This document shows positions 1 to 57,664 of a stretch of DNA of 57,664 nucleotides, one piece after another. Position 1 is the first letter of the stretch, and each line of letters opens with the position of its first letter. The stretch is taken from positions 1-57,664 of the IMG/VR virus record IMGVR_UViG_3300042876_000039; one strand, written 5' to 3'. The notes beneath the pieces were generated by a model. It made no database searches. It was not told the DNA's origin and was given only the letters and a program-made list of their open reading frames with translations. Origin of the DNA: a virus. The position numbers and the translations under genes were made by a program.

Positions 1-675
1 GGCAACAGCTTCACGAATCGCCACCGCATCAGCTTCTGCCTTGAGTTCTGCCTTAGTCTTTTTCTTGGGCAAGGGGAGCAATGTGTCAGGGTTTGTAGGG
101 TCGAAACGTTCGTGACCATAGTTAGGATGTTGACGCAATGCTTGACGTTCAGCTTCTTCCTGACGTTCACGTTCACGTTGACGAGCCATCTCCGACTCAC
201 GATCTGCCTTCATTTTTGCCAATTGTGCTTGACGTTCAGCTTCTTCCTCATCCTTTTTACGATTGTAGAGGATGTATGCAGTACCACCGGCAATTACAAC
301 CAGCAAAACAATCAACAGATTACGACCAGTGTGAGATTCCTCAATGGACTCAATCTTTTTGACTTGAGGGGTGATAGCTTCTTTAAGACTTGCCACGCTA
401 GATTGTGGGGCAAAGTCAAGTGTGGGGTTCAGACCAGTAGCGATATCAAGAGCCTTCTTTGCTTTTTCTTGATTGCCTAGACCTGCTTGTGCCTGAGACA
501 TTGCATAGAATGCTTTAGCACTTTTGGGGTGATTGCGAATGATTTCCTCAAGACCCTTTTCTGCGGCAGAGTAATTTTGTTGTTGGATCAGCATTTGAAT
601 CTGATCGAATGTTGCCTCAGCATGTGCTGCCAAACTAGCAACGCCGAGAATAAGAGTAGCGAGAAACTTTTTCAT
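1..675 (-). CDS. Membrane-anchored TPR-like protein (C-terminus cut by window edge)
   Basis: Read directly on the minus strand from an ATG at 675; 225 codons lie in the window with no stop, so the C-terminus is missing. The N-terminus (MKKFLATLILGVASLAAHA) is a typical signal peptide. Residues about 20-85 look like a tetratricopeptide pair (QNYSAAEKGLEEII, then AFYAMSQAQAGLGNQEKAKKA). A hydrophobic segment follows, then a long charged, Arg/Glu-rich region. The layout suggests an exported protein with a periplasmic repeat domain, one membrane span and a charged coiled-coil tail. It stands behind its own strong promoter at 705-733. No specific function is recognised. Confidence 0.75.
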   Translation of the reverse strand, partial: MKKFLATLILGVASLAAHAEATFDQIQMLIQQQNYSAAEKGLEEIIRNHPKSAKAFYAMSQAQAGLGNQEKAKKALDIATGLNPTLDFAPQSSVASLKEAITPQVKKIESIEESHTGRNLLIVLLVVIAGGTAYILYNRKKDEEEAERQAQLAKMKADRESEMARQRERERQEEAERQALRQHPNYGHERFDPTNPDTLLPLPKKKTKAELKAEADAVAIREAVA

Positions 676-704
676 AAAGACTCCATGAGTTAATTGATAG
701 ATCA

Positions 705-733
705 ATTGTACAGGAAAAGCGATTATTTGTCAA
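705..733 (-). promoter_or_regulatory. Early sigma70-type promoter with overlapping inverted repeat
   Basis: On the minus strand, TTGACA (728-733), a 17-bp spacer and TACAAT (705-710). The inverted repeat AATTGAT-2 nt-ATCAATT (692-707) overlaps the -10. It drives the TPR-like gene that starts at 675. Confidence 0.85.
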
Positions 734-754
734 CCGCTTTTCACTGTATACTTT

Positions 755-1603
755 TTACTTACCGATGTTCATCAGTGTTTTAGTGTCGCCACCAAGCATT
801 GTACTTGGGAGAGCACCATTCCACTTTTCAATCCATTGCAATGCCACGTAGTTTGCACCACCATTTGACTGAATAGCTGCCGCTTGAATCGCAATAGCTT
901 TAGCTTCACCATCAGCCTGAGCGATACGACTTGCAGCCTCAACCTTGATACGTTCCAAGTCTTGTTGTGCCTTAGCAGTTTGTTGAACTGAAATCACCTT
1001 AGCTTCAATCGCTTTCTGATACTCAGGACTAAAGCCGAAGTTAACCAAGCTAATGTTACTGACTGTGATGTTAAACGGAGCCATCTTAGAAACCAAATGA
1101 GTCAGAATTTCTTGACTAACCAAATCACGCTTAGTAACCAATTCTTCACTTGTATAGTGACCAGTCACACTCTTAAACGCTTCGTTAATGCCAGGGCCAA
1201 GAACTTTTTCATCAACGTTCAAGCCATACTCTTTATAGATGTGTGGGACTTTTGCAGGATCAAGACGAAAGTTAACAACAATGTCAGTATGCACAACCTG
1301 CAAGTCTTTAGTACCTGCGTTAGCACCCTTCAACTCTGCCTTCTGCAATCGCACATCAACATCCTTGACCTGACTAATCGGGTTCACCATGTGAACACCT
1401 TCAGTCAACGGCTGAGGATTAACCTCACCTAGTGTTACTTGAACACCAGTATGTCCTGCTGAAATAACCGTGAATGACTCGAAAATAAAGACCAGTGCAA
1501 ACAACAGAGCACCGCCCAAAATACCCAACTTACTCTTGGTGAGTACAAAAACAGCAACTGCAATCGCAATGCCTACGATGGCAGCAAGAAACAATGTAAA
1601 CAT
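755..1603 (-). CDS. SPFH/band 7 (prohibitin-like) membrane protein
   Basis: 282 residues. Two hydrophobic segments at about 3-20 and 27-45 anchor the protein. They are followed by a prohibitin/stomatin-type domain (GHTGVQVTLGEV, then IVVNFRLDPAKV and ISLVNFGFSPEYQKAIEAK) and an Ala/Gln-rich helical stretch (QQTAKAQQDLERIKVEAASRIAQADGEAKA) typical of SPFH C-terminal coiled coils. Family members oligomerise on membranes and act as scaffolds or modulate FtsH-type proteases. The role in a phage is not established; protection or remodelling of the host membrane is an inference. It is transcribed alone from the promoter at 1640-1668. Confidence 0.88.
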   Translation of the reverse strand: MFTLFLAAIVGIAIAVAVFVLTKSKLGILGGALLFALVFIFESFTVISAGHTGVQVTLGEVNPQPLTEGVHMVNPISQVKDVDVRLQKAELKGANAGTKDLQVVHTDIVVNFRLDPAKVPHIYKEYGLNVDEKVLGPGINEAFKSVTGHYTSEELVTKRDLVSQEILTHLVSKMAPFNITVSNISLVNFGFSPEYQKAIEAKVISVQQTAKAQQDLERIKVEAASRIAQADGEAKAIAIQAAAIQSNGGANYVALQWIEKWNGALPSTMLGGDTKTLMNIGK

Positions 1604-1639
1604 AAAAACTCCTTTAAGGATTAATGAAAGTGAACACGT

Positions 1640-1668
1640 AGTATAGCACTACGTGGATTAATTGTCAA
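1640..1668 (-). promoter_or_regulatory. Early sigma70-type promoter with operator-like palindrome
   Basis: Minus strand TTGACA (1663-1668), 17-bp spacer, TATACT (1640-1645). CACGTAGT (1635-1642) and ACTACGTG (1648-1655) form an 8-bp inverted repeat around the -10. The -35 lies over the end of the upstream gene (stop at 1658). Confidence 0.87.
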
Positions 1669-2122
1669 CCTTTTCTTCTCTAGTCAACTCAGCAACTAAG
1701 AGAAAATGGTCATACGCTTTTTTGACTGCTGGATTTGTAAGCAATTTGTTTGCTTCCTCTTGCATAGCTTTGATTCCTGCTTCTGCACAATCACGGATAC
1801 ACAACCCATTGAGAGTAGCAAGTTCATCACCTAGTTCTTTTGCTAAATGTTCCCAAGCCTTCTTCTGACCTTCCGTGAGTAAGGTACGTTGTGGTCTGAG
1901 TTCACTAGCCTTACTGATGGCAGTGCAAATTGCATCCTCTGCTACACGTGCCGCGGCGATCATTGGGGCATACGCAGGGTCAATATTGTAACGCCGACTC
2001 GTGCCACCGGGATAACTCATAACAAGGTGATTTCCTTTAGTGAAGCTATCCAAGAAGTCATTGTCATATTCTGCTACCGGAACGTACTTACGTCCCTTCT
2101 TTTCGTAGTAAATCTTCTTCAT
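1658..2122 (-). CDS. Conserved phage protein (MKKIYYEK type), unknown function
   Basis: 154 residues from ATG 2122, which overlaps the upstream stop as ATGA; an in-frame upstream ATG at 2140 is less likely for that reason. The sequence (KKGRKYVPVAEYDNDFLDSF, HLVMSYPGGTSRRYNIDP) matches a protein I recognise as widespread in tailed-phage genomes but without a known role. The central part is helical and Ala-rich. It ends a four-gene ATGA-coupled string beginning with the 5'-3' exonuclease, which suggests an early, replication-associated job. Confidence 0.75.
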   Translation of the reverse strand: MKKIYYEKKGRKYVPVAEYDNDFLDSFTKGNHLVMSYPGGTSRRYNIDPAYAPMIAAARVAEDAICTAISKASELRPQRTLLTEGQKKAWEHLAKELGDELATLNGLCIRDCAEAGIKAMQEEANKLLTNPAVKKAYDHFLLVAELTREEKVDN

Positions 2123-2346
2123 GATTCGAGTACTTCCCAAAATAGTTCTTTAGTCTTGATATATGCAACTGGCTTGACCCAGCCTCTATCAATGCAGTCA
2201 GCTAGGATCAATTGATATTCACGAGGACATTGTCTTGAAATTTCTAGACCTGCACGTGGTACCAACTTGATACCATCAGTCATGTAAAAGTGTGCATCGT
2301 CCCGGTTAATCTCTTTGAAACGATTTTCTGGAGTAGTGAATGTCAT
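2119..2346 (-). CDS. Small conserved phage protein, unknown function
   Basis: 75 residues when started at ATG 2346, which overlaps the upstream stop as ATGA. The upstream in-frame ATG (2364) would lie inside the preceding gene. The protein is of mixed charge with no recognised domain (TPENRFKEINRDDAHFYMTD; ECIDRGW-type helix near the end). It is translationally coupled on both sides within the exonuclease operon. Confidence 0.65.
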   Translation of the reverse strand: MTFTTPENRFKEINRDDAHFYMTDGIKLVPRAGLEISRQCPREYQLILADCIDRGWVKPVAYIKTKELFWEVLES

Positions 2347-2579
2347 TTTTTCAAATCTTCCCACATTAGTTCTTTGGCACGTTTGTCAAGTTTCTCACGT
2401 TCGTTTTTCAGAATCAGTGGTGCCATTGTTTCGATGTACAATAACAATGCTTCTTTGCCACCATCTTGAAAGTGATTATAAGCACCTTTACCACCGATTT
2501 GAGATTCGTAATATAACTTCTGATCCTTGAGTACCGCAACAATACCCAAGTACAATTGCTTCTCAATTAAATCATTCAT
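2343..2579 (-). CDS. Small conserved phage protein, unknown function
   Basis: 78 residues from ATG 2579 (MNDLIEKQLYLGIVAVLKDQ), overlapping the 3' end of the exonuclease gene by 8 bases. A longer reading from 2663 would lie within the exonuclease coding region and is rejected. The protein is helical with a Lys/Glu-rich C-terminus. No domain is recognised. It is coupled to the following gene by ATGA. Confidence 0.6.
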   Translation of the reverse strand: MNDLIEKQLYLGIVAVLKDQKLYYESQIGGKGAYNHFQDGGKEALLLYIETMAPLILKNEREKLDKRAKELMWEDLKK

Positions 2580-3570
2580 TAAGGTTCCCTTGATACGGTG
2601 CATTAAGCCACTTAGAATAAGTTTCAGCTTGCTCAGAGATTTTCGTAAGATCATATTTGCCACAGAATTTCATAAAGTGAATGCCCACCTGTCCAACTTG
2701 TTTAGTTGCTACAGATTCTTTGATAGAAGTATCACATGCCTCTTTGATATTATCGGGCTGTGCCTTCAAATCAATTAGCATTTTATTGCGTTCATAGCAA
2801 TCACGCACCCGTTGTTCAACACCATTATGGTCAGTCCAGCGTTGGAGCATAAAATTGTTATAATTGAAACCTTGTTTGTGACGGTCTTCAAATGCTTCAC
2901 GAATACCCACACGATTCTTGCTACCTTTTTCGGGAGCACGGGGATATGCAGTGAACACGTTGTCACCTGCGTCACCTCTGACACACTTCAGGAAAAGCAG
3001 ATACTCAGGATCCTCAAGCAGCTTGGGTTTCTTTTCCTTGTCTAGTACGGGCTTACCTGATTCTTTAAAGTAACCGTCGAGGGTGACAAGTTCATTGCCC
3101 ACGCCATTGTATCTGAACACTTTGTCAGTGATAAGTTGATCGTAATCAGTATCAGTGGAAATAATATAGTGCGTGTCATCTGGGTGCAAGTGAATAAATC
3201 GAGCAATCATGTCATCAGCCTCTGCCTGAGGATGACGCAATACACTTACGTTGGTCTTCTCTTTGATGTAGGTTGTGAAGGCTTCGTATGTTTCCCAGAA
3301 CATTTCCGATTCTTCTTTTTCAGCCTCAGTGACGGACATGGCGTCAACGATACGATTTTTCTTATACGGCTCGTAAACGTCTTTGCGCCAGCTACGGCCT
3401 TCGAGACAGAATACGACATGATCGATTCCATAACGACGGACAGCTTGATTGACCGATGCAAAAGTAAGATGCAGTGCCATCCCCACCTTCTCCCAAGCAT
3501 CACTGTTACGTGATGCTACGTGACGGGCACGGAAGAATGTGTTAGCTGTGTCAATTAGTGCGTATTTCAT
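2572..3570 (-). CDS. rnh: 5'-3' exonuclease / T4 RNase H-like flap nuclease
   Basis: 332 residues. Acidic metal-site motifs of the FEN/T4 RNase H family are visible: ALIDTANTFFRARH at the N-terminus, AEADDMIARF near residue 117, STDTDYDQL near 138 and RGDAGDNVF near 200. In T4 this enzyme removes RNA primers and flaps during lagging-strand synthesis. Length fits the family (T4 RNase H is 305 residues). First gene of a four-gene operon behind the promoter at 3594-3622. Confidence 0.88.
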   Translation of the reverse strand: MKYALIDTANTFFRARHVASRNSDAWEKVGMALHLTFASVNQAVRRYGIDHVVFCLEGRSWRKDVYEPYKKNRIVDAMSVTEAEKEESEMFWETYEAFTTYIKEKTNVSVLRHPQAEADDMIARFIHLHPDDTHYIISTDTDYDQLITDKVFRYNGVGNELVTLDGYFKESGKPVLDKEKKPKLLEDPEYLLFLKCVRGDAGDNVFTAYPRAPEKGSKNRVGIREAFEDRHKQGFNYNNFMLQRWTDHNGVEQRVRDCYERNKMLIDLKAQPDNIKEACDTSIKESVATKQVGQVGIHFMKFCGKYDLTKISEQAETYSKWLNAPYQGNLNE

Positions 3571-3580
3571 GTGTGTCCTT

Positions 3581-3608
3581 AAGTAGTCGTATAATTATAC
3601 GACTACTT
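3581..3608. repeat. Perfect 28-bp palindrome in a promoter
   Basis: The 28 bases read identically on both strands (AAGTAGTCGT...ACGACTACTT, centre ATAATTAT). The palindrome covers the -10 of the exonuclease promoter. A dimeric repressor site or a hairpin at the 5' end of the transcript are both possible. Confidence 0.9.
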
Positions 3609-3622
3609 GGGTTTATTGTCAA
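3594..3622 (-). promoter_or_regulatory. Consensus sigma70 promoter for the exonuclease operon
   Basis: TTGACA (3617-3622), 17-bp spacer, TATAAT (3594-3599) on the minus strand: both hexamers are perfect. The -10 lies in the palindrome 3581-3608. Confidence 0.92.
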
Positions 3623-4044
3623 GCGATATCTTCTAGATACTTATCCGGAAAATTCTTAATACCGTCTACAACCGTTTTCATGTTGTATCGAGTAATGGGC
3701 AAGAACACCTGCTTAACTCGTTTCATTTTCAGTGGGTGACATTTGATCCGATCTTCAACCAAGTCACGCACATAGTCCGCGGTGACATTAGTGTGTTTTG
3801 GATCAACATACTCACTTGGTTTGTGATTACCTTGAGGATTTTCCAAGAAGGGAAACAATTCCCTCATTACATAACTCTCGCAGTTTTTCACGTGTTCATC
3901 ATACCCATCCACTGCTACATATAAGTGATGAACCGTAGGGTTGTTGTTTCCCTTATCATATGAAATGATGCGAGACTTAGCTTTCTTGGTGATACCAGGT
4001 TTAATCTTGCCGTACACCTCGGCAACATAAAGCATCATGCTCAT
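3619..4044 (-). CDS. GIY-YIG/T5orf172-like protein
   Basis: 141 residues from ATG 4044, overlapping the upstream stop as ATGA. The N-terminal half (LYVAEVYGKIKPGITKKAKS, RIISYDKG, then ESYVMRELFPFL and KPSEYVD) resembles the GIY-YIG nuclease superfamily in its T5orf172 form: Y-x-n-K-x-G-I-T, an Arg, a Glu on a later helix and a final S-E-Y/W. The family cuts DNA in phages, but the exact catalytic set is only loosely matched here. It could be an inactive relative. It shares a transcript with the ParB-like gene. Confidence 0.55.
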   Translation of the reverse strand: MSMMLYVAEVYGKIKPGITKKAKSRIISYDKGNNNPTVHHLYVAVDGYDEHVKNCESYVMRELFPFLENPQGNHKPSEYVDPKHTNVTADYVRDLVEDRIKCHPLKMKRVKQVFLPITRYNMKTVVDGIKNFPDKYLEDIA

Positions 4045-5246
4045 TTGAATTTGTCCTTCTGTGCAGGGCTAAGTTTCTTGAACATGTTAGTATTGTTTTC
4101 GCAGTAGCGAGTGTACAAACTCTTTGGTACATACTGATATGTGCCACCGGCTTTGATATACAATTGCATCAGCAATACAAGTGAAGCATCTTTAGGGCAG
4201 CCTGCAGGCTTATCACCGAATGCATCTTCGTAGTATGCTGGGTACAGTGCTTGTGTCAAATTCTTGAACTCAGGCCATCCACCTGCAACTTCCTTGACCA
4301 AAGCGTTGATATCACGCATGAATTCTTTGAATTCAGGTGCAGTGAAGTCTGCTCCTTCTTTTGCAAGTTTCTTACGCAATTCTTGGAAGGGAAGCATTTC
4401 GATAGCATCGAGCGGTTCCTGTGGCCAGTAAGTAGCGTGATTCTCTCCGAAGAAACGAACATCAGCGACTTCCAACTTTGTCAGCAAGTTGCTATGAACT
4501 ACTGCACCTGCTTTGAAACGCTCAGGACTATCAGGATGAACAGGGAACAAGTTCCAAGCTTCCAATTCAGTTTGGATGCGGTTTGCAATTTCGTATTTTT
4601 CTTGTGTATCTTTATTCGGTGAATCCAGACGTTTACCGAATACATGAATCTTGTGTGTTTCGAACGGGATGATTGGTTTCTTGTCTTCCCCGTTGATACC
4701 CAAGAAGTGTTCACGTGCAAAACTGAAATCGCTAGTTTCAACGACTTGACAGTTTACTTGCAAGTCCAGCCAATCTGCGGGATCCACATCAGGGAACAAT
4801 CCCAACTTTGCTCGGAGAGCAATTGCCAATACAGTGTGCTGTCCGTCAGTGATGTAGCAAACATCGCTCTTGGGCATTTTGATTACGTTAATCGTTGCTG
4901 GGCGACGGGAGTCCCAAGTAGTGATGATTCGAATGAGGTGATCGAAATCAATTTTTCGTTGTACTGCAAGTGCAGACAACAGGTGACGAATTTTAATTCG
5001 TTTCAATTTAGGCATTTGGTTGTATCGCTGAGGCTTGCCCTTGCGGCTAGTCTTGTAATCAGCAGATTCCAAAATCTGTTGGAGTTGTGTATACTCTGGG
5101 CTACCGATAAAGAGTTTAGCTAGTGCATCAATGCCGTTAGCGTCAACGTAGCCGGGTTTCTGATCCAGTTCATTTGTTGGGCGATCTGTCGGGGTGACTT
5201 GTTTTGAGTTAGGAACCCAAGTGAACTTATAAGTAGGTGTTGCCAT
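4041..5246 (-). CDS. ParB/DGQHR-domain-like protein
   Basis: 401 residues. The motif DVCYITDGQHTVLAIALRA near residue 130 is the D-G-Q-H-R/T signature of ParB N-terminal-like and DndB-type proteins. It is preceded by a basic region (KLKRIKIRHLLSALAVQRKI). Such domains bind nucleotides or DNA; in DGQHR proteins a link to DNA modification or partition is usual. The rest of the chain has no domain I recognise. It has its own promoter at 5309-5337 and is coupled to the GIY-YIG-like gene by ATGA. Confidence 0.65.
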   Translation of the reverse strand: MATPTYKFTWVPNSKQVTPTDRPTNELDQKPGYVDANGIDALAKLFIGSPEYTQLQQILESADYKTSRKGKPQRYNQMPKLKRIKIRHLLSALAVQRKIDFDHLIRIITTWDSRRPATINVIKMPKSDVCYITDGQHTVLAIALRAKLGLFPDVDPADWLDLQVNCQVVETSDFSFAREHFLGINGEDKKPIIPFETHKIHVFGKRLDSPNKDTQEKYEIANRIQTELEAWNLFPVHPDSPERFKAGAVVHSNLLTKLEVADVRFFGENHATYWPQEPLDAIEMLPFQELRKKLAKEGADFTAPEFKEFMRDINALVKEVAGGWPEFKNLTQALYPAYYEDAFGDKPAGCPKDASLVLLMQLYIKAGGTYQYVPKSLYTRYCENNTNMFKKLSPAQKDKFK

Positions 5247-5276
5247 AATTTTTCCTTTCTGTAATAAAATTTAGGC

Positions 5277-5303
5277 TGTGCAAAGAATATTATTCAATGC
5301 ACA
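5277..5303. repeat. Inverted repeat at the start of the ParB-like transcript
   Basis: TGTGCA (5277-5282) and TGCACA (5298-5303) flank an AT-rich centre that contains the small palindrome GAATATTATTC. It sits just downstream of the -10, where a repressor could block the start site. Confidence 0.6.
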
Positions 5304-5308
5304 ACCTT

Positions 5309-5337
5309 ATTATACGACAGAAACGATTAATTGTCAA
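5309..5337 (-). promoter_or_regulatory. Consensus sigma70 promoter for the ParB-like operon
   Basis: Minus strand TTGACA (5332-5337), 17 bp, TATAAT (5309-5314), both perfect. The -35 overlaps the last codons of the upstream gene (stop at 5334). Confidence 0.92.
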
Positions 5338-5768
5338 CTAATCTCTGTTCTTCCGTCACCCAAATCTTTTGTTCTAACCATACGCATATCTCGATTAGTT
5401 GGATCAGCTTGTTGTTGTTCATAAACTTCGAGTGCTACATTGCGACAAATTGTTTGGAACCAGCGATCCACAATGACTGAATCAGCTTCGTCATCCTTCA
5501 TTTTGTAACCAGCACGAATCAAATTAAGAATGAACTTGTCATTCCAATCTAGTTCGAATGCACCTGAGTTAATATCGTTAGGATCGATATCCATACCCAA
5601 TATATTCACGTAGGGATCTCCTGCGGCAGTTGCTTTCTCTTTAGCAGTTAACTCAGGTGTAACCTTCTTTTCCTTAGGCTTGCGTGGTTTCTTTACCTTA
5701 GGCATTACAGGAGCTGGCGCTGGTTCTGGAGTCTCTTTCTTTCCAAATAGTTTATCAAATAGTCCCAT
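5334..5768 (-). CDS. Conserved phage protein with Pro/Lys-rich N-terminus
   Basis: 144 residues. A short start (MGLFDKLFGKKE) leads into a Pro/Lys/Ala-rich linker to about residue 50. A folded, acidic C-terminal domain follows (LGMDIDPNDINSGAFELDWN, then DRWFQTICRNVALEVYEQQQ). The domain is familiar from T4-like phages of aquatic bacteria, with no known function. It directly follows the UV endonuclease gene (overlap of one base), so they share a transcript. Confidence 0.65.
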   Translation of the reverse strand: MGLFDKLFGKKETPEPAPAPVMPKVKKPRKPKEKKVTPELTAKEKATAAGDPYVNILGMDIDPNDINSGAFELDWNDKFILNLIRAGYKMKDDEADSVIVDRWFQTICRNVALEVYEQQQADPTNRDMRMVRTKDLGDGRTEIS

Positions 5769-6787
5769 TATTTTACTTTCTCATATAGTTTAAAGCTGGC
5801 CAAGTTCTTACCTTTAGCCTCGCACATCATATCGAATTTATCATAGAATGACAGTGCCCAATCATTTACTGCATCATTCCAGTAATAGTCTGAGTGTGCG
5901 CGAAGTTTCTGTTTGCTATGACCTGCGGCAATCAACGCACCATGATCGGGTAAGATGTGTCCGGGATGTTGAGTAAGTACATCTTCCCGAGAAACACTGT
6001 AATGGAGAGTAGGACGAATGCCCCTCCAACTATCAATAACCTTTTTAACAAGATCATCATTGCAGTCAAGATAGGTTCCCTCACGAATCCAATTATGGTG
6101 AATGTCCAAGACCGTAGGGACGAGGTCAGATAATGATAAGCAGTCAGATAGTCCATGTGTGTATTCCTCATTTTCGAGTGTTAGTGTGTTTCGTGCCTCA
6201 GGTGACAACTTGCCAAAAACATCCCTGATACCCTGAGGGCCTCTGCGACCAGAAATGTGTACGTTGATTTTGATATCTTGAAACTGTTTACCATAGCCCA
6301 TCATACGAGCCATGTCAACGTGATATTCAAATTCTTCGATACTCTTATTTACTACCTCGTCACGGTCGCTTGCAAGAACCACAAACTGATCGGGGTGAAA
6401 CGAAAGACGAACGTTGTTTTGTCGTGCAGTCTCACCTAGAGGTGCGAACCAACGAGCAAGTGAATCCTGAGTGTTTTGACTTTGCCAGAAGTCTGTGTAA
6501 TCTTCATGCGTATAGAACGACAACATGTCCGATGTGATACGCAACATACGCAGGGGTTCGGGAAGTGTTGCAACTTTCTTAATCAGTGCATGAGTGTTGA
6601 CAATATTGGTCTTAGCAACATCGATGATTTTTTGTTCGACTGCAGGACGATTGTTACGCTTTGCCCAAGCAAGTGTAGTACCACCTGTGTTCAAGCCTTC
6701 GACACTGGAAATCTCGCCTTTCTTGTTAATTTCAGCGAATTTACAAGCAAAACCGATACGTTTAGTGTTAAGGTCAAAAGAGTGCAT
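5768..6787 (-). CDS. uvsE: UV damage endonuclease (UvsE/UvdE family)
   Basis: 339 residues, the family's usual length. The TIM-barrel signatures of UVDE are visible: IGFACKFAEINKKG, LRMLRITSDMLSFYTHEDY, VRLSFHPDQFVVLASDRDEVV, DIKINVHISGRRGPQG, LTLENEE, VLDIHHNWI and LHYSVSRE, giving the metal-binding His, Glu and Asp residues. The enzyme nicks DNA 5' of UV photoproducts, an alternative to T4 DenV. Sunlit surface water would make this useful. Transcribed from the promoter at 6816-6844. Confidence 0.93.
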   Translation of the reverse strand: MHSFDLNTKRIGFACKFAEINKKGEISSVEGLNTGGTTLAWAKRNNRPAVEQKIIDVAKTNIVNTHALIKKVATLPEPLRMLRITSDMLSFYTHEDYTDFWQSQNTQDSLARWFAPLGETARQNNVRLSFHPDQFVVLASDRDEVVNKSIEEFEYHVDMARMMGYGKQFQDIKINVHISGRRGPQGIRDVFGKLSPEARNTLTLENEEYTHGLSDCLSLSDLVPTVLDIHHNWIREGTYLDCNDDLVKKVIDSWRGIRPTLHYSVSREDVLTQHPGHILPDHGALIAAGHSKQKLRAHSDYYWNDAVNDWALSFYDKFDMMCEAKGKNLASFKLYEKVK

Positions 6788-6800
6788 AAGAGTCCAAAGT

Positions 6801-6808
6801 GATAAATA
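6801..6808 (+). promoter_or_regulatory. Late-promoter-like box GATAAATA
   Basis: GATAAATA on the plus strand, one base from the T4 late consensus TATAAATA, followed by an AT-rich stretch. It lies 54 bases before the ATG of the first gene of the plus-strand late cluster (6863). It overlaps the 5' leader of the oppositely oriented UV endonuclease transcript. Confidence 0.6.
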
Positions 6809-6815
6809 ATATAAT

Positions 6816-6844
6816 ACTATAACACATCTGTGTTTTTATGTCAA
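6816..6844 (-). promoter_or_regulatory. Early sigma70-type promoter for uvsE
   Basis: Minus strand TTGACA (6839-6844), 17 bp, TATAGT (6816-6821). A small inverted repeat ACACATCTGTGT (6822-6833) fills the part of the spacer next to the -10. Confidence 0.88.
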
Positions 6845-6862
6845 CTATTTACGGATACAACT

Positions 6863-7429
6863 ATGAGAATCAATGAATTTATCAATGAGGGCAAAAAACC
6901 CGGTTTATGGGCAAACATTCACGCTAAACAAAACCGCATTAAAAACGGTTCCGGTGAGAAGATGCGTAAGCCAGGAAGTAAGGGCGCGCCTTCTGCACAA
7001 GATTTCAAAGATGCAGCAAATGAAGCAGCCAATCCAGCACAACAAGCTGCCATTGCTATTAGCAAAAAAGAGCAAGATGTCTCAGAAGACTGGCAAAAGG
7101 TCAACAAAAAGGACAAAACTGACGGTATGAGCAAGAAGGCTGTCAAAGCCTATCGCCGTGAGAATCCAGGTTCTAAACTAAAGACCGCTGTCACAACTAA
7201 GCCTTCAAAATTAAAGAAGGGCTCTAAGAGTGCAAAACGCCGTAAGAGTTTCTGCGCACGTATGAGTGGAATGAAAAAGGCTCATGCAAGTGCTAAGACT
7301 AAACGAGATCCGGATAGCCCAATCAACAAAGCATTGCGCCGTTGGAACTGCGAATCAGTAGAACAACTACAAGAATTGGTAATGATCGCCGAACAATATA
7401 TAGCAACAAAAAAGAAAGAATTGAAATGA
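6863..7429 (+). CDS. Small basic late protein with capsid-targeting-like tag and SFCARM...RRWNC domain
   Basis: 188 residues from ATG 6863; an in-frame ATG at 6830 lies upstream but would add 11 residues before the tag. The N-terminus MRINEFINE|G has the T4 internal-protein pattern ending in I-N-E. The rest is Lys/Ala-rich, with a C-terminal domain KSFCARMSGMKKAHASAK and INKALRRWNC that I recognise as common in tailed-phage head-associated proteins (DUF6321-like). The high positive charge suits DNA contact inside the head. It opens the plus-strand late cluster and is coupled to the next gene by ATGA. Confidence 0.8.
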   Translation: MRINEFINEGKKPGLWANIHAKQNRIKNGSGEKMRKPGSKGAPSAQDFKDAANEAANPAQQAAIAISKKEQDVSEDWQKVNKKDKTDGMSKKAVKAYRRENPGSKLKTAVTTKPSKLKKGSKSAKRRKSFCARMSGMKKAHASAKTKRDPDSPINKALRRWNCESVEQLQELVMIAEQYIATKKKELK

Positions 7430-9207
7430 ACTTCAAAGAACTATACGAAGGCGCAACGCCAAAACTACCCGGAGCGTTTAATGGCGTTCAAGTAATGACA
7501 CCTCAGCAATTTGTTGCTAAAGCAGGTGATATGGCAGGTGAAGAAGTTGATGAAGGGTATCCCAAACATCAAGACTTGAGTGGTGTCAGTACTGACAAAC
7601 TCAAAGCATATCTTGCTAAACAAAGTCAGCAATCAGTGCCGGGTGAAGGTAGTCAGGTCAAGCGTGTACAAGCTGAATTACAGCGTAGAAGTCAAGGTGT
7701 GGAGGAAGGCATCGGCGATACTATTAAGCGCGGAGTCAAGAGCGTCAAGCGTGGTATGCAGGGTTGGGGGCAGTTAAATGATGTGCCGGACGATGACCCA
7801 AGATTGTTACCTGGGGCTAAAGATACACCAAGACAATTAGTGGCACGTAACAAAGGCTATGATGACAAAACTGTAAAGCAATTAGCTCGTCCTGTTAAAT
7901 CAAGTTTCCCGTTCGGTGGTGATGATACTACAAGTCCGCATAGCCCAAGAGGATTGCAAAAGCGTGTATTAGATCGTGAAATGAAAAAACGCGGACTGGA
8001 TGAGCAAGGTGTATCTGAAGGTGAAGAACACCTAGCAAGAATTCGTAAACTATCTGGCTTAGAAGAAGCAACTAAACTGCCAGCACAAAGTCGTGACTTA
8101 GGTGGCCAAGAGTTTCAAGACTACATGAAACGTATTCAAGGTACTCCTGACGTAGACAAAGCTGGTAACGTTAAAGTAGACAAGAAGGGCAACGAGAAGT
8201 ATGTCACTGGTAAAACAAAGACAGACAAGTACAAGATGCCCTATATCCATCGTTCAAGTGTTATCACATACTTGAGTCCTGATGGCAAGACTTACAGTGA
8301 AGATGCTATTAAAAAGACGCTAGCAATTCGTCCTAAAGCATTGTTAAAGCAGAACGAAAAGATGAAGCATTCTAACGGAGAGTTTGAACAATTCTTCAAC
8401 GTTGGTTTCGCAGCATTGACGGGAATTGCATTAGACGAACAAACTAACAACCTAATCATTGTAAACACATGCCCAGGCGCTGGTTCATGTAAAGTTGATT
8501 GCTTCGCTATGAAGGGCGGTAAGGTTCAGTTTAAGAATGCTTGGCAAAGTGATGGCCGTATCTTAACATATCTATTGAATGATCCAGATGGCTTCTTCAA
8601 TCAACTAAGTGCAGAGATTACAAAAGAATCTGAAGCAGGTAAAAAGGGTGATAAGAAGTTCCCTGGTGGTTGGAATGTAACAGTTCGCTGGCATGATGCT
8701 GGTGATTTCTTTAGTCCAGAATATCTAGACTTAGCATTGAAGATGGCTGCAAAGCATCCTGATGTTAAGTTCTATGCTTACACAAAGATGGCTGGTGCTG
8801 CATTAGCTAAGAAGCCAGACAACTTTATCATCAACTGGTCAGAAGGCGCAAGCTCAAGTCAAGAGAAACAAGTTAAAGCACAAGATCCTAACTTAGAACA
8901 AACTAAGAATAGTCGTATCGTTCCTGAGAAGTTATTCTATGACTTGTTAGCTAAAGACGAGAAGGGTAACTTAGCTAAAGGACCTGCTGGTCAATGGCAA
9001 CCTGCTAGCCCAGAAGCATTGAAGCAAATGAAACAGCGTATTGCACAAGCATACAACATCAGCCCATCAAGTATCTTGTCATATGACGAATATACAAGCA
9101 AGCCTAAAGTCGCTGGTATGAAGTACAACGTTATTGTAGCTCCAGGTGAAGGTGATATCAGTGCTAACGATCCTAACGTACTAAGCACATTGTTGTTGAG
9201 ACACTAA
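7426..9207 (+). CDS. GP88-like protein with multi-site tagged N-terminal half
   Basis: 593 residues from ATG 7426, overlapping the previous stop as ATGA; an earlier in-frame start (7342) lies inside the previous gene. The N-terminal half is low in structure and carries candidate protease sites: ELYE|G (residue 8), QGVEE|G, QGVSE|G and GLEE|A. The C-terminal half from about residue 250 has CPGAGSCKVDCFAMKGG and VRWHDAGDFFSPEYLDLALK, the signature of the phage GP88 family, with three clustered Cys residues. The family's function is unknown. The Cys cluster could hold a metal or iron-sulfur centre. Confidence 0.75.
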   Translation: MNFKELYEGATPKLPGAFNGVQVMTPQQFVAKAGDMAGEEVDEGYPKHQDLSGVSTDKLKAYLAKQSQQSVPGEGSQVKRVQAELQRRSQGVEEGIGDTIKRGVKSVKRGMQGWGQLNDVPDDDPRLLPGAKDTPRQLVARNKGYDDKTVKQLARPVKSSFPFGGDDTTSPHSPRGLQKRVLDREMKKRGLDEQGVSEGEEHLARIRKLSGLEEATKLPAQSRDLGGQEFQDYMKRIQGTPDVDKAGNVKVDKKGNEKYVTGKTKTDKYKMPYIHRSSVITYLSPDGKTYSEDAIKKTLAIRPKALLKQNEKMKHSNGEFEQFFNVGFAALTGIALDEQTNNLIIVNTCPGAGSCKVDCFAMKGGKVQFKNAWQSDGRILTYLLNDPDGFFNQLSAEITKESEAGKKGDKKFPGGWNVTVRWHDAGDFFSPEYLDLALKMAAKHPDVKFYAYTKMAGAALAKKPDNFIINWSEGASSSQEKQVKAQDPNLEQTKNSRIVPEKLFYDLLAKDEKGNLAKGPAGQWQPASPEALKQMKQRIAQAYNISPSSILSYDEYTSKPKVAGMKYNVIVAPGEGDISANDPNVLSTLLLRH

Positions 9208-9208
9208 G

Positions 9209-9772
9209 ATGCGTGATCTGATTCAGCTACTTGAGGATAAGTCAAAGCCTCAAGATATAGAAATCATCGCTCTTAACTTTGAGCCAAAAGATGTAAGTCC
9301 TGTGTTGTCGAAAGACACACTAGACTTGCACTATGGCAAGTTAGCGCATGGCTATGCTGAACGATACAACAAGAAAGAGGGCGATAGAGAGTTTAACTAC
9401 GCAGGCGCGTTCTTACACAATCTATTGTTTACTCAGTTTCGTGAAGTCAGAAACAATAACAAACCAAATGGTCCCGTTGAAAAACTAATCAACTCTCGTT
9501 ACAAATCATGGGACAACTTCAAAGACAAGTTTCTAGAAGAAGCAATGAAGATTGAAGGCAGTGGCTGGGTATACTTAGCTACTGATGGTAGCATCAAGAC
9601 TATCAAGAACCACGATGTTCGTGATGACATTCTATTGTTAGTAGACTGGTGGGAACATGCATGGTTGCTTGACTACGAATCGAACAAAACTAAATACTTA
9701 AAAGAGCAGTGGAAGATCATCAATTGGAATGTAATCAACACTCGCTGGGGCAAGAATTATGAGAGCAAATGA
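9209..9772 (+). CDS. sod: Superoxide dismutase (Fe/Mn type)
   Basis: 187 residues. Metal ligands of the Fe/Mn-SOD family are in place: H41 (LDLHYGK), H70 (AGAFLHN), D146 and H150 (VDWWEHAWLLDY). The family stretches GSGWVYLATDG and INWNVINTRW are also present. It converts superoxide to oxygen and hydrogen peroxide. The N-terminus MRDLIQLLE|D resembles the tags of neighbouring late proteins and precedes the catalytic fold. There is no signal peptide. It follows the GP88-like gene by one base and overlaps the next gene. Phage SODs are rare; the late setting suggests the enzyme may travel in the virion. Confidence 0.88.
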   Translation: MRDLIQLLEDKSKPQDIEIIALNFEPKDVSPVLSKDTLDLHYGKLAHGYAERYNKKEGDREFNYAGAFLHNLLFTQFREVRNNNKPNGPVEKLINSRYKSWDNFKDKFLEEAMKIEGSGWVYLATDGSIKTIKNHDVRDDILLLVDWWEHAWLLDYESNKTKYLKEQWKIINWNVINTRWGKNYESK

Positions 9773-10616
9773 ATTTCTAAATGAGACACAAGAACTAGAC
9801 GAAATCGAAAGATTACGTCCAAATGACTATGCAGGCGGCAAAGAAAGTCTATACGATAAGCAAGTTGGCAAGCAGGTAAAGAAACTACCAGGTGGTAGTG
9901 GATTTCTTTATTCTACTAGTGAGGGTCGTTGGGGTGGTACTGATATCAAACTTTGGGATCCAAACGGTAAAGATTTTATTGCTCAAAAAGAAAGAGGTGT
10001 TCAACCTAAACCAGTGCGTGGCCAAAGAGAGTCGAGCTTCAGTTACGACCGTAGACTTTGGGATTGGCAAAGAGCACAACGTGATTTGAATACACCAGGT
10101 CAATTGATCGGCAAGTTGTCAGTTAGCAATGCTAATGATTTCCCATTAAAAGGTGCAGTACAAGTTGACACTATCACTGTAGATGAAGATTACCGTGGTG
10201 TAGGTCTTGCTAAAGCATTGTATGGTATCGTGTTAACTATCATGAAGCGTCCATTAGTCGCAGGATCAAGTCAAACGCCCGGTGGTCGTAGAAACTGGGT
10301 CAGTCTTGCTGGCATCCCCGGAGTAGAAATGAAGGGTTATATCAAGTTCGAAGAAGACGAGTTAGATGCTGATCCAAGAATAAATGATATGAGGTCCACT
10401 AAACAAGCGAACCAAATAATCGATACTGTCATGGGTCAATTAGGTGGACAATATATTGGTCGTGGAAAATATGATGAAGAATTCTTTGCGTTTGACGTTA
10501 AGCCAAATACAACAGGTACAGAATTAGAAGCATACGTTAAAACCAAATTGAATCCTGTATACGGTAACTTCAACTCATCTACTGGCTTATACGCTATCTG
10601 GACTGGACCAGCATAA
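9759..10616 (+). CDS. Tagged GNAT acetyltransferase-like protein
   Basis: 285 residues. The N-terminus MRANEFLNE|T fits the capsid-targeting pattern. Residues about 125-165 hold the GNAT acetyl-CoA motif (VQVDTITVDEDYRGVGLAKALYGIVL, with the R/Q-x-x-G-x-G/A loop as YRGVGLAKAL). Substrate unknown. The start overlaps the end of the SOD gene by 14 bases and its stop is coupled to the next gene. Acetylation of a host protein after delivery is an inference. Confidence 0.7.
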   Translation: MRANEFLNETQELDEIERLRPNDYAGGKESLYDKQVGKQVKKLPGGSGFLYSTSEGRWGGTDIKLWDPNGKDFIAQKERGVQPKPVRGQRESSFSYDRRLWDWQRAQRDLNTPGQLIGKLSVSNANDFPLKGAVQVDTITVDEDYRGVGLAKALYGIVLTIMKRPLVAGSSQTPGGRRNWVSLAGIPGVEMKGYIKFEEDELDADPRINDMRSTKQANQIIDTVMGQLGGQYIGRGKYDEEFFAFDVKPNTTGTELEAYVKTKLNPVYGNFNSSTGLYAIWTGPA

Positions 10617-12193
10617 TGAGAGCTACTGAATTCATCACCGAAGAAGCTAAAAACGCTAAGTACAATGGATTGACGTTGAAGTACGCATTCAATGACCGTG
10701 CATTGATTATGAAGGCGTTCGAGCCTATTACTAAAAATCCACTAGCTTATGTTAAGTTCGTAAAAGAAAACGAAGAACTATATCCACAGGATCTTTGGGT
10801 CAACGATGAATATCGCAACAAGGGCATTGCCAAGTCGATGTATGACTATCTAAAAAGTGAAGGCTATGTCATCAATAGAAGTCACGACCAGACTAAAGCC
10901 GGAGCCGGCTTCTGGGATAAGCATCGTGGTGAGGATGCATACGTTTGGGAAGACGAAAAGTTAGACGAACTATTTCAACCCGGTAAAAACTGGGAATGGA
11001 CGTTTCGAGGTAGCGAAGAAGCTGTTGCCGTCTTTGACATTGGAGATGTTGAATATGTGTTTCATGCATATGGACCAGATCCGATATGGGAAGTTGGATT
11101 TAGACAACGTGAACAAGCAGAATGGGACAAAGCATTTGGACTAACTGGCACTGGTAATTCAGCAGAAGTCATGAGTACTGTAGTTGATATCATGCGATCA
11201 TTTTTAGCCCAGTACAAAGACAAAATAGGAACATTGGTATTCAGTGCAAAGGAAGATTCGCGCCAAGGGTTATATGCTAGAATGGTTAAACGACTACTAC
11301 CCGACTGGACTATGAAACAAGAAGGTCAAAGTTTTATACTCACCGCTCCTAAACAAGTAGATGAAGAAATTACAGATGAAATGGCTCTTAAACAGTTTAC
11401 CCCAATAGGTGACTTTGAGAAGCCAGGACCATTTAAAGCAGTTGATAAGCGTCTAGTTCAACACCAGACTAATCAATTAAAGGCTGAAAAATTCTTTGAA
11501 CAAACGCCATATGATTTCAGATTGTTTTTCAGCAACATTCCAGGTACTGGCAAATATGCTGAAACTGGTCCAGTCAATGCGCAACAATTACAACAAATGT
11601 TTGGCCCTGAATATGCCAAGCAAATTCTAGCTGACAGTGAAGATGCTATTACCGTTGTATTCGTAGGTAACAGTGGTGCAGACAAAGTAATGATTACTCC
11701 ATGGATCATGGCACATAGATTTGGTCATGCGATTCAAGCAGGTGCAAGGCGTAACCAAGGATGGAGTACATGGAAAGAAGCTGAAAAGCATTTCTTTACC
11801 ACAGTCAATACTTTGTTGGCAGACTACTATCGCAAACAGTCACGCTCTAGTGGTAGACAGCATGACATGCAAGGTGATCTAACACAAGAATACAACGCAC
11901 TATTCAACGCACTTGGTACCCAACGTAGCAGTCGCACCGGACAGATCAAACGTCCGTACGAATTCTTGTATGAGATATTTGCACAATATCTAAAGACTGG
12001 TGAAGTTACCTTTAACCCATTACCGCAGCGTATAGATTATGGTAGAAAAGCATGGGGTACTAGCACCAAGGGTATGTCTGCACAACCAGGAGCAGAAGAC
12101 TTACGAGACATGGCAGAAATTCTTGCAAGAGATATGCAATACATGTTTGATGATGTATTGTCTAGCTCAGTAGGTCAAGTCTTTGTAATGTAA
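10616..12193 (+). CDS. Tagged multi-domain protein: GNAT, LF domain, HRFGH-containing domain
   Basis: 525 residues. Order: tag MRATEFITE|E; a compact GNAT-like domain to about residue 114 (LWVNDEYRNKGIAKSMYDYL); candidate site KLDE118|LFQP; a second domain to about 245 that closely resembles one in the GH19 protein at 37454-38545 (TLVFSAKEDSRQGLYARMVKRLLP); candidate sites QVDE250 and ITDE; and a long C-terminal domain with MAHRFGHAIQ, which resembles a metalloprotease helix (H-x-x-x-H) without the usual Glu. Last gene of the plus-strand cluster; it meets the opposing gene end to end at 12193/12194. Confidence 0.7.
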   Translation: MRATEFITEEAKNAKYNGLTLKYAFNDRALIMKAFEPITKNPLAYVKFVKENEELYPQDLWVNDEYRNKGIAKSMYDYLKSEGYVINRSHDQTKAGAGFWDKHRGEDAYVWEDEKLDELFQPGKNWEWTFRGSEEAVAVFDIGDVEYVFHAYGPDPIWEVGFRQREQAEWDKAFGLTGTGNSAEVMSTVVDIMRSFLAQYKDKIGTLVFSAKEDSRQGLYARMVKRLLPDWTMKQEGQSFILTAPKQVDEEITDEMALKQFTPIGDFEKPGPFKAVDKRLVQHQTNQLKAEKFFEQTPYDFRLFFSNIPGTGKYAETGPVNAQQLQQMFGPEYAKQILADSEDAITVVFVGNSGADKVMITPWIMAHRFGHAIQAGARRNQGWSTWKEAEKHFFTTVNTLLADYYRKQSRSSGRQHDMQGDLTQEYNALFNALGTQRSSRTGQIKRPYEFLYEIFAQYLKTGEVTFNPLPQRIDYGRKAWGTSTKGMSAQPGAEDLRDMAEILARDMQYMFDDVLSSSVGQVFVM

Positions 12194-13021
12194 TTAAGGT
12201 AACTTTAATAGTTCTTCAATACTATACAAGTTCTTCATATAGGGTGACACATCTTCTAGCACTGAGCTAGGTAAGTCACCCTTTCTTCTTGGGCCGTACA
12301 CCACATCAAAGTCAATATCGTTGACTTTCTGAAATACATTAACGATCTCTCGTACTGTGTGTCCCACACCATGCCCTAAACATTCAATTTTATTAGCTGG
12401 TTTCTCAATTGCCAATTTGAGTGCTTCACATACTTCGTTAACGTGAACATAGTCACGTACACAAGTACCATCAGGTGATACATCATAATCATTCCCGTAT
12501 ATAGTGAACTGGTTTGTATCAGTTGCCTCAAACAATTTGTACATCAACCCATCAGGATTAGTAGGAGCGAATCCATCGCAACCAATCACATTGTAGAATC
12601 GAAAGATTGAATAGTCTTGTTTGTTCCTAAGAGTGCAGTACTCACGTATAACATCTTCTGCCGCGCGCTTACTAGTACCGTAAACGCTCTGACAATACTC
12701 AGCAGTACCGGTGCTAGCAAAAATGAAATTCTTCGTTTTGACACGATTTAGAATGTTCATCGTACCATTCAGATTAGTGATGTAATATTGAATAGGCATA
12801 TGCTCACTCTCACCTACACGAACGAGAGCCGCTAAATGAATCACTGCATCATACTCGCTTTCAGGTTCAAACAGTCGATTGATATCTTGCTTGTAGAACC
12901 TATCAACAGGTGCTTTAGGCATGTTTACATCAAGCCCGTGAATCTCATATTGGCCTTCTAACATCTTGCACAAATGACTGCCGATGTAACCTGAACTACC
13001 TGTGATTAGTATTTTCTTCAT
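12194..13021 (-). CDS. NAD-dependent nucleotide-sugar epimerase/dehydratase
   Basis: 275 residues, extended SDR family. Rossmann motif GSSGYIGSHL at 8-17, active-site YGTSKRAAED (Y-x-x-x-K) and FASTGTAEYC supply the catalytic residues. It resembles UDP-glucose 4-epimerase (GalE) but is shorter (GalE about 338). It would make a nucleotide sugar for the glycosyltransferase encoded next to it, with which it shares an ATGA overlap. The end product, either host-surface glycan or phage DNA or protein decoration, cannot be told from sequence. Confidence 0.82.
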   Translation of the reverse strand: MKKILITGSSGYIGSHLCKMLEGQYEIHGLDVNMPKAPVDRFYKQDINRLFEPESEYDAVIHLAALVRVGESEHMPIQYYITNLNGTMNILNRVKTKNFIFASTGTAEYCQSVYGTSKRAAEDVIREYCTLRNKQDYSIFRFYNVIGCDGFAPTNPDGLMYKLFEATDTNQFTIYGNDYDVSPDGTCVRDYVHVNEVCEALKLAIEKPANKIECLGHGVGHTVREIVNVFQKVNDIDFDVVYGPRRKGDLPSSVLEDVSPYMKNLYSIEELLKLP

Positions 13022-14358
13022 GCGAATGTAAACAGGTCTGAGCCCGTTGCTTCCTCTAATGGTTCAAATGATGGATCTTTTGACAAGTATGTGTCGTTGT
13101 CTGTATAGATAACTCTGTACTTATGTTTATTAGTAAGTGCAGACCTTGCGTCATCAATGCAAATTAGTTTACGACCTAGACCCTCAATATACTCACTGTA
13201 CTTAACCGTAGTGTTCTCTAAAATCTTAGCAGTGTTACTATTAGATTGCTTGGGAACAAACTCAGTGAAACAATCATTCCACTTGCCGAATACACGCTTT
13301 TCCATAAAGTTAGCATGTTCTAATGAACCTAAGTTATACCAAGTTTCTGCTTTCTCAAACGACCCATAGAGTTCCTGTGCCCTTTGAGCCATGTTCTTTT
13401 TATTACAATAGTAAAAGAATTCATCATTGAAGTTTTTAGTCCAACGTTGGTTCTCTAACACAAGAGTAGGTAATTGAATATGCTGTTCATAGAAAGCCAT
13501 ACCATATGATTCAACGATACTCGGATTGAAGGCGATACGTGCCGAGGTCATGAATTCTACTTTCTCTTTTCCTATGATACCAACCTTAATTTCATAAGGT
13601 ACACCTATCTTTTTTAATCGTTCTTCAAACTTCTTAGCACCGTTTGCACTAGTCATCACTTTCGCAGGGAATCGTGTTTGCTCGATTAAGTCTAAGAACA
13701 GTTCTGGATTCTTTCCTTCTTCCCAACGACCTACGAACAACACACCTTCACGAGGTTTATGATGTTCTTGTAAAAGATCAGGTTCACTGATAGGGATAGG
13801 AAGATGCCATGCACCTTTGTCTTCTAGTTCTAGCGAGTTAAACTTACTCTGTGTACCCAGCCATAGACCATCACACTCAAGTTGTCTACGCATCATATCA
13901 TTAGTTGTATTCAAGAACGGGTTCTTAGTATCTTTGAAAATCTGACTTTCCAAATGAGTGTACGCAATTACTTGAATACAGTCTTCAAGACCCATAGTAC
14001 TAGCGACCTGAACAGTTTCGTATGTGTTGCAAATAAGTGCATCATACAAGTTATGTTCCAGTGCTTCTACGATTGCATTTCTAAAGTTAGCCATACGCTC
14101 ATAGCAGAATGTATCACCGTACATAAAGATGCCACTATGTGTAGTGTACGGTAAAGACTCTTTAGGACTGATAATGTTAGCCTTTAAGGACTTAACAAAG
14201 TCGTTGTCTTTAGGTTCTTTATCAGTGATGATATCGACTTTGATATTATGACTATCCATCAGTTCACAAAAACTCTTAGCAAACTGACCAATACCACCAT
14301 GAGGGATAAGAGTTTGGTAGCTTACTAAGAAGCCGATGCGTTTGTCGTATATTCTCAT
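13018..14358 (-). CDS. Glycosyltransferase (GT-B, family 4-like)
   Basis: 446 residues from ATG 14358, coupled to the upstream stop as TAATG; two further codons upstream are possible. The N-terminal GIGQFAKSFCELM and the C-terminal half VGRWEEGKNPELFLDLIE and FNPSIVESYGMAFYEQ match GT-B enzymes with the E-x7-E type nucleotide-sugar site. It probably uses a sugar made by the adjacent epimerase. A second enzyme of similar fold lies at 22172-23359. Confidence 0.75.
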   Translation of the reverse strand: MRIYDKRIGFLVSYQTLIPHGGIGQFAKSFCELMDSHNIKVDIITDKEPKDNDFVKSLKANIISPKESLPYTTHSGIFMYGDTFCYERMANFRNAIVEALEHNLYDALICNTYETVQVASTMGLEDCIQVIAYTHLESQIFKDTKNPFLNTTNDMMRRQLECDGLWLGTQSKFNSLELEDKGAWHLPIPISEPDLLQEHHKPREGVLFVGRWEEGKNPELFLDLIEQTRFPAKVMTSANGAKKFEERLKKIGVPYEIKVGIIGKEKVEFMTSARIAFNPSIVESYGMAFYEQHIQLPTLVLENQRWTKNFNDEFFYYCNKKNMAQRAQELYGSFEKAETWYNLGSLEHANFMEKRVFGKWNDCFTEFVPKQSNSNTAKILENTTVKYSEYIEGLGRKLICIDDARSALTNKHKYRVIYTDNDTYLSKDPSFEPLEEATGSDLFTFA

Positions 14359-14546
14359 TACCAACTTTCAACGTCAGTGATGTCCATCTTGATAGATTGC
14401 TTTGGATCGAACTCAATAGTAGTGACTGCACCAATACCCCCACCCTTGCTTGAATCTTCTGTAATGATTACCCGATCTAAATCATACATCTCAAATACTT
14501 CTTTTAGTTTCTCAAACTGCTTTCTTGTTATTACAACTTGTCTCAT
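14358..14546 (-). CDS. Small conserved phage protein, unknown function
   Basis: 62 residues (MRQVVITRKQFEKLKEVFEM). A basic N-terminal helix is followed by GGIGAVTTIEFDPKQS and an acidic end. It is coupled by ATGA to the gene before it and by TAATG to the gene after it, and keeps its frame between two well-supported genes. Short proteins of this type are common in T4-like phages. No function is known to me. Confidence 0.65.
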   Translation of the reverse strand: MRQVVITRKQFEKLKEVFEMYDLDRVIITEDSSKGGGIGAVTTIEFDPKQSIKMDITDVESW

Positions 14547-14752
14547 TCTTCAACTCCGAAATGTTCTTTAATTCTTCTACTGACAAATGCATTAGGGTCA
14601 TTAAACCCTGCAACATCAGCGCATTCTTTTACGATCAACTCAGCAAACTTTTCTAAGCTGAATACATGGGTATGTAATCCAGTTTGTCCCGGCATATGAA
14701 CCATCGACTGTTCTGCGATGTTTTCAAATACTTCACGCATCATGTTCCCCAT
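14543..14752 (-). CDS. Small conserved phage protein, unknown function
   Basis: 69 residues from ATG 14752, with in-frame ATGs 9 and 12 bases later. The C-terminal part FAELIVKECADVAGF...IKEHFGVEE is a pattern I recognise from many phage small proteins (L-I-V-x-E-C-A-x plus a helical end). Overlaps the 3' end of queE by 13 bases. Confidence 0.65.
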   Translation of the reverse strand: MGNMMREVFENIAEQSMVHMPGQTGLHTHVFSLEKFAELIVKECADVAGFNDPNAFVSRRIKEHFGVEE

Positions 14753-15582
14753 TCGTTTTTGAACAAAGGCACTTGCAATCTATCTGAATATCGCCAGCCA
14801 CGTTTACATGCTTCGTCTGCTACTCTACGTGCGTTCATAGTGTAGATTGATTCAACACCACCGCAAGGCATCAAGTAAACAGGACCTCTGAATCCATGCG
14901 CTCTGTATGCCGCTACTGCTTTGTCTGCTTCTAATGCATCTTCTTCTGTGGCAACAACAAACTTCAAGTAAACAAAGCCCACTTCTTGATATTGATTGAT
15001 TACTGGTGGACAGATTGCTTCTTCCCACTTCTCACCACTGATTGACAACTTAGGACTAACTGAGAACGTGATTGCATTCTTCTCACGATTCATCTTCCAC
15101 TGATGCAAATATGTCTTTAGATCAATAGACAACATCTGTGTACCATTAGTTTCGAACGTCAACTCCTTCAGTTGTTTCATTCTTTCGTGCGAAAGTAAGT
15201 CAGGATACGCTCTTTGCCATCCGAGCAACGGTTCACCGCCCGTGATAACCAAGTGCTCATCCATCCAACGCTTGTGAGGAAGTAAATCACACATACTGTC
15301 AGCAAGAGAATCGGTACTGAGCACAGGACTAAGATGTTTGAAACGAGGGTCCCAAGATGCATAACTATCACAGCCCGTGCTGACAAGCGGTAAGGATTTA
15401 TACTCTGTAAAACTCTCTGCATCAATTTTGTCTCTCTCAACACTCAATTCTCCCTTAGGCATACCGAAGCCGCCGCATGTAAAGTTGCACCCATATGTTC
15501 TGAGAAAGATACTAGGGACTCCCATGTATCTACCCTCACCTTGAATGCTATAAAATAACTCTGAAATTTTTAGTTGACTCAT
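14740..15582 (-). CDS. queE: 7-carboxy-7-deazaguanine synthase (QueE)
   Basis: 280 residues. The radical-SAM enzyme turns 6-carboxytetrahydropterin into 7-carboxy-7-deazaguanine (CDG). Visible: FYSIQGEGRYMGVPSIFLRT, the start C-N-F-T-C of the cluster loop, HLVITGGEPLLGWQ (GGE motif) and SVSPKLSISG. The canonical C-x3-C-x2-C triad lacks its third Cys after CNFTC; a Cys about 36 residues later (STGCDSYASWD) is the likely third ligand, as I recall for phage-type QueE. It works between QueD and DpdA. Overlaps the D-amino-acid dehydrogenase gene by 4 bases. Confidence 0.88.
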   Translation of the reverse strand: MSQLKISELFYSIQGEGRYMGVPSIFLRTYGCNFTCGGFGMPKGELSVERDKIDAESFTEYKSLPLVSTGCDSYASWDPRFKHLSPVLSTDSLADSMCDLLPHKRWMDEHLVITGGEPLLGWQRAYPDLLSHERMKQLKELTFETNGTQMLSIDLKTYLHQWKMNREKNAITFSVSPKLSISGEKWEEAICPPVINQYQEVGFVYLKFVVATEEDALEADKAVAAYRAHGFRGPVYLMPCGGVESIYTMNARRVADEACKRGWRYSDRLQVPLFKNEWGT

Positions 15583-16757
15583 ATTAAATCTGCTACCGTT
15601 TTAGAAGTGAATGGACTCAATGTCCAGCCAAGATGTCCGTGTCCTGTATTATAGTATACTTTAGGATTCTTGTCACTCTGTTTGGTAATAGGCATCATGT
15701 CAGGTGTCATTGGACGCAAACATGCCCATTGTGAGTAGTCGCTTGTATTGATATTGGGAAAGTTTGTATGTACCCATTTTAGTAGAGGTTCAATTCTGTC
15801 TCTAGTGATATCATAGTTCTCACCTGTCAACTCAGCAGTACCGGCAACACGGAATCTATTACCCAATGAACTAGTAACTATCTTAGCCTGATCGTCAAGC
15901 AAACTGACCTTAGGCAAGTACTTAGGATCAACGTTGTTGATAGTGATTGAATATCCTTTGACTGGATATACATCAATAGTGTCACCAACTTGCTTTGCTA
16001 GTTCTGCGCTACCAACTCCAGCAGCAACTACAACTGCATCAAACAGTTCAGTCAATGCGTTCATGCCATACTTTTCAGTGACAGTTGACTCGTACTTGAA
16101 CTCTACATTATACTTATTAGCCAATACTAATGATAGTTGCTGGCAGAATTTGTGAATGTCACCGGTGCTATCACTTGGGGTGAATGTTCCACCGATCACT
16201 CCATTGATATCTTGCAATGCAGGATCTAGAAATTTAACTTGCATTGGTGTCAACAAGTCCCACTCACACCCGTTTTCGTTGTAAATCTCTTTGACTTGTT
16301 TAGCATTATCCCAATACTGTTCATCTTTGTAAAAGTGAACAATGCCTGCCTTCAAGTGGTCGTAGCAAATGCCTTCTTCTTCGACAAGTTGGTCATACAA
16401 CTTACGTGCTTCAACTCCTGCACGAATTGTCCATGCTGTATTTCGCTTATATGCACCTGTCGCAGTGTGATACAAGAACTTTAGAATCCACTTCCACTGT
16501 TTGTAATCTAACCTGGGACGAATGAGTAGTGGCGCGTCTTTAGTAAAAAGCCACTTAGTAGCTTTCTTGACGTTACTCCATGTAGTCCATACTTCGCTGT
16601 TGCTTACTGATACTTGTCCGCCATTAGCAAAGCTAGTCTTCATTGCTGAGTAGCGTTCTTGTTCGTAGACAACTACTTTATAACCTTTTTTTGCGAGGTA
16701 GTATGCAGTTGTTAGTCCTGCGATACCTGCCCCGATTACTGCTACTGTTTTTGACAT
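15579..16757 (-). CDS. D-amino-acid dehydrogenase-like FAD oxidoreductase (DadA family)
   Basis: 392 residues. FAD-binding VAVIGAGIAGLTTAYYLAKKGYKVVVYE at the N-terminus and the C-terminal RPMTPDMMPITK and NTGHGHLGWTLS match DadA and related DAO-fold enzymes. Length is near the E. coli enzyme (432). It oxidises D-amino acids, feeding electrons to the respiratory chain. It sits between queE and queD, with overlaps on both sides, so it is co-transcribed with deazaguanine genes. Whether it acts on D-alanine from cell wall or on another amine is unknown. Confidence 0.82.
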   Translation of the reverse strand: MSKTVAVIGAGIAGLTTAYYLAKKGYKVVVYEQERYSAMKTSFANGGQVSVSNSEVWTTWSNVKKATKWLFTKDAPLLIRPRLDYKQWKWILKFLYHTATGAYKRNTAWTIRAGVEARKLYDQLVEEEGICYDHLKAGIVHFYKDEQYWDNAKQVKEIYNENGCEWDLLTPMQVKFLDPALQDINGVIGGTFTPSDSTGDIHKFCQQLSLVLANKYNVEFKYESTVTEKYGMNALTELFDAVVVAAGVGSAELAKQVGDTIDVYPVKGYSITINNVDPKYLPKVSLLDDQAKIVTSSLGNRFRVAGTAELTGENYDITRDRIEPLLKWVHTNFPNINTSDYSQWACLRPMTPDMMPITKQSDKNPKVYYNTGHGHLGWTLSPFTSKTVADLI

Positions 16758-16972
16758 TAATATCCTAATCGTTCTTTTCTTTGTTCTTCTGTTTCGTCAC
16801 GTTGTAAGTGAATGAAGATGCATCCTTCCACACCGCAACCGCAAACAATGTGATATTCTCTAACGATACGCTCTGCGGCTTTAACTTCGCCGCGCTTGAG
16901 CAAACTGTTGACAATCTCACGTTCATGCTTGGCAGCACTTAGGTCTTTAGGTGAAAGGAAGCGACCGCTCAT
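16757..16972 (-). CDS. Small conserved phage protein with Cys pair
   Basis: 71 residues. A basic N-terminal half (KDLSAAKHEREIVNSLLKRG, EVKAAERIVREYH) is followed by VCGCGVEGCIFIHLQRDE, with three Cys and a His that could bind zinc. Located between dadA-like and queD, overlapping both by 1 and 4 bases. No function known to me. Confidence 0.65.
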   Translation of the reverse strand: MSGRFLSPKDLSAAKHEREIVNSLLKRGEVKAAERIVREYHIVCGCGVEGCIFIHLQRDETEEQRKERLGY

Positions 16973-17472
16973 GCAAGTAAATCCTCATTCCATTCACGAT
17001 GACCTTCACGGAAAGCCATGTTGCTCTGTGTCTCACGTACTTCAACACGATAGCACCACAATCTTTTTGCTTCACCTTCGCCCCACATGTCAGGGATGTA
17101 AACACCATTAACATATTTGTAAAGCATATCTGCAAGACTTTCACACCCTAAGCGTGGAAGAATTGTTAGTTTAGCCATCTTCTTTTCTTGCAATAATTTG
17201 AATGTTTCAAGTTCAGGGTCATCTTCTGCGACTAACAATGTGTGGTCGAATTGATCTTCAAGAATCTTCTTCAATTCTTTTAAGCCACCGTAGTCTGCTG
17301 CCCAATTGCGAACATCTAAGTCATCAGTACCAAAATAGAACTTCATACTGAAACTATATCCGTGAATTGTATTGCAGTGACTATCCGCGCGCCATTGACG
17401 ATAAGCGCAAGGGAATGAATCGTGGTACTCTTTAGTACTTGTGTATTTGTAACTTACTAGTTGATTTGCCAT
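16969..17472 (-). CDS. queD: 6-carboxytetrahydropterin synthase (QueD)
   Basis: 167 residues. The phage-type QueD pattern is visible: EYHDSFPCAYRQWRADSHCN followed by TIHGYSFSMKFYF, in which the usual H-G-H zinc motif reads H-G-Y, then DYGGLKELK and FDHTLLV. It converts dihydroneopterin triphosphate from FolE into 6-carboxytetrahydropterin, the QueE substrate. A promoter-like site with a palindrome lies upstream (17490-17518). Confidence 0.85.
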   Translation of the reverse strand: MANQLVSYKYTSTKEYHDSFPCAYRQWRADSHCNTIHGYSFSMKFYFGTDDLDVRNWAADYGGLKELKKILEDQFDHTLLVAEDDPELETFKLLQEKKMAKLTILPRLGCESLADMLYKYVNGVYIPDMWGEGEAKRLWCYRVEVRETQSNMAFREGHREWNEDLLA

Positions 17473-17489
17473 TGTTTTCTCCTATGTTA

Positions 17490-17518
17490 ATTATAGCATA
17501 GGCAGCAGAGTTTGTATA
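17490..17518 (-). promoter_or_regulatory. Probable promoter upstream of queD with inverted repeat
   Basis: Minus strand TATACA (17513-17518, 4 of 6 to consensus), 17 bp, TATAAT (17490-17495). CCTATG (17481-17486) and CATAGG (17497-17502) form an inverted repeat around the -10, the same arrangement as at other early promoters here. Confidence 0.6.
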
Positions 17519-17542
17519 GCGGGATGACGCCGAGACCGCTAT
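17516..17542. repeat. Hairpin-forming inverted repeat between queD and the DUF2061 gene
   Basis: ATAGCGG (17516-17522) pairs with CCGCTAT (17536-17542) around a 13-base loop. No T-run follows on the minus strand, so it is a weak terminator candidate. It overlaps the -35 of the queD promoter. Confidence 0.5.
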
Positions 17543-17548
17543 CTTTAT

Positions 17549-17755
17549 TTACCTTTTTATACCCCATGCAATTTTATTCCAAATTCGCTCATGAATAAAA
17601 TATAGAATGGTGTTAAAAGTTAACTGAATTAGTGCGATTGTTCCGGAAACAGACACATTTCCTAATATCATATATGATATCAAGAACGTAGCAAGACTGC
17701 CAGTTATTCTCCAACTGACAGTCTTTACTAAGCTACGCTTAGTTGTTTCACTCAA
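17549..17755 (-). CDS. DUF2061 small membrane protein
   Basis: 68 residues. SLVKTVSWRITGSLATFLISYMILG followed by ALIQLTFNTILYFIHERIWNKI is the two-helix pattern of DUF2061, including the conserved K-x-x-x-W-R and H-E-R-x-W. The family is small, membrane-bound and of unknown function, often near sulfate-assimilation or transport genes. Here it overlaps an APS-kinase-like gene by 8 bases, in keeping with that association. Confidence 0.82.
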   Translation of the reverse strand: MSETTKRSLVKTVSWRITGSLATFLISYMILGNVSVSGTIALIQLTFNTILYFIHERIWNKIAWGIKR

Positions 17756-18539
17756 GCCCTAACCCTCTTCGGATTTTTGTAGCACTGATACTATGGGTAG
17801 CATCATCAAATGTTTCTTGTTCGATTTTGTATCCTACATCACGTCCATATGTAATGTTCACGATGTTTGGTACAATCTGAATCTCGTATTGACCTTGATA
17901 AAGCATATCCAAATCACGCTTGATAAAGTTCTTTACTTGTTCAATGGCAAATGGATTTGAACCATTCCAGCCCTGACAGTCACGAATCTGGATAACAACT
18001 TGACCAGTCTTAGCAACTGCACGTTCAAACAATTTACGATGACCTTCATGCCAAGGTTGCCAACGACCTAACATTTGTACTGTTTCTTTTTTCCAATCGA
18101 ATTCTGGGCGTCTGCGATCATCCAAGATATGTGCAGCAATAAACTCTCCCCATTTTTCACCATGTTGCTCAGTGATTCTAAAATCATAAACATCAGGTGC
18201 GATGAATGCTTTGTTGGTATCTTCGTATCGACCCTTGTCAATAGTATCAACCCAAACAGTCCAATCTGCTTTAAAGTTGTTACGCATTTCTACTAGAGGT
18301 GCAACAAAGTCACAGATAACATAGTCCATGCCTGTCATACTATCTGCTAGTTCACGCATACGCAAACTTTGACGGATACGGCCTTCTTTACTGAAATCCC
18401 AATCGTTATATTTCTTACGCACATCATCAGCGTTAAGCCAACCAACTTTCTTCTTTTCAGCTTGCAAGTGACCGAGTATATGTTGTGCTAGATATGTTTT
18501 GCCTGAGCCCGGAAGACCCATAATTAAAATTCGTTTCAT
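17748..18539 (-). CDS. Fusion: APS-kinase-like P-loop domain and HxGH nucleotidyltransferase domain
   Basis: 263 residues. Residues 1-155: Walker A GLPGSGKTYLAQHIL and LNADDVRKKYNDWDFSKEG, as in adenylylsulfate kinase. Residues about 160-263: GRWQPWHEGHRKLFERA (H-x-G-H) and SISATKIRRGL (the I-S-x-T-x-x-R motif), as in nicotinamide-nucleotide or other adenylyl/cytidylyltransferases. The fusion could phosphorylate and then activate a small substrate. It sits with a second cytidylyltransferase (18838-19311). The true substrate is unknown. Confidence 0.75.
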   Translation of the reverse strand: MKRILIMGLPGSGKTYLAQHILGHLQAEKKKVGWLNADDVRKKYNDWDFSKEGRIRQSLRMRELADSMTGMDYVICDFVAPLVEMRNNFKADWTVWVDTIDKGRYEDTNKAFIAPDVYDFRITEQHGEKWGEFIAAHILDDRRRPEFDWKKETVQMLGRWQPWHEGHRKLFERAVAKTGQVVIQIRDCQGWNGSNPFAIEQVKNFIKRDLDMLYQGQYEIQIVPNIVNITYGRDVGYKIEQETFDDATHSISATKIRRGLGLE

Positions 18540-18841
18540 TTGTATAACTCCAATAACATTTTGTATTTACTATATGCTTCTGCAACTGCCGGGTGTGTTC
18601 TACGTAGATATGCCTCTTCGCGCTGGTCTTGCCATTCCTTTTCACTTGCGTTGTCCATCTTGACCAAATCTTCAAACCCACTACGTGTGAGTTCCATTTC
18701 AATTAATTCTTCGCGGTCAGCGTAATAACTAGCAGTTTGGTTATAACTACCGTAGTTGATAGTTGCATAATTTCGATCACGACTTACTTGTACATGTTTG
18801 ACACGGTATTTACTAATGAATGAATCGTAAAAATTACTCAT
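18536..18841 (-). CDS. Conserved phage protein, unknown function
   Basis: 101 residues, soluble and rich in Tyr and charged residues (KYRVKHVQVSRDRNYATINY, then AVAEAYSKYKMLLELYK). The C-terminal helix pattern is common in phage hypotheticals. Coupled by 4-base overlaps to nucleotidyltransferase genes on both sides. Confidence 0.65.
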   Translation of the reverse strand: MSNFYDSFISKYRVKHVQVSRDRNYATINYGSYNQTASYYADREELIEMELTRSGFEDLVKMDNASEKEWQDQREEAYLRRTHPAVAEAYSKYKMLLELYK

Positions 18842-19311
18842 TGTTGTCCCCTTTTGTTGGACTCACTATCATAGACACGTTTACGTAGGCTACTGGAGCT
18901 AAAGGAGTGATCTCTACCGTTAAAGACAATTGCGATGGATCGGAGCTCGCATTCACTTTTACCCGTGAACTCTTTATCTGCGTATTCGATGCCAAGAATT
19001 CTGACATCCACTGGGAGTATGAGTAAGAGGTCAACGAGGTCTTGTTCTGTGCTGTACACAACCACTTCGTCAACGTAACGGCACGCCGCCAATTGGATTT
19101 GACGTTCCACGATGCTTTGAACAGGCTTGTTCTTAGTGTCAGGACGATCAATTGTAGGATCACTTTGAAGACCGCAGATAAGGTAGTCGCAATGGTTTCT
19201 TGCTTCACTGAGCATTGCGATGTGTCCTGCATGGAGCATGTCGAAGGTTGAGAACGTGATTCCAATTCGTTTGCCTTCTTGTTTAAGTTTTTTAACATGA
19301 TTAAAGATCAT
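18838..19311 (-). CDS. Cytidylyltransferase (TagD/RfaE-type)
   Basis: 157 residues. GITFSTFDMLHAGHIAMLSEAR carries the H-x-G-H motif and FSSSSLRKRVY the S-S-x-x-R motif of glycerol-3-phosphate cytidylyltransferase-like enzymes. They load CMP or AMP onto a phospho-sugar or phospho-polyol for surface-glycan building. One of three HxGH-type proteins in the block from 17.7 to 24.9 kb. Confidence 0.8.
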   Translation of the reverse strand: MIFNHVKKLKQEGKRIGITFSTFDMLHAGHIAMLSEARNHCDYLICGLQSDPTIDRPDTKNKPVQSIVERQIQLAACRYVDEVVVYSTEQDLVDLLLILPVDVRILGIEYADKEFTGKSECELRSIAIVFNGRDHSFSSSSLRKRVYDSESNKRGQQ

Positions 19312-19591
19312 CTGGTAATATCTCTGCTAATTCATCCCAACCATCACCCAATGTAAGATGATAAGTCTTGCCTGCATGTTCATACACACTTGTCCAAGAA
19401 CGTTGGTTGTTACTTTCTTCAGTCGGTTCAGTGAGCCTGAATACTGTTAATAAGTGTTCTTTCTCTTGGCCTTCAATGATTCGTTGATTGGGGCCCATTA
19501 CTCTGCGCATAAACTCTTTGAGTTTGATAGGATCGCTCATGATCCTATCAGCAGCTTCTTGTATCCAATCAAGATTTGTTTTTGCAGTCAC
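19301..19591 (-). CDS. Conserved phage protein, unknown function
   Basis: 96 residues, GTG start at 19591 supported by AAGGA seven bases upstream; an ATG at 19540 is the alternative. Overlaps the 41-residue membrane peptide gene by 23 bases. Contains SWTSVYEHAGKTYHLTLGDGW, a beta-rich segment; no domain recognised. Confidence 0.55.
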   Translation of the reverse strand: MTAKTNLDWIQEAADRIMSDPIKLKEFMRRVMGPNQRIIEGQEKEHLLTVFRLTEPTEESNNQRSWTSVYEHAGKTYHLTLGDGWDELAEILPDDL

Positions 19592-19694
19592 AGTTACGTC
19601 CTTGGTTACAGTTGCCAGTGCAATCGCTTTTTGGTAATCTACGAACGATTGATACAGCTACTGCGATTACGATTAGAATGATTAATAAGTTCAT
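19569..19694 (-). CDS. 41-residue membrane peptide with Cys-rich tail
   Basis: Found by reading the minus strand: MNLLIILIVIAVAVSIVRR is one membrane span, followed by a short tail with four Cys around the core CTGNCNQGRNCDCK. I recognise this Cys tail from many short phage membrane proteins. ATG overlaps the upstream stop as ATGA. The tail could bind a metal. Function unknown. Confidence 0.75.
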   Translation of the reverse strand: MNLLIILIVIAVAVSIVRRLPKSDCTGNCNQGRNCDCKNKS

Positions 19695-19999
19695 ATGTCG
19701 TTCCTAACAACAAGTCCACCTGAAATAACAGCATATGCATCACAAGTATTATCCGTAAAAATACCACGCACAAGATAGCTTTCTAATTGCGTTCCTATAA
19801 TCGTTTTGGTTTCAAAAGTTATCGGATCTAATGCAGTACCTTCAACATTCTCCGCAACAAGTCTATTATAGTATGTTTTCCTAGTGACCACATTCTCGGT
19901 TATAGGCGCACCGTAGTTACCCCAGGTTACTATTTCATAGTGTTGTGCAATTTCATCTAACACTCCTTGAGGTATATCCTCACGCTTTATTATAGTCAT
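19691..19999 (-). CDS. Conserved phage protein, unknown function
   Basis: 102 residues (MTIIKREDIPQGVLDEIAQHYE). Beta-rich, Thr/Val-rich middle (ENVVTRKTYYNRLVAENVEG) and a C-terminus DAYAVISGGLVVRNDI. Linked by ATGA overlaps on both sides. No domain recognised. Confidence 0.6.
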   Translation of the reverse strand: MTIIKREDIPQGVLDEIAQHYEIVTWGNYGAPITENVVTRKTYYNRLVAENVEGTALDPITFETKTIIGTQLESYLVRGIFTDNTCDAYAVISGGLVVRNDI

Positions 20000-20172
20000 T
20001 CTTTTGACCTCAACATTTCAAACAACTCTTTTCCAAGTTTATTTTGAAATTCTTCCTCAGTCATCGTGACAAGGGTATCCATTGCTAGTTCCATCGGCAT
20101 TCTCAATACAATTTCCATTTCTGGAGCAAAGGTATCGGGGTTCATTTTTATGTGTCTGCTGATTAGTCTCAT
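19996..20172 (-). CDS. 58-residue conserved-type small protein
   Basis: Read from ATG 20172, which overlaps the folE stop by one base, to a stop at 19996-19998 that overlaps the next ATG as ATGA. The protein starts MRLISRHIKMNPDTFAPEME, then VLRMPMELAMDTLV and an acidic, helical end. The double coupling and clean frame support a real gene. Confidence 0.7.
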   Translation of the reverse strand: MRLISRHIKMNPDTFAPEMEIVLRMPMELAMDTLVTMTEEEFQNKLGKELFEMLRSKE

Positions 20173-20852
20173 TATTTGCTACCTTTGTTTGCGATTTGCA
20201 AGAACTCTGCACGTGCCGCTGGATCAGTTTTGAAACCGCCACCTAAGCGACAAGTAACTGTACTTGAACCTGTATCTTCTACACCACGTGATTTTACGCA
20301 ATAGTGTTGTGCGTCAATCATAACTGCAACGTCTTCTGTATCAAGGATGAACTGTAGTGTGTGAAAGATTTGTTCAGTCAATCGTTCTTGAATCTGTGGT
20401 CTCTTAGAGAAGTATTCCACAATTCGATTAATCTTGGACAATCCGAGAACCTTCTGCTTAGGAACATATGCCACAGTAGCGAGGCCGTCAATAACGACAA
20501 AGTGATGTTCACAGTTACTCTGGACGTTAACGTTACGTTCCACGACCATTTCATTATACTGCATCTTATTGTCAACGGTGGTACATTTTGGAAACGCTTC
20601 ATAATCTAGACCCCAAAAGATTTCATTGACATACATCTTAGCAACACGCTTTGGTGTTTCGATAAGACTGTCATCGAATAGATCAAGTCCCATTGTTTCC
20701 ATGATCTTTTGAAAATGACTTTCAATGATATCAATCTTTTCTTTGCGGTCTAGAGTGTTTGCTTTTGTGGGTGTCTCGACTCCCATCTTAACTAGATGTT
20801 CGTGAACTTGTTGACCCAATGCTGGATCTGTTTTTGTTTTATTGTAACTCAT
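20172..20852 (-). CDS. folE: GTP cyclohydrolase I (FolE)
   Basis: 226 residues, the family's usual length. Zinc ligands in NCEHHF (Cys and His) and HYCVKSRGVED (Cys) are present, with the family stretches LGLSKINRIVEYFSKRPQIQERLT and DTGSSTVTC. It makes dihydroneopterin triphosphate from GTP, the first step to folate and to 7-deazaguanines. With QueD, QueE and DpdA it supplies phage DNA modification. Its leader contains a strong hairpin (20887-20910) and a late-type box (20912-20919). Confidence 0.92.
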   Translation of the reverse strand: MSYNKTKTDPALGQQVHEHLVKMGVETPTKANTLDRKEKIDIIESHFQKIMETMGLDLFDDSLIETPKRVAKMYVNEIFWGLDYEAFPKCTTVDNKMQYNEMVVERNVNVQSNCEHHFVVIDGLATVAYVPKQKVLGLSKINRIVEYFSKRPQIQERLTEQIFHTLQFILDTEDVAVMIDAQHYCVKSRGVEDTGSSTVTCRLGGGFKTDPAARAEFLQIANKGSK

Positions 20853-20886
20853 GATAACCTTCCTTTGTGATGGTTTTATTTTGACA

Positions 20887-20910
20887 TTGTGCTACCGTTG
20901 TGTAGCACAA
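20887..20910. repeat. 8-bp hairpin in the folE leader
   Basis: TTGTGCTA (20887-20894) and TAGCACAA (20903-20910) with an 8-base loop. No T-run follows. It lies between the groES-like stop and folE; an attenuator, a repressor site or a transcript-stabilising hairpin are possible. Confidence 0.65.
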
Positions 20911-20911
20911 G

Positions 20912-20919
20912 TATTTATC
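20912..20919 (-). promoter_or_regulatory. Late-promoter-like box GATAAATA upstream of folE
   Basis: GATAAATA on the minus strand overlapping the stop of the groES-like gene, 59 bases before the folE ATG. It could give late expression of folE or be chance, since this block otherwise looks early. Confidence 0.4.
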
Positions 20920-21211
20920 ATTCTTCGTCAACGATACAAAGAATATCTTCTTCTTTCATCACGATGAAATCTTGATTACCTACGGTAATCTTCTGAGGAC
21001 CTGATTGAGTGTAGATAACTACATCACCCTCTTTTACTTCAGGTGTAGCGAAAGTACCATCGTCTAATCTGCGACCTTTGCCTACCTTGAATACTGTACC
21101 ACGTGGCAATTTCTCTTGAGCCGAATCAGGGATGTAAAACCCTGATTCTGTTCTAGTCTTTGCTTCCTGCGGTTTGACCAAGATGCGGTCATTTGCTGGA
21201 GTCAATGCCAT
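20918..21211 (-). CDS. groES: GroES-like co-chaperonin
   Basis: 97 residues, the normal GroES length. LTPANDRILVKPQEAKTRTESGFYIPD, then GTVFKVGKGRRLDDG and VKEGDVVIYTQSG match the family; the mobile loop corresponds to TRTESGFYIPDSA. It would cap host GroEL to fold phage proteins. A second, divergent GroES/gp31-like protein is encoded at the right edge of the window. Confidence 0.88.
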   Translation of the reverse strand: MALTPANDRILVKPQEAKTRTESGFYIPDSAQEKLPRGTVFKVGKGRRLDDGTFATPEVKEGDVVIYTQSGPQKITVGNQDFIVMKEEDILCIVDEE

Positions 21212-21213
21212 GA

Positions 21214-21408
21214 TTAAGCCTTAGCTTTTGCTTCTGCACGTGCGTTCTTAGTCTCGGTAATTTCATTACGGCGAGCCTTAACTGCTTTAGCAAGTTCTGC
21301 AAGTGCTTTACGGGCACGGGTGCCTGCGGCTGCATTGCCTGCTTCAAACTTTGCAGATTCAGCTTGGTATGCTGCCATTTGTGTTTCGATATCTTGATGT
21401 GCGCTCAT
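21214..21408 (-). CDS. Histone H1-like small basic protein
   Basis: 64 residues. AKFEAGNAAAGTRARKALAELAKAVKARR matches the N-terminal helix of bacterial Hc1/H1-like proteins, including the G-N-x-x-A-G-x-R-x-R-K motif. It would bind DNA non-specifically; role in a phage not known to me. Two bases separate it from the groES-like gene. Confidence 0.7.
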   Translation of the reverse strand: MSAHQDIETQMAAYQAESAKFEAGNAAAGTRARKALAELAKAVKARRNEITETKNARAEAKAKA

Positions 21409-21674
21409 TTTTTCTCCTTTGATTTACGCTTTGGTTTCATCGTAGCAACCATAGATTCTATTGTTGCATCGGATAGTTTGCGTTTTGCCTTTGCCGGGGT
21501 GATTTCCTCAGCACTAGCAATCGCTAGTCTTACTTCATTCAGTAATGCTTCGTCATCCCATTGTAACACTGTTCGACCATCTTCGAAAGTCGTTACGGTC
21601 AAATGAGTTCCTTGTTGTATCTTAGGCCATCCACCTGAAGGGACGTTCTCTAATTTTTGTTTACGTGTTGCCAT
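21405..21674 (-). CDS. Small phage protein with basic C-terminus, unknown function
   Basis: 89 residues. The N-terminal half is beta-rich with two Trp (GGWPKIQQGTHLTVTTFEDG). The C-terminus is strongly basic (MKPKRKSKEKK). It overlaps the H1-like gene by 4 bases. Nucleic-acid contact is possible but not shown. Confidence 0.6.
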   Translation of the reverse strand: MATRKQKLENVPSGGWPKIQQGTHLTVTTFEDGRTVLQWDDEALLNEVRLAIASAEEITPAKAKRKLSDATIESMVATMKPKRKSKEKK

Positions 21675-22170
21675 TATTTTCTCCTTCTACTGGTCTATCA
21701 AAAGGCCACTTGGCAGGTGTTTCTAAAATTGTTTTAGCATCAGATTCAGATACAGCTTCCTCCTCTGGTTCACCTGTACGAATGATTTGTTCTTCATCGC
21801 CGTCAACTCGTTCGATGATTAGATCACAATCAATAATCATTTCACAGTCACCTTGAATCCAACCATGTTCTTCTAAGTCAAGCCAAGAATTTTCTTCTAA
21901 AAATTCTTCTAGCCATTCTTCTAGTTCTTCGTCATCGATAGTAACTTCTTCCCAGCAACCGTCGAATGTTTCAACAAGTTCTGTTTCGTAGTCACAATCA
22001 TACATGTCTACACCTGCTTCAATGTCAGGAGGATTGTCATCATCGGTATAAACAGTAAACTCACCACCACGCCAGCCTGTTTCAGCTACAATCGTTTTAC
22101 CGTCTTTGTAAAGATAGTTGCGTTCGATGATTGATTTCTTCCACGCGGGTGTTACTTTCCACTCAGCCAT
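21661..22170 (-). CDS. Highly acidic phage protein, unknown function
   Basis: 169 residues with a dense Glu/Asp core (EEVTIDDEELEEWLEEFLEE) and repeated Cys/Asp patches (DMYDCDYETEL, CEMIIDCDLIIE). A strongly acidic surface could mimic DNA or bind a basic host protein; that is an inference. Overlaps the next gene by 14 bases. Confidence 0.6.
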   Translation of the reverse strand: MAEWKVTPAWKKSIIERNYLYKDGKTIVAETGWRGGEFTVYTDDDNPPDIEAGVDMYDCDYETELVETFDGCWEEVTIDDEELEEWLEEFLEENSWLDLEEHGWIQGDCEMIIDCDLIIERVDGDEEQIIRTGEPEEEAVSESDAKTILETPAKWPFDRPVEGENNGNT

Positions 22171-22171
22171 A

Positions 22172-23359
22172 TTAGTATTTCCCTTCTCTAGTATATTTTC
22201 GGTAATCAGTAGTCATACGAGACCATTGTTCACCTTTGCCTTCTAAGATATCAACGATACGGTCAATAGTACCATTGTTCCAATCACTGATCTGACCTAT
22301 CTTAGGGTTTGGATCTGATAAGCTACAATACAATTTTTCCATTGCGTCATGTATTGACCAAGGGATGTATAGTCGTTCAGAATCATTGCTAAATGTTTCA
22401 GGGAAACTACGATAAGCAGGATAAAGCACATTACAGCCAAGCGCATCTGCCTCCGAGACAGTGTTTGAGACCCAGTCTTGTAAAGCGCAGTTGAACACCA
22501 CGCGAGAGTTATTAACAATATTATAGTAATCATTCTTTTCTAAGTCCTCATATACTGTTAGTAGACCACGTGCTTGCAAGTCACGAGTGCGTTGCATGTA
22601 GCTGTCGTTATTTGATTTTAGTTTTCCACCTGAGCAGACACAGAACTCTACGCCATTGTCAGGAAGTTCTTCGTGCCAACGTTCGATAAGGTCCATGTAG
22701 AAGTCAGGTTGCTTCTCTTGATCCCAACGAGCACTGAAGACAACACGAGGCTTACGTTCATAGAACGGAATGATTTCACCTACTCGACTTTGAACTTCGC
22801 TCTTACCGAATGCTAGACCACTGATATTGTAGATTGGGGCTTCCCAACCTGCAATCTTCATGTGCATGACCATTTCTTCATTAGTCGCAAGGATCGCACC
22901 GCCACTGTCACGTACAGCCTCACACACCATTTTCTCGTAACTGCCCATCCACTTCGACATTCCCCAGACATGGACAAAATCGTCAGGATCGATAGACTGC
23001 GCGAGACACCTAACAAATATCTTTGGGCGATGTGTTTCACTAACTTGATTAAGAATATAAGGCAGACTCTCAAAGCCCGGTTGAAACATGTCTTCAAAAT
23101 AGATAACATCTTCACTAGTAACTTCTCCTGCCTTCATCATCTTAACTAGATTCATCAATTGACTCATACCAAAGTATGAACGACCGTGTGCATCTAATAC
23201 TTGACCAGTTACAATAGCTTGGTCATTACTCAATGTCTCACCGGGCACGATTACATAATCAATGCCACGTTGCTTAAACACGGCTTCATTCCAGTCTTGT
23301 AACTGCAATGTGTATCGTGCTTTGTAGGGTTCGAGACCCATGTAATATAGTTTTCTCAT
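22172..23359 (-). CDS. Glycosyltransferase-like protein (GT-B)
   Basis: 395 residues. VFSARWDQEKQPDFYMDLIERW and the C-terminal VSEADALGCNVLYPAYRSFPE fit the second Rossmann half of a GT-B enzyme. The first half begins RKLYYMGLEPYKARYTLQLQ, an N-terminus I recall from glycosyltransferase-like proteins of aquatic T4-like phages. Forms a tight group with the two following genes. The acceptor is unknown. Confidence 0.65.
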   Translation of the reverse strand: MRKLYYMGLEPYKARYTLQLQDWNEAVFKQRGIDYVIVPGETLSNDQAIVTGQVLDAHGRSYFGMSQLMNLVKMMKAGEVTSEDVIYFEDMFQPGFESLPYILNQVSETHRPKIFVRCLAQSIDPDDFVHVWGMSKWMGSYEKMVCEAVRDSGGAILATNEEMVMHMKIAGWEAPIYNISGLAFGKSEVQSRVGEIIPFYERKPRVVFSARWDQEKQPDFYMDLIERWHEELPDNGVEFCVCSGGKLKSNNDSYMQRTRDLQARGLLTVYEDLEKNDYYNIVNNSRVVFNCALQDWVSNTVSEADALGCNVLYPAYRSFPETFSNDSERLYIPWSIHDAMEKLYCSLSDPNPKIGQISDWNNGTIDRIVDILEGKGEQWSRMTTDYRKYTREGKY

Positions 23360-24091
23360 TTATTCTCCGTATGTTTCGTTGATTAACCTAAGTGCAATAT
23401 CATATTCAGTTTGAGTAATCGCTTCATTAGATGATATTCTCCAATAACTTTTTACTGCTTCTACGTCAGTTCCTAATGTTAGCATAGCTTTTTCGTTGTG
23501 TTTCTGTAGATCAAACCATTTATTATGAATGAGATTTGCAGACTCATACTGGTTACTGATATCAAAGAAATCAACTATGGTGCTATAGATGTCTATATCT
23601 AACTCTCTATTAGTATACAATTTATCAATGTTCAACGTAAGTATATCATTTGATATGGCGCTTTGCAACTTGTTACGGTCATTGTCGTTGGATATGGCTA
23701 TCCTATATGATCTTTTTATGTCGTCTAATGTTATTGTTTGGTCTAATGTAGCTTGCTTCACTAAGCCATTCAATGCAGGGTTAAATTTCAAATAGTGCTT
23801 ATAACTGAGGTCTGGATTGGGTACTAGTACTAAAACTTTCTTAGGAGTTCCAATTGTCATACATGCATCTATTGAGTGATTTACGGTCACTAACTTTTGT
23901 ATGTGAGGTAATTCTCGAAACAAATACTCGTGTGATAACCAGACAAACGATGATCTGCGTTCAGGGTAAACAATGTTTGAAATGAAATGCATTTTTTCAG
24001 AGATACCCCACTTAAACTCAGGAGATAGTAATATTAACCATCTAACATGATTCATCAGGCCTCCGCAAGGAGCGCATATCACCCTATTCAT
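23360..24091 (-). CDS. Conserved protein of phage glycan clusters, unknown function
   Basis: 243 residues starting MNRVICAPCGGLMNHVRWLI, with IVYPERRSSFVWLSHEY following. This N-terminus is familiar from proteins found beside glycosyltransferases in aquatic T4-like phages, but I know of no assigned activity. The body is long and helical. It abuts the glycosyltransferase-like gene and overlaps the nucleotidyltransferase-cupin gene by 4 bases. Confidence 0.6.
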   Translation of the reverse strand: MNRVICAPCGGLMNHVRWLILLSPEFKWGISEKMHFISNIVYPERRSSFVWLSHEYLFRELPHIQKLVTVNHSIDACMTIGTPKKVLVLVPNPDLSYKHYLKFNPALNGLVKQATLDQTITLDDIKRSYRIAISNDNDRNKLQSAISNDILTLNIDKLYTNRELDIDIYSTIVDFFDISNQYESANLIHNKWFDLQKHNEKAMLTLGTDVEAVKSYWRISSNEAITQTEYDIALRLINETYGE

Positions 24092-24840
24092 TTTCGTTCG
24101 ATATCTTCCTCAACACACAATTCACCATACTGAATCTCTACTATTCTACATGGTTCGTTGTATGGATTACTTAGCTGATGCCAATCACCTACAGGAATTT
24201 TATATGAGTTATGTGCTGTCAATGTTTGAGTTGGTAGTTGATATCCGTTTTCCATCATAGATAGAACATCACACTTGCCTTCACTAACTAACCAATATTC
24301 ATTGCGTTTAAAATGCTTTTGCATACTTAGTGTCTTTCCAGGTTCTACTGTTAGTTCTTTGACCTTGCATCCAGGTACATCATGTAGAATACGATAGTAG
24401 CCCCATTGACGTTCAGTTTTAGGGTTCTTCCATTCACGTAGAATCCAAGAACTACTATTCATCTTGTTCTCGCCACCGACACCAAATACAAACTGTACAT
24501 CATCAAAGACCATTTCAGGAATGTTCTCTGCTGTTCTATCTCCACCGTTAGCAAAGATAATCTCTGCATCTGGGAATATAGTTTTTACTTTTTGAATGGC
24601 ATCTTTGCTTGAATTGTCATCATCTTTGAATTCAATGGTACTGTCTACCACTGCTAAATGGCCAACAATAGCTCTGCGTTCTTCAAGAGGCATGAAAGGC
24701 TGACCTTTCTTACGGGTCAGCCATGCGTCACTGTTCAACCCAACGATTAGTTTATCGCCGAGTTGTTTAGCAGCCTTGAAGTATTCAATGTGACCACTGT
24801 GTAGAGGGTCGAAACCTCCAGTGACTAGTACAATCTTCAT
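24088..24840 (-). CDS. Fusion: HxGH nucleotidyltransferase and cupin
   Basis: 250 residues from ATG 24840, chosen because it overlaps the upstream stop as ATGA; a start 12 codons earlier would lie inside the upstream gene. Residues 1-130: VLVTGGFDPLHSGHIEYFKAAKQLG, the RfaE/HldE C-terminal adenylyltransferase type. Residues about 145-250: a cupin (GKTLSMQKHFKRNEYWLVSEG, PVGDWHQLSNP), as in mannose-6-phosphate isomerase type II or sugar epimerases. It probably activates and handles a sugar phosphate for surface or phage glycan building. Confidence 0.8.
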   Translation of the reverse strand: MKIVLVTGGFDPLHSGHIEYFKAAKQLGDKLIVGLNSDAWLTRKKGQPFMPLEERRAIVGHLAVVDSTIEFKDDDNSSKDAIQKVKTIFPDAEIIFANGGDRTAENIPEMVFDDVQFVFGVGGENKMNSSSWILREWKNPKTERQWGYYRILHDVPGCKVKELTVEPGKTLSMQKHFKRNEYWLVSEGKCDVLSMMENGYQLPTQTLTAHNSYKIPVGDWHQLSNPYNEPCRIVEIQYGELCVEEDIERK

Positions 24841-25043
24841 CGAACGATTGCTTCCGCCCAGCCATCTTTTGCCCACTTACCGGCGAGTTGTTTCTGATGT
24901 TGACGATACACAAAATTGCGCATGTCATACAATGTAGACTCATCGAACTTATATCCGAAGTCTACACAGAATTCACGATACTTGTCCAAGTCATCGAAAA
25001 TTTGACGGACACGTGGGTTAGGTTGGAAGTTATGTTTTGCCAT
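24837..25043 (-). CDS. Small conserved phage protein, unknown function
   Basis: 68 residues, MAKHNFQPNPRVRQIFDDLD then KYREFCVDFGYKF and a basic C-terminus. I recognise this as a short protein recurring in many T4-like and other phages of aquatic bacteria. No known function. Confidence 0.7.
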   Translation of the reverse strand: MAKHNFQPNPRVRQIFDDLDKYREFCVDFGYKFDESTLYDMRNFVYRQHQKQLAGKWAKDGWAEAIVR

Positions 25044-25055
25044 TTTAATATTTCC

Positions 25056-25511
25056 TTAAATAGCGAGTTGTTGTAAAGGTTGAGTTGTGTTGTAGTGAAT
25101 CGTAGCACCATTCTCGTTGTCTTCTGAGACAGTGATAATGATGTTACGATCTGGATATCGAGTTGCAATGACTTCATAGAGGTCATCACTAATCATTTCA
25201 CAACTCTTGTAATCCAATGCAAGAATGCCTTGAGAATATTGATTCTCTAACCATCGCTTGAATTGAATAAACTCGATATCACGGTCGTTGTGAAACACTT
25301 CAATCGTCACTTCAAAGTGAAAGATGTGACGATGTGGAGTTGCTAGAAAGCTAACATCATATTCATCACCTGTTGCGAGTGCTGGATCTGTTGCTGCCGC
25401 TGGGTATTTATGAATACCTTCTTTTTGAAAACGCACAAAAATTGTACGAATTGCTTTATCTTTGATGCGCTGACGCTTTTCGGTCATTGCTTGTTCTCGT
25501 TGTTCAATCAT
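25056..25511 (-). CDS. Conserved T4-like phage protein, unknown function
   Basis: 151 residues with an Arg/Lys-rich N-terminus and a folded region HIFHFEVTIEVFHNDRDIEF followed by QGILALDYKSCEMISDDLYE. Starts at the ATGA overlap with the upstream gene; an in-frame ATG 8 codons in is an alternative. I recall similar proteins in T4-like phages of aquatic bacteria without a known role. Confidence 0.65.
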   Translation of the reverse strand: MIEQREQAMTEKRQRIKDKAIRTIFVRFQKEGIHKYPAAATDPALATGDEYDVSFLATPHRHIFHFEVTIEVFHNDRDIEFIQFKRWLENQYSQGILALDYKSCEMISDDLYEVIATRYPDRNIIITVSEDNENGATIHYNTTQPLQQLAI

Positions 25512-25720
25512 CGGTCGTCATCCAAATCTACTGTTTCATGGTCATGATCCCATTGTGCTCGAATCATGTGTTTAAGTTCAGTATTGTATTTTACACTAGC
25601 TTCACGTAGTTTAGCAAGAGCCTTCGGGTCTGCATTACCCGATTTTTCTAATTTAAAGATTTGATCCTCTACTAATCTATATGATTCTTGTAGTATATTA
25701 ATTCTATTTTTATAGGGCAT
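25508..25720 (-). CDS. Small helical phage protein, unknown function
   Basis: 70 residues, mainly helical and charged (NILQESYRLVEDQIFKLEKS, KLREASVKYNTELKHMIRAQ), probably a coiled coil. It lies between the DpdA-like gene and the 151-residue protein, separated from the first by one base. No function known. Confidence 0.6.
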   Translation of the reverse strand: MPYKNRINILQESYRLVEDQIFKLEKSGNADPKALAKLREASVKYNTELKHMIRAQWDHDHETVDLDDDR

Positions 25721-25721
25721 T

Positions 25722-27278
25722 TCAATCTCCTAGTACTTCGTTCATTGCATCATCACTGTCTTCGATAATTTCATCAACTTCGGGTTCAGATTCAGCAACA
25801 TCAAATAGCTTGTCAAACATGGTCAATGAATTCATTGTCTTCTTACCACTAAAACCTTGACTACCTGATGAGAACTGCATCCAAAGTCTAGAGTTAGCAT
25901 CAATCAAGTCGATAGCTTCCTGTTTAGTTTTCTTACTGAATACTTCATCGATAATGTCTTTAAACAGTATACGCTCAAAGGTCTCATTCATCAACATCTT
26001 CGGGATAACACCTTGGTCATATTTACGATTGGCTTCTTGAACTGCGTTCATGTGCATCCAAACATTATGACTTTGAACCAAAGTATAGCTTAAAGTATCC
26101 CAACTTGTCTTTGTTTCTTTACCATGTTGTCCGATAAAGCCTTGACCGCGGTAGCAAAGGTCCTTGACAGTCATGATATCAGTTACTGGGCTATCTGTCC
26201 AAACTTTGTGAACTTTATCCTGTAACACTGCGTCACTATACTTTCGGTTATCACTTGCGTAGGATTTCTTCTCCGCAGTCTTTTCCATTTGATATGACCA
26301 TTTACCATTATGCTCAATAGTCGTATTGTAGTAAGCCAAACCCTTAGCAGCACTAAAGAATGGGCTAGCACAATCGAATGTGATTTGCAGTTTTGGATTG
26401 TGATACTTGCGAATAGCACGTTGGATATCGCTAAACAACACAGCATACTCTAAGATACTTGTACCCAAACAGTGAATCAAGTCATGCTTACCTTCTTGCA
26501 ACAACCCATCATAGATGATATCAATCATACGGGTTAGCATCAAGTGAACGTCAATCTTGTTTTGACCCCCGAATGCCCAACCGTTAAAGTGATTATCTGG
26601 ATAGACGTTTGGATCGCAATACTTTTTCATCTCAGCGTACCAATCAGCAGATTGATCGTGGTTACGACCTTGAAGTACGTTTAAGAACTTACACTTGCCG
26701 TTACGATGTTTGATGAAATACTCATTGTTAATATGAGTAGCACTGATAGCTTCTTCGATGGTACTGATACCGTGAGCACTTGTGCCTGTCTTCGGGTCTT
26801 TGATATGAAAAGTAGTCAATGATTGTGATGGGATATCAAGACACATACCATAGTCCATGTATGTATCCATCCAAGTCAAAACTTGTTGACGCTTTTTCAT
26901 AGCACGTGGACAGTTAGGATCTTTCCAGTCAGCAGGCCATTGTGCCTTTAAAATCTGAAAACCACCTGAGTCACCCAACATGAAAGTACCTTCTTCACGT
27001 TTGCGAATGATACTTTCTTTATGGTCGTCAACTGTAGTATCCAAGTTAGCGTGACCAGCAGAGTACAGGCCCCACTTATAAGTATAGATACCTTCTTTAC
27101 TATTTAGGAAGTTTAGTTTCTCAACATCGCCATTGAAACTAGGAGGAATACGTTGAGGCTCAAAGTATACTTCACCCTCACGTTGTTTCCCCAAGCCAGC
27201 AATGTAGAATGAACTCACTGCTGGTAAGAACAATGCCCAGTCTGGTTGTTGCTTTGCTGATAAATTATCTTGTTGCAT
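25722..27278 (-). CDS. dpdA: DpdA-like 7-deazaguanine DNA transglycosylase
   Basis: 518 residues. The tRNA-guanine transglycosylase fold is recognisable from FMLGDSGGFQIL (base-binding Asp, D103), FNGWAFGGQ near 235, HCLGTSILEYAVLFSDIQRAIR near 270-290 and ITFDCASPFF, where D302 matches the TGT nucleophile. The Cys3-His zinc site of bacterial TGT is not visible, which fits phage DpdA. The family swaps guanine in DNA for a 7-deazaguanine. It lies two genes downstream of the sliding clamp in the same string, so modification is probably tied to replication timing. FolE, QueD and QueE in the window would supply the base; no QueC is seen. Confidence 0.85.
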   Translation of the reverse strand: MQQDNLSAKQQPDWALFLPAVSSFYIAGLGKQREGEVYFEPQRIPPSFNGDVEKLNFLNSKEGIYTYKWGLYSAGHANLDTTVDDHKESIIRKREEGTFMLGDSGGFQILKAQWPADWKDPNCPRAMKKRQQVLTWMDTYMDYGMCLDIPSQSLTTFHIKDPKTGTSAHGISTIEEAISATHINNEYFIKHRNGKCKFLNVLQGRNHDQSADWYAEMKKYCDPNVYPDNHFNGWAFGGQNKIDVHLMLTRMIDIIYDGLLQEGKHDLIHCLGTSILEYAVLFSDIQRAIRKYHNPKLQITFDCASPFFSAAKGLAYYNTTIEHNGKWSYQMEKTAEKKSYASDNRKYSDAVLQDKVHKVWTDSPVTDIMTVKDLCYRGQGFIGQHGKETKTSWDTLSYTLVQSHNVWMHMNAVQEANRKYDQGVIPKMLMNETFERILFKDIIDEVFSKKTKQEAIDLIDANSRLWMQFSSGSQGFSGKKTMNSLTMFDKLFDVAESEPEVDEIIEDSDDAMNEVLGD

Positions 27279-27658
27279 TAAACTTTTACTTCTTCTTGTA
27301 TTAGTGCTTTAACCATTTCAATCTTGTTGATATAGTTATCCATTGTAGTTCGCATCTCAACTACGATATCGTTGATAGTAGGATGCTTTTCGCACAAGGC
27401 TTTTAATTCTTGTTCTTCAAACATCTTATTTTCAGCCCACTTGAGTATAGCAATAGCGTTTGGTGTTAGATTGACAGTAGCACTGCCACCTCCAATAGTC
27501 ATCCAACTATTACCATCAAAGACTTTCATCTGTTGACTACCTGGATCGTAACTCATTGCGCCTGTCATGGGTAGACCAGTGGTCTTATTGATATAAGGCT
27601 GAGCACCTTTGTTACTAGTAACATTTAGGTACTCGCCACCTACTACGTAGTCGATCAT
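27278..27658 (-). CDS. Conserved T4-like phage protein, unknown function
   Basis: 126 residues. The N-terminal half is Gly/Thr-rich and beta-like (TGAMSYDPGSQQMKVFDGNS). The C-terminal half is helical (ILKWAENKMFEEQELKALCE, KHPTINDIVVEMR). This pairing is familiar from T4-like phages, where it lies near replication genes. It overlaps the clamp gene by 4 bases and dpdA by one base. Confidence 0.65.
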   Translation of the reverse strand: MIDYVVGGEYLNVTSNKGAQPYINKTTGLPMTGAMSYDPGSQQMKVFDGNSWMTIGGGSATVNLTPNAIAILKWAENKMFEEQELKALCEKHPTINDIVVEMRTTMDNYINKIEMVKALIQEEVKV

Positions 27659-28386
27659 TTTGTCTTAGCTGGGATCAAGTAGCGATATGTTGCGATACCG
27701 CTGTCAACTACAACTTCAGTTGCACCTGCATCACTGATACGAACAGTCTTATCACCGACTAAGTCCATGATACTGATAAACTGCTTGACTGGCCACATCC
27801 ATTGCTTGTTCAATGTTCCACCGACAGTAGGTTGAAACACGAAGTTACCACTGTGAGTTGATGGGTCACCGAAGTAAATCTTCAAGTCGCCATTGTCTGT
27901 TTTAGTCGTGAAGTTTTCTTCTTCACTGTTAGCAGAAGCCTGCTTCTTTAGTCGCTGAATACCTGCGATTGTAGGCTCAAACTCAACACCCCAAGCTGCA
28001 CCTTTGAATGCAACACTCTTGACTTTTTCTTCAACGATGTTCTTGCCCATCAATCGATAGTCGTTAATGAAACTCTTGTCAGCGTTTTCAAAGTGAATGT
28101 ATTCTGGAACATCAACCCCATCACGACTCACACGTGTAACATAGATGTTAGAGGTTGCATCGTATTCATCGAATCCAATGATGGTCTTCAACTTGCTCAA
28201 GTTAGGCATACCGAATGTGCCGATAAAATCACTGATCGGAGCCTTGAATGTACCTGATACGATAACAGTCTTGTCTTCTGCGATTGCATTAATCTGTGTT
28301 TCTTTGTCAGTACCGGTGATCTTAATCAGTTCGATAACGCCTAGACCAAATGTATGGTCGATCAAGTCTTTTAAATTGTCTTTCAT
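27655..28386 (-). CDS. 45: DNA polymerase sliding clamp (gp45-like)
   Basis: 243 residues (T4 gp45 is 228). The N-terminus LKDLIDHTFGLGVIELIKITGT and the C-terminal end DAGATEVVVDSGIATYRYLIPA follow the T4-like clamp pattern. It forms the ring that tethers the DNA polymerase encoded at 29076-31784 and, in T4, also activates late transcription. The clamp loader ATPase is at 56066-56992. A promoter-like site lies at 28407-28435. Confidence 0.88.
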   Translation of the reverse strand: MKDNLKDLIDHTFGLGVIELIKITGTDKETQINAIAEDKTVIVSGTFKAPISDFIGTFGMPNLSKLKTIIGFDEYDATSNIYVTRVSRDGVDVPEYIHFENADKSFINDYRLMGKNIVEEKVKSVAFKGAAWGVEFEPTIAGIQRLKKQASANSEEENFTTKTDNGDLKIYFGDPSTHSGNFVFQPTVGGTLNKQWMWPVKQFISIMDLVGDKTVRISDAGATEVVVDSGIATYRYLIPAKTK

Positions 28387-28406
28387 GTTTTTCCTTTATA
28401 TGTTGA

Positions 28407-28435
28407 ATTGTATACGGTATTGTTCGTATAAACAA
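28407..28435 (-). promoter_or_regulatory. Probable promoter for the clamp gene with inverted repeat
   Basis: Minus strand TTGTTT (28430-28435), 17 bp, TACAAT (28407-28412). ATTGTT (28419-28424) and AACAAT (28431-28436) make an inverted repeat, here on the -35 side. Confidence 0.55.
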
Positions 28436-28444
28436 TTAGTCTGG

Positions 28445-29011
28445 TCATTTCCAATATGGGCCCCATGCCCAACAATTCAGTGACCAGCGTTCACCGGATA
28501 TGATTGGTTTTACTTCGTGTAGATAGAACGAGGGTAAGATTGTTAGAGAACCAATAGTTTTACTTACAGTATTACGGATTACGTGCAAGTCACCTCCGGT
28601 GTAATCTGATTCGTCACTCAATTGAATAAGCATTGTTAATTTACGTTCAGTTCCTGCTGTACCGTAAAACTGGTCAACATGTTCTGTGACGTAATCACCT
28701 TCACTATATTTTTTTATCTCGTATTGCTCTACGTGTGTTACATCCATGCCATAATATTGAATTGCTTCTTCCCATAATGGTGATAGCAATTCATGTAACT
28801 TGCCTTCATTCCAATGCAGTGGGATTCTGCAAGTATGACATTCGATATCCCAATGCTTAGGTGCACGATTGATCGAGCGATGCCATCCTGAATGCTCACT
28901 TCTAGTGAACTCCTTAATAGATTCGCACATTTCAACACTTAACACATTTTGCCTACTGAAAAGTTTAAGCGGGAAAATGTTGTTTCTCGTAAATTCTAAT
29001 TGGGATATCAT
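28445..29011 (-). CDS. 2-oxoglutarate/Fe(II) oxygenase
   Basis: 188 residues. The metal facial triad is visible as EHVDQF (H-x-D) and LPSFYLHEVKPI (distal His), with the 2-oxoglutarate Arg in SGERWSLNCW. YTGGDLHVI is the strand before. It resembles prolyl-4-hydroxylase-type enzymes encoded by many aquatic phages. Substrate unknown; protein or nucleic-acid hydroxylation are both possible. A single gene between the clamp and polymerase, with its own promoter. Confidence 0.85.
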   Translation of the reverse strand: MISQLEFTRNNIFPLKLFSRQNVLSVEMCESIKEFTRSEHSGWHRSINRAPKHWDIECHTCRIPLHWNEGKLHELLSPLWEEAIQYYGMDVTHVEQYEIKKYSEGDYVTEHVDQFYGTAGTERKLTMLIQLSDESDYTGGDLHVIRNTVSKTIGSLTILPSFYLHEVKPIISGERWSLNCWAWGPYWK

Positions 29012-29027
29012 AATATTATTTAGGAAC

Positions 29028-29043
29028 TTATATAGTTATATAA
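29028..29043. repeat. Palindrome over the oxygenase promoter -10
   Basis: TTATATA (29028-29034), two bases, TATATAA (29037-29043). It overlaps the -10 of the promoter at 29040-29068. Confidence 0.65.
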
Positions 29044-29068
29044 TAGTGGATTTTTTTGCGTAAGTCAA
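29040..29068 (-). promoter_or_regulatory. Sigma70-type promoter for the 2OG oxygenase gene
   Basis: Minus strand TTGACT (29063-29068), 17 bp, TATTAT (29040-29045), starting just after the DNA polymerase stop (29076). Confidence 0.78.
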
Positions 29069-29075
29069 CACCGGT

Positions 29076-31784
29076 TTAACCGAATGTGAACAAATCGTCA
29101 AATGTTGACTTGACATCGATGTTACTCTTAATGTCCCAATCAAGAACACCAAGCAAGTTATCGACCTTTTCATCAACCAATGTAGATTCCATTGCTTCGT
29201 TGTCGAATGGCAATTCTTTGAACCATTGAGGTAAGCGAAGTTCATCAACTGGGTACGCAATACTAGTGAAGTCTAACGGGTTAGGCTTTAGCTTGCAAAC
29301 GATAATCTTCATACCGTCAGTGATTGACATTGAATAGTTATCGCCGTGTAGTCTGCGCAAATAGTTCCAGTTGATAGCGGCTCTAGCATGACCAACGCCA
29401 CACTTACCAGTCTTCTCAAAAGCAATCGTGTGTTTAGTCAAGTTGTTCACTGACTTAGGACTACCTTTAGTCCAGGGATCCTGAGCAACCATAACACGCT
29501 TGAACTCTTTCACCCGTTCAATGATATCATCACGCAGTTTACCACGTTGTAGAACCATTTCAAGAACGTCCATCAAGAACTCTTGCACGTATTTAGGAGT
29601 ATCAGCACGTTTCAAGTCAAGACCCATAGCTTTGATATCACCCAAAGCTCCGTCTTTGTCTTTACGCTTGCCCTCTTTATCAAAGATGTTGATAGCATAA
29701 CGCTTCTTAGTGATAAAGATACTACGATCACCAATCAATTCACGACCAGCTTTGATAATCTCACCATTCTTACGAGGTGCATGAAATGCACGTTCCATGA
29801 ATGCAGGGAAACTATCGTTTGCTTGTTCAGCAATACCATCATACAACCCGATACACAGGTCTTTGTTCCACTCTAGTTCACCACTATCAACCTGAGGCTT
29901 CAATGTTGGGAACGCAGTGAAGTAACATGAGTCAGTATCACCATAAACAATAGCGTTACCTTCGTGTGTGTACTTGCCTTCAACTACTTCGTTGATTTGG
30001 CTCATCATGTGTTTAACAATCTGACGACCACTCAGTGTAACTGATTGACCAATACGCTTGTCATAGAAACGGCAATGCTCGTTCAACAGTGCGCCGTATG
30101 CAGAGTTAAGCAAAATCTTACGAACAAGCTGACGCTTATCGTAGTATTCATACATATCAGTGCCATACGCAGCCTTCGCTTGCTTCTGTAAGTCTTTACG
30201 TTCTGAGTACCAACGAGTTAGTAGACCGGGAATTACACCCTCTTTCTCATAAGTAAAGATTGTACCATTCGCACTTAGAATCCAAGGCTTGTGACTGTCA
30301 AAGATCATCTTCCAGATTTCAGCCGCTGACATTTCTTCACTGCGACCATCTTCAAAGTCAACGGTGAGAATAGTGCCACGTTCTTGGTTCATGATTGCCG
30401 TATACTCTAAAGCACCAAACAAACCTTCCCATAGAATTGCACCAGTCACATCATCGTCACCGTCTTTGTAGTACTTCTTTTCTCGGGCTAACTTTGCGCC
30501 CTTCTCTTTCATGTACTGATCGGTGAGCGTTTGTCTGACTTGGGCAACGATTGTTTCTGGTGCCATGTTGAGGGCGCGAATAGCCGAGGGATAGAGCGAG
30601 TTAATGTCAACTGCTCCGACCCATTCGTGCAAACCTCGTTTCGGCGTAGCAACATAGGCACCTGCTGCTTGTTGGACTTCATCATCATTGATACTCTTTC
30701 GTTTTTTATCGGGAACAACCAAACCTCTTTCATGCGCTTCGTTGTAGATTGCCATTTCAATCATCGCAACAGAGCCCATAACAGTAGGCAGCAAAACTGT
30801 ATTCTCATGTGCTAGCGCATTCGCTAGTTCTAAGAATTTGAGTTTGTTGTGGATCTTAACCAACAACATCGTATCCTGTCTGTTGTATTCAATAAACTTT
30901 TTAAAGTCTTTGTTATACAACTGATCGAGAGTACCTTCGTAAACGGTCTTATTCTCTCCTACTTCCATCTCACCAATAGCATCCAACTTGTACGAGTGAC
31001 GAGACTCATAGTTGTATTTCTTGTAGAGTTGCAAATAGTCAAGGTGAATGCGACCGATCAAGTCGTAAGTCATTTCTTTCTTACCGAATCGTTCATACTC
31101 ACGTGGCTTGGGCAATTGACCCAACAGACAGAACTTACGTGTATCATCTTTCGACATAACACGTGTAACACGATTGACCATGTATGGAATATCATAGCCT
31201 TCTGAGTTCCAACCAGTCAATACATCTGCGTCTTCAATTAACTGAAAGAAAACATCGAACATGTCCTTCTCATTCGTGAACAACATTGTGTTCTCAAACT
31301 CTGCTACAATTTCAGCCGCTGTTTCAGGCGTCATATGCTTTGGTGCAATGACAAGAGTGATACACTGATCTAGCCAATCTAAGTAGCAACTGATAGCTGT
31401 TACTGGATTGAAAGGATCAGAGGTAGGACTGAAACCTTTGACAGGATCAAAGTCTACTTCAATGTCGAAGAAGCACGTGTGTAGTTTAGGAGGTTCAACC
31501 CCTAAGTAGTTATCAGCTAGACAACGAAACACAACAGGTACATCTGATTCAAACAATTTCTTGCCTGAGTGAATTCTTTTTTCTTTTTCGAATTCTGTAC
31601 GCTTGCGTGTGCTGAAACGACTTACTGGTTCGTTGAAGATACTACGTTGCTTACCTCTAGCATCTGGGTAGTATAGAACGTAGTTTGCAGGATACTCTTT
31701 GTATTCACGCTTACCCTCAGGTGAACGTTCTACTACGTAGATCCGATCTTCATCCCTGCTGTGAATAGCATCAACGTATGACAT
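29076..31784 (-). CDS. 43: Family B DNA polymerase (T4 gp43-like)
   Basis: 902 residues (T4 gp43 is 898). Proofreading motifs: FFDIEVDFDP (Exo I, D107/E109), TGWNSEGYDIPYMVNR (Exo II) and YNRQDTMLL (Exo III). Polymerase motifs: DINSLYPSAIRALNM (A), RKILLNSAYGALLN (B) and VYGDTDSCYF (C). No inteins, introns or breaks are seen. It starts at a TAATG overlap with the DsbA-like gene and is the core of the replisome with the gp45 and gp44 homologues. Confidence 0.97.
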   Translation of the reverse strand: MSYVDAIHSRDEDRIYVVERSPEGKREYKEYPANYVLYYPDARGKQRSIFNEPVSRFSTRKRTEFEKEKRIHSGKKLFESDVPVVFRCLADNYLGVEPPKLHTCFFDIEVDFDPVKGFSPTSDPFNPVTAISCYLDWLDQCITLVIAPKHMTPETAAEIVAEFENTMLFTNEKDMFDVFFQLIEDADVLTGWNSEGYDIPYMVNRVTRVMSKDDTRKFCLLGQLPKPREYERFGKKEMTYDLIGRIHLDYLQLYKKYNYESRHSYKLDAIGEMEVGENKTVYEGTLDQLYNKDFKKFIEYNRQDTMLLVKIHNKLKFLELANALAHENTVLLPTVMGSVAMIEMAIYNEAHERGLVVPDKKRKSINDDEVQQAAGAYVATPKRGLHEWVGAVDINSLYPSAIRALNMAPETIVAQVRQTLTDQYMKEKGAKLAREKKYYKDGDDDVTGAILWEGLFGALEYTAIMNQERGTILTVDFEDGRSEEMSAAEIWKMIFDSHKPWILSANGTIFTYEKEGVIPGLLTRWYSERKDLQKQAKAAYGTDMYEYYDKRQLVRKILLNSAYGALLNEHCRFYDKRIGQSVTLSGRQIVKHMMSQINEVVEGKYTHEGNAIVYGDTDSCYFTAFPTLKPQVDSGELEWNKDLCIGLYDGIAEQANDSFPAFMERAFHAPRKNGEIIKAGRELIGDRSIFITKKRYAINIFDKEGKRKDKDGALGDIKAMGLDLKRADTPKYVQEFLMDVLEMVLQRGKLRDDIIERVKEFKRVMVAQDPWTKGSPKSVNNLTKHTIAFEKTGKCGVGHARAAINWNYLRRLHGDNYSMSITDGMKIIVCKLKPNPLDFTSIAYPVDELRLPQWFKELPFDNEAMESTLVDEKVDNLLGVLDWDIKSNIDVKSTFDDLFTFG

Positions 31785-32044
31785 TAAAGAGTCTTACCTA
31801 CAGTTTCCAAGATAGTATTGAGTTCTTCATTTTCGGCGTTAGTCTGTCCTAGACTTGCCTTGTGGGCAACACGAATTGCCTTTTTGAGAACAGAAGGTTT
31901 GACTTCCAATTCTTCTGCGATAGCCTTGATCGTATCAGTCAAACCACCATTCAATGTATCAATCTCATGCATGACACCCATGCCTTCGTTGATAAGTTGT
32001 GTTAGTTTAATCTTTTGATCGCCGCTGAAAATCTTTGCTGACAT
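31784..32044 (-). CDS. dsbA: DsbA-like double-stranded-DNA-binding protein
   Basis: 86 residues, close to T4 DsbA (89). Helical, with KLTQLINEGMGVMHEIDTLN, then TIKAIAEELEVKPSVLKKAI and ILETVGKTL, a helix-turn-helix-like pattern. T4 DsbA binds DNA near late promoters. The internal LINEG is not an N-terminal tag and is unlikely to be a processing site. It is translationally coupled to the DNA polymerase, an arrangement I would expect for a replication-linked regulator. Confidence 0.65.
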   Translation of the reverse strand: MSAKIFSGDQKIKLTQLINEGMGVMHEIDTLNGGLTDTIKAIAEELEVKPSVLKKAIRVAHKASLGQTNAENEELNTILETVGKTL

Positions 32045-32073
32045 AGTTTCTCCTTAAGTATAGATAAGTAGTT

Positions 32074-32102
32074 ATTCTACTTGATCTGCGTAAGGAAGTC
32101 AA
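32074..32102 (-). promoter_or_regulatory. Sigma70-type promoter for dsbA-like gene and polymerase
   Basis: Minus strand TTGACT (32097-32102), 17 bp, TAGAAT (32074-32079). AAGTAG (32066-32071) and CTACTT (32077-32082) form an inverted repeat overlapping the -10. Confidence 0.82.
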
Positions 32103-32115
32103 CTACTTTGCGCTA

Positions 32116-32796
32116 TTATTGGAAGATTTGAGGATGAGCTTTACCGAATATTTTGATGTACTTACCTGCCATCATATCGGCTTCTGCTTCGATTGGGCTA
32201 CCTGGGTAGCTGTCGCCGGGTTGAATCATATTAAGTTCGCTTTGGCGACAGTGAACTAATTCGTGAAATACGGTGCGCATGATATCAACCATATTGCGAT
32301 TCTTTGCGTATACCCAAACTTCATTTGAGCCTTCAACGTGACGACCAGTATGATGACCTTCTTGAGCTTCTTCTGTGTCGTAACTGAATTCTACTTTTGG
32401 AGTTGTTTGTAGATTTAGTTTCTTAGTTGTCCATGCAATGAACTTACGCATGGTAGGGTCGTTGTTTAGATCAGGTTCGCTATCTTCTGATAACTCATCT
32501 TGATTGGGAACATGTCTTGGAGTTAGCTTACGTAGGCCAGATACTTCACCTCGACCAACACCAACATTTTCTTCGTTAGTAGTGAGTTCGTCTAGTTTAC
32601 CCTTAATCCAGTTGTCAGGAGTTCTACCAAACTTCTTAACAAATAAGTCATGTAATGCTTTACCATTGATGCCATTCTTCTTTGCGACATTTTGCATCAA
32701 TTTGTCGATGGTATTATAGTCGTGCTTGGCTAGACTAGGAAGTCTTTTGGCTAATTCAGTAGCAGGGGATTCGGATATAAACTCTTTGTAACGCAT
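32116..32796 (-). CDS. Tagged zinc metallopeptidase-like protein (HELVH)
   Basis: 226 residues. N-terminal tag MRYKEFISE|S. The C-terminal part carries TVFHELVHCRQ (residues 178-182 as H-E-x-x-H) and, 20 residues on, IEAEADMMAGKY, the glutamate of a gluzincin-type zinc site. Other (L)-x-E points occur (KLDE70, ELSE104). It probably cuts proteins; the target is unknown. A late-type box ends only 4 bases before the ATG. If packed in the head, it must be kept from cutting virion proteins. Confidence 0.78.
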   Translation of the reverse strand: MRYKEFISESPATELAKRLPSLAKHDYNTIDKLMQNVAKKNGINGKALHDLFVKKFGRTPDNWIKGKLDELTTNEENVGVGRGEVSGLRKLTPRHVPNQDELSEDSEPDLNNDPTMRKFIAWTTKKLNLQTTPKVEFSYDTEEAQEGHHTGRHVEGSNEVWVYAKNRNMVDIMRTVFHELVHCRQSELNMIQPGDSYPGSPIEAEADMMAGKYIKIFGKAHPQIFQ

Positions 32797-32800
32797 ATAG

Positions 32801-32808
32801 TATTTATC
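32801..32808 (-). promoter_or_regulatory. Late-promoter-like box GATAAATA, 4 bases from the ATG
   Basis: GATAAATA, then CTAT, then ATG of the metallopeptidase gene on the minus strand. With T4-like geometry the transcript would start at or very near the ATG. Confidence 0.65.
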
Positions 32809-32823
32809 TCCCGGTTACTTTAT

Positions 32824-32900
32824 CCGGGGCACACTACGCGGTGCAGTTCAATTGCGCGGACGCCTGAGCTTACGCTCTACCGTTACATCAACGGGCCCTA
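32824..32900 (-). ncRNA. Structured intergenic element, cloverleaf-like (tRNA-like or regulatory RNA)
   Basis: The 114-base gap between two genes is GC-rich and highly foldable on the minus strand. Hairpins: CCGT-7 nt-ACGG, GAGC-GTAA-GCTC (a GNRA-type loop) and CGCG-14 nt-CGCG, enclosed by GGGC...GCCC about 73 bases apart. The downstream hairpin CCCGG-9 nt-CCGGG shares bases with the closing stem, so two folds compete. The part AACGGTAGAGC resembles a tRNA D-arm, but no proper anticodon arm or T-arm is found. I cannot name it. Confidence 0.45.
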
Positions 32901-32910
32901 AGGTGGGTTC

Positions 32911-33600
32911 TTACCAGAAACTCGATGGCTCATCTAATTGATAAGTATCGAACCTCTTTAATCTATTTATGAATTCTAAAGTTTTTGGTGTAATTACACC
33001 AGTCAATTGAAACGTGACACGTGGATTATGCCCTGCATTTGCTGTGCAATGTGGTAAGTTTTGCCAATCAAATGTAGTCACATCACCTGCACGCCATTGA
33101 CTGTGTGTATAGTTTCCATACGACCAGAAATGACCTTGCTCCCAATCATTCAAAGCAATCATGATACGCATTACTTTCCATGGTTCTTCAGGATTCCACT
33201 TGCTTAGTTTGTCGATGTGAAGATTCCATACTTCACCGGGCATTTGAACATGAATACGTTCCATACAGTCGTCTAACCCAAATAAGTCACTAACTTTCTT
33301 TAGCTTTTCAGGGATAGTCCAATTCAAATGTGTAATCTGAAAGTCTTTGCTATACCCTGTTTTCTCTAAATCATAATGTTCTGCTTCTAAGTCTTCGCGT
33401 GGAGGTAGCACACCTTCACCTTTGTATCCACGAGTTTCCCATGTAGCTGGCTTCGCATTCTTAACAATGTCATTAAGTTCATTAGACCAATTACTAACGA
33501 TTCGTCCCATCTTAGTTACTTTGTCAACTTGTGGATCATTTTTAAAATTGTCAAAGTGATATTTGCTCTTTGCTTTCGATTCTTCCCAATTGCTTCTCAT
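32911..33600 (-). CDS. 2OG-Fe(II) oxygenase-like (aspartyl hydroxylase type) protein
   Basis: 229 residues. A jelly-roll pattern with VWNLHIDKL (H-x-D), LPHCTANAGHNPRVTFQLTG (distal His and Arg) and GHFWSYGNYTHSQWRAGDV is visible. This fits the cupin/2OG oxygenase superfamily, aspartyl/asparaginyl beta-hydroxylase type. Substrate unknown. It is coupled by ATGA to two P-loop, sulfotransferase-like genes upstream. Confidence 0.65.
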   Translation of the reverse strand: MRSNWEESKAKSKYHFDNFKNDPQVDKVTKMGRIVSNWSNELNDIVKNAKPATWETRGYKGEGVLPPREDLEAEHYDLEKTGYSKDFQITHLNWTIPEKLKKVSDLFGLDDCMERIHVQMPGEVWNLHIDKLSKWNPEEPWKVMRIMIALNDWEQGHFWSYGNYTHSQWRAGDVTTFDWQNLPHCTANAGHNPRVTFQLTGVITPKTLEFINRLKRFDTYQLDEPSSFW

Positions 33601-34229
33601 TCTTTTTCCTTTAGTCCGCTAACTTTGCGAACAGTTTTGTCTAGTTCTTGGCTTTCGATACCTTGAAAATACTTAGTATTGCTATCTTCTTTTAAGATAT
33701 CAAACACTCGCATATCATCATATGCGATTGGAAAGTCTAATATCTTACTAAGACTACGTAGATAATAATCTTTATAGAGATACAATAGCTCGGTGCTCAA
33801 ATAGACAGGTTCTAGTGTGTTCAAATACTCTAACTCGTCTTCAAAGTCAGGATAGCTATATCTATCTCTTACTCTTTCTTGTTGATACTTGAGGATGTTC
33901 TTGTCTCTACCAATGATAGCGACTTTAACTTTGATACCAAGTTTCTGTGCAGCATTAATAAAGTCTTTATATCGAGGTATCGTAACGACCCCTGCATTTG
34001 CATACGGACAACTGATACTAGTAACAAAGTAATCCATATTTGCCCAGTCAAAAGTAGTAAGTAAACTAGGCTTATCCCAACAATCGCTAAATGGTTCATA
34101 GTCATGTGCTATCCAATATTCATTAAGTAAGTCTTTCCAACCATACACTTCGTTGTGTAGGGCGAAGATTTTACTAAAAACGTGATTACCTGACCCTTGT
34201 GGGCCGGTAATGATTAACAACTCTTTCAT
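33597..34229 (-). CDS. P-loop protein, sulfotransferase-like or kinase-like
   Basis: 210 residues. LLIITGPQGSGNHVFSKIFAL is a Walker A-like loop (G-P-Q-G-S-G-N-H) more like nucleotide-sulfate binding loops than a kinase G-K-T/S, since the Lys is missing. VKVAIIGRDKNILKYQQERVRDRY is a second conserved strand-helix with Arg. Paired with a related gene (34226-34852). PAPS-dependent sulfation of a glycan is the leading guess. Confidence 0.5.
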   Translation of the reverse strand: MKELLIITGPQGSGNHVFSKIFALHNEVYGWKDLLNEYWIAHDYEPFSDCWDKPSLLTTFDWANMDYFVTSISCPYANAGVVTIPRYKDFINAAQKLGIKVKVAIIGRDKNILKYQQERVRDRYSYPDFEDELEYLNTLEPVYLSTELLYLYKDYYLRSLSKILDFPIAYDDMRVFDILKEDSNTKYFQGIESQELDKTVRKVSGLKEKE

Positions 34230-34852
34230 AGAATAACGCTTACTGTAATATCGTTATCGATGTAGCTATGACGATATTCTTCGGGTGGTTGTTGAATGCC
34301 TAGAATCATCGATAGTCTGTTATTGTTATAGACTCGATGTGCCTTATGTCTAAAAGTACAATCTTCTAGTTCATAGTTTTGTTTATCAATGATCTTAGCC
34401 ATTGTCTTTAAGTCTTTGTAGTAAGGCTCGTATATTGGATACGTGATATTGAAGTGACCGCAACGTACCCACCAACCTAAACAACTGTCATTAGCTCGAT
34501 GTACTGCTACGATCGGGCATTCAGGCCATAGTTCACGCAAATATTCAATGTTCTCTTGATAACAAAAGATATGACTCTTGATAATGCGAACACCTTCTCC
34601 ACTGAACGGTGCATCGAATAGTTCTTCTGCTTGCTTCTTAGTAAGCGTTGACATGCTTTCTGGTAAAGAAAACTCCATACCAGGGTCAAAGTATGCACCC
34701 AAATGCATTAATTGCATCTCACCACTAGCATCATGGTAGTAAGTGCGTTCATCGCTGTAATCAGTATGGTCGATGCTAGGGCTAAAGTAGATGTTCTTTA
34801 CAACACTGCTCCATTTAGAGCCGGGAGCACCGGCTACAAAGATATACTTCAT
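34226..34852 (-). CDS. Sulfotransferase-like P-loop protein
   Basis: 208 residues. YIFVAGAPGSKWSSVVKNIYFS resembles the 5'-phosphosulfate binding loop; VRIIKSHIFCYQENIEYL and CPIVAVHRANDSCLGWWVR supply the K-S-H and R...S parts of the sulfotransferase 3'-phosphate site. It forms a coupled pair with the preceding P-loop gene. Sulfation of a surface sugar or of a phage component is possible. Confidence 0.6.
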   Translation of the reverse strand: MKYIFVAGAPGSKWSSVVKNIYFSPSIDHTDYSDERTYYHDASGEMQLMHLGAYFDPGMEFSLPESMSTLTKKQAEELFDAPFSGEGVRIIKSHIFCYQENIEYLRELWPECPIVAVHRANDSCLGWWVRCGHFNITYPIYEPYYKDLKTMAKIIDKQNYELEDCTFRHKAHRVYNNNRLSMILGIQQPPEEYRHSYIDNDITVSVIL

Positions 34853-35830
34853 TTAATCCTTCGATAAGTCTATCTTACTTAGTACTGGTAAGAACGATGC
34901 TCGTAATTCTTCCATGTGCTTCTTTAGACCTGCAGGAGTTAGTTCATCTTCTGCGTAGAAGATAACGTTTGCATCAGTGTATTCTTTATATTCACTGCTA
35001 CGAACGGCTGCACTGAATTCTTTCTGATACCAAGCAACGATTTCTTTATCAGTGCCAGGTGGCAACTGAATAGACCATGCAGCATATACATTGATACCAG
35101 GAGCTATTGTATTCAATAGAGGCACATTAGGAAACTGAGCCATTTTACGTGTTCCAGTGAATCCAATAGGCTTAACTTTACCACCGTCGATCAATGCTTT
35201 AGCGACTGCGATTGGCATGATACCAAATTCAGTTCCAGTCTTACCGTCATAGCTTGCAACACTTGTCACTGCTGGCATAGGTCCGTTAAACTTGATACTC
35301 TTAACAGTATCTTTATTTCCCTTACCCTTTTCCATCAAGTATTCAAATGCTGTTCTATGGGCTCCGCCACCGATAGCAACGTTAATTGATCTACCTGACT
35401 GAATGTATTTGACAAATTCTTGTGGTGTGTTGATGCCACTCTTTGGACTTGCAACCAATACTAATGGGCTCTTGCCCATTGTCAGTACATCTACAAAACT
35501 ATCATAGTTGTATTTCTTGATGTTCTTTTCCCAAATATCATTAGTCACATATGAACTCATGTGGCTTGGTAAGTTGATTGTGTATCCATCATTAGGAGCT
35601 TCTAAAAACTTATTGTTAGCGATAACTGAATCTGCTCCTGGAATGTTCTGTACAACATACACGAACTTTGGATTAGATTTCTGTACAATCTCTGCTAGTT
35701 TACGAAAGGCCATTTCGTTTCCTGCTCCGGGTGTATTACCAATATAGACTTGTACTGGTTTCGTTGGCTCCCACGCAAATGAAAGTAATGGTAATGCAGC
35801 TAATGCAAATGCGGTTAAAAGTTTTTTCAT
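34853..35830 (-). CDS. Tripartite tricarboxylate transporter substrate-binding protein (Bug/TctC family)
   Basis: 325 residues with a signal peptide (MKKLLTAFALAALPLLSFA|W). The Bug fold is clear: VQVYIGNTPGAGNEMAFRKLAEIV, VVQNIPGADSVIANN, GYTINLPS and VKPIGFTGTRKMAQFPNVPL. Such proteins capture carboxylates in the periplasm for TTT transporters and are greatly expanded in Burkholderiales, which suggests the host. No TctA/B genes are near, so it would have to work with a host transporter or have taken another task. Probably acquired from a host; its codon use has not been compared. Confidence 0.9.
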   Translation of the reverse strand: MKKLLTAFALAALPLLSFAWEPTKPVQVYIGNTPGAGNEMAFRKLAEIVQKSNPKFVYVVQNIPGADSVIANNKFLEAPNDGYTINLPSHMSSYVTNDIWEKNIKKYNYDSFVDVLTMGKSPLVLVASPKSGINTPQEFVKYIQSGRSINVAIGGGAHRTAFEYLMEKGKGNKDTVKSIKFNGPMPAVTSVASYDGKTGTEFGIMPIAVAKALIDGGKVKPIGFTGTRKMAQFPNVPLLNTIAPGINVYAAWSIQLPPGTDKEIVAWYQKEFSAAVRSSEYKEYTDANVIFYAEDELTPAGLKKHMEELRASFLPVLSKIDLSKD

Positions 35831-35910
35831 CGTTCCTCCTAGAATAAATATGATGACAGAATTATTTATGCCATTTGCATAAAAATTTATCTTTTTAAGA
35901 AAATTTCTCT
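35831..35910. promoter_or_regulatory. Divergent intergenic region with inverted repeat
   Basis: AT-rich 80-base spacer between the TctC-like gene (minus) and the methyltransferase gene (plus). TTTATGC (35865-35871) and GCATAAA (35877-35883) form an inverted repeat around 5 bases. No promoter as clear as those elsewhere is seen for either gene. The TctC-like gene has a strong AGGAGG Shine-Dalgarno. Confidence 0.45.
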
Positions 35911-36639
35911 ATGAACACTAAAATTTTTAAGCTAGTCAAAGAAAATTTAGAGCTTGCCTTTAATTTACCAAAGTACGCAAAGATTTCTATTGATGAAACT
36001 ACTGTGGTACAAGACTTACCTTGGACTCCTGCACGTTATCGCAAGTTCAAAGATGCAGTAGAAAACGAACTAAGTTTGCCCTGCGACTATGTTGGCACAT
36101 TGAAAGATATCGTCAATGACTTGAGTGAACGATATATCTTGCGTTTCTTTAGTGAGATTTGGAAGCCACGCACCGGTGATTATGAACATACCGGTTGGGA
36201 ACTAGCTGATGAGATCAACAAGTTGAACCCAAAGAAAGTGCTAGACGTTGGTTGTGGGTATCATCCATTCAAGGGTCGTATTCAGAATCTGATTGGCATC
36301 GATCCTTATAACAATCAAGCTGACTATGAAGTTGATATTCTAGACTATAAGGTCAAGCCTGAATCACATGATGTTATCATTGCGTTAGGATCTATTAACT
36401 TTAACTCACGTGATGAAATCGAATCACGCTTTGAGCATTGTGTTAACTTACTAGAGAAGGGTGGCAAGTTCTATCTAAGAGCTAACCCAGGCATTACCCA
36501 TAAAAACGGACCATATGTTGAAATTTTCAACTGGTCCTTTGAAATCGTAAATGAGTTTGCTGAGAAATACAATCTAAAGTTAGAAACTTACAAGAAAGAT
36601 GCTAACGACAGATTGTACTTTGTATACACTAAACTTTAA
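35911..36639 (+). CDS. SAM-dependent methyltransferase (class I)
   Basis: 242 residues. KVLDVGCGYHPFKGRIQNLIGIDPY is SAM motif I with the acidic end of strand 2; DVIIALGSINF and NLLEKGGKFYLRANPG are later motifs. Small-molecule or sugar substrates are usual for this type. A lone plus-strand gene that ends head-on with the nuclease gene (overlap of four bases). Confidence 0.75.
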   Translation: MNTKIFKLVKENLELAFNLPKYAKISIDETTVVQDLPWTPARYRKFKDAVENELSLPCDYVGTLKDIVNDLSERYILRFFSEIWKPRTGDYEHTGWELADEINKLNPKKVLDVGCGYHPFKGRIQNLIGIDPYNNQADYEVDILDYKVKPESHDVIIALGSINFNSRDEIESRFEHCVNLLEKGGKFYLRANPGITHKNGPYVEIFNWSFEIVNEFAEKYNLKLETYKKDANDRLYFVYTKL

Positions 36640-37457
36640 TCTTTTGCACTAGCACCGCACTTAGTACGTTTCATTTTAGTCAAGTCACCAAAGTTAACAG
36701 GCCATTCTTGGCCTGGTGCCACTTCTTTTGCATTCTGAGGGAATGCATACTTAACCCCTGCTTGTTGCATAATTTGTGCGATTGGAGCACGGAACTTAGT
36801 CAAGTCATTACCTAAGTTAACATATGGTTTAGTGTGAGGGAACTGCCATCCAGCAACTTCACCTGTTACTTGATTGATAACGATCTTGTAATAACCATGA
36901 GGGATGATAATGCCTTTGAATGACTCATCACCTTGACCGTAGAATGCACCAACATAGATAGTGAATGTTTGATTACGCTGTACACTCCAACCACGTACAC
37001 TAGTCTCTAACAATTTCCAGATACCACGATTCAATGAACCATGTTGTGGGTACATGTTAGTCATCAAGAATGATTCATATTCTACAATCTGACTGTAAGA
37101 TAGGTCCCCATCCGGTGCCGCGTGTCCCTTGTCGTATCCTGTACCAACATAGTCGTCAGGTCTTGCACCTGTACCACCTAAGGATTGGTCAGCCACGAAG
37201 GCGTTTGTTCTCGGAAAGCAACCTAATGCGTTTTCTGGCTTCAACGTATATGCTACGTAAGCAGGAATTTTAACAGGAGCGTCATATGCAACTAGATAAG
37301 CCTCACGGCAGATTGGTTGTACATTACGTTGTGTTTGCGCAAAGCCGTAAGGGCTATGTACTTGACATTGTTGTGGTTGCAATGGGGCACGTTGGTCCCA
37401 CGCAAATGCTTGAGTTGATGCTAGTAAGGCAACTGTTGTTATTATTTTTCTTATCAT
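36636..37457 (-). CDS. Secreted DNA/RNA non-specific endonuclease (NUC1 family)
   Basis: 273 residues with a signal peptide (MIRKIITTVALLASTQAFA|W). The active-site motif of the Serratia-nuclease family, D-R-G-H, appears as GYDKGHAAPDGDLS (D-K-G-H) with LMTNMYPQHGSLNRGIWKLLE supplying the Asn for the metal and the usual Q-x-x-x-N-R-G pattern. The Arg to Lys change in DRGH is unusual but conservative. It would degrade nucleic acid in the periplasm or outside the cell. It is coupled by ATGA to the GH19 lysin gene. Confidence 0.85.
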   Translation of the reverse strand: MIRKIITTVALLASTQAFAWDQRAPLQPQQCQVHSPYGFAQTQRNVQPICREAYLVAYDAPVKIPAYVAYTLKPENALGCFPRTNAFVADQSLGGTGARPDDYVGTGYDKGHAAPDGDLSYSQIVEYESFLMTNMYPQHGSLNRGIWKLLETSVRGWSVQRNQTFTIYVGAFYGQGDESFKGIIIPHGYYKIVINQVTGEVAGWQFPHTKPYVNLGNDLTKFRAPIAQIMQQAGVKYAFPQNAKEVAPGQEWPVNFGDLTKMKRTKCGASAKD

Positions 37458-38545
37458 ATGATTCGCATGTAATCTTTAAAGTTTTCGTGTCTATTTTCTA
37501 ATCCCTTTGCTGCAGGATTAATCTTTTGTGTAACTGCTTTTGTATCAGCAAAGTTTTTAATTCCGGGCTTTACTCTAGTATTCCAATACCATACTGCTAC
37601 TTTAGCTGCGATATCAGGACGTGCTGCTAGTTCAGGTTTGTTTAGTAAATCGATGCCCAATGCATCACTTGCCATGCGATAGTTATCACGACCGGTCAAT
37701 TGTATAAAGCCTCTACCGTGATATCTTTCTCCGTCGCCAACATGTTTGTTACCTAAAATCTTTGCGGTTCTAGGTGCGAACTTAGGATCATACTTCTTGC
37801 TGAAATAGCCTTTAACACCGGGCTGTGGTTTCTCTTTTAATCTATCAAAGTCCCATGACTCGTGTTTAGTCTGTGCCATAAACTGTGCTAGTTCAGCACC
37901 CTTCATCCCTGCTGCTTTTGCTGTCTTTAATATAACAATCTCGTTCTGTGGATTGTTACTCAATATATTGTGTCCAGGAGTAGTATCTCGTTGAATTGGT
38001 TGCTGAATTGTAGGCTGAATTGGCTTTGCAGCCGCCGCGCCAGCAGCCAAACCTGCTAACCCACCTAGAAAACCCCTACGAGTAATATTTTCTTCCAAAT
38101 CTTGATGTATCAAAACAAAATCACTTGGGTTTAATGAGATGCTATTGTGTACTTCCTTCGGCAAGTCATTGATGTTACCTATCGCATAACCAACTGTCGG
38201 TGCTAAACGCTTAACCATTTGAGTATACAATGATTTTCTGTTTGCTTCTTTAGCACTGAATATAAGATAGTTAGGTGCGTATCGTTCATCATACTCTTTG
38301 ATTGCATTAACAACTGTAGCGAATACAGTGAATTGATCGCCTTTGTTTGTTAAGTTGTATGATTCATCAACCATGAAATCAATTTCAACTGCGCTTTCTG
38401 GTAATTGCCAAAAATGAATCTCTATTTTTTTATTTGTATTAGGATCGAAAGCGTAGGCATATACTGCACCCATGTTGCTTTCCCACTCAAGTGGTAGTCC
38501 ACCTTTTGGTGAGAATAGTTCAGTGATGAATTCGTTCGCTCTCAT
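37454..38545 (-). CDS. Tagged precursor: LF domain, Tat-like signal, GH19 lytic domain
   Basis: 363 residues. Order: tag MRANEFITE|LFSP; LF domain to about 145 (YLIFSAKEANRKSLYTQMVKRLAP), shared with the protein at 10616-12193; candidate site DLEE152|N; a twin-arginine segment at 156-173 (TRRGFLGGLAGLAAGAAAA); a Pro/Gln linker; and a GH19 chitinase/lysozyme domain from about 195 with KHESWDF (Glu229 as likely acid) and ERYHGRGFIQLTGRDNY. GH19 domains cut chitin or, in phages, peptidoglycan. Cutting at 152 would place the Tat-like segment at a new N-terminus. It may be an entry or export-dependent lysin. Confidence 0.82.
   Translation of the reverse strand: MRANEFITELFSPKGGLPLEWESNMGAVYAYAFDPNTNKKIEIHFWQLPESAVEIDFMVDESYNLTNKGDQFTVFATVVNAIKEYDERYAPNYLIFSAKEANRKSLYTQMVKRLAPTVGYAIGNINDLPKEVHNSISLNPSDFVLIHQDLEENITRRGFLGGLAGLAAGAAAAKPIQPTIQQPIQRDTTPGHNILSNNPQNEIVILKTAKAAGMKGAELAQFMAQTKHESWDFDRLKEKPQPGVKGYFSKKYDPKFAPRTAKILGNKHVGDGERYHGRGFIQLTGRDNYRMASDALGIDLLNKPELAARPDIAAKVAVWYWNTRVKPGIKNFADTKAVTQKINPAAKGLENRHENFKDYMRII
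38018..38098 (-). other. Tat-like signal segment after a candidate protease site (GH19 protein)
   Basis: Residues 150-176 of the GH19 protein: L-E-E, then N-I-T-R-R-G-F-L, a hydrophobic Gly/Ala/Leu run and an A-A-A end, the form of a twin-arginine signal with signal-peptidase site. It is internal in the primary product. Confidence 0.6.
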
Positions 38546-39084
38546 TTTATCTTAGGGTTTCCAAATACTGTTTCAGTTACTTTAGCGCCACCTGCTAATT
38601 GTCTAACATACGTATCATCACTAATCATCTTTAGATTAGGATCATTGAATAGATATTGTAGATATTTTTCGTCAGTGACTGCTGGAACACTTAGTTTCTT
38701 CAATAAATGACGCATAGCATCACTTGATTCGATCCATACACCTGGCTTGCTTAATAACTGTTGTATTTTATTTATTGCTTTGTCTTTGCTCGTTCTAGTA
38801 CCATCGTGGCCAATGCCTTGAATCTTATAACCTACCCAATTTTCATTACTACGATTAGTACGATAGAAGACACATGAGTCTACATCAGGATCTTGATCCC
38901 AATCAATTACGTTCCAGTCACTAGGAATAACATCTTTGATTGAGTTAACAAATGAACCCTGTGGTGTATTTGAATATGCATGTCTAACAAGGGAAACCAG
39001 GTCAGTGCCTAGTTCTTCTTTGTCCCCATTAGATACAATGAGTTCCCATTGATTCTTGGGCAATTGAAACTCATGCAGGCGCAT
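38542..39084 (-). CDS. Conserved phage protein, possible GNAT-like fold
   Basis: 180 residues. It begins MRLHEFQLP, similar in its first residues to the tags but without the final I/L-x-E. GDKEELGTDLVSLVRHAYSN, then VIPSDWNVIDWDQDPDVDSC and VGYKIQGIGHDGTRTSKDKA are patterns I recall from phage proteins of unknown role; the last resembles a GNAT pyrophosphate loop. Coupled to the GH19 gene by ATGA and to dps by a one-base overlap. Confidence 0.55.
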   Translation of the reverse strand: MRLHEFQLPKNQWELIVSNGDKEELGTDLVSLVRHAYSNTPQGSFVNSIKDVIPSDWNVIDWDQDPDVDSCVFYRTNRSNENWVGYKIQGIGHDGTRTSKDKAINKIQQLLSKPGVWIESSDAMRHLLKKLSVPAVTDEKYLQYLFNDPNLKMISDDTYVRQLAGGAKVTETVFGNPKIK

Positions 39085-39524
39085 TACTCACGTTCTTTCT
39101 TTAAGATAGAACGAATCATCCATGACTTCTTAGCGTAGAAGTCTTGTAATTCAGCCATGTAGTTAGCGATACCTTGTTGACGTTCAGCCGTAGCAACATC
39201 AAAGATAGCAACTGCTAATTGAATCATCTTGCCGCAATCTTCTAGTGATTCAGCGAACATTAGTTCAGCACGTGGAATCTTTGTTTGATCTCCAATGACT
39301 GATAACTCAGCATAGCGAGTTAAACTTGCAGGAGCATATGCACCAAGTACTCTGATGTACTCAGCAATTCTATCTACTGTTTCATATGATTCTGTGTAAA
39401 GATCATTATAGAATTCGTGATATTGTGGGAAGTCACTTCCCTCAATATTCCAGTGGAAGTTACGAGACTTCAATGAGAATGTCTCAGTCGAAGCGAGTAA
39501 TGTTTTTAAGTTATCTGATAGCAT
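39084..39524 (-). CDS. dps: Dps/ferritin-like protein
   Basis: 146 residues. SLKSRNFHWNIEGSDFPQYHEF is the Dps signature with the ferroxidase His and Asp; YTESYETVDRIAEYIRVLG holds the Glu. Dps proteins store iron, remove peroxide and coat DNA as dodecamers. With the superoxide dismutase at 9209-9772 it gives a two-step defence against oxygen radicals. A late-type box ends four bases before the ATG. Location in the virion is possible. Confidence 0.85.
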   Translation of the reverse strand: MLSDNLKTLLASTETFSLKSRNFHWNIEGSDFPQYHEFYNDLYTESYETVDRIAEYIRVLGAYAPASLTRYAELSVIGDQTKIPRAELMFAESLEDCGKMIQLAVAIFDVATAERQQGIANYMAELQDFYAKKSWMIRSILKKERE

Positions 39525-39528
39525 GATT

Positions 39529-39536
39529 TATTTATC
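39529..39536 (-). promoter_or_regulatory. Late-promoter-like box GATAAATA, 4 bases from the dps ATG
   Basis: GATAAATA, AATC, ATG on the minus strand, same geometry as at 32801-32808. Confidence 0.62.
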
Positions 39537-39546
39537 CGTTGACATT

Positions 39547-41538
39547 TTATTTAAGACCTTTCAGAATGGCAGATTCTTTTACAGGCACACAGTTGTTAAC
39601 TCTAGTGTCACCCTTCATCTTAGTGCCTTGCTTTTTATAGCCTTTCCAGCATGATGGATCTAATCGTTGGTCTTCTGCCACACCTTGCTGTTTACCGCGC
39701 CCAACACTACCATCTGGTTTTAGGAACAAGTCAACCCCGTATTGCTTGTTGTCGTGATTGATTTTATTCATACGACCTTGTTTGAAACCTTTAGCAAAGT
39801 ATTGCTTATACATACCACTATGTTGACTATGCCAGTAGTTTATCTTCATGGCCATTTCTAATGTAGCACCATCAGCAAGACTTACACCTTTTATAAAACC
39901 ATCTTCTTGTGCCATCTTGGCAATGTCCGGACTGAATCCTTCATCGTCATCGCCACCATTGAATCCATCTGGAGCGAATTCGTTTAGTGAGCCTTCCGCC
40001 ACACCTTGCTCGCCACGCTCTGCTTGACGCTTTGCCCAACGTGCTTTATTCTTTTCCACTTGAGCAGGGCTTGCCTTCTTCTCTTTGCTTAGTGCGCGGT
40101 CCAATGCTTTGTGCAGTACACTCACACCATGCTTAACAACATCCTTAGGCTTAGCAATGCTATCTGCACCTAATGTTACTTCAGGCTGACCTAACTCGTA
40201 GTCATCGCGGCTACCATATTTGCTGTTACTCTTTTTATCACGGGTGCCATTATAACCCTGTGAGTCCATTTCACGCATCAAGTGAGGGTTCTTACGTTGC
40301 TCTAAGTCAACTAAGTCAGCATTCAATTGACCCATTGTCAATCCATACTTACCACGCTTTAAATCTTCAATGACTTCAGGGTGTGCGTTTAACCATTTAC
40401 GCATTTCAGGAGACATCTTGCCTGCACGAATAGCATCTGCATAGCTTGACAAGAACTTGATGTATTCTTGTTTGTCTGCATCGTTAGCAACAGATCCATC
40501 ACCACGAGGACTACCAGCTGTACCGTGAGGTACAAATGGTGTACCTGGTCTGAATGTAGCATGTGGTGCAGTAGATGCACGTGCGCCACCTGAACTTGCG
40601 TGACCACTGGATGCATGACCACCTGAACTAGCGTGACCACCACCTCCACCGTGGCCTCCGCCTCCGCCACCACCTTTAGCCATAGCGTTACCGGCCATAG
40701 CACCTAAGGCTGCTGCACCCGCGCCCTTTAAGAAGCCTCTGCGATTCAAGTCAGCTTCTGCTACACCTTGCTTTAGACGCTTGCCAGCAATAACTTCAAT
40801 GCCGTTGATTTCTAAAGGATACCAATCCTGAGCCGCTAAAGCATCAAATATATCTTCTAAAGAACTGGCTTTCCATTTTAGTTTTGTTGGCTTCTTTAGT
40901 GCGTTGCCTTTGTCAAGTGCTAATATGTTATAAATATGTTCAGAGCCTTCCGCCACACCTTGCTCTTTAGTTGGATTAACTGGCACTACTTTATATCTGC
41001 GAGTCTTTTCATCCCATACAGTTTTCATAGGACCTTGTTTAGCACGTTGTCCTACACGTTTAACCATCGCTTGATATTCTGGACCATAGTCTGCTTCACC
41101 TTCAGAAAGACCTTCACGCTTTTTCTGACTTACTACTTGATGAATAGCCTGAAATGCTTCATTATCTTTTTTGTGTTGTGCTAATAATTCTTGATTATTT
41201 GGTGGTAAATGTTTTTTAGCATCAAATGATAGTGATGATCCACGCAACTTATCATAGATTGCTTGTCTCTCTTGAATTCGTTGAAGAATTTCAGCTTGTA
41301 GTTGTTCTAACTCACTAACTGAAAGATTTTGGTAAGGTGCTAGACTAGCTCGATACTGAGCGATGCGTTCTTGTTTTTCAACATCACCCATCTTAACGCC
41401 AGCGTTATAACCACGTTGATATTCGTTTGATTCAGGACCATAGATAGAACTAGCACGAGGATTAGCTTGACCACGCTTACCATCACTCACACCATCTTGA
41501 TATGCACCTTCGGTTAAACCTCTTAAAATACTGCTCAT
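39547..41538 (-). CDS. Multi-module precursor protein with repeated QGVAE sites and Tat-like signal
   Basis: 663 residues. Six candidate sites split it: GLTE10|G, GLSE146|G, QGVAE197|G, QGVAE261|A, QGVAE515|G and QGVAE622|D. The fragment 262-515 begins A-D-L-N-R-R-G-F-L-K-G, a strong twin-arginine signal that runs to NAMA287, followed by Gly/His/Ser-rich low complexity and a helical domain. Other fragments are small charged domains; the last (623-663) is DPSCWKGYKKQGTKMKG plus CVPVKE, a module I recall from ends of other phage proteins. It lies in the late block below the gene at 41540-42295. A polyprotein of internal head peptides is the simplest reading. Confidence 0.75.
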   Translation of the reverse strand: MSSILRGLTEGAYQDGVSDGKRGQANPRASSIYGPESNEYQRGYNAGVKMGDVEKQERIAQYRASLAPYQNLSVSELEQLQAEILQRIQERQAIYDKLRGSSLSFDAKKHLPPNNQELLAQHKKDNEAFQAIHQVVSQKKREGLSEGEADYGPEYQAMVKRVGQRAKQGPMKTVWDEKTRRYKVVPVNPTKEQGVAEGSEHIYNILALDKGNALKKPTKLKWKASSLEDIFDALAAQDWYPLEINGIEVIAGKRLKQGVAEADLNRRGFLKGAGAAALGAMAGNAMAKGGGGGGGHGGGGGHASSGGHASSGHASSGGARASTAPHATFRPGTPFVPHGTAGSPRGDGSVANDADKQEYIKFLSSYADAIRAGKMSPEMRKWLNAHPEVIEDLKRGKYGLTMGQLNADLVDLEQRKNPHLMREMDSQGYNGTRDKKSNSKYGSRDDYELGQPEVTLGADSIAKPKDVVKHGVSVLHKALDRALSKEKKASPAQVEKNKARWAKRQAERGEQGVAEGSLNEFAPDGFNGGDDDEGFSPDIAKMAQEDGFIKGVSLADGATLEMAMKINYWHSQHSGMYKQYFAKGFKQGRMNKINHDNKQYGVDLFLKPDGSVGRGKQQGVAEDQRLDPSCWKGYKKQGTKMKGDTRVNNCVPVKESAILKGLK
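39989..40011. repeat. 23-bp direct repeat, copy 1 (codes for QGVAEG linker)
   Basis: Identical to 40943-40965. On the coding strand it reads E-Q-G-V-A-E-G-S. The codon choice is kept as well as the residues, which suggests recent duplication or recombination of modules. Confidence 0.85.
40677..40755 (-). other. Tat-like signal segment after a QGVAE site (precursor protein)
   Basis: Residues 262-287 of the precursor: A-D-L-N-R-R-G-F-L-K-G, an Ala/Gly/Leu hydrophobic core and A-M-A at the end. It is the best Tat consensus in the window and would be N-terminal only after cutting at E261. Confidence 0.65.
40943..40965. repeat. 23-bp direct repeat, copy 2 (codes for QGVAEG linker)
   Basis: Exact copy of 39989-40011, 954 bases away. 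Partial copies lie at the other QGVAE sites near 39680 and 40760, and in the GP88-like gene near 7695. Confidence 0.85.
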
Positions 41539-41539
41539 T

Positions 41540-42295
41540 TTATTTTGCTTTCTTGTTCTTATTATCTAACATGCCACGCTTGTTAGCAGTTGCCCATGCA
41601 ATGTTCTCTGCCTCTTTCTTAGTGTGACCTAATTTCTTTTCTGACTTAGCGATGTGCTTGACCATGCGATCTACTTTAGCACCCTCATATTGAGGGCCAC
41701 CAGCGATAACTCCAGCACCACTCATTTCGTCTACCATCTTTTCGTCATAGTATTCTTTGACAGCATTTAAATAATCGTTTGCTTTGATTAGTTTTTCTTG
41801 TACCCAACCTTCAAGTCCTTCTTCTTCACTACGATTTTTAAGTAGTGCATAAAGTGCTTTGGCATTTTTGATTGTCGCTAATACATCACTACGAGCCATT
41901 TCAACTTCATGATCTACCCGACTTTGGCCACGTGGCACGAAACCAGTCTTGCGTTTAGATCCTCGACCAGGAACTACGATAATATCATCTTCTTGTAAGT
42001 CAGCTTCATTGACTGGCTCTGGCTTAGCTTTTAAAGCAGTACGTGCTTCTTGTTTAGTCTTCTTGTATTTCTTTTTGAATTCTTCGTCTTTGAGGTCTTT
42101 AAGATCCATTGAAAGTTGTTTCATTGCACCTTCAGTTAAGCTGTTAGCATAGGGACCTTTTTTCTTACCACCCAATTGCTGGATGGGTTTTAGACCTGCA
42201 ACTTCAGGGCGTGATTGAACTTCCCCCAGTGCTTTTGAAACGGTAGCTACTGAGCCGGCAGTAGTAGTTTCATTAATGATTTGATTGATTTTCAT
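41540..42295 (-). CDS. Tagged late protein with GHTKKEAENIAWATANK motif
   Basis: 251 residues from ATG 42295 (an ATG at 42307 is in frame; 42295 puts the tag MKINQIINE|T first). More candidate sites: SLTE|G, PVNE|A, DLQE|D and MVDE|M, which separate short charged modules. The C-terminal KLGHTKKEAENIAWATANKRG is a motif I recognise from the ends of many phage head-associated proteins. A late-type box precedes it at 42318-42325. Probably a precursor of several internal peptides. Confidence 0.72.
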   Translation of the reverse strand: MKINQIINETTTAGSVATVSKALGEVQSRPEVAGLKPIQQLGGKKKGPYANSLTEGAMKQLSMDLKDLKDEEFKKKYKKTKQEARTALKAKPEPVNEADLQEDDIIVVPGRGSKRKTGFVPRGQSRVDHEVEMARSDVLATIKNAKALYALLKNRSEEEGLEGWVQEKLIKANDYLNAVKEYYDEKMVDEMSGAGVIAGGPQYEGAKVDRMVKHIAKSEKKLGHTKKEAENIAWATANKRGMLDNKNKKAK

Positions 42296-42317
42296 ACGGA
42301 ATTCCAAAGTAATATAG

Positions 42318-42325
42318 TATTTATC
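42318..42325 (-). promoter_or_regulatory. Late-promoter-like box GATAAATA
   Basis: GATAAATACTATAT on the minus strand, 22 bases before the ATG at 42295. This gives a normal short leader. Confidence 0.68.
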
Positions 42326-42339
42326 AAAATACTACGTAA

Positions 42340-43335
42340 TCAGAATTTGCCGTCGGGTCTCGCTGTTGGTGGAATGCCTGCCCTGTCAGTCAACCAAGCA
42401 AATGCCTTTGCATTCTTTTTGATACTGTCAGGCTTAACATCTACTGTTAATGCTGTCTTAAAACGAGGGTCGTTTTTCTCTTTTTCGCTTGGGATGTAGC
42501 CACTTGCTTCATAGATACCACCACGGAATTTATTGTCTTTTATGCCAGCATATGGACTAATGGCTGCTGTTTTTTCGGCAGCAAATTCTAGTGGGGCTTC
42601 CTGTATCTTAACTGGATCTTGATACATTGTTTCAATGGTCAGTACTTCACTGTGTAACTTGTCTCTCAAGTCATATAACTTAGTGATGTATCCTTGACTA
42701 CGCAATGCTTTATATGCTAAGTTTTCAGGACCAAACTCGCCCCCTTTGTCTAGTCCTGCTTGTCTATATTGTTTAATCTTGTTGGTAATCTTTTGAACTT
42801 TTTTCAAGTCTTTACTTTTTAGGGCGATTTCAATTAATTGTAATAGTGTTTCGTACTTCGACTTAGTACTTGATTGGTCAAAATTTGCTCTGCGCTTAGT
42901 GGGCAATCTAAGCCATTTATCCTGCATTACACTGTACTCTCCTAGACTTACGACTGGTTCTCTAGAATCTTGTACGTATACTTCTACTGGTACCCCGTGA
43001 ATTTTAATGTCGTGTGCTTCGTTGTATAATGATTTTTTAGCGTGAAAGAATTCTTTGTAAATGTCGTCATCGAAACGACTCAAATCAACTAATAAATGTA
43101 GGTCTAAATCAGAGTGAGGTGTATAGCTGTATGCAGCGTTAGAACCACTGACAGTGATATCTTTTACTTCAACATCACTAATACCTAACTCAGATAAAAA
43201 GTCTTCTGCGATGATTAACAATTGATCTTTCACTTCTGGACGAAGGTGATTGTTTCTCCACAACTCGGGATTAAGTTCATCGTGAAATGTAACTGCATCA
43301 GACAGTTTGAAGGAATCAAGCTCTTTTAAAATCAT
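42340..43335 (-). CDS. Nucleotidyltransferase-fold protein with conserved late C-terminal module
   Basis: 331 residues. ITVSGSNAAYSYTPHSDLDLHLLVD is the pol-beta-type G-S...D-x-D motif near residue 65-85, with VPVEVYVQD giving the third Asp-containing strand. The C-terminal YIPSEKEKNDPRFKTALTVD module is one I recall from other phage late proteins; KIQE|A before it is a candidate cut site. The N-terminus MILKELDSF is only loosely tag-like. A late-type box ends 7 bases upstream. Transfer of a nucleotide to RNA, protein or a small molecule is unresolved. Confidence 0.7.
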   Translation of the reverse strand: MILKELDSFKLSDAVTFHDELNPELWRNNHLRPEVKDQLLIIAEDFLSELGISDVEVKDITVSGSNAAYSYTPHSDLDLHLLVDLSRFDDDIYKEFFHAKKSLYNEAHDIKIHGVPVEVYVQDSREPVVSLGEYSVMQDKWLRLPTKRRANFDQSSTKSKYETLLQLIEIALKSKDLKKVQKITNKIKQYRQAGLDKGGEFGPENLAYKALRSQGYITKLYDLRDKLHSEVLTIETMYQDPVKIQEAPLEFAAEKTAAISPYAGIKDNKFRGGIYEASGYIPSEKEKNDPRFKTALTVDVKPDSIKKNAKAFAWLTDRAGIPPTARPDGKF

Positions 43336-43342
43336 AGTATAG

Positions 43343-43350
43343 TATTTATC
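43343..43350 (-). promoter_or_regulatory. Late-promoter-like box GATAAATA, 7 bases from the ATG
   Basis: GATAAATACTATACT then ATG on the minus strand, with the same CTATA extension as at 42318 and 32801. Confidence 0.65.
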
Positions 43351-43355
43351 AATAC

Positions 43356-43439
43356 TTACTGTGAAGGCTTATTGTTTTTAGTGTCTGGTACCGGCTCATG
43401 CGGTGGGTTTTTAGGTGGTTTATGTCTGTACCAACTCAT
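43356..43439 (-). CDS. 27-residue Pro/Lys-rich peptide
   Basis: Read directly: MSWYRHKPPKNPPHEP, ending in KPSQ and stop at 43356-43358. AGGAG lies six bases before the ATG. Short Trp/Tyr-His-Lys-Pro-Pro peptides of this type recur in phage genomes, in my recollection. It fills the gap between the glycosyltransferase terminator and the next late gene. Confidence 0.6.
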   Translation of the reverse strand: MSWYRHKPPKNPPHEPVPDTKNNKPSQ

Positions 43440-43478
43440 AGTTCTCTCCTATGTTTCTGTATTTAGCAGCCGTGAAAA

Positions 43479-43494
43479 AGCCCCTTTCGGGGCT
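43479..43494 (-). terminator. Rho-independent terminator after the GT-A-like gene
   Basis: Minus strand AGCCCC-GAAA-GGGGCT followed by TTTTT, directly after the stop at 43498. A classic terminator with a stable tetraloop. Confidence 0.9.
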
Positions 43495-43497
43495 ATT

Positions 43498-44382
43498 TTA
43501 GACTTCTTTGCCGTCTTGATCGATGATCTTGAAGCCTTGTTGCTTCTTACTATCGATGTACATTGGTCCGATTGTGTTCATCAAGTGTTCTTGGTTCTCC
43601 ATACAGAACACATATGATCCTGAGTGACGCAATAGAACACGTTTGTCCATCCAAATCTTACCACCCATATCACGCCAGTTTTCACAGAACGTCCAGTCTT
43701 CACTGTAGTAACGGTTCTGACGAACTGCGGTGTCAAAGTAAGTCTTCAAGTGTGCATCATACTTAGGATCTAAACCAATGTCGTTCTTGTACTGCTTGAC
43801 TGCAGGGTGAGTCTTCATCTTTTCAAATACGTGCTTCTTAATCAACAAGAAGCCAGTACCTGCTTTAGATACTTCTTGTAGACCATCGGGTCCTTCTTCT
43901 GCACCTTCAAAGCCGTTAACTACCCACTTGATTGGCATAGTCTTCATTGGGTACAATCCACCGATAACGTCAACGTCACGGTTCAACAATACCAACAAGT
44001 GCCATGGCTCCCAACCAATGTCAGCATCGACAAAGAACAAGTGAGTTGCGTCAGGCATGTCTAAGAACTTTGCAGTTAGTGTATTACGTGCGCGGGAGAT
44101 GAGTGATTCGTTGACCATTGTTTCCAATGTCCAATCGATACCCAATTGACGGGCTGTGTTAGCCCACTTGATAAATGACATGAATGTAGATTCAGTCAAC
44201 ATGCCACCATAGCATGGCATTGCAATGTGTACACGTGTTGTTTTTAGAAAATCTACGTTAACTTGCACTTGACCTTGTTGCGGTTGCTGTGCTTGCTCTT
44301 GAGCCGCTTGGTCAGCGATTTCTTGTACTTTTTCTACTGGAACAGTTTTTTCTTCTGTTGCTTTGGTTTTCTTTGTTGCCAT
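43498..44382 (-). CDS. Glycosyltransferase-like protein (GT-A)
   Basis: 294 residues. A Lys/Gln-rich N-terminal stretch to about 45 is followed by VHIAMPCYGGMLTESTFMSF, RARNTLTAKFL, THLFFVDADIGWEPW (the D-x-D metal motif) and DVIGGLYPMKT. I recognise this as a recurring phage glycosyltransferase. A palindrome (44398-44415) lies upstream and a terminator downstream, so it is a single-gene unit. Acceptor unknown. Confidence 0.78.
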   Translation of the reverse strand: MATKKTKATEEKTVPVEKVQEIADQAAQEQAQQPQQGQVQVNVDFLKTTRVHIAMPCYGGMLTESTFMSFIKWANTARQLGIDWTLETMVNESLISRARNTLTAKFLDMPDATHLFFVDADIGWEPWHLLVLLNRDVDVIGGLYPMKTMPIKWVVNGFEGAEEGPDGLQEVSKAGTGFLLIKKHVFEKMKTHPAVKQYKNDIGLDPKYDAHLKTYFDTAVRQNRYYSEDWTFCENWRDMGGKIWMDKRVLLRHSGSYVFCMENQEHLMNTIGPMYIDSKKQQGFKIIDQDGKEV

Positions 44383-44397
44383 AAGGTCCTCTTAAAT

Positions 44398-44415
44398 GAT
44401 GTAGATATTTACATC
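44398..44415. repeat. Inverted repeat upstream of the GT-A-like gene
   Basis: GATGTA (44398-44403), 6 bases, TACATC (44410-44415). No clear -35/-10 pair is attached; GTAAATAT in its centre is a weak late-box resemblance. Confidence 0.5.
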
Positions 44416-44432
44416 AGATAAGAGGGGTCGAA

Positions 44433-47045
44433 TTATTTTTCGTCTATATAATCAGACGATTCGGCTACCTTAGTTTGGGCTTGTAGTTGATCTACTTCTT
44501 GCTCCAAATCTTGGATCTCATGATCCTGACGAGAATCGTCTTGTTCAGAGTGCTTCAAGGCATGCATAACATACTTGACAAATGCAGCTTGTTTGTCTCT
44601 CATATTTGGATAGTGTTGTTGTGCAAAACGATAGACTTGGTCCATTTCTGTATCGGAGTCTTCGCTTATGCTTTGTTCTGATGGCTTAGCTGCCTTGATT
44701 TCAAAGTGATTTACAATTTTGCTACCATCAATTTCATAATGATCGCCAACCTTACTAACACGGGTAATTTTACCTACACCGTTTCCACCTTCTTGTGGAG
44801 GATCCATTTCATACTTTACAATCTGACCAACATGATACTTGTTAGTAGGGGCACGGCCCATTACTTTACCAACGACTGTATCCATATGTCGCTTGAAGTC
44901 AGTTACGTTGAACGGATTACCAGGAACGTATCCTTCGTTAATCTGTTGCTTCAATGTATTCAACGCTTCAATCGCAAGTTCCATTTCTGTCTTGTTTGGA
45001 TTGTTAGTGCATGTATCAATGATAGTATCCATGACATGTTCATCACCATAACGTGAGAAAATTTCTGGCTTCTTAGTGTGAATCAACATAGCAACCTTGT
45101 TTGCAAGATTGTTACTTGAAGGTTCACCTAATTCATTCAACTGACGTTTAGCTTCTAATAGTTGATTGTAGATTTTAACCTTCTGCTCTAGTGATGCGTG
45201 TTCTAGCAATGGCTTGATACGTTCAATAAACTCTTTTAGTTTACGACCTTTTGGCTTAGGCATGTTAAACTTAGCTAAGTTTTCTTTAGCTGTGTTCATC
45301 ATCTGTAGTACTTCTTGGTCACTTAATGCAGAACTCATTGCTTGACGCCATACTGCAAACTGTTCTTGTTCGCTCTTGTTGGGGTCTAGTAATACTTCAC
45401 GCATTGGTGTAGCACGTGGACCTTCGTGATAATCTTTTTGTGTTGGATCACTACCAGGAGCTTTTGTATCTTGTCTACTCATAATCTGTAGACTGTTCAA
45501 TCCAAACTTCTGATAGGGAGGAACACCGTCTTTAGCTGGGCGTGTTAGATAACCAAACGCTTCTTTCTGATCTGCTCCTACAACTAATGTTACATCACTG
45601 TAACCTTTAGTTGCTAACTTAGCAAGTACATCATTCAATGTTGGTGCATCCGGTGATGGCAAACTAAACATCTTACTGTACTTAGGAAATTTCTTCTGAT
45701 ACAATGCTAGTTTAGTTTCTGGTGGAATGGGGTCATCCTTGCCAAAACTACGAGATACAACAAAGAAGGGAGATGCACCTGTTTGCTCCGCTTGATGAAT
45801 GACTGATGTAACTAATGCATCGTGGCCAGTATGCCCCATTCCGCGACCCCAACCAATGACTGCCTTCTTGCCACCTTTAGCTTCACTCACTACTGATTCA
45901 CGTGGCTTCCAGTTAGTCTGGTCAATTGTCTTAACGAACTGTCCAGGGATATCATACTTGAACTTTGCACCAGGGTGTGCTTGTGCATACCCTTCTGGTT
46001 TAGTTTGCTTGATACCACCGTGTAAACCTTGACTTAGTTGACCGATCAATACATTCTTCTGCTTACTCAATCCTTCAACTGCACCTAATGTAGCTTGCAA
46101 TCCTTTAGGATCGCTTAACAGTGTCTGTGCTTTCTTTGCACTCATGTTAGCATTAGCCCATGCTGGGAAGTCTGCAAGTAATCCTTCTGTACGCAAATGC
46201 TTGTTCAAGTAGCTATACAACTCACCACCTGGATTACTTAGTCCTGGCTTAGGTGCTAGATAGTTGTCGATTAGTTTTGCATTCTTCTTAACAAATGCTT
46301 CTAGGTTAGAAAGACCTTGAAAGTCTAACTCAACTGGATCTTGTACGTATGTTGTACCTTGAACGATGATACCAGGAACACTTAATTTCGTTGCATCAGG
46401 AAAACGTTGTTCATCACTAGAACCCATTGAAGAAAAATATCCGGTAGCAGCTACCATCATCTTTGACTTTGGAATCTGCTTACCTAACTCACTGTCTACT
46501 GGGATGTGAAACGTTGTGATATTAGGAGTGAAGTCATATGTACCTGTCTCTTTATTAAGTACTGGCATTGCTGATTCACCGTCGGGTTTAGTACCCGGAT
46601 AGAACAACAAGCCACCTTCTAAATAGCCCTGCTTAGGACTGATCTTCTCAAAGTAAGGCCACAAACTAGCGAACTGTTTAGCAAAACCCTGTCTTGCTGA
46701 CGGATCACCTGAGCCTGTACCCAAGATGAATGCTTGTACGTCTTCGGGGCTTTTCATTACTGTGGATGCACCGCTGCTGGTTTGTGTTTGTCCACGTTTT
46801 AAGTACGCCCAAGCATTCTTAGGGATCATGCTGAAATTACCAGCTTCATCTCGGCCCCAGTATACTACTGGCATGCCATCCCATTTCAATTCAATTGAAC
46901 CACCTTCTTCACCCATGTGCTTTAAACGCTCAATGGCGTGCATAGCACCGTGACTACCATCGCTTAATACTAAGTCTTCGATGTGTTGATATTTGCGACC
47001 TACTTTTGGATTCGCTGCTTCATTTAGTAAGTGCGTAATTTTCAT
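44433..47045 (-). CDS. Tagged fusion: ligase-like KxDG domain and HxGH adenylyltransferase-like domain
   Basis: 870 residues. Tag MKITHLLNE|A. Residues about 30-385: IELKWDGMPVVYWGRD (K-x-D-G, residues 54-57, as in ATP-dependent ligases and capping enzymes) and YLEGGLLFYPG. Candidate site SVVSE388|A, then VIGWGRGMGHTGHDALVTSVI (H-x-G-H at 405-408) and VTLVVGADQKEAFGYL, as in nicotinamide-nucleotide adenylyltransferase-like proteins. Later sites INE704|G, ISE795|D and VAE862|S separate small C-terminal modules. I recall the N-terminal part as an uncharacterised domain (DUF6267-like) in aquatic T4-like phages. RNA repair or NAD-linked chemistry are possible. Confidence 0.7.
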   Translation of the reverse strand: MKITHLLNEAANPKVGRKYQHIEDLVLSDGSHGAMHAIERLKHMGEEGGSIELKWDGMPVVYWGRDEAGNFSMIPKNAWAYLKRGQTQTSSGASTVMKSPEDVQAFILGTGSGDPSARQGFAKQFASLWPYFEKISPKQGYLEGGLLFYPGTKPDGESAMPVLNKETGTYDFTPNITTFHIPVDSELGKQIPKSKMMVAATGYFSSMGSSDEQRFPDATKLSVPGIIVQGTTYVQDPVELDFQGLSNLEAFVKKNAKLIDNYLAPKPGLSNPGGELYSYLNKHLRTEGLLADFPAWANANMSAKKAQTLLSDPKGLQATLGAVEGLSKQKNVLIGQLSQGLHGGIKQTKPEGYAQAHPGAKFKYDIPGQFVKTIDQTNWKPRESVVSEAKGGKKAVIGWGRGMGHTGHDALVTSVIHQAEQTGASPFFVVSRSFGKDDPIPPETKLALYQKKFPKYSKMFSLPSPDAPTLNDVLAKLATKGYSDVTLVVGADQKEAFGYLTRPAKDGVPPYQKFGLNSLQIMSRQDTKAPGSDPTQKDYHEGPRATPMREVLLDPNKSEQEQFAVWRQAMSSALSDQEVLQMMNTAKENLAKFNMPKPKGRKLKEFIERIKPLLEHASLEQKVKIYNQLLEAKRQLNELGEPSSNNLANKVAMLIHTKKPEIFSRYGDEHVMDTIIDTCTNNPNKTEMELAIEALNTLKQQINEGYVPGNPFNVTDFKRHMDTVVGKVMGRAPTNKYHVGQIVKYEMDPPQEGGNGVGKITRVSKVGDHYEIDGSKIVNHFEIKAAKPSEQSISEDSDTEMDQVYRFAQQHYPNMRDKQAAFVKYVMHALKHSEQDDSRQDHEIQDLEQEVDQLQAQTKVAESSDYIDEK

Positions 47046-47761
47046 TTTAGAATATCCAATGTTCTACGGAACCACTCTTGTACAGTAGTAGCTCCGTAAT
47101 ATTTGTCATGAATAGCTTTATACTTCTCAGGATATTGCTTCAATGCTGCCATCATCTTAGTTGGATTACCCATGTCATCTGCACTTGCAGTAGGTCCAAT
47201 GATGATCTTGGCAATCTGATCTTTGTTGCTAGTTACCAATTCTTTAGTAGCTCTATCCATCAATCCTTTGTATGGACTCATCATCAAACTTTGATGACCA
47301 TTAATACTACTCATGTTAGCCAAGTCAGCCCACATTGCATGTAGAGTACCACCCTTCATAGATGAATCAGTGTAATCGTGTACGTGTAGTGGTTGTGCAT
47401 CTTTAGCATTTTCAACTGCCATCAAGTCAACTTGAACTACTTCATCATTGACTCCAGTTGGTACTCCAACGTGAACACTAACGCCAGTACGTGCAGCAAA
47501 CAAGCCTTTTTGTTTTAGATAATCTTCTAGTGCTTTGCGACTTAGCTTCAATTCCTTAGAAGGAAATGCTCTCATCAACTCACCTGCATCAATCAATGCA
47601 TCGATATCAGAACTGACTTCTTTGTGACCAGCACTGCCAATAGGATACAAATTGATACCCTGTGGTAGTATTTTCTGTAGATTTGCAACTGCTCTAGGAA
47701 AGTTTTCTTTCTTTAGAGGTACTGCGTTCGGGACAACGTTTCCACCTTCGAATAATTTCAT
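47042..47761 (-). CDS. Nucleotidyltransferase-fold late protein
   Basis: 239 residues. INLYPIGSAGHKEVSSDIDALID is the G-S...D-x-D motif of pol-beta-type nucleotidyltransferases; VVQVDLMAVE gives the third Asp. The start MKLFE|GGN resembles a short tag (L-F-E). Coupled by ATGA to the ligase-like fusion gene, so the two probably work on one substrate. Confidence 0.7.
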   Translation of the reverse strand: MKLFEGGNVVPNAVPLKKENFPRAVANLQKILPQGINLYPIGSAGHKEVSSDIDALIDAGELMRAFPSKELKLSRKALEDYLKQKGLFAARTGVSVHVGVPTGVNDEVVQVDLMAVENAKDAQPLHVHDYTDSSMKGGTLHAMWADLANMSSINGHQSLMMSPYKGLMDRATKELVTSNKDQIAKIIIGPTASADDMGNPTKMMAALKQYPEKYKAIHDKYYGATTVQEWFRRTLDILK

Positions 47762-47762
47762 G

Positions 47763-48149
47763 TTAGTAACTCAACTTAACGTAACTGACTCCGCCACCTG
47801 CGAAGTCTTTGATCTTTGCTCTCATGAATACAAAGTTACCGGTAACGTTTGTATACATACTTGCGTTGCTTGCTAATTGTGGTGCTGAGTTAGAAGCTGC
47901 GTTAGCGTTCGCTTCCAGTTCATAGACCTTGAACCAATCGTTATCTGTTGGTGTGCTAGCTAAACTTGCTTCAATGACGATGTTACCAGTTAGGTTAGTT
48001 GCACTCAAGCTGACAGTTTGTAAGTCTCTGTTACCAAGAATGTACGCTGCTGCCGGTTGGCTACTACCAGTCACTGTATAAGATGCACCGTTGCCTGGAT
48101 TAAGATAGCTTGTCTGTGGCAACAGTATAAGAGTGGTATTCTGGCTCAT
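47763..48149 (-). CDS. Probable virion surface protein, beta-rich
   Basis: 128 residues rich in Ser, Thr, Asn and Ala with alternating strands (NLTGNIVIEASLASTPTDND, GNFVFMRAKIKDFAGG). The pattern suits a small beta-sandwich decoration or tail-associated protein. No signal peptide or membrane span. Its start overlaps the stop of the 55-residue gene as TAATG. Confidence 0.55.
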   Translation of the reverse strand: MSQNTTLILLPQTSYLNPGNGASYTVTGSSQPAAAYILGNRDLQTVSLSATNLTGNIVIEASLASTPTDNDWFKVYELEANANAASNSAPQLASNASMYTNVTGNFVFMRAKIKDFAGGGVSYVKLSY

Positions 48150-48316
48150 TACGCTCTCACTACTTCAACGACTACTGCATCACCGACTAGTTCTTGTGCT
48201 ACTTGCTCAAGTGCTGCCTGAACGTCGGAACCAGCGATACCAGAAACTTCTGATTCGCTGTCCTTAACGATTTTACTAAATTTGATGACTAATACATCTT
48301 CGACAATCTTTGCCAT
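48149..48316 (-). CDS. 55-residue late protein
   Basis: Read directly from ATG 48316: MAKIVEDVLVIKFSKIVKDS, then an Ala/Gln/Val-rich helical end finishing VVVEVVRA. A late-type box lies 24 bases upstream and the stop overlaps the next start as TAATG, which supports a real two-gene late unit. Function unknown. Confidence 0.72.
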   Translation of the reverse strand: MAKIVEDVLVIKFSKIVKDSESEVSGIAGSDVQAALEQVAQELVGDAVVVEVVRA

Positions 48317-48340
48317 GGTAAATACTCCATTATTATAGAG

Positions 48341-48348
48341 TATTTATC
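48341..48348 (-). promoter_or_regulatory. Late-promoter-like box GATAAATA
   Basis: GATAAATACTCTATAA on the minus strand, 24 bases before the 55-residue gene, in the short gap after the stop at 48352. Confidence 0.68.
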
Positions 48349-48351
48349 TTT

Positions 48352-49059
48352 TCAGACAGGATCAGGTCGTTTTTCTAATTTGTACTTTTTACCTAGCATT
48401 TTATCGTACATTAATGCAAGATAACTGAGGGTGGATTCATCATCATAGTCTATAAAGTGACTAGCACTTGCCCAACGCCATTTCCAACTACTTCGTTCTT
48501 TTAGCCAGTTCATAAGCGCAGGACTAGGGTGTAGGCCGGGCATACGTTTGAATAAATCTAGCATTTCTTTAGGGAAGTCTTCATCAATTCGCTTAGACTT
48601 GAGATAGATACGATACTTGTGTTTAGGCTCGTCCACAAAGTACTTGATACCTGCATACTGACCAGTTTGCACTTGTGTGTAATCTGATGTATAACCTGCG
48701 CCTAGCTCATCGCAAATAGTTTTCAACTCATCAAGATCGTTACTAAAGACAGCCACTGTATTACTCTCAATACGTAAACCTAAGTTTTTAGACTTACGTG
48801 TGTTTTGCAGTGTTACTATCGCTTTTAATGCAGGAAGATTGTCAGTAACCTTTTGTTTATCTCTTGATACGACACCCCACCCACGACCTCCACTTGTTAA
48901 TTTCTTATCTAAATCCTCGGGTGTCTTGCACCAACGTGTGTATCGAACACCCGGGATAGTGATACGTAATCTATAGTCATACTTACCATAGAACTGCTGA
49001 TCTCGATATTCATAGAAATCAAGACCCGGCACATTATCAACTGACTTCAATAATGCCAT
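48352..49059 (-). CDS. Conserved phage protein, unknown function
   Basis: 235 residues. NVPGLDFYEYRDQQFYGKYD and YRLRITIPGVRYTRWCKTPE open a basic, Tyr-rich fold; FPKEMLDLFKRMPGLHPSPA and a Trp-rich stretch SSWKWRWASASHF follow. I do not recognise a domain. It overlaps the 3' end of clpA by 23 bases, so it is translated from the same message. Confidence 0.6.
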   Translation of the reverse strand: MALLKSVDNVPGLDFYEYRDQQFYGKYDYRLRITIPGVRYTRWCKTPEDLDKKLTSGGRGWGVVSRDKQKVTDNLPALKAIVTLQNTRKSKNLGLRIESNTVAVFSNDLDELKTICDELGAGYTSDYTQVQTGQYAGIKYFVDEPKHKYRIYLKSKRIDEDFPKEMLDLFKRMPGLHPSPALMNWLKERSSWKWRWASASHFIDYDDESTLSYLALMYDKMLGKKYKLEKRPDPV

Positions 49060-51301
49060 CTTCGCCTACTTTAGCTGTTAATTTCTGTGAGACTTCGAAA
49101 GCAATCTCACCGTTCTCAACCACCACATTGACTGATGCATTCTTGATGCGCTCAAACAAGATTTTCTTCGAGAGAGGTACACGTACCAACTCGTCAATCT
49201 TACGTGCAAGAGGTCTAGCACCCATCTTCTTATCGTAACCCTTTTCAGCAAGATACTCAACTGCTGGTTCGCTGAGGTTAAGTACGATGCTGTGCTTCTC
49301 AAGCAATTGCTTCTTCAAGTCTTCGGTGAACTTGATAACAATTTTCTTGATAGCAAGTTGATCCAATTTACCAAACTTACAGACCAAGTCAAGACGGTTT
49401 CTGAATTCAGGCTTAAAGAACTCTTTCATTGCTTTGTCGTCTTCACCAGTCTTTTCAGTACTACCGAAGCCGATATTAGCACGTTCACTGTCAGCACTAC
49501 CCAAGTTACTAGTCAAGATAATGATAGTATTCTTACAAGATACTTTCTTACCATTACTACCAGTGATTGTACCTTCGTCAAGCATCTGCAAGAAGATGTT
49601 GAAGATATCAGGGTGAGCCTTTTCAACTTCGTCAAACAACATGATAGCGTGAGGGTTCTTACTCAAGTCGCCGATCAAACGACCACCACCAACTTGACTG
49701 TCACCGAAGCCAACATATCCAGGGGGAGGTCCGATCAAACTGGACACAGAATGTTTCTCTGAATACTCTGACATATCGTACTTGAGCAAAGGCATGTCAA
49801 GATTCTTACTCAACAACTTAGCAAGTTCAGTTTTACCTGTACCTGTTGGGCCCAAGAACAAGAAACTAGCTTGAGGCTTAGTCTCATTACCGATTCCTGC
49901 GTATGAAACATACACACGTTCCAACACTTGTTGAACTGTTTCGTCTTGTCCGTACAACTTGCCCTTGATATTTGTATCAAGATTTTGAATCAAGTCTAGG
50001 TTATCACCTTTGAGTTTGTCTGCCGGAACACCAGTAAACTTCTCAACTTGATCGTACACAAGTTCCTTAGTGATGACAGCATCTTTGTTACCTGCAACAC
50101 GTTGTTTAGCACATGCGGCATCCAACAAGTCGATACTCTTATCAGGGTTCTTACGTTCGTGAATGTAACGACCTGACATTTCAACTGCTGCCTTGACTGC
50201 ATCGTCAGTGATATTAACACTGTGGAACTCGTTCAGTCGTGCTGCCAGGCCACTCAAGATACGAATAGTAGATTCGTTGCTTGGTTCGTCAACTGACACA
50301 CGATAGAATCGGCGCATCAAAGCACGATCCTTCTCGAATGATTCGTAGTATTCTTCCCAAGTTGTACTTGCGATAACTTTCAGTGTGCCTTTAGTGATCG
50401 CTGGCTTAATCATGTTTGCAAAGTCGATTGAACCACTGTTGGCTGCACCTGCACCTTGCATAGTGTGTGCTTCGTCAATGAACAAGATAGCTTTCTTTTT
50501 GGTGTTCAATGCCTCAAGAACATTCTTGACTTTTTCTTCGAAGTCACCGCGATACTTTGAACCGGCAAGCAGTGAACCAATCTCAAGACTGTACAATTCA
50601 TAATCGTGTAAGAACTCAGGGCATTCTTTGTCAAAGATTTGTTGAGCGAGACCTTCTGCGATAGCAGTCTTACCGACACCAGGGTCACCAACCATCAATA
50701 CGTTTGATTTGAACTTCTTGGCCAAAACGTTAACAATGTCGTCAACTTCTTTAGCACGACCGATCATTGGCTCAAGTTTACCTTGCTTAGCCAAGTCAGT
50801 TAGATTGATCGTGTATTCTTCAAGGATTTCGTCTGCTTGATTATCTGTCAAGCTAGTTGTATATTCTTCACCCTTGTAAGTTTTTTGCCAGTGAACAACA
50901 AACTCATTCTTAGCGACACCGTACTTCAATAGGAAGTAGTGTGCATGGCTGTTACCTTCACTCATGATACTGAGATACAAGTCTACTGTAGTAACTTGTC
51001 TGCGACCAGTGAACAACACTTGTGTAATACTGCGATTCATCACACGCTCCAAGCTCAATGTCTTGCGGGTAATGTTATCTGGATCTTGTGATACGATTGC
51101 ATGAAGACTATCGATGTATGCAGTTACATCATTAATCATTGAATCAGAATCTGCTCCGAAGTTGTCCAAACACTTTTTGAATGGTTTGTGACTGACAAGT
51201 GCTAAAAGCAAATGTTCTACTGTGCAATATTGATGCTTTCGGTCTTGTGCAAAGACAATAGCTTGTTCAATAATGCTCTCGATTTCGGGTGAATTGTTCA
51301 T
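49037..51301 (-). CDS. clpA: ClpA-type AAA+ unfoldase with intact ClpP-binding loop
   Basis: 754 residues from ATG 51301 (AGGAG just before; an upstream in-frame start at 51346 lies inside the dnaJ-like gene). N domain: IESIIEQAIVFAQDRKHQYC and VEHLLLALV, the ClpS-binding type. AAA1: GDPGVGKT (205-212), ILFIDEAHTM. AAA2: GPTGTGKT (484-491), IMLFDEVEKAHPD. The loop ANIGFGS (IGF at 610-612) matches the ClpP-docking tripeptide of E. coli ClpA (IGL, 617-619). It would feed proteins to host ClpP; no ClpP gene is in the window. Coupled with a J-domain protein upstream. Confidence 0.93.
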   Translation of the reverse strand: MNNSPEIESIIEQAIVFAQDRKHQYCTVEHLLLALVSHKPFKKCLDNFGADSDSMINDVTAYIDSLHAIVSQDPDNITRKTLSLERVMNRSITQVLFTGRRQVTTVDLYLSIMSEGNSHAHYFLLKYGVAKNEFVVHWQKTYKGEEYTTSLTDNQADEILEEYTINLTDLAKQGKLEPMIGRAKEVDDIVNVLAKKFKSNVLMVGDPGVGKTAIAEGLAQQIFDKECPEFLHDYELYSLEIGSLLAGSKYRGDFEEKVKNVLEALNTKKKAILFIDEAHTMQGAGAANSGSIDFANMIKPAITKGTLKVIASTTWEEYYESFEKDRALMRRFYRVSVDEPSNESTIRILSGLAARLNEFHSVNITDDAVKAAVEMSGRYIHERKNPDKSIDLLDAACAKQRVAGNKDAVITKELVYDQVEKFTGVPADKLKGDNLDLIQNLDTNIKGKLYGQDETVQQVLERVYVSYAGIGNETKPQASFLFLGPTGTGKTELAKLLSKNLDMPLLKYDMSEYSEKHSVSSLIGPPPGYVGFGDSQVGGGRLIGDLSKNPHAIMLFDEVEKAHPDIFNIFLQMLDEGTITGSNGKKVSCKNTIIILTSNLGSADSERANIGFGSTEKTGEDDKAMKEFFKPEFRNRLDLVCKFGKLDQLAIKKIVIKFTEDLKKQLLEKHSIVLNLSEPAVEYLAEKGYDKKMGARPLARKIDELVRVPLSKKILFERIKNASVNVVVENGEIAFEVSQKLTAKVGEDGIIEVS

Positions 51302-51302
51302 T

Positions 51303-52094
51303 TTACTCCTTAGCTTTCTTAATAGCGTTAATGATCTGTTCGTCAATTATAGCAGGCACGAACGGTTTTAGCAATATTATTTGGTCTCCAAACAATACTG
51401 TTCCTGGTTTTGGTAACCCATGTCCTGCAACTTTTAGTTGCATATGGGGCTGAGTCATCGGCGGCACTGTAACTTCCAATGTTTTCCCACTCAAAGTAGT
51501 AAACTCAAAACTAGTGCCCACAATCAAATCAAGTACAGAAACTGGGTGATTACAGTATAGGTCGGAACCTCGTCTATCATACTTTAGGTGAGGATGAATC
51601 CTAAACTCTACAATGAGAGAAGCGCCGTCCAGTACATTATCGATGCGGACCTGATGACCGTCATTGATACCTTTGGGTACTTCTACTTTTACGGGTTTAG
51701 TTGTAGTGGGTGTTTGTAGATTGATAATCTGTTCACCACCGTAATATACTTGTTCCAAAGTGATAGCAATCGTGGTTCTAAATATTTGCTGTTGCGGCCT
51801 ACGTTGCTGTTGTCTGTTAAACATTTCAAAAATGTCTTCAAAGCTGCCACCATTTGTATGAAACTGAAAACCTCCGGGGAAGCCACCAAACGGATTACCT
51901 TGTGGCATTGGGTTATCATACTCTTGACGTTTTTGTGGGTTTGAAAGAATGTCGTATGCAGTTTGAATCTTTTGAAAGATAGCAGTATCACCACCCTTAT
52001 CAGGGTGATGCTTACTTGCTAATTTGCGATATGCTTTTTTGATTTCGTCAGGTGTAGCTGTTTTAGCTACCCCGAGAGTTTGATAATGTTCCAT
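51303..52094 (-). CDS. DnaJ/CbpA-type J-domain protein
   Basis: 263 residues. J domain 1-65 with KHHPDKGGDT (H-P-D), a Gly/Phe region (NPFGGFPGGFQFH), then two C-terminal beta domains (VKVEVPKGINDGHQVRI, LEVTVPPMTQPHMQLKVAGHGLPK). The zinc-finger domain of DnaJ is absent, as in CbpA. It would direct host DnaK. First gene of a three-gene unit with clpA and the 235-residue protein. Confidence 0.9.
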   Translation of the reverse strand: MEHYQTLGVAKTATPDEIKKAYRKLASKHHPDKGGDTAIFQKIQTAYDILSNPQKRQEYDNPMPQGNPFGGFPGGFQFHTNGGSFEDIFEMFNRQQQRRPQQQIFRTTIAITLEQVYYGGEQIINLQTPTTTKPVKVEVPKGINDGHQVRIDNVLDGASLIVEFRIHPHLKYDRRGSDLYCNHPVSVLDLIVGTSFEFTTLSGKTLEVTVPPMTQPHMQLKVAGHGLPKPGTVLFGDQIILLKPFVPAIIDEQIINAIKKAKE

Positions 52095-52100
52095 TAAGTG

Positions 52101-52129
52101 AGTTTAGCACTTAACTAGATATTTGTCAA
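52101..52129 (-). promoter_or_regulatory. Sigma70-type promoter of the dnaJ-clpA unit with palindrome
   Basis: Minus strand TTGACA (52124-52129), 17 bp, TAAACT (52101-52106). TTAAGTG (52094-52100) and CACTTAA (52108-52114) form a 7-bp inverted repeat centred on the -10. Confidence 0.85.
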
Positions 52130-52731
52130 GCCGCGCCTGCGACCTTTTCTTTCGTTCTGCCGTATGCTGCGATACCTAGAACTGCTCCCATTGCGATGTG
52201 GTAAAGACCAGCACCCTGTAGAGTCAACGGCATCCATTGACTTGTTACGTTGCCCTTACTTAATGCTTGTAGCAATGACCATAAGATCGGGAATACAACA
52301 AAGTCTGCTGTACAGGTCATCATGTAGACCCATCCCATAACAGGACGCCATTTCTTATTGATCCAATCAGTAGAATCTTTATCGTGTGCTACCAGTACAT
52401 CTGCCCCTTGTGCAGCATTTGATCCGGCTGCATTGAGATTGGGTTGTGGTTGTGGTTGTGGTTGCTGTAAACTTCCGAAATTACCGACTGCGGTTGATTG
52501 GAAGCTGGGGCTTGGTGAACCAAAATTACCGGATGAGCCGAAGCCTCCTGTTGATGAAGAGCCAAATGCTGAAGGCCCGCTAGATGATGTGTTGAATGCA
52601 TTAGAGCCTCCAAATGTACTTCCTTGAGGGAAAGCAGATACTGTTGGATCTGCTGATAGTGCTTCGTGATGCTCATCATCCGTAGCAATTGGTGTTTCTT
52701 GTCCTGCTCGTCTAGCTAATAGTGTTTCCAT
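52126..52731 (-). CDS. Holin (GTA-type three-helix)
   Basis: 201 residues from ATG 52731 (an earlier in-frame start at 52827 lies inside the upstream gene). The N-terminal 130 residues are Gly/Ser/Phe/Gln/Pro-rich low complexity. The C-terminal part KKWRPVMGWVYMMTCTADFV, ILWSLLQAL and WMPLTLQGAGLYHIAMGAVL has the membrane spans and motifs of GTA-type holins. It would make the inner-membrane hole for lysis. The long N-terminal extension is unusual for a holin. Confidence 0.8.
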   Translation of the reverse strand: METLLARRAGQETPIATDDEHHEALSADPTVSAFPQGSTFGGSNAFNTSSSGPSAFGSSSTGGFGSSGNFGSPSPSFQSTAVGNFGSLQQPQPQPQPNLNAAGSNAAQGADVLVAHDKDSTDWINKKWRPVMGWVYMMTCTADFVVFPILWSLLQALSKGNVTSQWMPLTLQGAGLYHIAMGAVLGIAAYGRTKEKVAGAA

Positions 52732-52732
52732 A

Positions 52733-53338
52733 TTATAATCCTGCCATTGCTTTGAATGAACGCAATTCTGCGTCTTGTTCTGTAAATAGATTCTTTGGAG
52801 AGATACCTGCAGCGATTCGCATCTCATTCATTTCTTCTTGATCTGCTTCTTCAGGTTCTTCATCAGTGTCAATACTATCTTCACCGTCATCTTCTTCGTC
52901 CCCGTTTTCTTCACGGTATTCATGAGGACTAAGAACCATCAAACTCTTTAATAGTTCTTCATCAGGTGTGTATTCTTTTTCTTCAATCTCAATAGTCCAA
53001 TCGTCTAATGAGAAGGATGTGAGCGTTTCTAAGTCTTCTAATAATTCTATGATTCGTGCAGGTGCTGTTGAACGACGGTTCATCTCAACAAAAACTACGT
53101 ACTTACCAATTGCAAGTTCACCTTCGCTTAAACTAGCATCTAAGATAAAGCTGTAACCACGCTCGAACCACTCAACTAAGTCATTACCAGCAGCTTCGCT
53201 ATTGACTATAAAAGCTAATGTAATTACGTGTGCATTATCACCCATCTTAGCTACGTACTCATCGACGGTAACCATAGGCTCCATTTGACCAACCAAATCT
53301 TGATAATCTAAGCCTTCATTAATTATTTGTCTTGTCAT
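52733..53338 (-). CDS. T4-like conserved structural-type protein with INE tag-like start
   Basis: 201 residues. The start MTRQIINE|GLDYQDL resembles the cleavable tags but begins M-T. The domain TVDEYVAKMGDNAHVITLAF and LVEWFERGYSFILDASLSEG is one I recall from T4-like phages of aquatic bacteria. A long acidic linker precedes a short C-terminal helix with ISPKNLFTEQD. It is followed at once by the holin gene. Confidence 0.65.
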   Translation of the reverse strand: MTRQIINEGLDYQDLVGQMEPMVTVDEYVAKMGDNAHVITLAFIVNSEAAGNDLVEWFERGYSFILDASLSEGELAIGKYVVFVEMNRRSTAPARIIELLEDLETLTSFSLDDWTIEIEEKEYTPDEELLKSLMVLSPHEYREENGDEEDDGEDSIDTDEEPEEADQEEMNEMRIAAGISPKNLFTEQDAELRSFKAMAGL

Positions 53339-53347
53339 TTGTTATCC

Positions 53348-53950
53348 TTAGATTGGAGGTTGTTCTGGCATTTGACCAGGTTCATTCATTTGCCCCATGC
53401 CCTGATCTTGTTGATTATCTTCTTCCATGTTATCGTCTTTATCTAGATCGTCATCGTATGCATCATCCAACTCACCTAGATCAAGGTCTTTACCTGCTAA
53501 GTCAATTGAACCTTCACGAATTTCATCTAGTAATTCATTTGGAATTTCGATAAGCACAAACCAAACTGGGCGCTCTTGCATCTTGGGGTAACGAGTTCCA
53601 GCTACATAATCGTCATAGTCTTTGATTTCAACTGGAACTTTTATTTTGCTCTTAGCAAATCTGACTTTACACCCAACGGATGCTAGTCTTTTACCTCCCT
53701 TTGGATCGGGCATTAATTTGTAGGGCCACATAAAGGTACATGACACTGAGTAACGTTTTACATCAGGTCCTTGTACTAATTCACCTAAGTCCCAGTTTCT
53801 AAATGCATATAGGTCTGCTTCATCCAAAACTCGCTCGAAGTCAAGGAGAGTGGACATTGAACCATCACTGGTATAAATGCCCTTGATTGTGTCTATGATA
53901 CTTACATAGTCCACACTGTCAAAAAAGTTGTCTGCGGTTTCGTGCTTCAT
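53348..53950 (-). CDS. Conserved T4-like phage protein, probably structural
   Basis: 200 residues. NFFDSVDYVSIIDTIKGIYT, FRNWDLGELVQGPDVKRYSV and TFMWPYKLMPDPKGGKRL are reminiscent of a conserved late protein of T4-like phages. The last 40 residues are acidic and then Gln/Pro/Met-rich. A late-type box ends five bases before its ATG. Exact role unknown. Confidence 0.65.
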   Translation of the reverse strand: MKHETADNFFDSVDYVSIIDTIKGIYTSDGSMSTLLDFERVLDEADLYAFRNWDLGELVQGPDVKRYSVSCTFMWPYKLMPDPKGGKRLASVGCKVRFAKSKIKVPVEIKDYDDYVAGTRYPKMQERPVWFVLIEIPNELLDEIREGSIDLAGKDLDLGELDDAYDDDLDKDDNMEEDNQQDQGMGQMNEPGQMPEQPPI

Positions 53951-53955
53951 TATAC

Positions 53956-53963
53956 TATTTATC
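53956..53963 (-). promoter_or_regulatory. Late-promoter-like box GATAAATA, 5 bases from the ATG
   Basis: GATAAATAGTATA then ATG on the minus strand. Confidence 0.65.
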
Positions 53964-54128
53964 TTTCATTGTATATATGAACGTTTAACCACAGTCGATA
54001 TAAATTATCACGGAGCCTAATATTTAGTCAGAATTTTTGTGTTAAAAGTACGCTACATTACACACTCTTCCCGACCTTAAATATCTTTGAGTGTTATGAG
54101 CACTCACGCTCTACAAAGGAGAAGTAAC
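53964..54128. promoter_or_regulatory. Divergent region with hairpin upstream of phoH
   Basis: AT-rich spacer between a late minus-strand gene and phoH. TGAGTG (54088-54093) and CACTCA (54101-54106) form a 6-bp hairpin in the likely phoH leader, followed by AAAGGAG (54115-54121). A clear -35/-10 for phoH is not found. Confidence 0.5.
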
Positions 54129-54920
54129 TTGAGCAAACGCAAAACTAGCGCCCTACGCACCCAACAGCAAGACACACGATTCACACAGGACAAAAAACAC
54201 AACGGACAAACTTTTTATACGAAAGAATCTAAGACTATCGATTTCGCACAAGCACAACGGGACTTAAAGGTCAATAAGCGACCAGTCCAACTTATCCCCA
54301 AATCATTAAATCAAGAGAAATACATCCTAGCATTGCTAGACGAACACATTGATATTGTTGTCGTCGGCGGACCAGCTGGAACGGGCAAGACCTATCTAGC
54401 AATGCAAGCTGCAATTAAAGCTATGAGAGCAGGTGAGTGTGATAGAATTATCCTTACTCGCCCTGCAGTAGGTGTAGATGACGAGAAGCATGGATTCTTG
54501 CCAGGTGACTTAAATCAAAAGATGGAACCTTGGACAAGACCTTTGTTAGACGTACTCAGAGAATATTACACAGCAGCGGAAATCGCCCACATGCTAGAAG
54601 AACAAATTGTAGAAATCGCACCCCTAGCATTCTGTCGAGGTCGAAACTTTAAAAATAGCTGGATCGTATTAGATGAGGCACAGAATGCAACTCCTAGTCA
54701 ACTCAAAATGATTATGACTAGAATCGGCGTTGGCAGTAAGATTGTAATTACTGGCGACATTGAACAAGCCGATAGAAAAACAGCCGACAATGGGCTACTT
54801 GACTTACAAAATCGATTGGGAAAGGGGGTGATTCCGGGTCTTCAACTATGCCACTTTGATATCAAAGATGTGCAGAGACACCGGATCATCGAACACGTAC
54901 TCAACTTGTACGGTCAATAA
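54129..54920 (+). CDS. phoH: PhoH-like ATPase
   Basis: 263 residues from TTG 54129, chosen for the AAAGGAG seven bases upstream; an ATG at 54096 and a TTG at 54087 in the same frame lack such a site and lie in a hairpin. Walker A GGPAGTGKTYLAM, Walker B SWIVLDEAQNATPSQLKMI, and ITGDIEQADR are the PhoH signature. PhoH is common in aquatic phages; it is an NTPase linked to RNA handling or phosphate stress, with no settled role. Confidence 0.9.
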   Translation: MSKRKTSALRTQQQDTRFTQDKKHNGQTFYTKESKTIDFAQAQRDLKVNKRPVQLIPKSLNQEKYILALLDEHIDIVVVGGPAGTGKTYLAMQAAIKAMRAGECDRIILTRPAVGVDDEKHGFLPGDLNQKMEPWTRPLLDVLREYYTAAEIAHMLEEQIVEIAPLAFCRGRNFKNSWIVLDEAQNATPSQLKMIMTRIGVGSKIVITGDIEQADRKTADNGLLDLQNRLGKGVIPGLQLCHFDIKDVQRHRIIEHVLNLYGQ

Positions 54921-54945
54921 AAAAGAGGGCTTATGCCCTCTTTTT
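54921..54945. terminator. Bidirectional terminator between phoH and the convergent gene
   Basis: AAAAGAGGGC-4 nt-GCCCTCTTTTT: an A-run and a T-run flank a 7-bp stem, so it can stop transcripts from both sides. Confidence 0.9.
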
Positions 54946-55828
54946 ATATTATTTCCCAACTCAACACTTTAGTGGCTGCTATCTTATTTCTAAAAACATG
55001 CCTTTCAGTAATTGTTTTTGGAATAGCATAATCTACTTCACTTATAACTATACTCGATAGACTTCCTATCTTAACATATCCAAAAGCAATCTTTGGATCG
55101 TCAATCTCCATTCCCCAAAATTCTTTACCACGTTTATCATAGAATGATTTCCATACTGTTGGGTTTATGTAAAAATCATCAGTGAAATGCATTCGGACGC
55201 TGGCTGAATAGCTATGCTGCGGGATAAATTGATCCGACGGACAAATTGTATCTCTTGCTAAGAATAGCTCATGTGCATGTCTACCAATGTGTGTATAGTG
55301 AAGTTTTAAATCACCAAATAGTGTATGGGGATCAAACAACTTATACGCAGATTCCGGTAGTTCACTGAAGCCTGTATTAGATTTATTAAAATCTAGAGTA
55401 ATTCTAAATAACCCAGACTCTGAAATGTTAGCGTTTCCCCAACGCATTTTTGCAGTAGATTCAATCCAATGAATAAGGTCATTGTACTCAGTTAGTACTG
55501 ACCATATATCAATATACTTTTCGTCATTCTTCAATTCTGGAAAATGCACATGCATAGTATTGATTGCATCTTGATAGTTATCTTTAGTAATCTCTACCTT
55601 AATTACTCTGTCAGTTACATGGGCATTAATAATGTCTGCTAATTCATACAAGCGTTGTATGCGGTCACTAAGGTGTTGATCTGGAACATAGCCGATATAA
55701 TGATTGATGGGACAACAATCATTAATAGTTCGTGCTTTTATCTTGTTAGTCCAATCATCAACAACCTCTTCGTTTACTAAATCATATATTAAAGTTATGT
55801 CATCCGTAAAATTAATTTTGAACTGCAT
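54944..55828 (-). CDS. Conserved phage protein, unknown function
   Basis: 294 residues (MQFKINFTDDITLIYDLVNE). Contains LKLHYTHIGRHAHELFLARD, YSASVRMHFTDDFYINPTVW and GYVKIGSLSSIVISEVDYAI. I recall proteins of this pattern from T4-like phages but no function. Overlaps the 85-residue gene upstream by 17 bases. Confidence 0.6.
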   Translation of the reverse strand: MQFKINFTDDITLIYDLVNEEVVDDWTNKIKARTINDCCPINHYIGYVPDQHLSDRIQRLYELADIINAHVTDRVIKVEITKDNYQDAINTMHVHFPELKNDEKYIDIWSVLTEYNDLIHWIESTAKMRWGNANISESGLFRITLDFNKSNTGFSELPESAYKLFDPHTLFGDLKLHYTHIGRHAHELFLARDTICPSDQFIPQHSYSASVRMHFTDDFYINPTVWKSFYDKRGKEFWGMEIDDPKIAFGYVKIGSLSSIVISEVDYAIPKTITERHVFRNKIAATKVLSWEII

Positions 55829-56069
55829 TGTTCTTCTCTAGTTGATCTATCAATGCCGGATAAACCTTCTTGTAGTACTCTGACATTTTCTCAAAGTCAG
55901 TATCAACTTTTTTCCCTTCAATGACGCACTTATCAACCTTCTGTTTCTGATAGTCGATGATAACACTACAGGTTTGAATGTCAGAAACTTTGACTTTCTT
56001 TGATACTGTTACTTGTTCGTCAATCTGTCCACCTGGCTTACGCAGGTATGTAATTAGTAAATATCTCAT
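55812..56069 (-). CDS. Small phage protein, unknown function
   Basis: 85 residues. Beta-rich start (MRYLLITYLRKPGGQIDEQV, TVSKKVKVSDI), helical Lys-rich end. It lies where T4 has gene 62, directly after the clamp loader large subunit, but is far too short and different to be gp62. Coupled by ATGA to gene 44. Confidence 0.6.
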   Translation of the reverse strand: MRYLLITYLRKPGGQIDEQVTVSKKVKVSDIQTCSVIIDYQKQKVDKCVIEGKKVDTDFEKMSEYYKKVYPALIDQLEKNNAVQN

Positions 56070-56992
56070 GATGTTAGTTCCACTAGTGTTGCTGCCAATG
56101 AAATCTCAGGGATTCCAACTAGAGGCAGTTGTGCAAGACCGTTTCTGATTGTAATGATGCTTGCGTCTTTTCGTTCTTGATCCTTACCCCACAAATCCAA
56201 GTTATCGTACATCCACTTGTAAGTGTCTTCGATACGAGTTGGATAAAGTGCGATATATTGCATTAACTGTTGTCTTCCTTCAAGAACTTTGCCCGATTTG
56301 AACAACTGTGTTGCATCAATCAATAGTTCATGTTCACTAGAACCTTCAGCAAGAGGTGCAATCAACTTACCTGAGCTACTGTTCACTTGTAATTGATTCA
56401 AGCACTTGCGCAAGTCAGGATATGAAACACGAACATAGCTGTCTAGTACGTCTAAATCAAAGTCGATACCTTCTGTAACCAGTACAGTTGCGGCTCGTGC
56501 AGTGAATTCAGTACGATCTGGCTTGCTGATATGAACTTTGTGACAACGTGATTCACGCAATGCAGGGATAATCTTGTGTTCGTAGTTACAAGTCAAGATG
56601 AAACGAACAGTTTCAGCATATGCTTCCATATCGTTACGCAACGCAGCCTGAAATTCTGCTGAGGTATAGTCAGCTTCGTCTAGTAGGATGATCTTGAACT
56701 TACCAAAAGGCATTGTTTGTGCGAATGTACCAATCTTGTTACGCACGATATCAACACCGTTCTCACGTGATGCGTTGATTTCTAGAACGTCATAGTCTTC
56801 TACACCAAGTTCATTGATTAGAACCTTTGCAAGTGTGGTCTTACCAGTACCCGGATCACCACTCAATAGCAAGTGAGGAATCATTCCATCAGTTACCCAA
56901 CCTTCTACTTGCTTCTTCAATCGTTCGTCAACGAAAACGTAGTCACTAACTGACTTCGGACGATACTTTTCTACCCAGAGTTGATTCTTCAT
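56066..56992 (-). CDS. 44: Clamp-loader AAA+ subunit (gp44-like)
   Basis: 308 residues (T4 gp44 is 319). WVEKYRPKSVSDYV at the start, Walker A GDPGTGKTTLAKVL, Walker B IILLDEADYTS and the arginine finger in LRESRCHKV are all present. It loads the gp45-like ring. The small subunit gp62 is not found nearby. Coupled to both neighbours by 4-base overlaps. Confidence 0.95.
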   Translation of the reverse strand: MKNQLWVEKYRPKSVSDYVFVDERLKKQVEGWVTDGMIPHLLLSGDPGTGKTTLAKVLINELGVEDYDVLEINASRENGVDIVRNKIGTFAQTMPFGKFKIILLDEADYTSAEFQAALRNDMEAYAETVRFILTCNYEHKIIPALRESRCHKVHISKPDRTEFTARAATVLVTEGIDFDLDVLDSYVRVSYPDLRKCLNQLQVNSSSGKLIAPLAEGSSEHELLIDATQLFKSGKVLEGRQQLMQYIALYPTRIEDTYKWMYDNLDLWGKDQERKDASIITIRNGLAQLPLVGIPEISLAATLVELTS

Positions 56993-57318
56993 CGCTTTAA
57001 TGCTTCCATAGTTACAATATGACCTAATTCTTGTCCCAAGTCTTTGTCGCTTGAGATTACATACAATGTATTCTGATTTCTGTCGGTGCTCTCATTGTAG
57101 CTACGTAGTTCTACTACAGTACCACCGTTTGCATTATACAATGCAAAATTTGTGCTCGGGGAACGCAGTCCTTCATCCCTAGACACACGAGGGCGACCAG
57201 TTGATAATCCACCGACGACTTTATTTGCGTACATGGGCTCTGACTCTGCACCTTCGTTTTGAGATTCTTGCCACGCTTGTTTGCATTTATTAGCAAACCA
57301 CTTATCAAACCATTTCAT
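56989..57318 (-). CDS. Conserved phage protein, unknown function
   Basis: 109 residues. FDKWFANKCKQAWQESQNEG is a helical N-terminus, followed by STNFALYNANGGTVVELRSY and LYVISSDKDLGQELGHIVTM, a small beta-alpha domain. I have seen this pattern in T4-like phages of aquatic bacteria. Located between groES-like and gene 44 homologues. Confidence 0.65.
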   Translation of the reverse strand: MKWFDKWFANKCKQAWQESQNEGAESEPMYANKVVGGLSTGRPRVSRDEGLRSPSTNFALYNANGGTVVELRSYNESTDRNQNTLYVISSDKDLGQELGHIVTMEALKR

Positions 57319-57319
57319 A

Positions 57320-57664
57320 TTAATATACCTGTGTGCTCATTGTTTCGTCATACATCGGCTCGTCTGATACTAATAGTATATCTTTAGGATCGACTTTACG
57401 CAATGTTTGTTTACCCGAAGGAGTCTCGACAGTGATACCACGAGTCCAGCGACCATGGCTGATAAGAATGTACTTACCAATTGCATATTGAGGGTCATTT
57501 TGATCTGGGCCTAGACCATAAATCTTTGCCCAGCGTGGACGAATACCTGCAGACTTTTTATCATCATTCATTAAGATGATACCACCATTGGTGATACGAT
57601 CCTCAAAACTCATTTCGGATACGATAACGTGGTCACGAAAGAACTTTAGACTGTCCACTTTTGT
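57320..57664 (-). CDS. GroES/gp31-like co-chaperonin (start near or beyond window edge)
   Basis: At least 112 residues. FFRDHVIVSEMSFEDRITNGGIILM resembles the GroES core with the mobile-loop region S-F-E-D-R-I-T-N-G-G-I; ARWAKIYGLG-like and GKYILISHGRWTRGITVET strands follow. A GTG at 57658 is the first possible start in the window; the frame stays open to the edge, so the true start may lie outside. T4 gp31 replaces GroES for capsid protein folding. This is the second GroES-like gene of the window. Confidence 0.7.
   Translation of the reverse strand, partial: TKVDSLKFFRDHVIVSEMSFEDRITNGGIILMNDDKKSAGIRPRWAKIYGLGPDQNDPQYAIGKYILISHGRWTRGITVETPSGKQTLRKVDPKDILLVSDEPMYDETMSTQVY

Follow-up and report, generated by a model that had tools for sequence, protein, structure and literature searches.

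Organization of the GH19 gene

The window, as we call the whole 57,664-base IMG/VR virus record that was analysed, contains on its minus strand an open reading frame (ORF) whose 363-residue product joins unrelated domains, a GNAT-like fold and a GH19 peptidoglycan hydrolase, in one chain. Its features are as follows (↓, predicted cut).

37454..38545, minus strand: whole gene, with a capsid-targeting start, GNAT-like domain, predicted site, Tat-type signal and GH19 lysin
38519..38545, minus strand: MRANEFITE, capsid-targeting-sequence (CTS)-like start, residues 1–9, resembling T4 ipII/ipIII MKTYQEFIAE
38099..38518, minus strand: N-domain, residues 10–149, GNAT-like fold with a weak DUF6934 match
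38090..38098, minus strand: predicted head-protease site L-E-E↓N, residues 150–152; relatives have [ILV]xE where the same modules join
38027..38089, minus strand: NITRRGFLGGLAGLAAGAAAA, Tat-type signal with an A-rich c-region, residues 153–173 (TIGR01409)
37457..37951, minus strand: GH19 peptidoglycan hydrolase domain, residues 199–363 (PF00182, phrog_181 endolysin, Foldseek)

Comparison with translated T4 ipIII revealed a short N-terminal leader ending in L/I-x-E, and further proteins, both in the window and in relatives, share starts of the MRANEFITE type. An AF2 model examined with Foldseek assigned a GNAT-like fold to residues 19–147 with fair confidence; in the relative L156, the homologous N-domain starts right after KINE. 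The linker formed by residues 150–193 is disordered (AF2 pLDDT about 30), and residues 199–362 adopt a GH19 endolysin fold (Foldseek matches 7r6s, 9ms7 and 4ok7), with PF00182 matching residues 211–327 at 1.1e-14. In alignment A1, E229 is invariant and E238 nearly so, and their catalytic role is assumed here from the GH19 family.

A Tat-type signal follows the predicted LEE↓N site

Positions 38018–38098 (minus strand) translate to LEENITRRGFLGGLAGLAAGAAAAKPI, which corresponds to residues 150–176 of the ORF. The order in the protein is the LEE↓N site in the disordered linker, then RRGFLGGLAGLAAGAAAA, then the GH19 lysin. A cut at LEE↓N would leave N153 as the first residue, with R156-R157 three residues on. 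The NCBIfam model TIGR01409 (TAT_signal_seq) matches residues 154–172 at 17.9 bits (curated cut-off 16.7), and the S/T-R-R-x-F-L motif, a moderately hydrophobic core and an AxA end are all present (ITRRGFLGG...AAAAK). An earlier note on this DNA had placed L-E-E↓N three residues before T-R-R-G-F-L in a GH19 protein, which the translation, the TIGR01409 score and the PF00182 match confirm; its reading of the RR segment as a Tat-type signal ahead of the lysin is supported by TIGR01409 and by comparison with relatives.

Among related phages, seven of the eight internal Tat segments have [ILV]xE 2–4 residues before RR, where 4–7% would be expected per protein. The corresponding probability is about 1.5e-8 if the cases are independent, although shared ancestry means that independence is overstated. 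The sequences upstream of these sites are mostly unrelated to each other. A chance look-alike of a Tat signal was rejected on the basis of the TIGR01409 match and the site frequencies (7/8 here and 34/36 in the homologues described below). We consider it likely that the LEE↓N site is cut, and put the same confidence in the RR segment being a working Tat signal.

The signal lies at residue 153 of the translated chain and becomes N-terminal only given a cut at LEE↓N. The further claim that the full-length chain cannot make use of it is not established, because the Streptomyces Rieske protein has a working internal Tat signal (PMC13186574) and several relatives carry theirs nearly at the N-terminus. 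Since internal Tat signals can work uncut (same source), cutting may not be needed for export.

GH19 homologues in related phages

In the IMG/VR relatives, the Tat-GH19 module occurs in two settings. It stands directly behind a capsid-targeting start in L003 (MRATEFISE↓DISRRGFLGG), L154, L156, L157, L160 and L165, and it is internal in the window (LEE↓NIT), L007 (VLE↓DLT) and L117 (GVAE↓DIS); the distance from E to RR is 2–3 residues throughout. Proteins of the L003 type have the Tat signal at residue 13, near the N-terminus and behind a 9-residue leader. A capsid-targeting-like start is found on nearly all of the 36 GH19 homologues scored, and 34 of them (one, L114, solely via a doubtful site at MRIYE) have [ILV]xE no more than 9 residues from an export-like segment, defined as either Tat or a "GWKD" Ala/Gly segment, for which about 13% would be expected each. 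Most homologues carry the latter, RR-less type (for example, LDE↓GWKDVAVGAAMGLGALGATNAAA), which lies at the same place, is weakly hydrophobic and may represent a Sec or SAR-like signal; Tat is therefore not the sole solution. Some GWKD types have LysM-like segments between the signal and GH19. Proteins in which the GH19 motif is lacking (L324:18175-19566 and L019) can also carry the hydrophobic GWKD segment, following a VDE/VEE site.

In most homologues a hydrophobic Ala/Gly segment lies at a similar position but lacks RR, as could be expected if the segment, packaged and freed as proposed, were not an export signal at all and instead served as an inner-membrane or head/neck anchor or a flexible Ala/Gly linker, the lysin then acting during DNA entry like T7 gp16. 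Lysozyme domains of injected multidomain proteins have indeed been proposed to breach peptidoglycan at entry (PMC5512222). Against this, RR and the following F/L are kept across unrelated cargoes while the Arg codons vary, Tat profiles match at or near their cut-offs, and several of the Tat segments in relatives have AxA-like ends. We regard this alternative as unlikely, albeit the most probable of the three that we weighed.

A survey of homologues for I/L/V-x-E next to RR, as the earlier note had proposed, upholds the association in the seven internal segments given above and also yields exceptions, namely IAD in the L008 lineage and TRE, a weaker site, in L114; L016 has TDE. The L008 lineage (near-identical contigs L008–L010 and L013) retains RR and has IIAD↓DIS in place of [ILV]xE, and Asp at the cut position inhibits processing of T4 IPIII (PMC9026906). 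This is the one occurrence of the case named in advance as refuting, RR with no protease site before it, yet the Tat segment there has also lost its TIGR01409 match, and the capsid-targeting start (MRATEFINKE) is degenerate at its own site. Site and signal thus appear to have been lost together.

Among 50,697 phage records of named isolates, the matches listed cover at most 46% of the GH19 query, that is, its GH19 half, and neither the CTS-Tat peptide nor the Gly-rich Tat module found a match. A scan of bacterial genomes gave GH19 enzymes aligning mostly over the GH19 domain. Matches to cyanophage and Motura entries, known by annotation only, also turned up.

Predicted protease sites coincide with module junctions

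We matched the 80-residue stretch that follows each capsid-targeting cut against every other protein collected, having first removed from the query set a plain GH19 and further sequences with false CTS starts. The module behind a leader recurs internally elsewhere in 44 distinct cases. The junction carries [ILV]xE at exactly the expected position in 30 of these cases and E in 39, whereas other offsets average about 0.7 [ILV]xE each; because the query excluded the cut residue, the alignment cannot have forced E at the junction. Modules thus switch between leader-adjacent and fusion-internal positions with the E↓ junction retained, as one protease acting on both would yield.

The candidate enzyme is a gp21-type (S77) prohead protease. 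In T4, gp21 cleaves behind L/I-x-E, and cargo bearing the CTS is packaged and delivered (PMC9026906). All six large relatives (338–525 kb) encode an S77 protease, and in all six a gp23-type capsid protein has LAE↓S or LAE↓A where its cut would be expected. The LEE↓N site is recognizable, from homologues and the AF2 model, as a conserved module junction equivalent to a CTS cleavage site and located in a disordered linker. As to the attribution of the cut to the head protease, the gp21-type enzyme is encoded by the relatives, but no gp21/S77 prohead protease gene was found in the 57.7-kb window.

Other proteins of the same design

The window encodes a second such protein upstream of the GH19 gene.

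39547..41538, minus strand: second protein of the same design, 663 residues, with several GVAE sites and an internal Tat-type signal
40756..40764, minus strand: V-A-E↓A site, immediately preceding the internal Tat-type signal of this protein; homologous sites are DVEE↓VS in L070 and GVAE↓AGID in L313
40678..40755, minus strand: ADLNRRGFLKGAGAAALGAMAGNAMA, second internal Tat-type signal, residues 262–287 (PF10518; conserved in L070 and L313)

This protein reads QGVAE↓ADLNRRGFLKGAGAAALGAMAGNAMA (QGVAE↓ADLNRRGFLKG, residue 266), and PF10518 matches it at 20.6 bits, slightly below the cut-off of 22.7. Homologues of the module reside in otherwise different proteins (L070, DVEE↓VSRRGILKG; L313, QGVAE↓AGIDRRGFLKG), in L313 about 1,010 residues into the open frame. 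Pattern searches for RRGFL(K/G)G, run without requiring a protease site, recovered the design with other cargo: L091/L098 combine MRFKEILE↓DMSRRGFLKG with LysM and an SLT transglycosylase, and further examples are found in L093/L102, L088 and L095. One module stands behind a capsid-targeting start in L100 but behind SLQE deep in an 834-residue ORF in L137. By contrast, Tat proteins of phages without a capsid-targeting start (MN-RRGFLKG type) have no site. The same searches also gave non-Tat RRGFF/RRGFL in long ORFs resembling portal and tape-measure proteins.

RRGFLKG Tat signals are common among bacterial proteins, and the modules are mosaic, so the arrangement could have arisen by capture of a bacterial Tat-exported hydrolase behind a CTS, leaving the signal as a functionless remnant. 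The recurrence of the arrangement with several cargoes unrelated to one another, and a short spacing that divergent homologues retain, make such a relic improbable in our judgment, and it ranks as the least credible of the alternatives.

Cargo, separate endolysins and the adjacent nuclease

The recognizable cargo fits the periplasm or wall (GH19, LysM with SLT, and the LysM-like segments of some GWKD types). Three of the related genomes (G002, G004 and G018) encode an additional plain GH19 endolysin of 207–219 residues with neither CTS nor signal; G016 has a plain GH19 alone, and G005 one GH19 in all. Because of the separate plain enzyme in the former three, the head-tagged GH19 is unlikely to be the lysis enzyme. 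Searches of the six large relatives recovered no Peptidase_M15_4 or SLT, and Phage_lysozyme solely within long ORFs of 804–1034 residues.

These observations bear on the possibility that the GH19 protein is an ordinary late lysis enzyme, exported via Tat in the producing cell and holin-independent, its CTS-like start and N-domain being incidental. Sec and SAR signals have precedents among phage endolysins (PMC6116005), and a nearly N-terminal Tat signal such as that of L003 could work uncut. Nevertheless, the plain GH19 endolysin alongside it, the conservation of both the CTS and the E↓ junction, and the position of the window's signal at residue 153, behind a folded domain, leave this a rather poor prospect. 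As the whole explanation, a late endolysin is weakened by the second GH19 in relatives.

Immediately downstream lies a nuclease gene.

36636..37457, minus strand: DNA/RNA non-specific (NS) endonuclease with a Sec-like signal (MIRKIITTVALLASTQAFA), overlapping the GH19 gene (PF01223, 3.9e-35)

A nuclease with a Sec-like start is found at the end of the GH19 gene in eight relatives. An NS endonuclease occupies the place in the window, L003, L004, L005, L008, L011 and L155 (PF01223 was tested for the window and the genome of L004, and the others were assigned by similarity of their starts), and a SNase-type protein does so in L007 and L153 (PF00565 was tested for that of L007). The SNase-type protein has no relation to the NS endonuclease whose position it takes, as though selection had acted for a periplasmic nuclease of whatever family. 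Also nearby are a TctC/Bug-type periplasmic solute-binding protein with a Sec-like signal (34853–35830, minus strand), a type whose presence in a phage suggests a Burkholderiales-like host, and a Ferritin/Dps-like protein (39084–39524, minus strand) encoded two genes ahead of the GH19 gene on the upstream side, similar ones lying close to the corresponding position in G002 and G004.

A model for head-processed, exported effectors

The reading that we favor, somewhat better than an even bet, is that the GH19 protein is a virion-delivered, protease-trimmed, Tat-exported peptidoglycan hydrolase, a dual-addressed head-packaged effector. By analogy with T4, the MRANEFITE leader would take the protein into the prohead core. 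A gp21/S77-type prohead protease would then cut behind FITE and behind LEE-152, as the comparison strongly supports, parting the GNAT-like domain from a GH19 lysin that starts N153-I-T-R-R-G-F-L. The pieces would be injected with the DNA, as are T4 internal proteins. Finally, judging by signal and cargo, the lysin fragment would fold, be recognized and exported by the host Tat system, and attack peptidoglycan from the periplasm early in infection, where the separately made and probably Sec-exported nuclease may act together with it. We put export of the injected fragment with a periplasmic effect at even odds or slightly better.

The earlier note had left open whether the enzyme would act early or late. 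Proteases of the gp21 type work within proheads, which makes an early effect, in the infection that follows, more likely than late lysis. T4-type particles carry 20–200 copies of a fusion protein (PMC9026906), which would be a small number if the entire wall were to be affected enzymatically. Our guess is that the benefit lies in local wall remodelling around the entry point or in interference with later phages.

Head processing would in this manner sort fused domains, one remaining cytoplasmic (or leaving the head as a propeptide) and the other becoming periplasmic. The long N-terminal part could be either such a propeptide, for which the long propeptides of SPN3US offer a precedent (PMC10052503), or a second delivered effector. 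The dozens of relatives compared suggest that phages build injected enzymes in this way to reach the host wall from inside. More tentatively, and with somewhat less than even confidence, we propose that in giant T4-like phages the head protease serves as an address switch, with injected effectors built as cassettes whose [ILV]xE cuts expose Tat RR or Sec/SAR-like GWKD labels that sort the pieces between cytoplasm and periplasm via host export.

Relation to known systems

The T4 internal proteins IPI–III and Alt, which are CTS-packaged, gp21-processed and injected, are alike in the MxxxEFIxE↓ leader, the L/I/V-x-E cut, the S77 protease (here in relatives) and presumed delivery with DNA, and the GH19 protein is plausibly a member of this CTS-targeted class; the CTS-like leader is what points to its injection with DNA. 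T4 internal proteins are not known with an export signal behind the cut, whereas the present proteins include peptidoglycan hydrolases, Tat-type signals and fused domains. The polyvalent proteins found in phages and conjugative elements (PMC5512222) are similarly multidomain, injected and likely processed, with GNAT, ParB-like and lysozyme domains. They differ in that here gp21-type sites join the pieces, GH19 is a lysin and a Tat-type signal lies at the junction; the term "signal peptide" is absent from that paper.

Secreted and SAR endolysins such as fOg44 Lys44 and P1 Lyz (PMC6116005) are also phage lysins whose own signal uses host machinery, but these are late lysis enzymes with N-terminal Sec or SAR signals, whereas the window lysin is CTS-tagged and Tat-type, with a plain endolysin alongside in relatives. 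Virion-associated lysins, including T7 gp16, are likewise peptidoglycan hydrolases carried in the virion and released from the head; T7 gp16 forms part of the ejection channel when it acts in transit, whereas the signal of the window lysin would imply a return from cytoplasm to periplasm. In the open-access papers searched, we found no head-protease cut described as unmasking a Tat signal.

T4-like internal head proteins are known as injected cytoplasmic effectors. If the model is correct, a head-trimmed class with a newly exposed label for host export would imply targeted enzyme delivery by virions, to a particular compartment of the host, and the conserved [ILV]xE junctions within many giant-phage proteins would gain a role.

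Further candidate head-processed proteins in the window

The ORFs at 39547–41538 (minus strand) and 7342–9207 (plus strand) contain QGVAEG/QGVEEG/QGVSEG repeats that look like repeated head-protease sites, which would yield several pieces. Capsid-targeting-like starts were also seen at 9759–10616, 10616–12193 and 6830–7429 (plus strand) and at 32116–32796 (minus strand); two of these four proteins have weak GNAT matches, and they are probable further head-packaged effectors.
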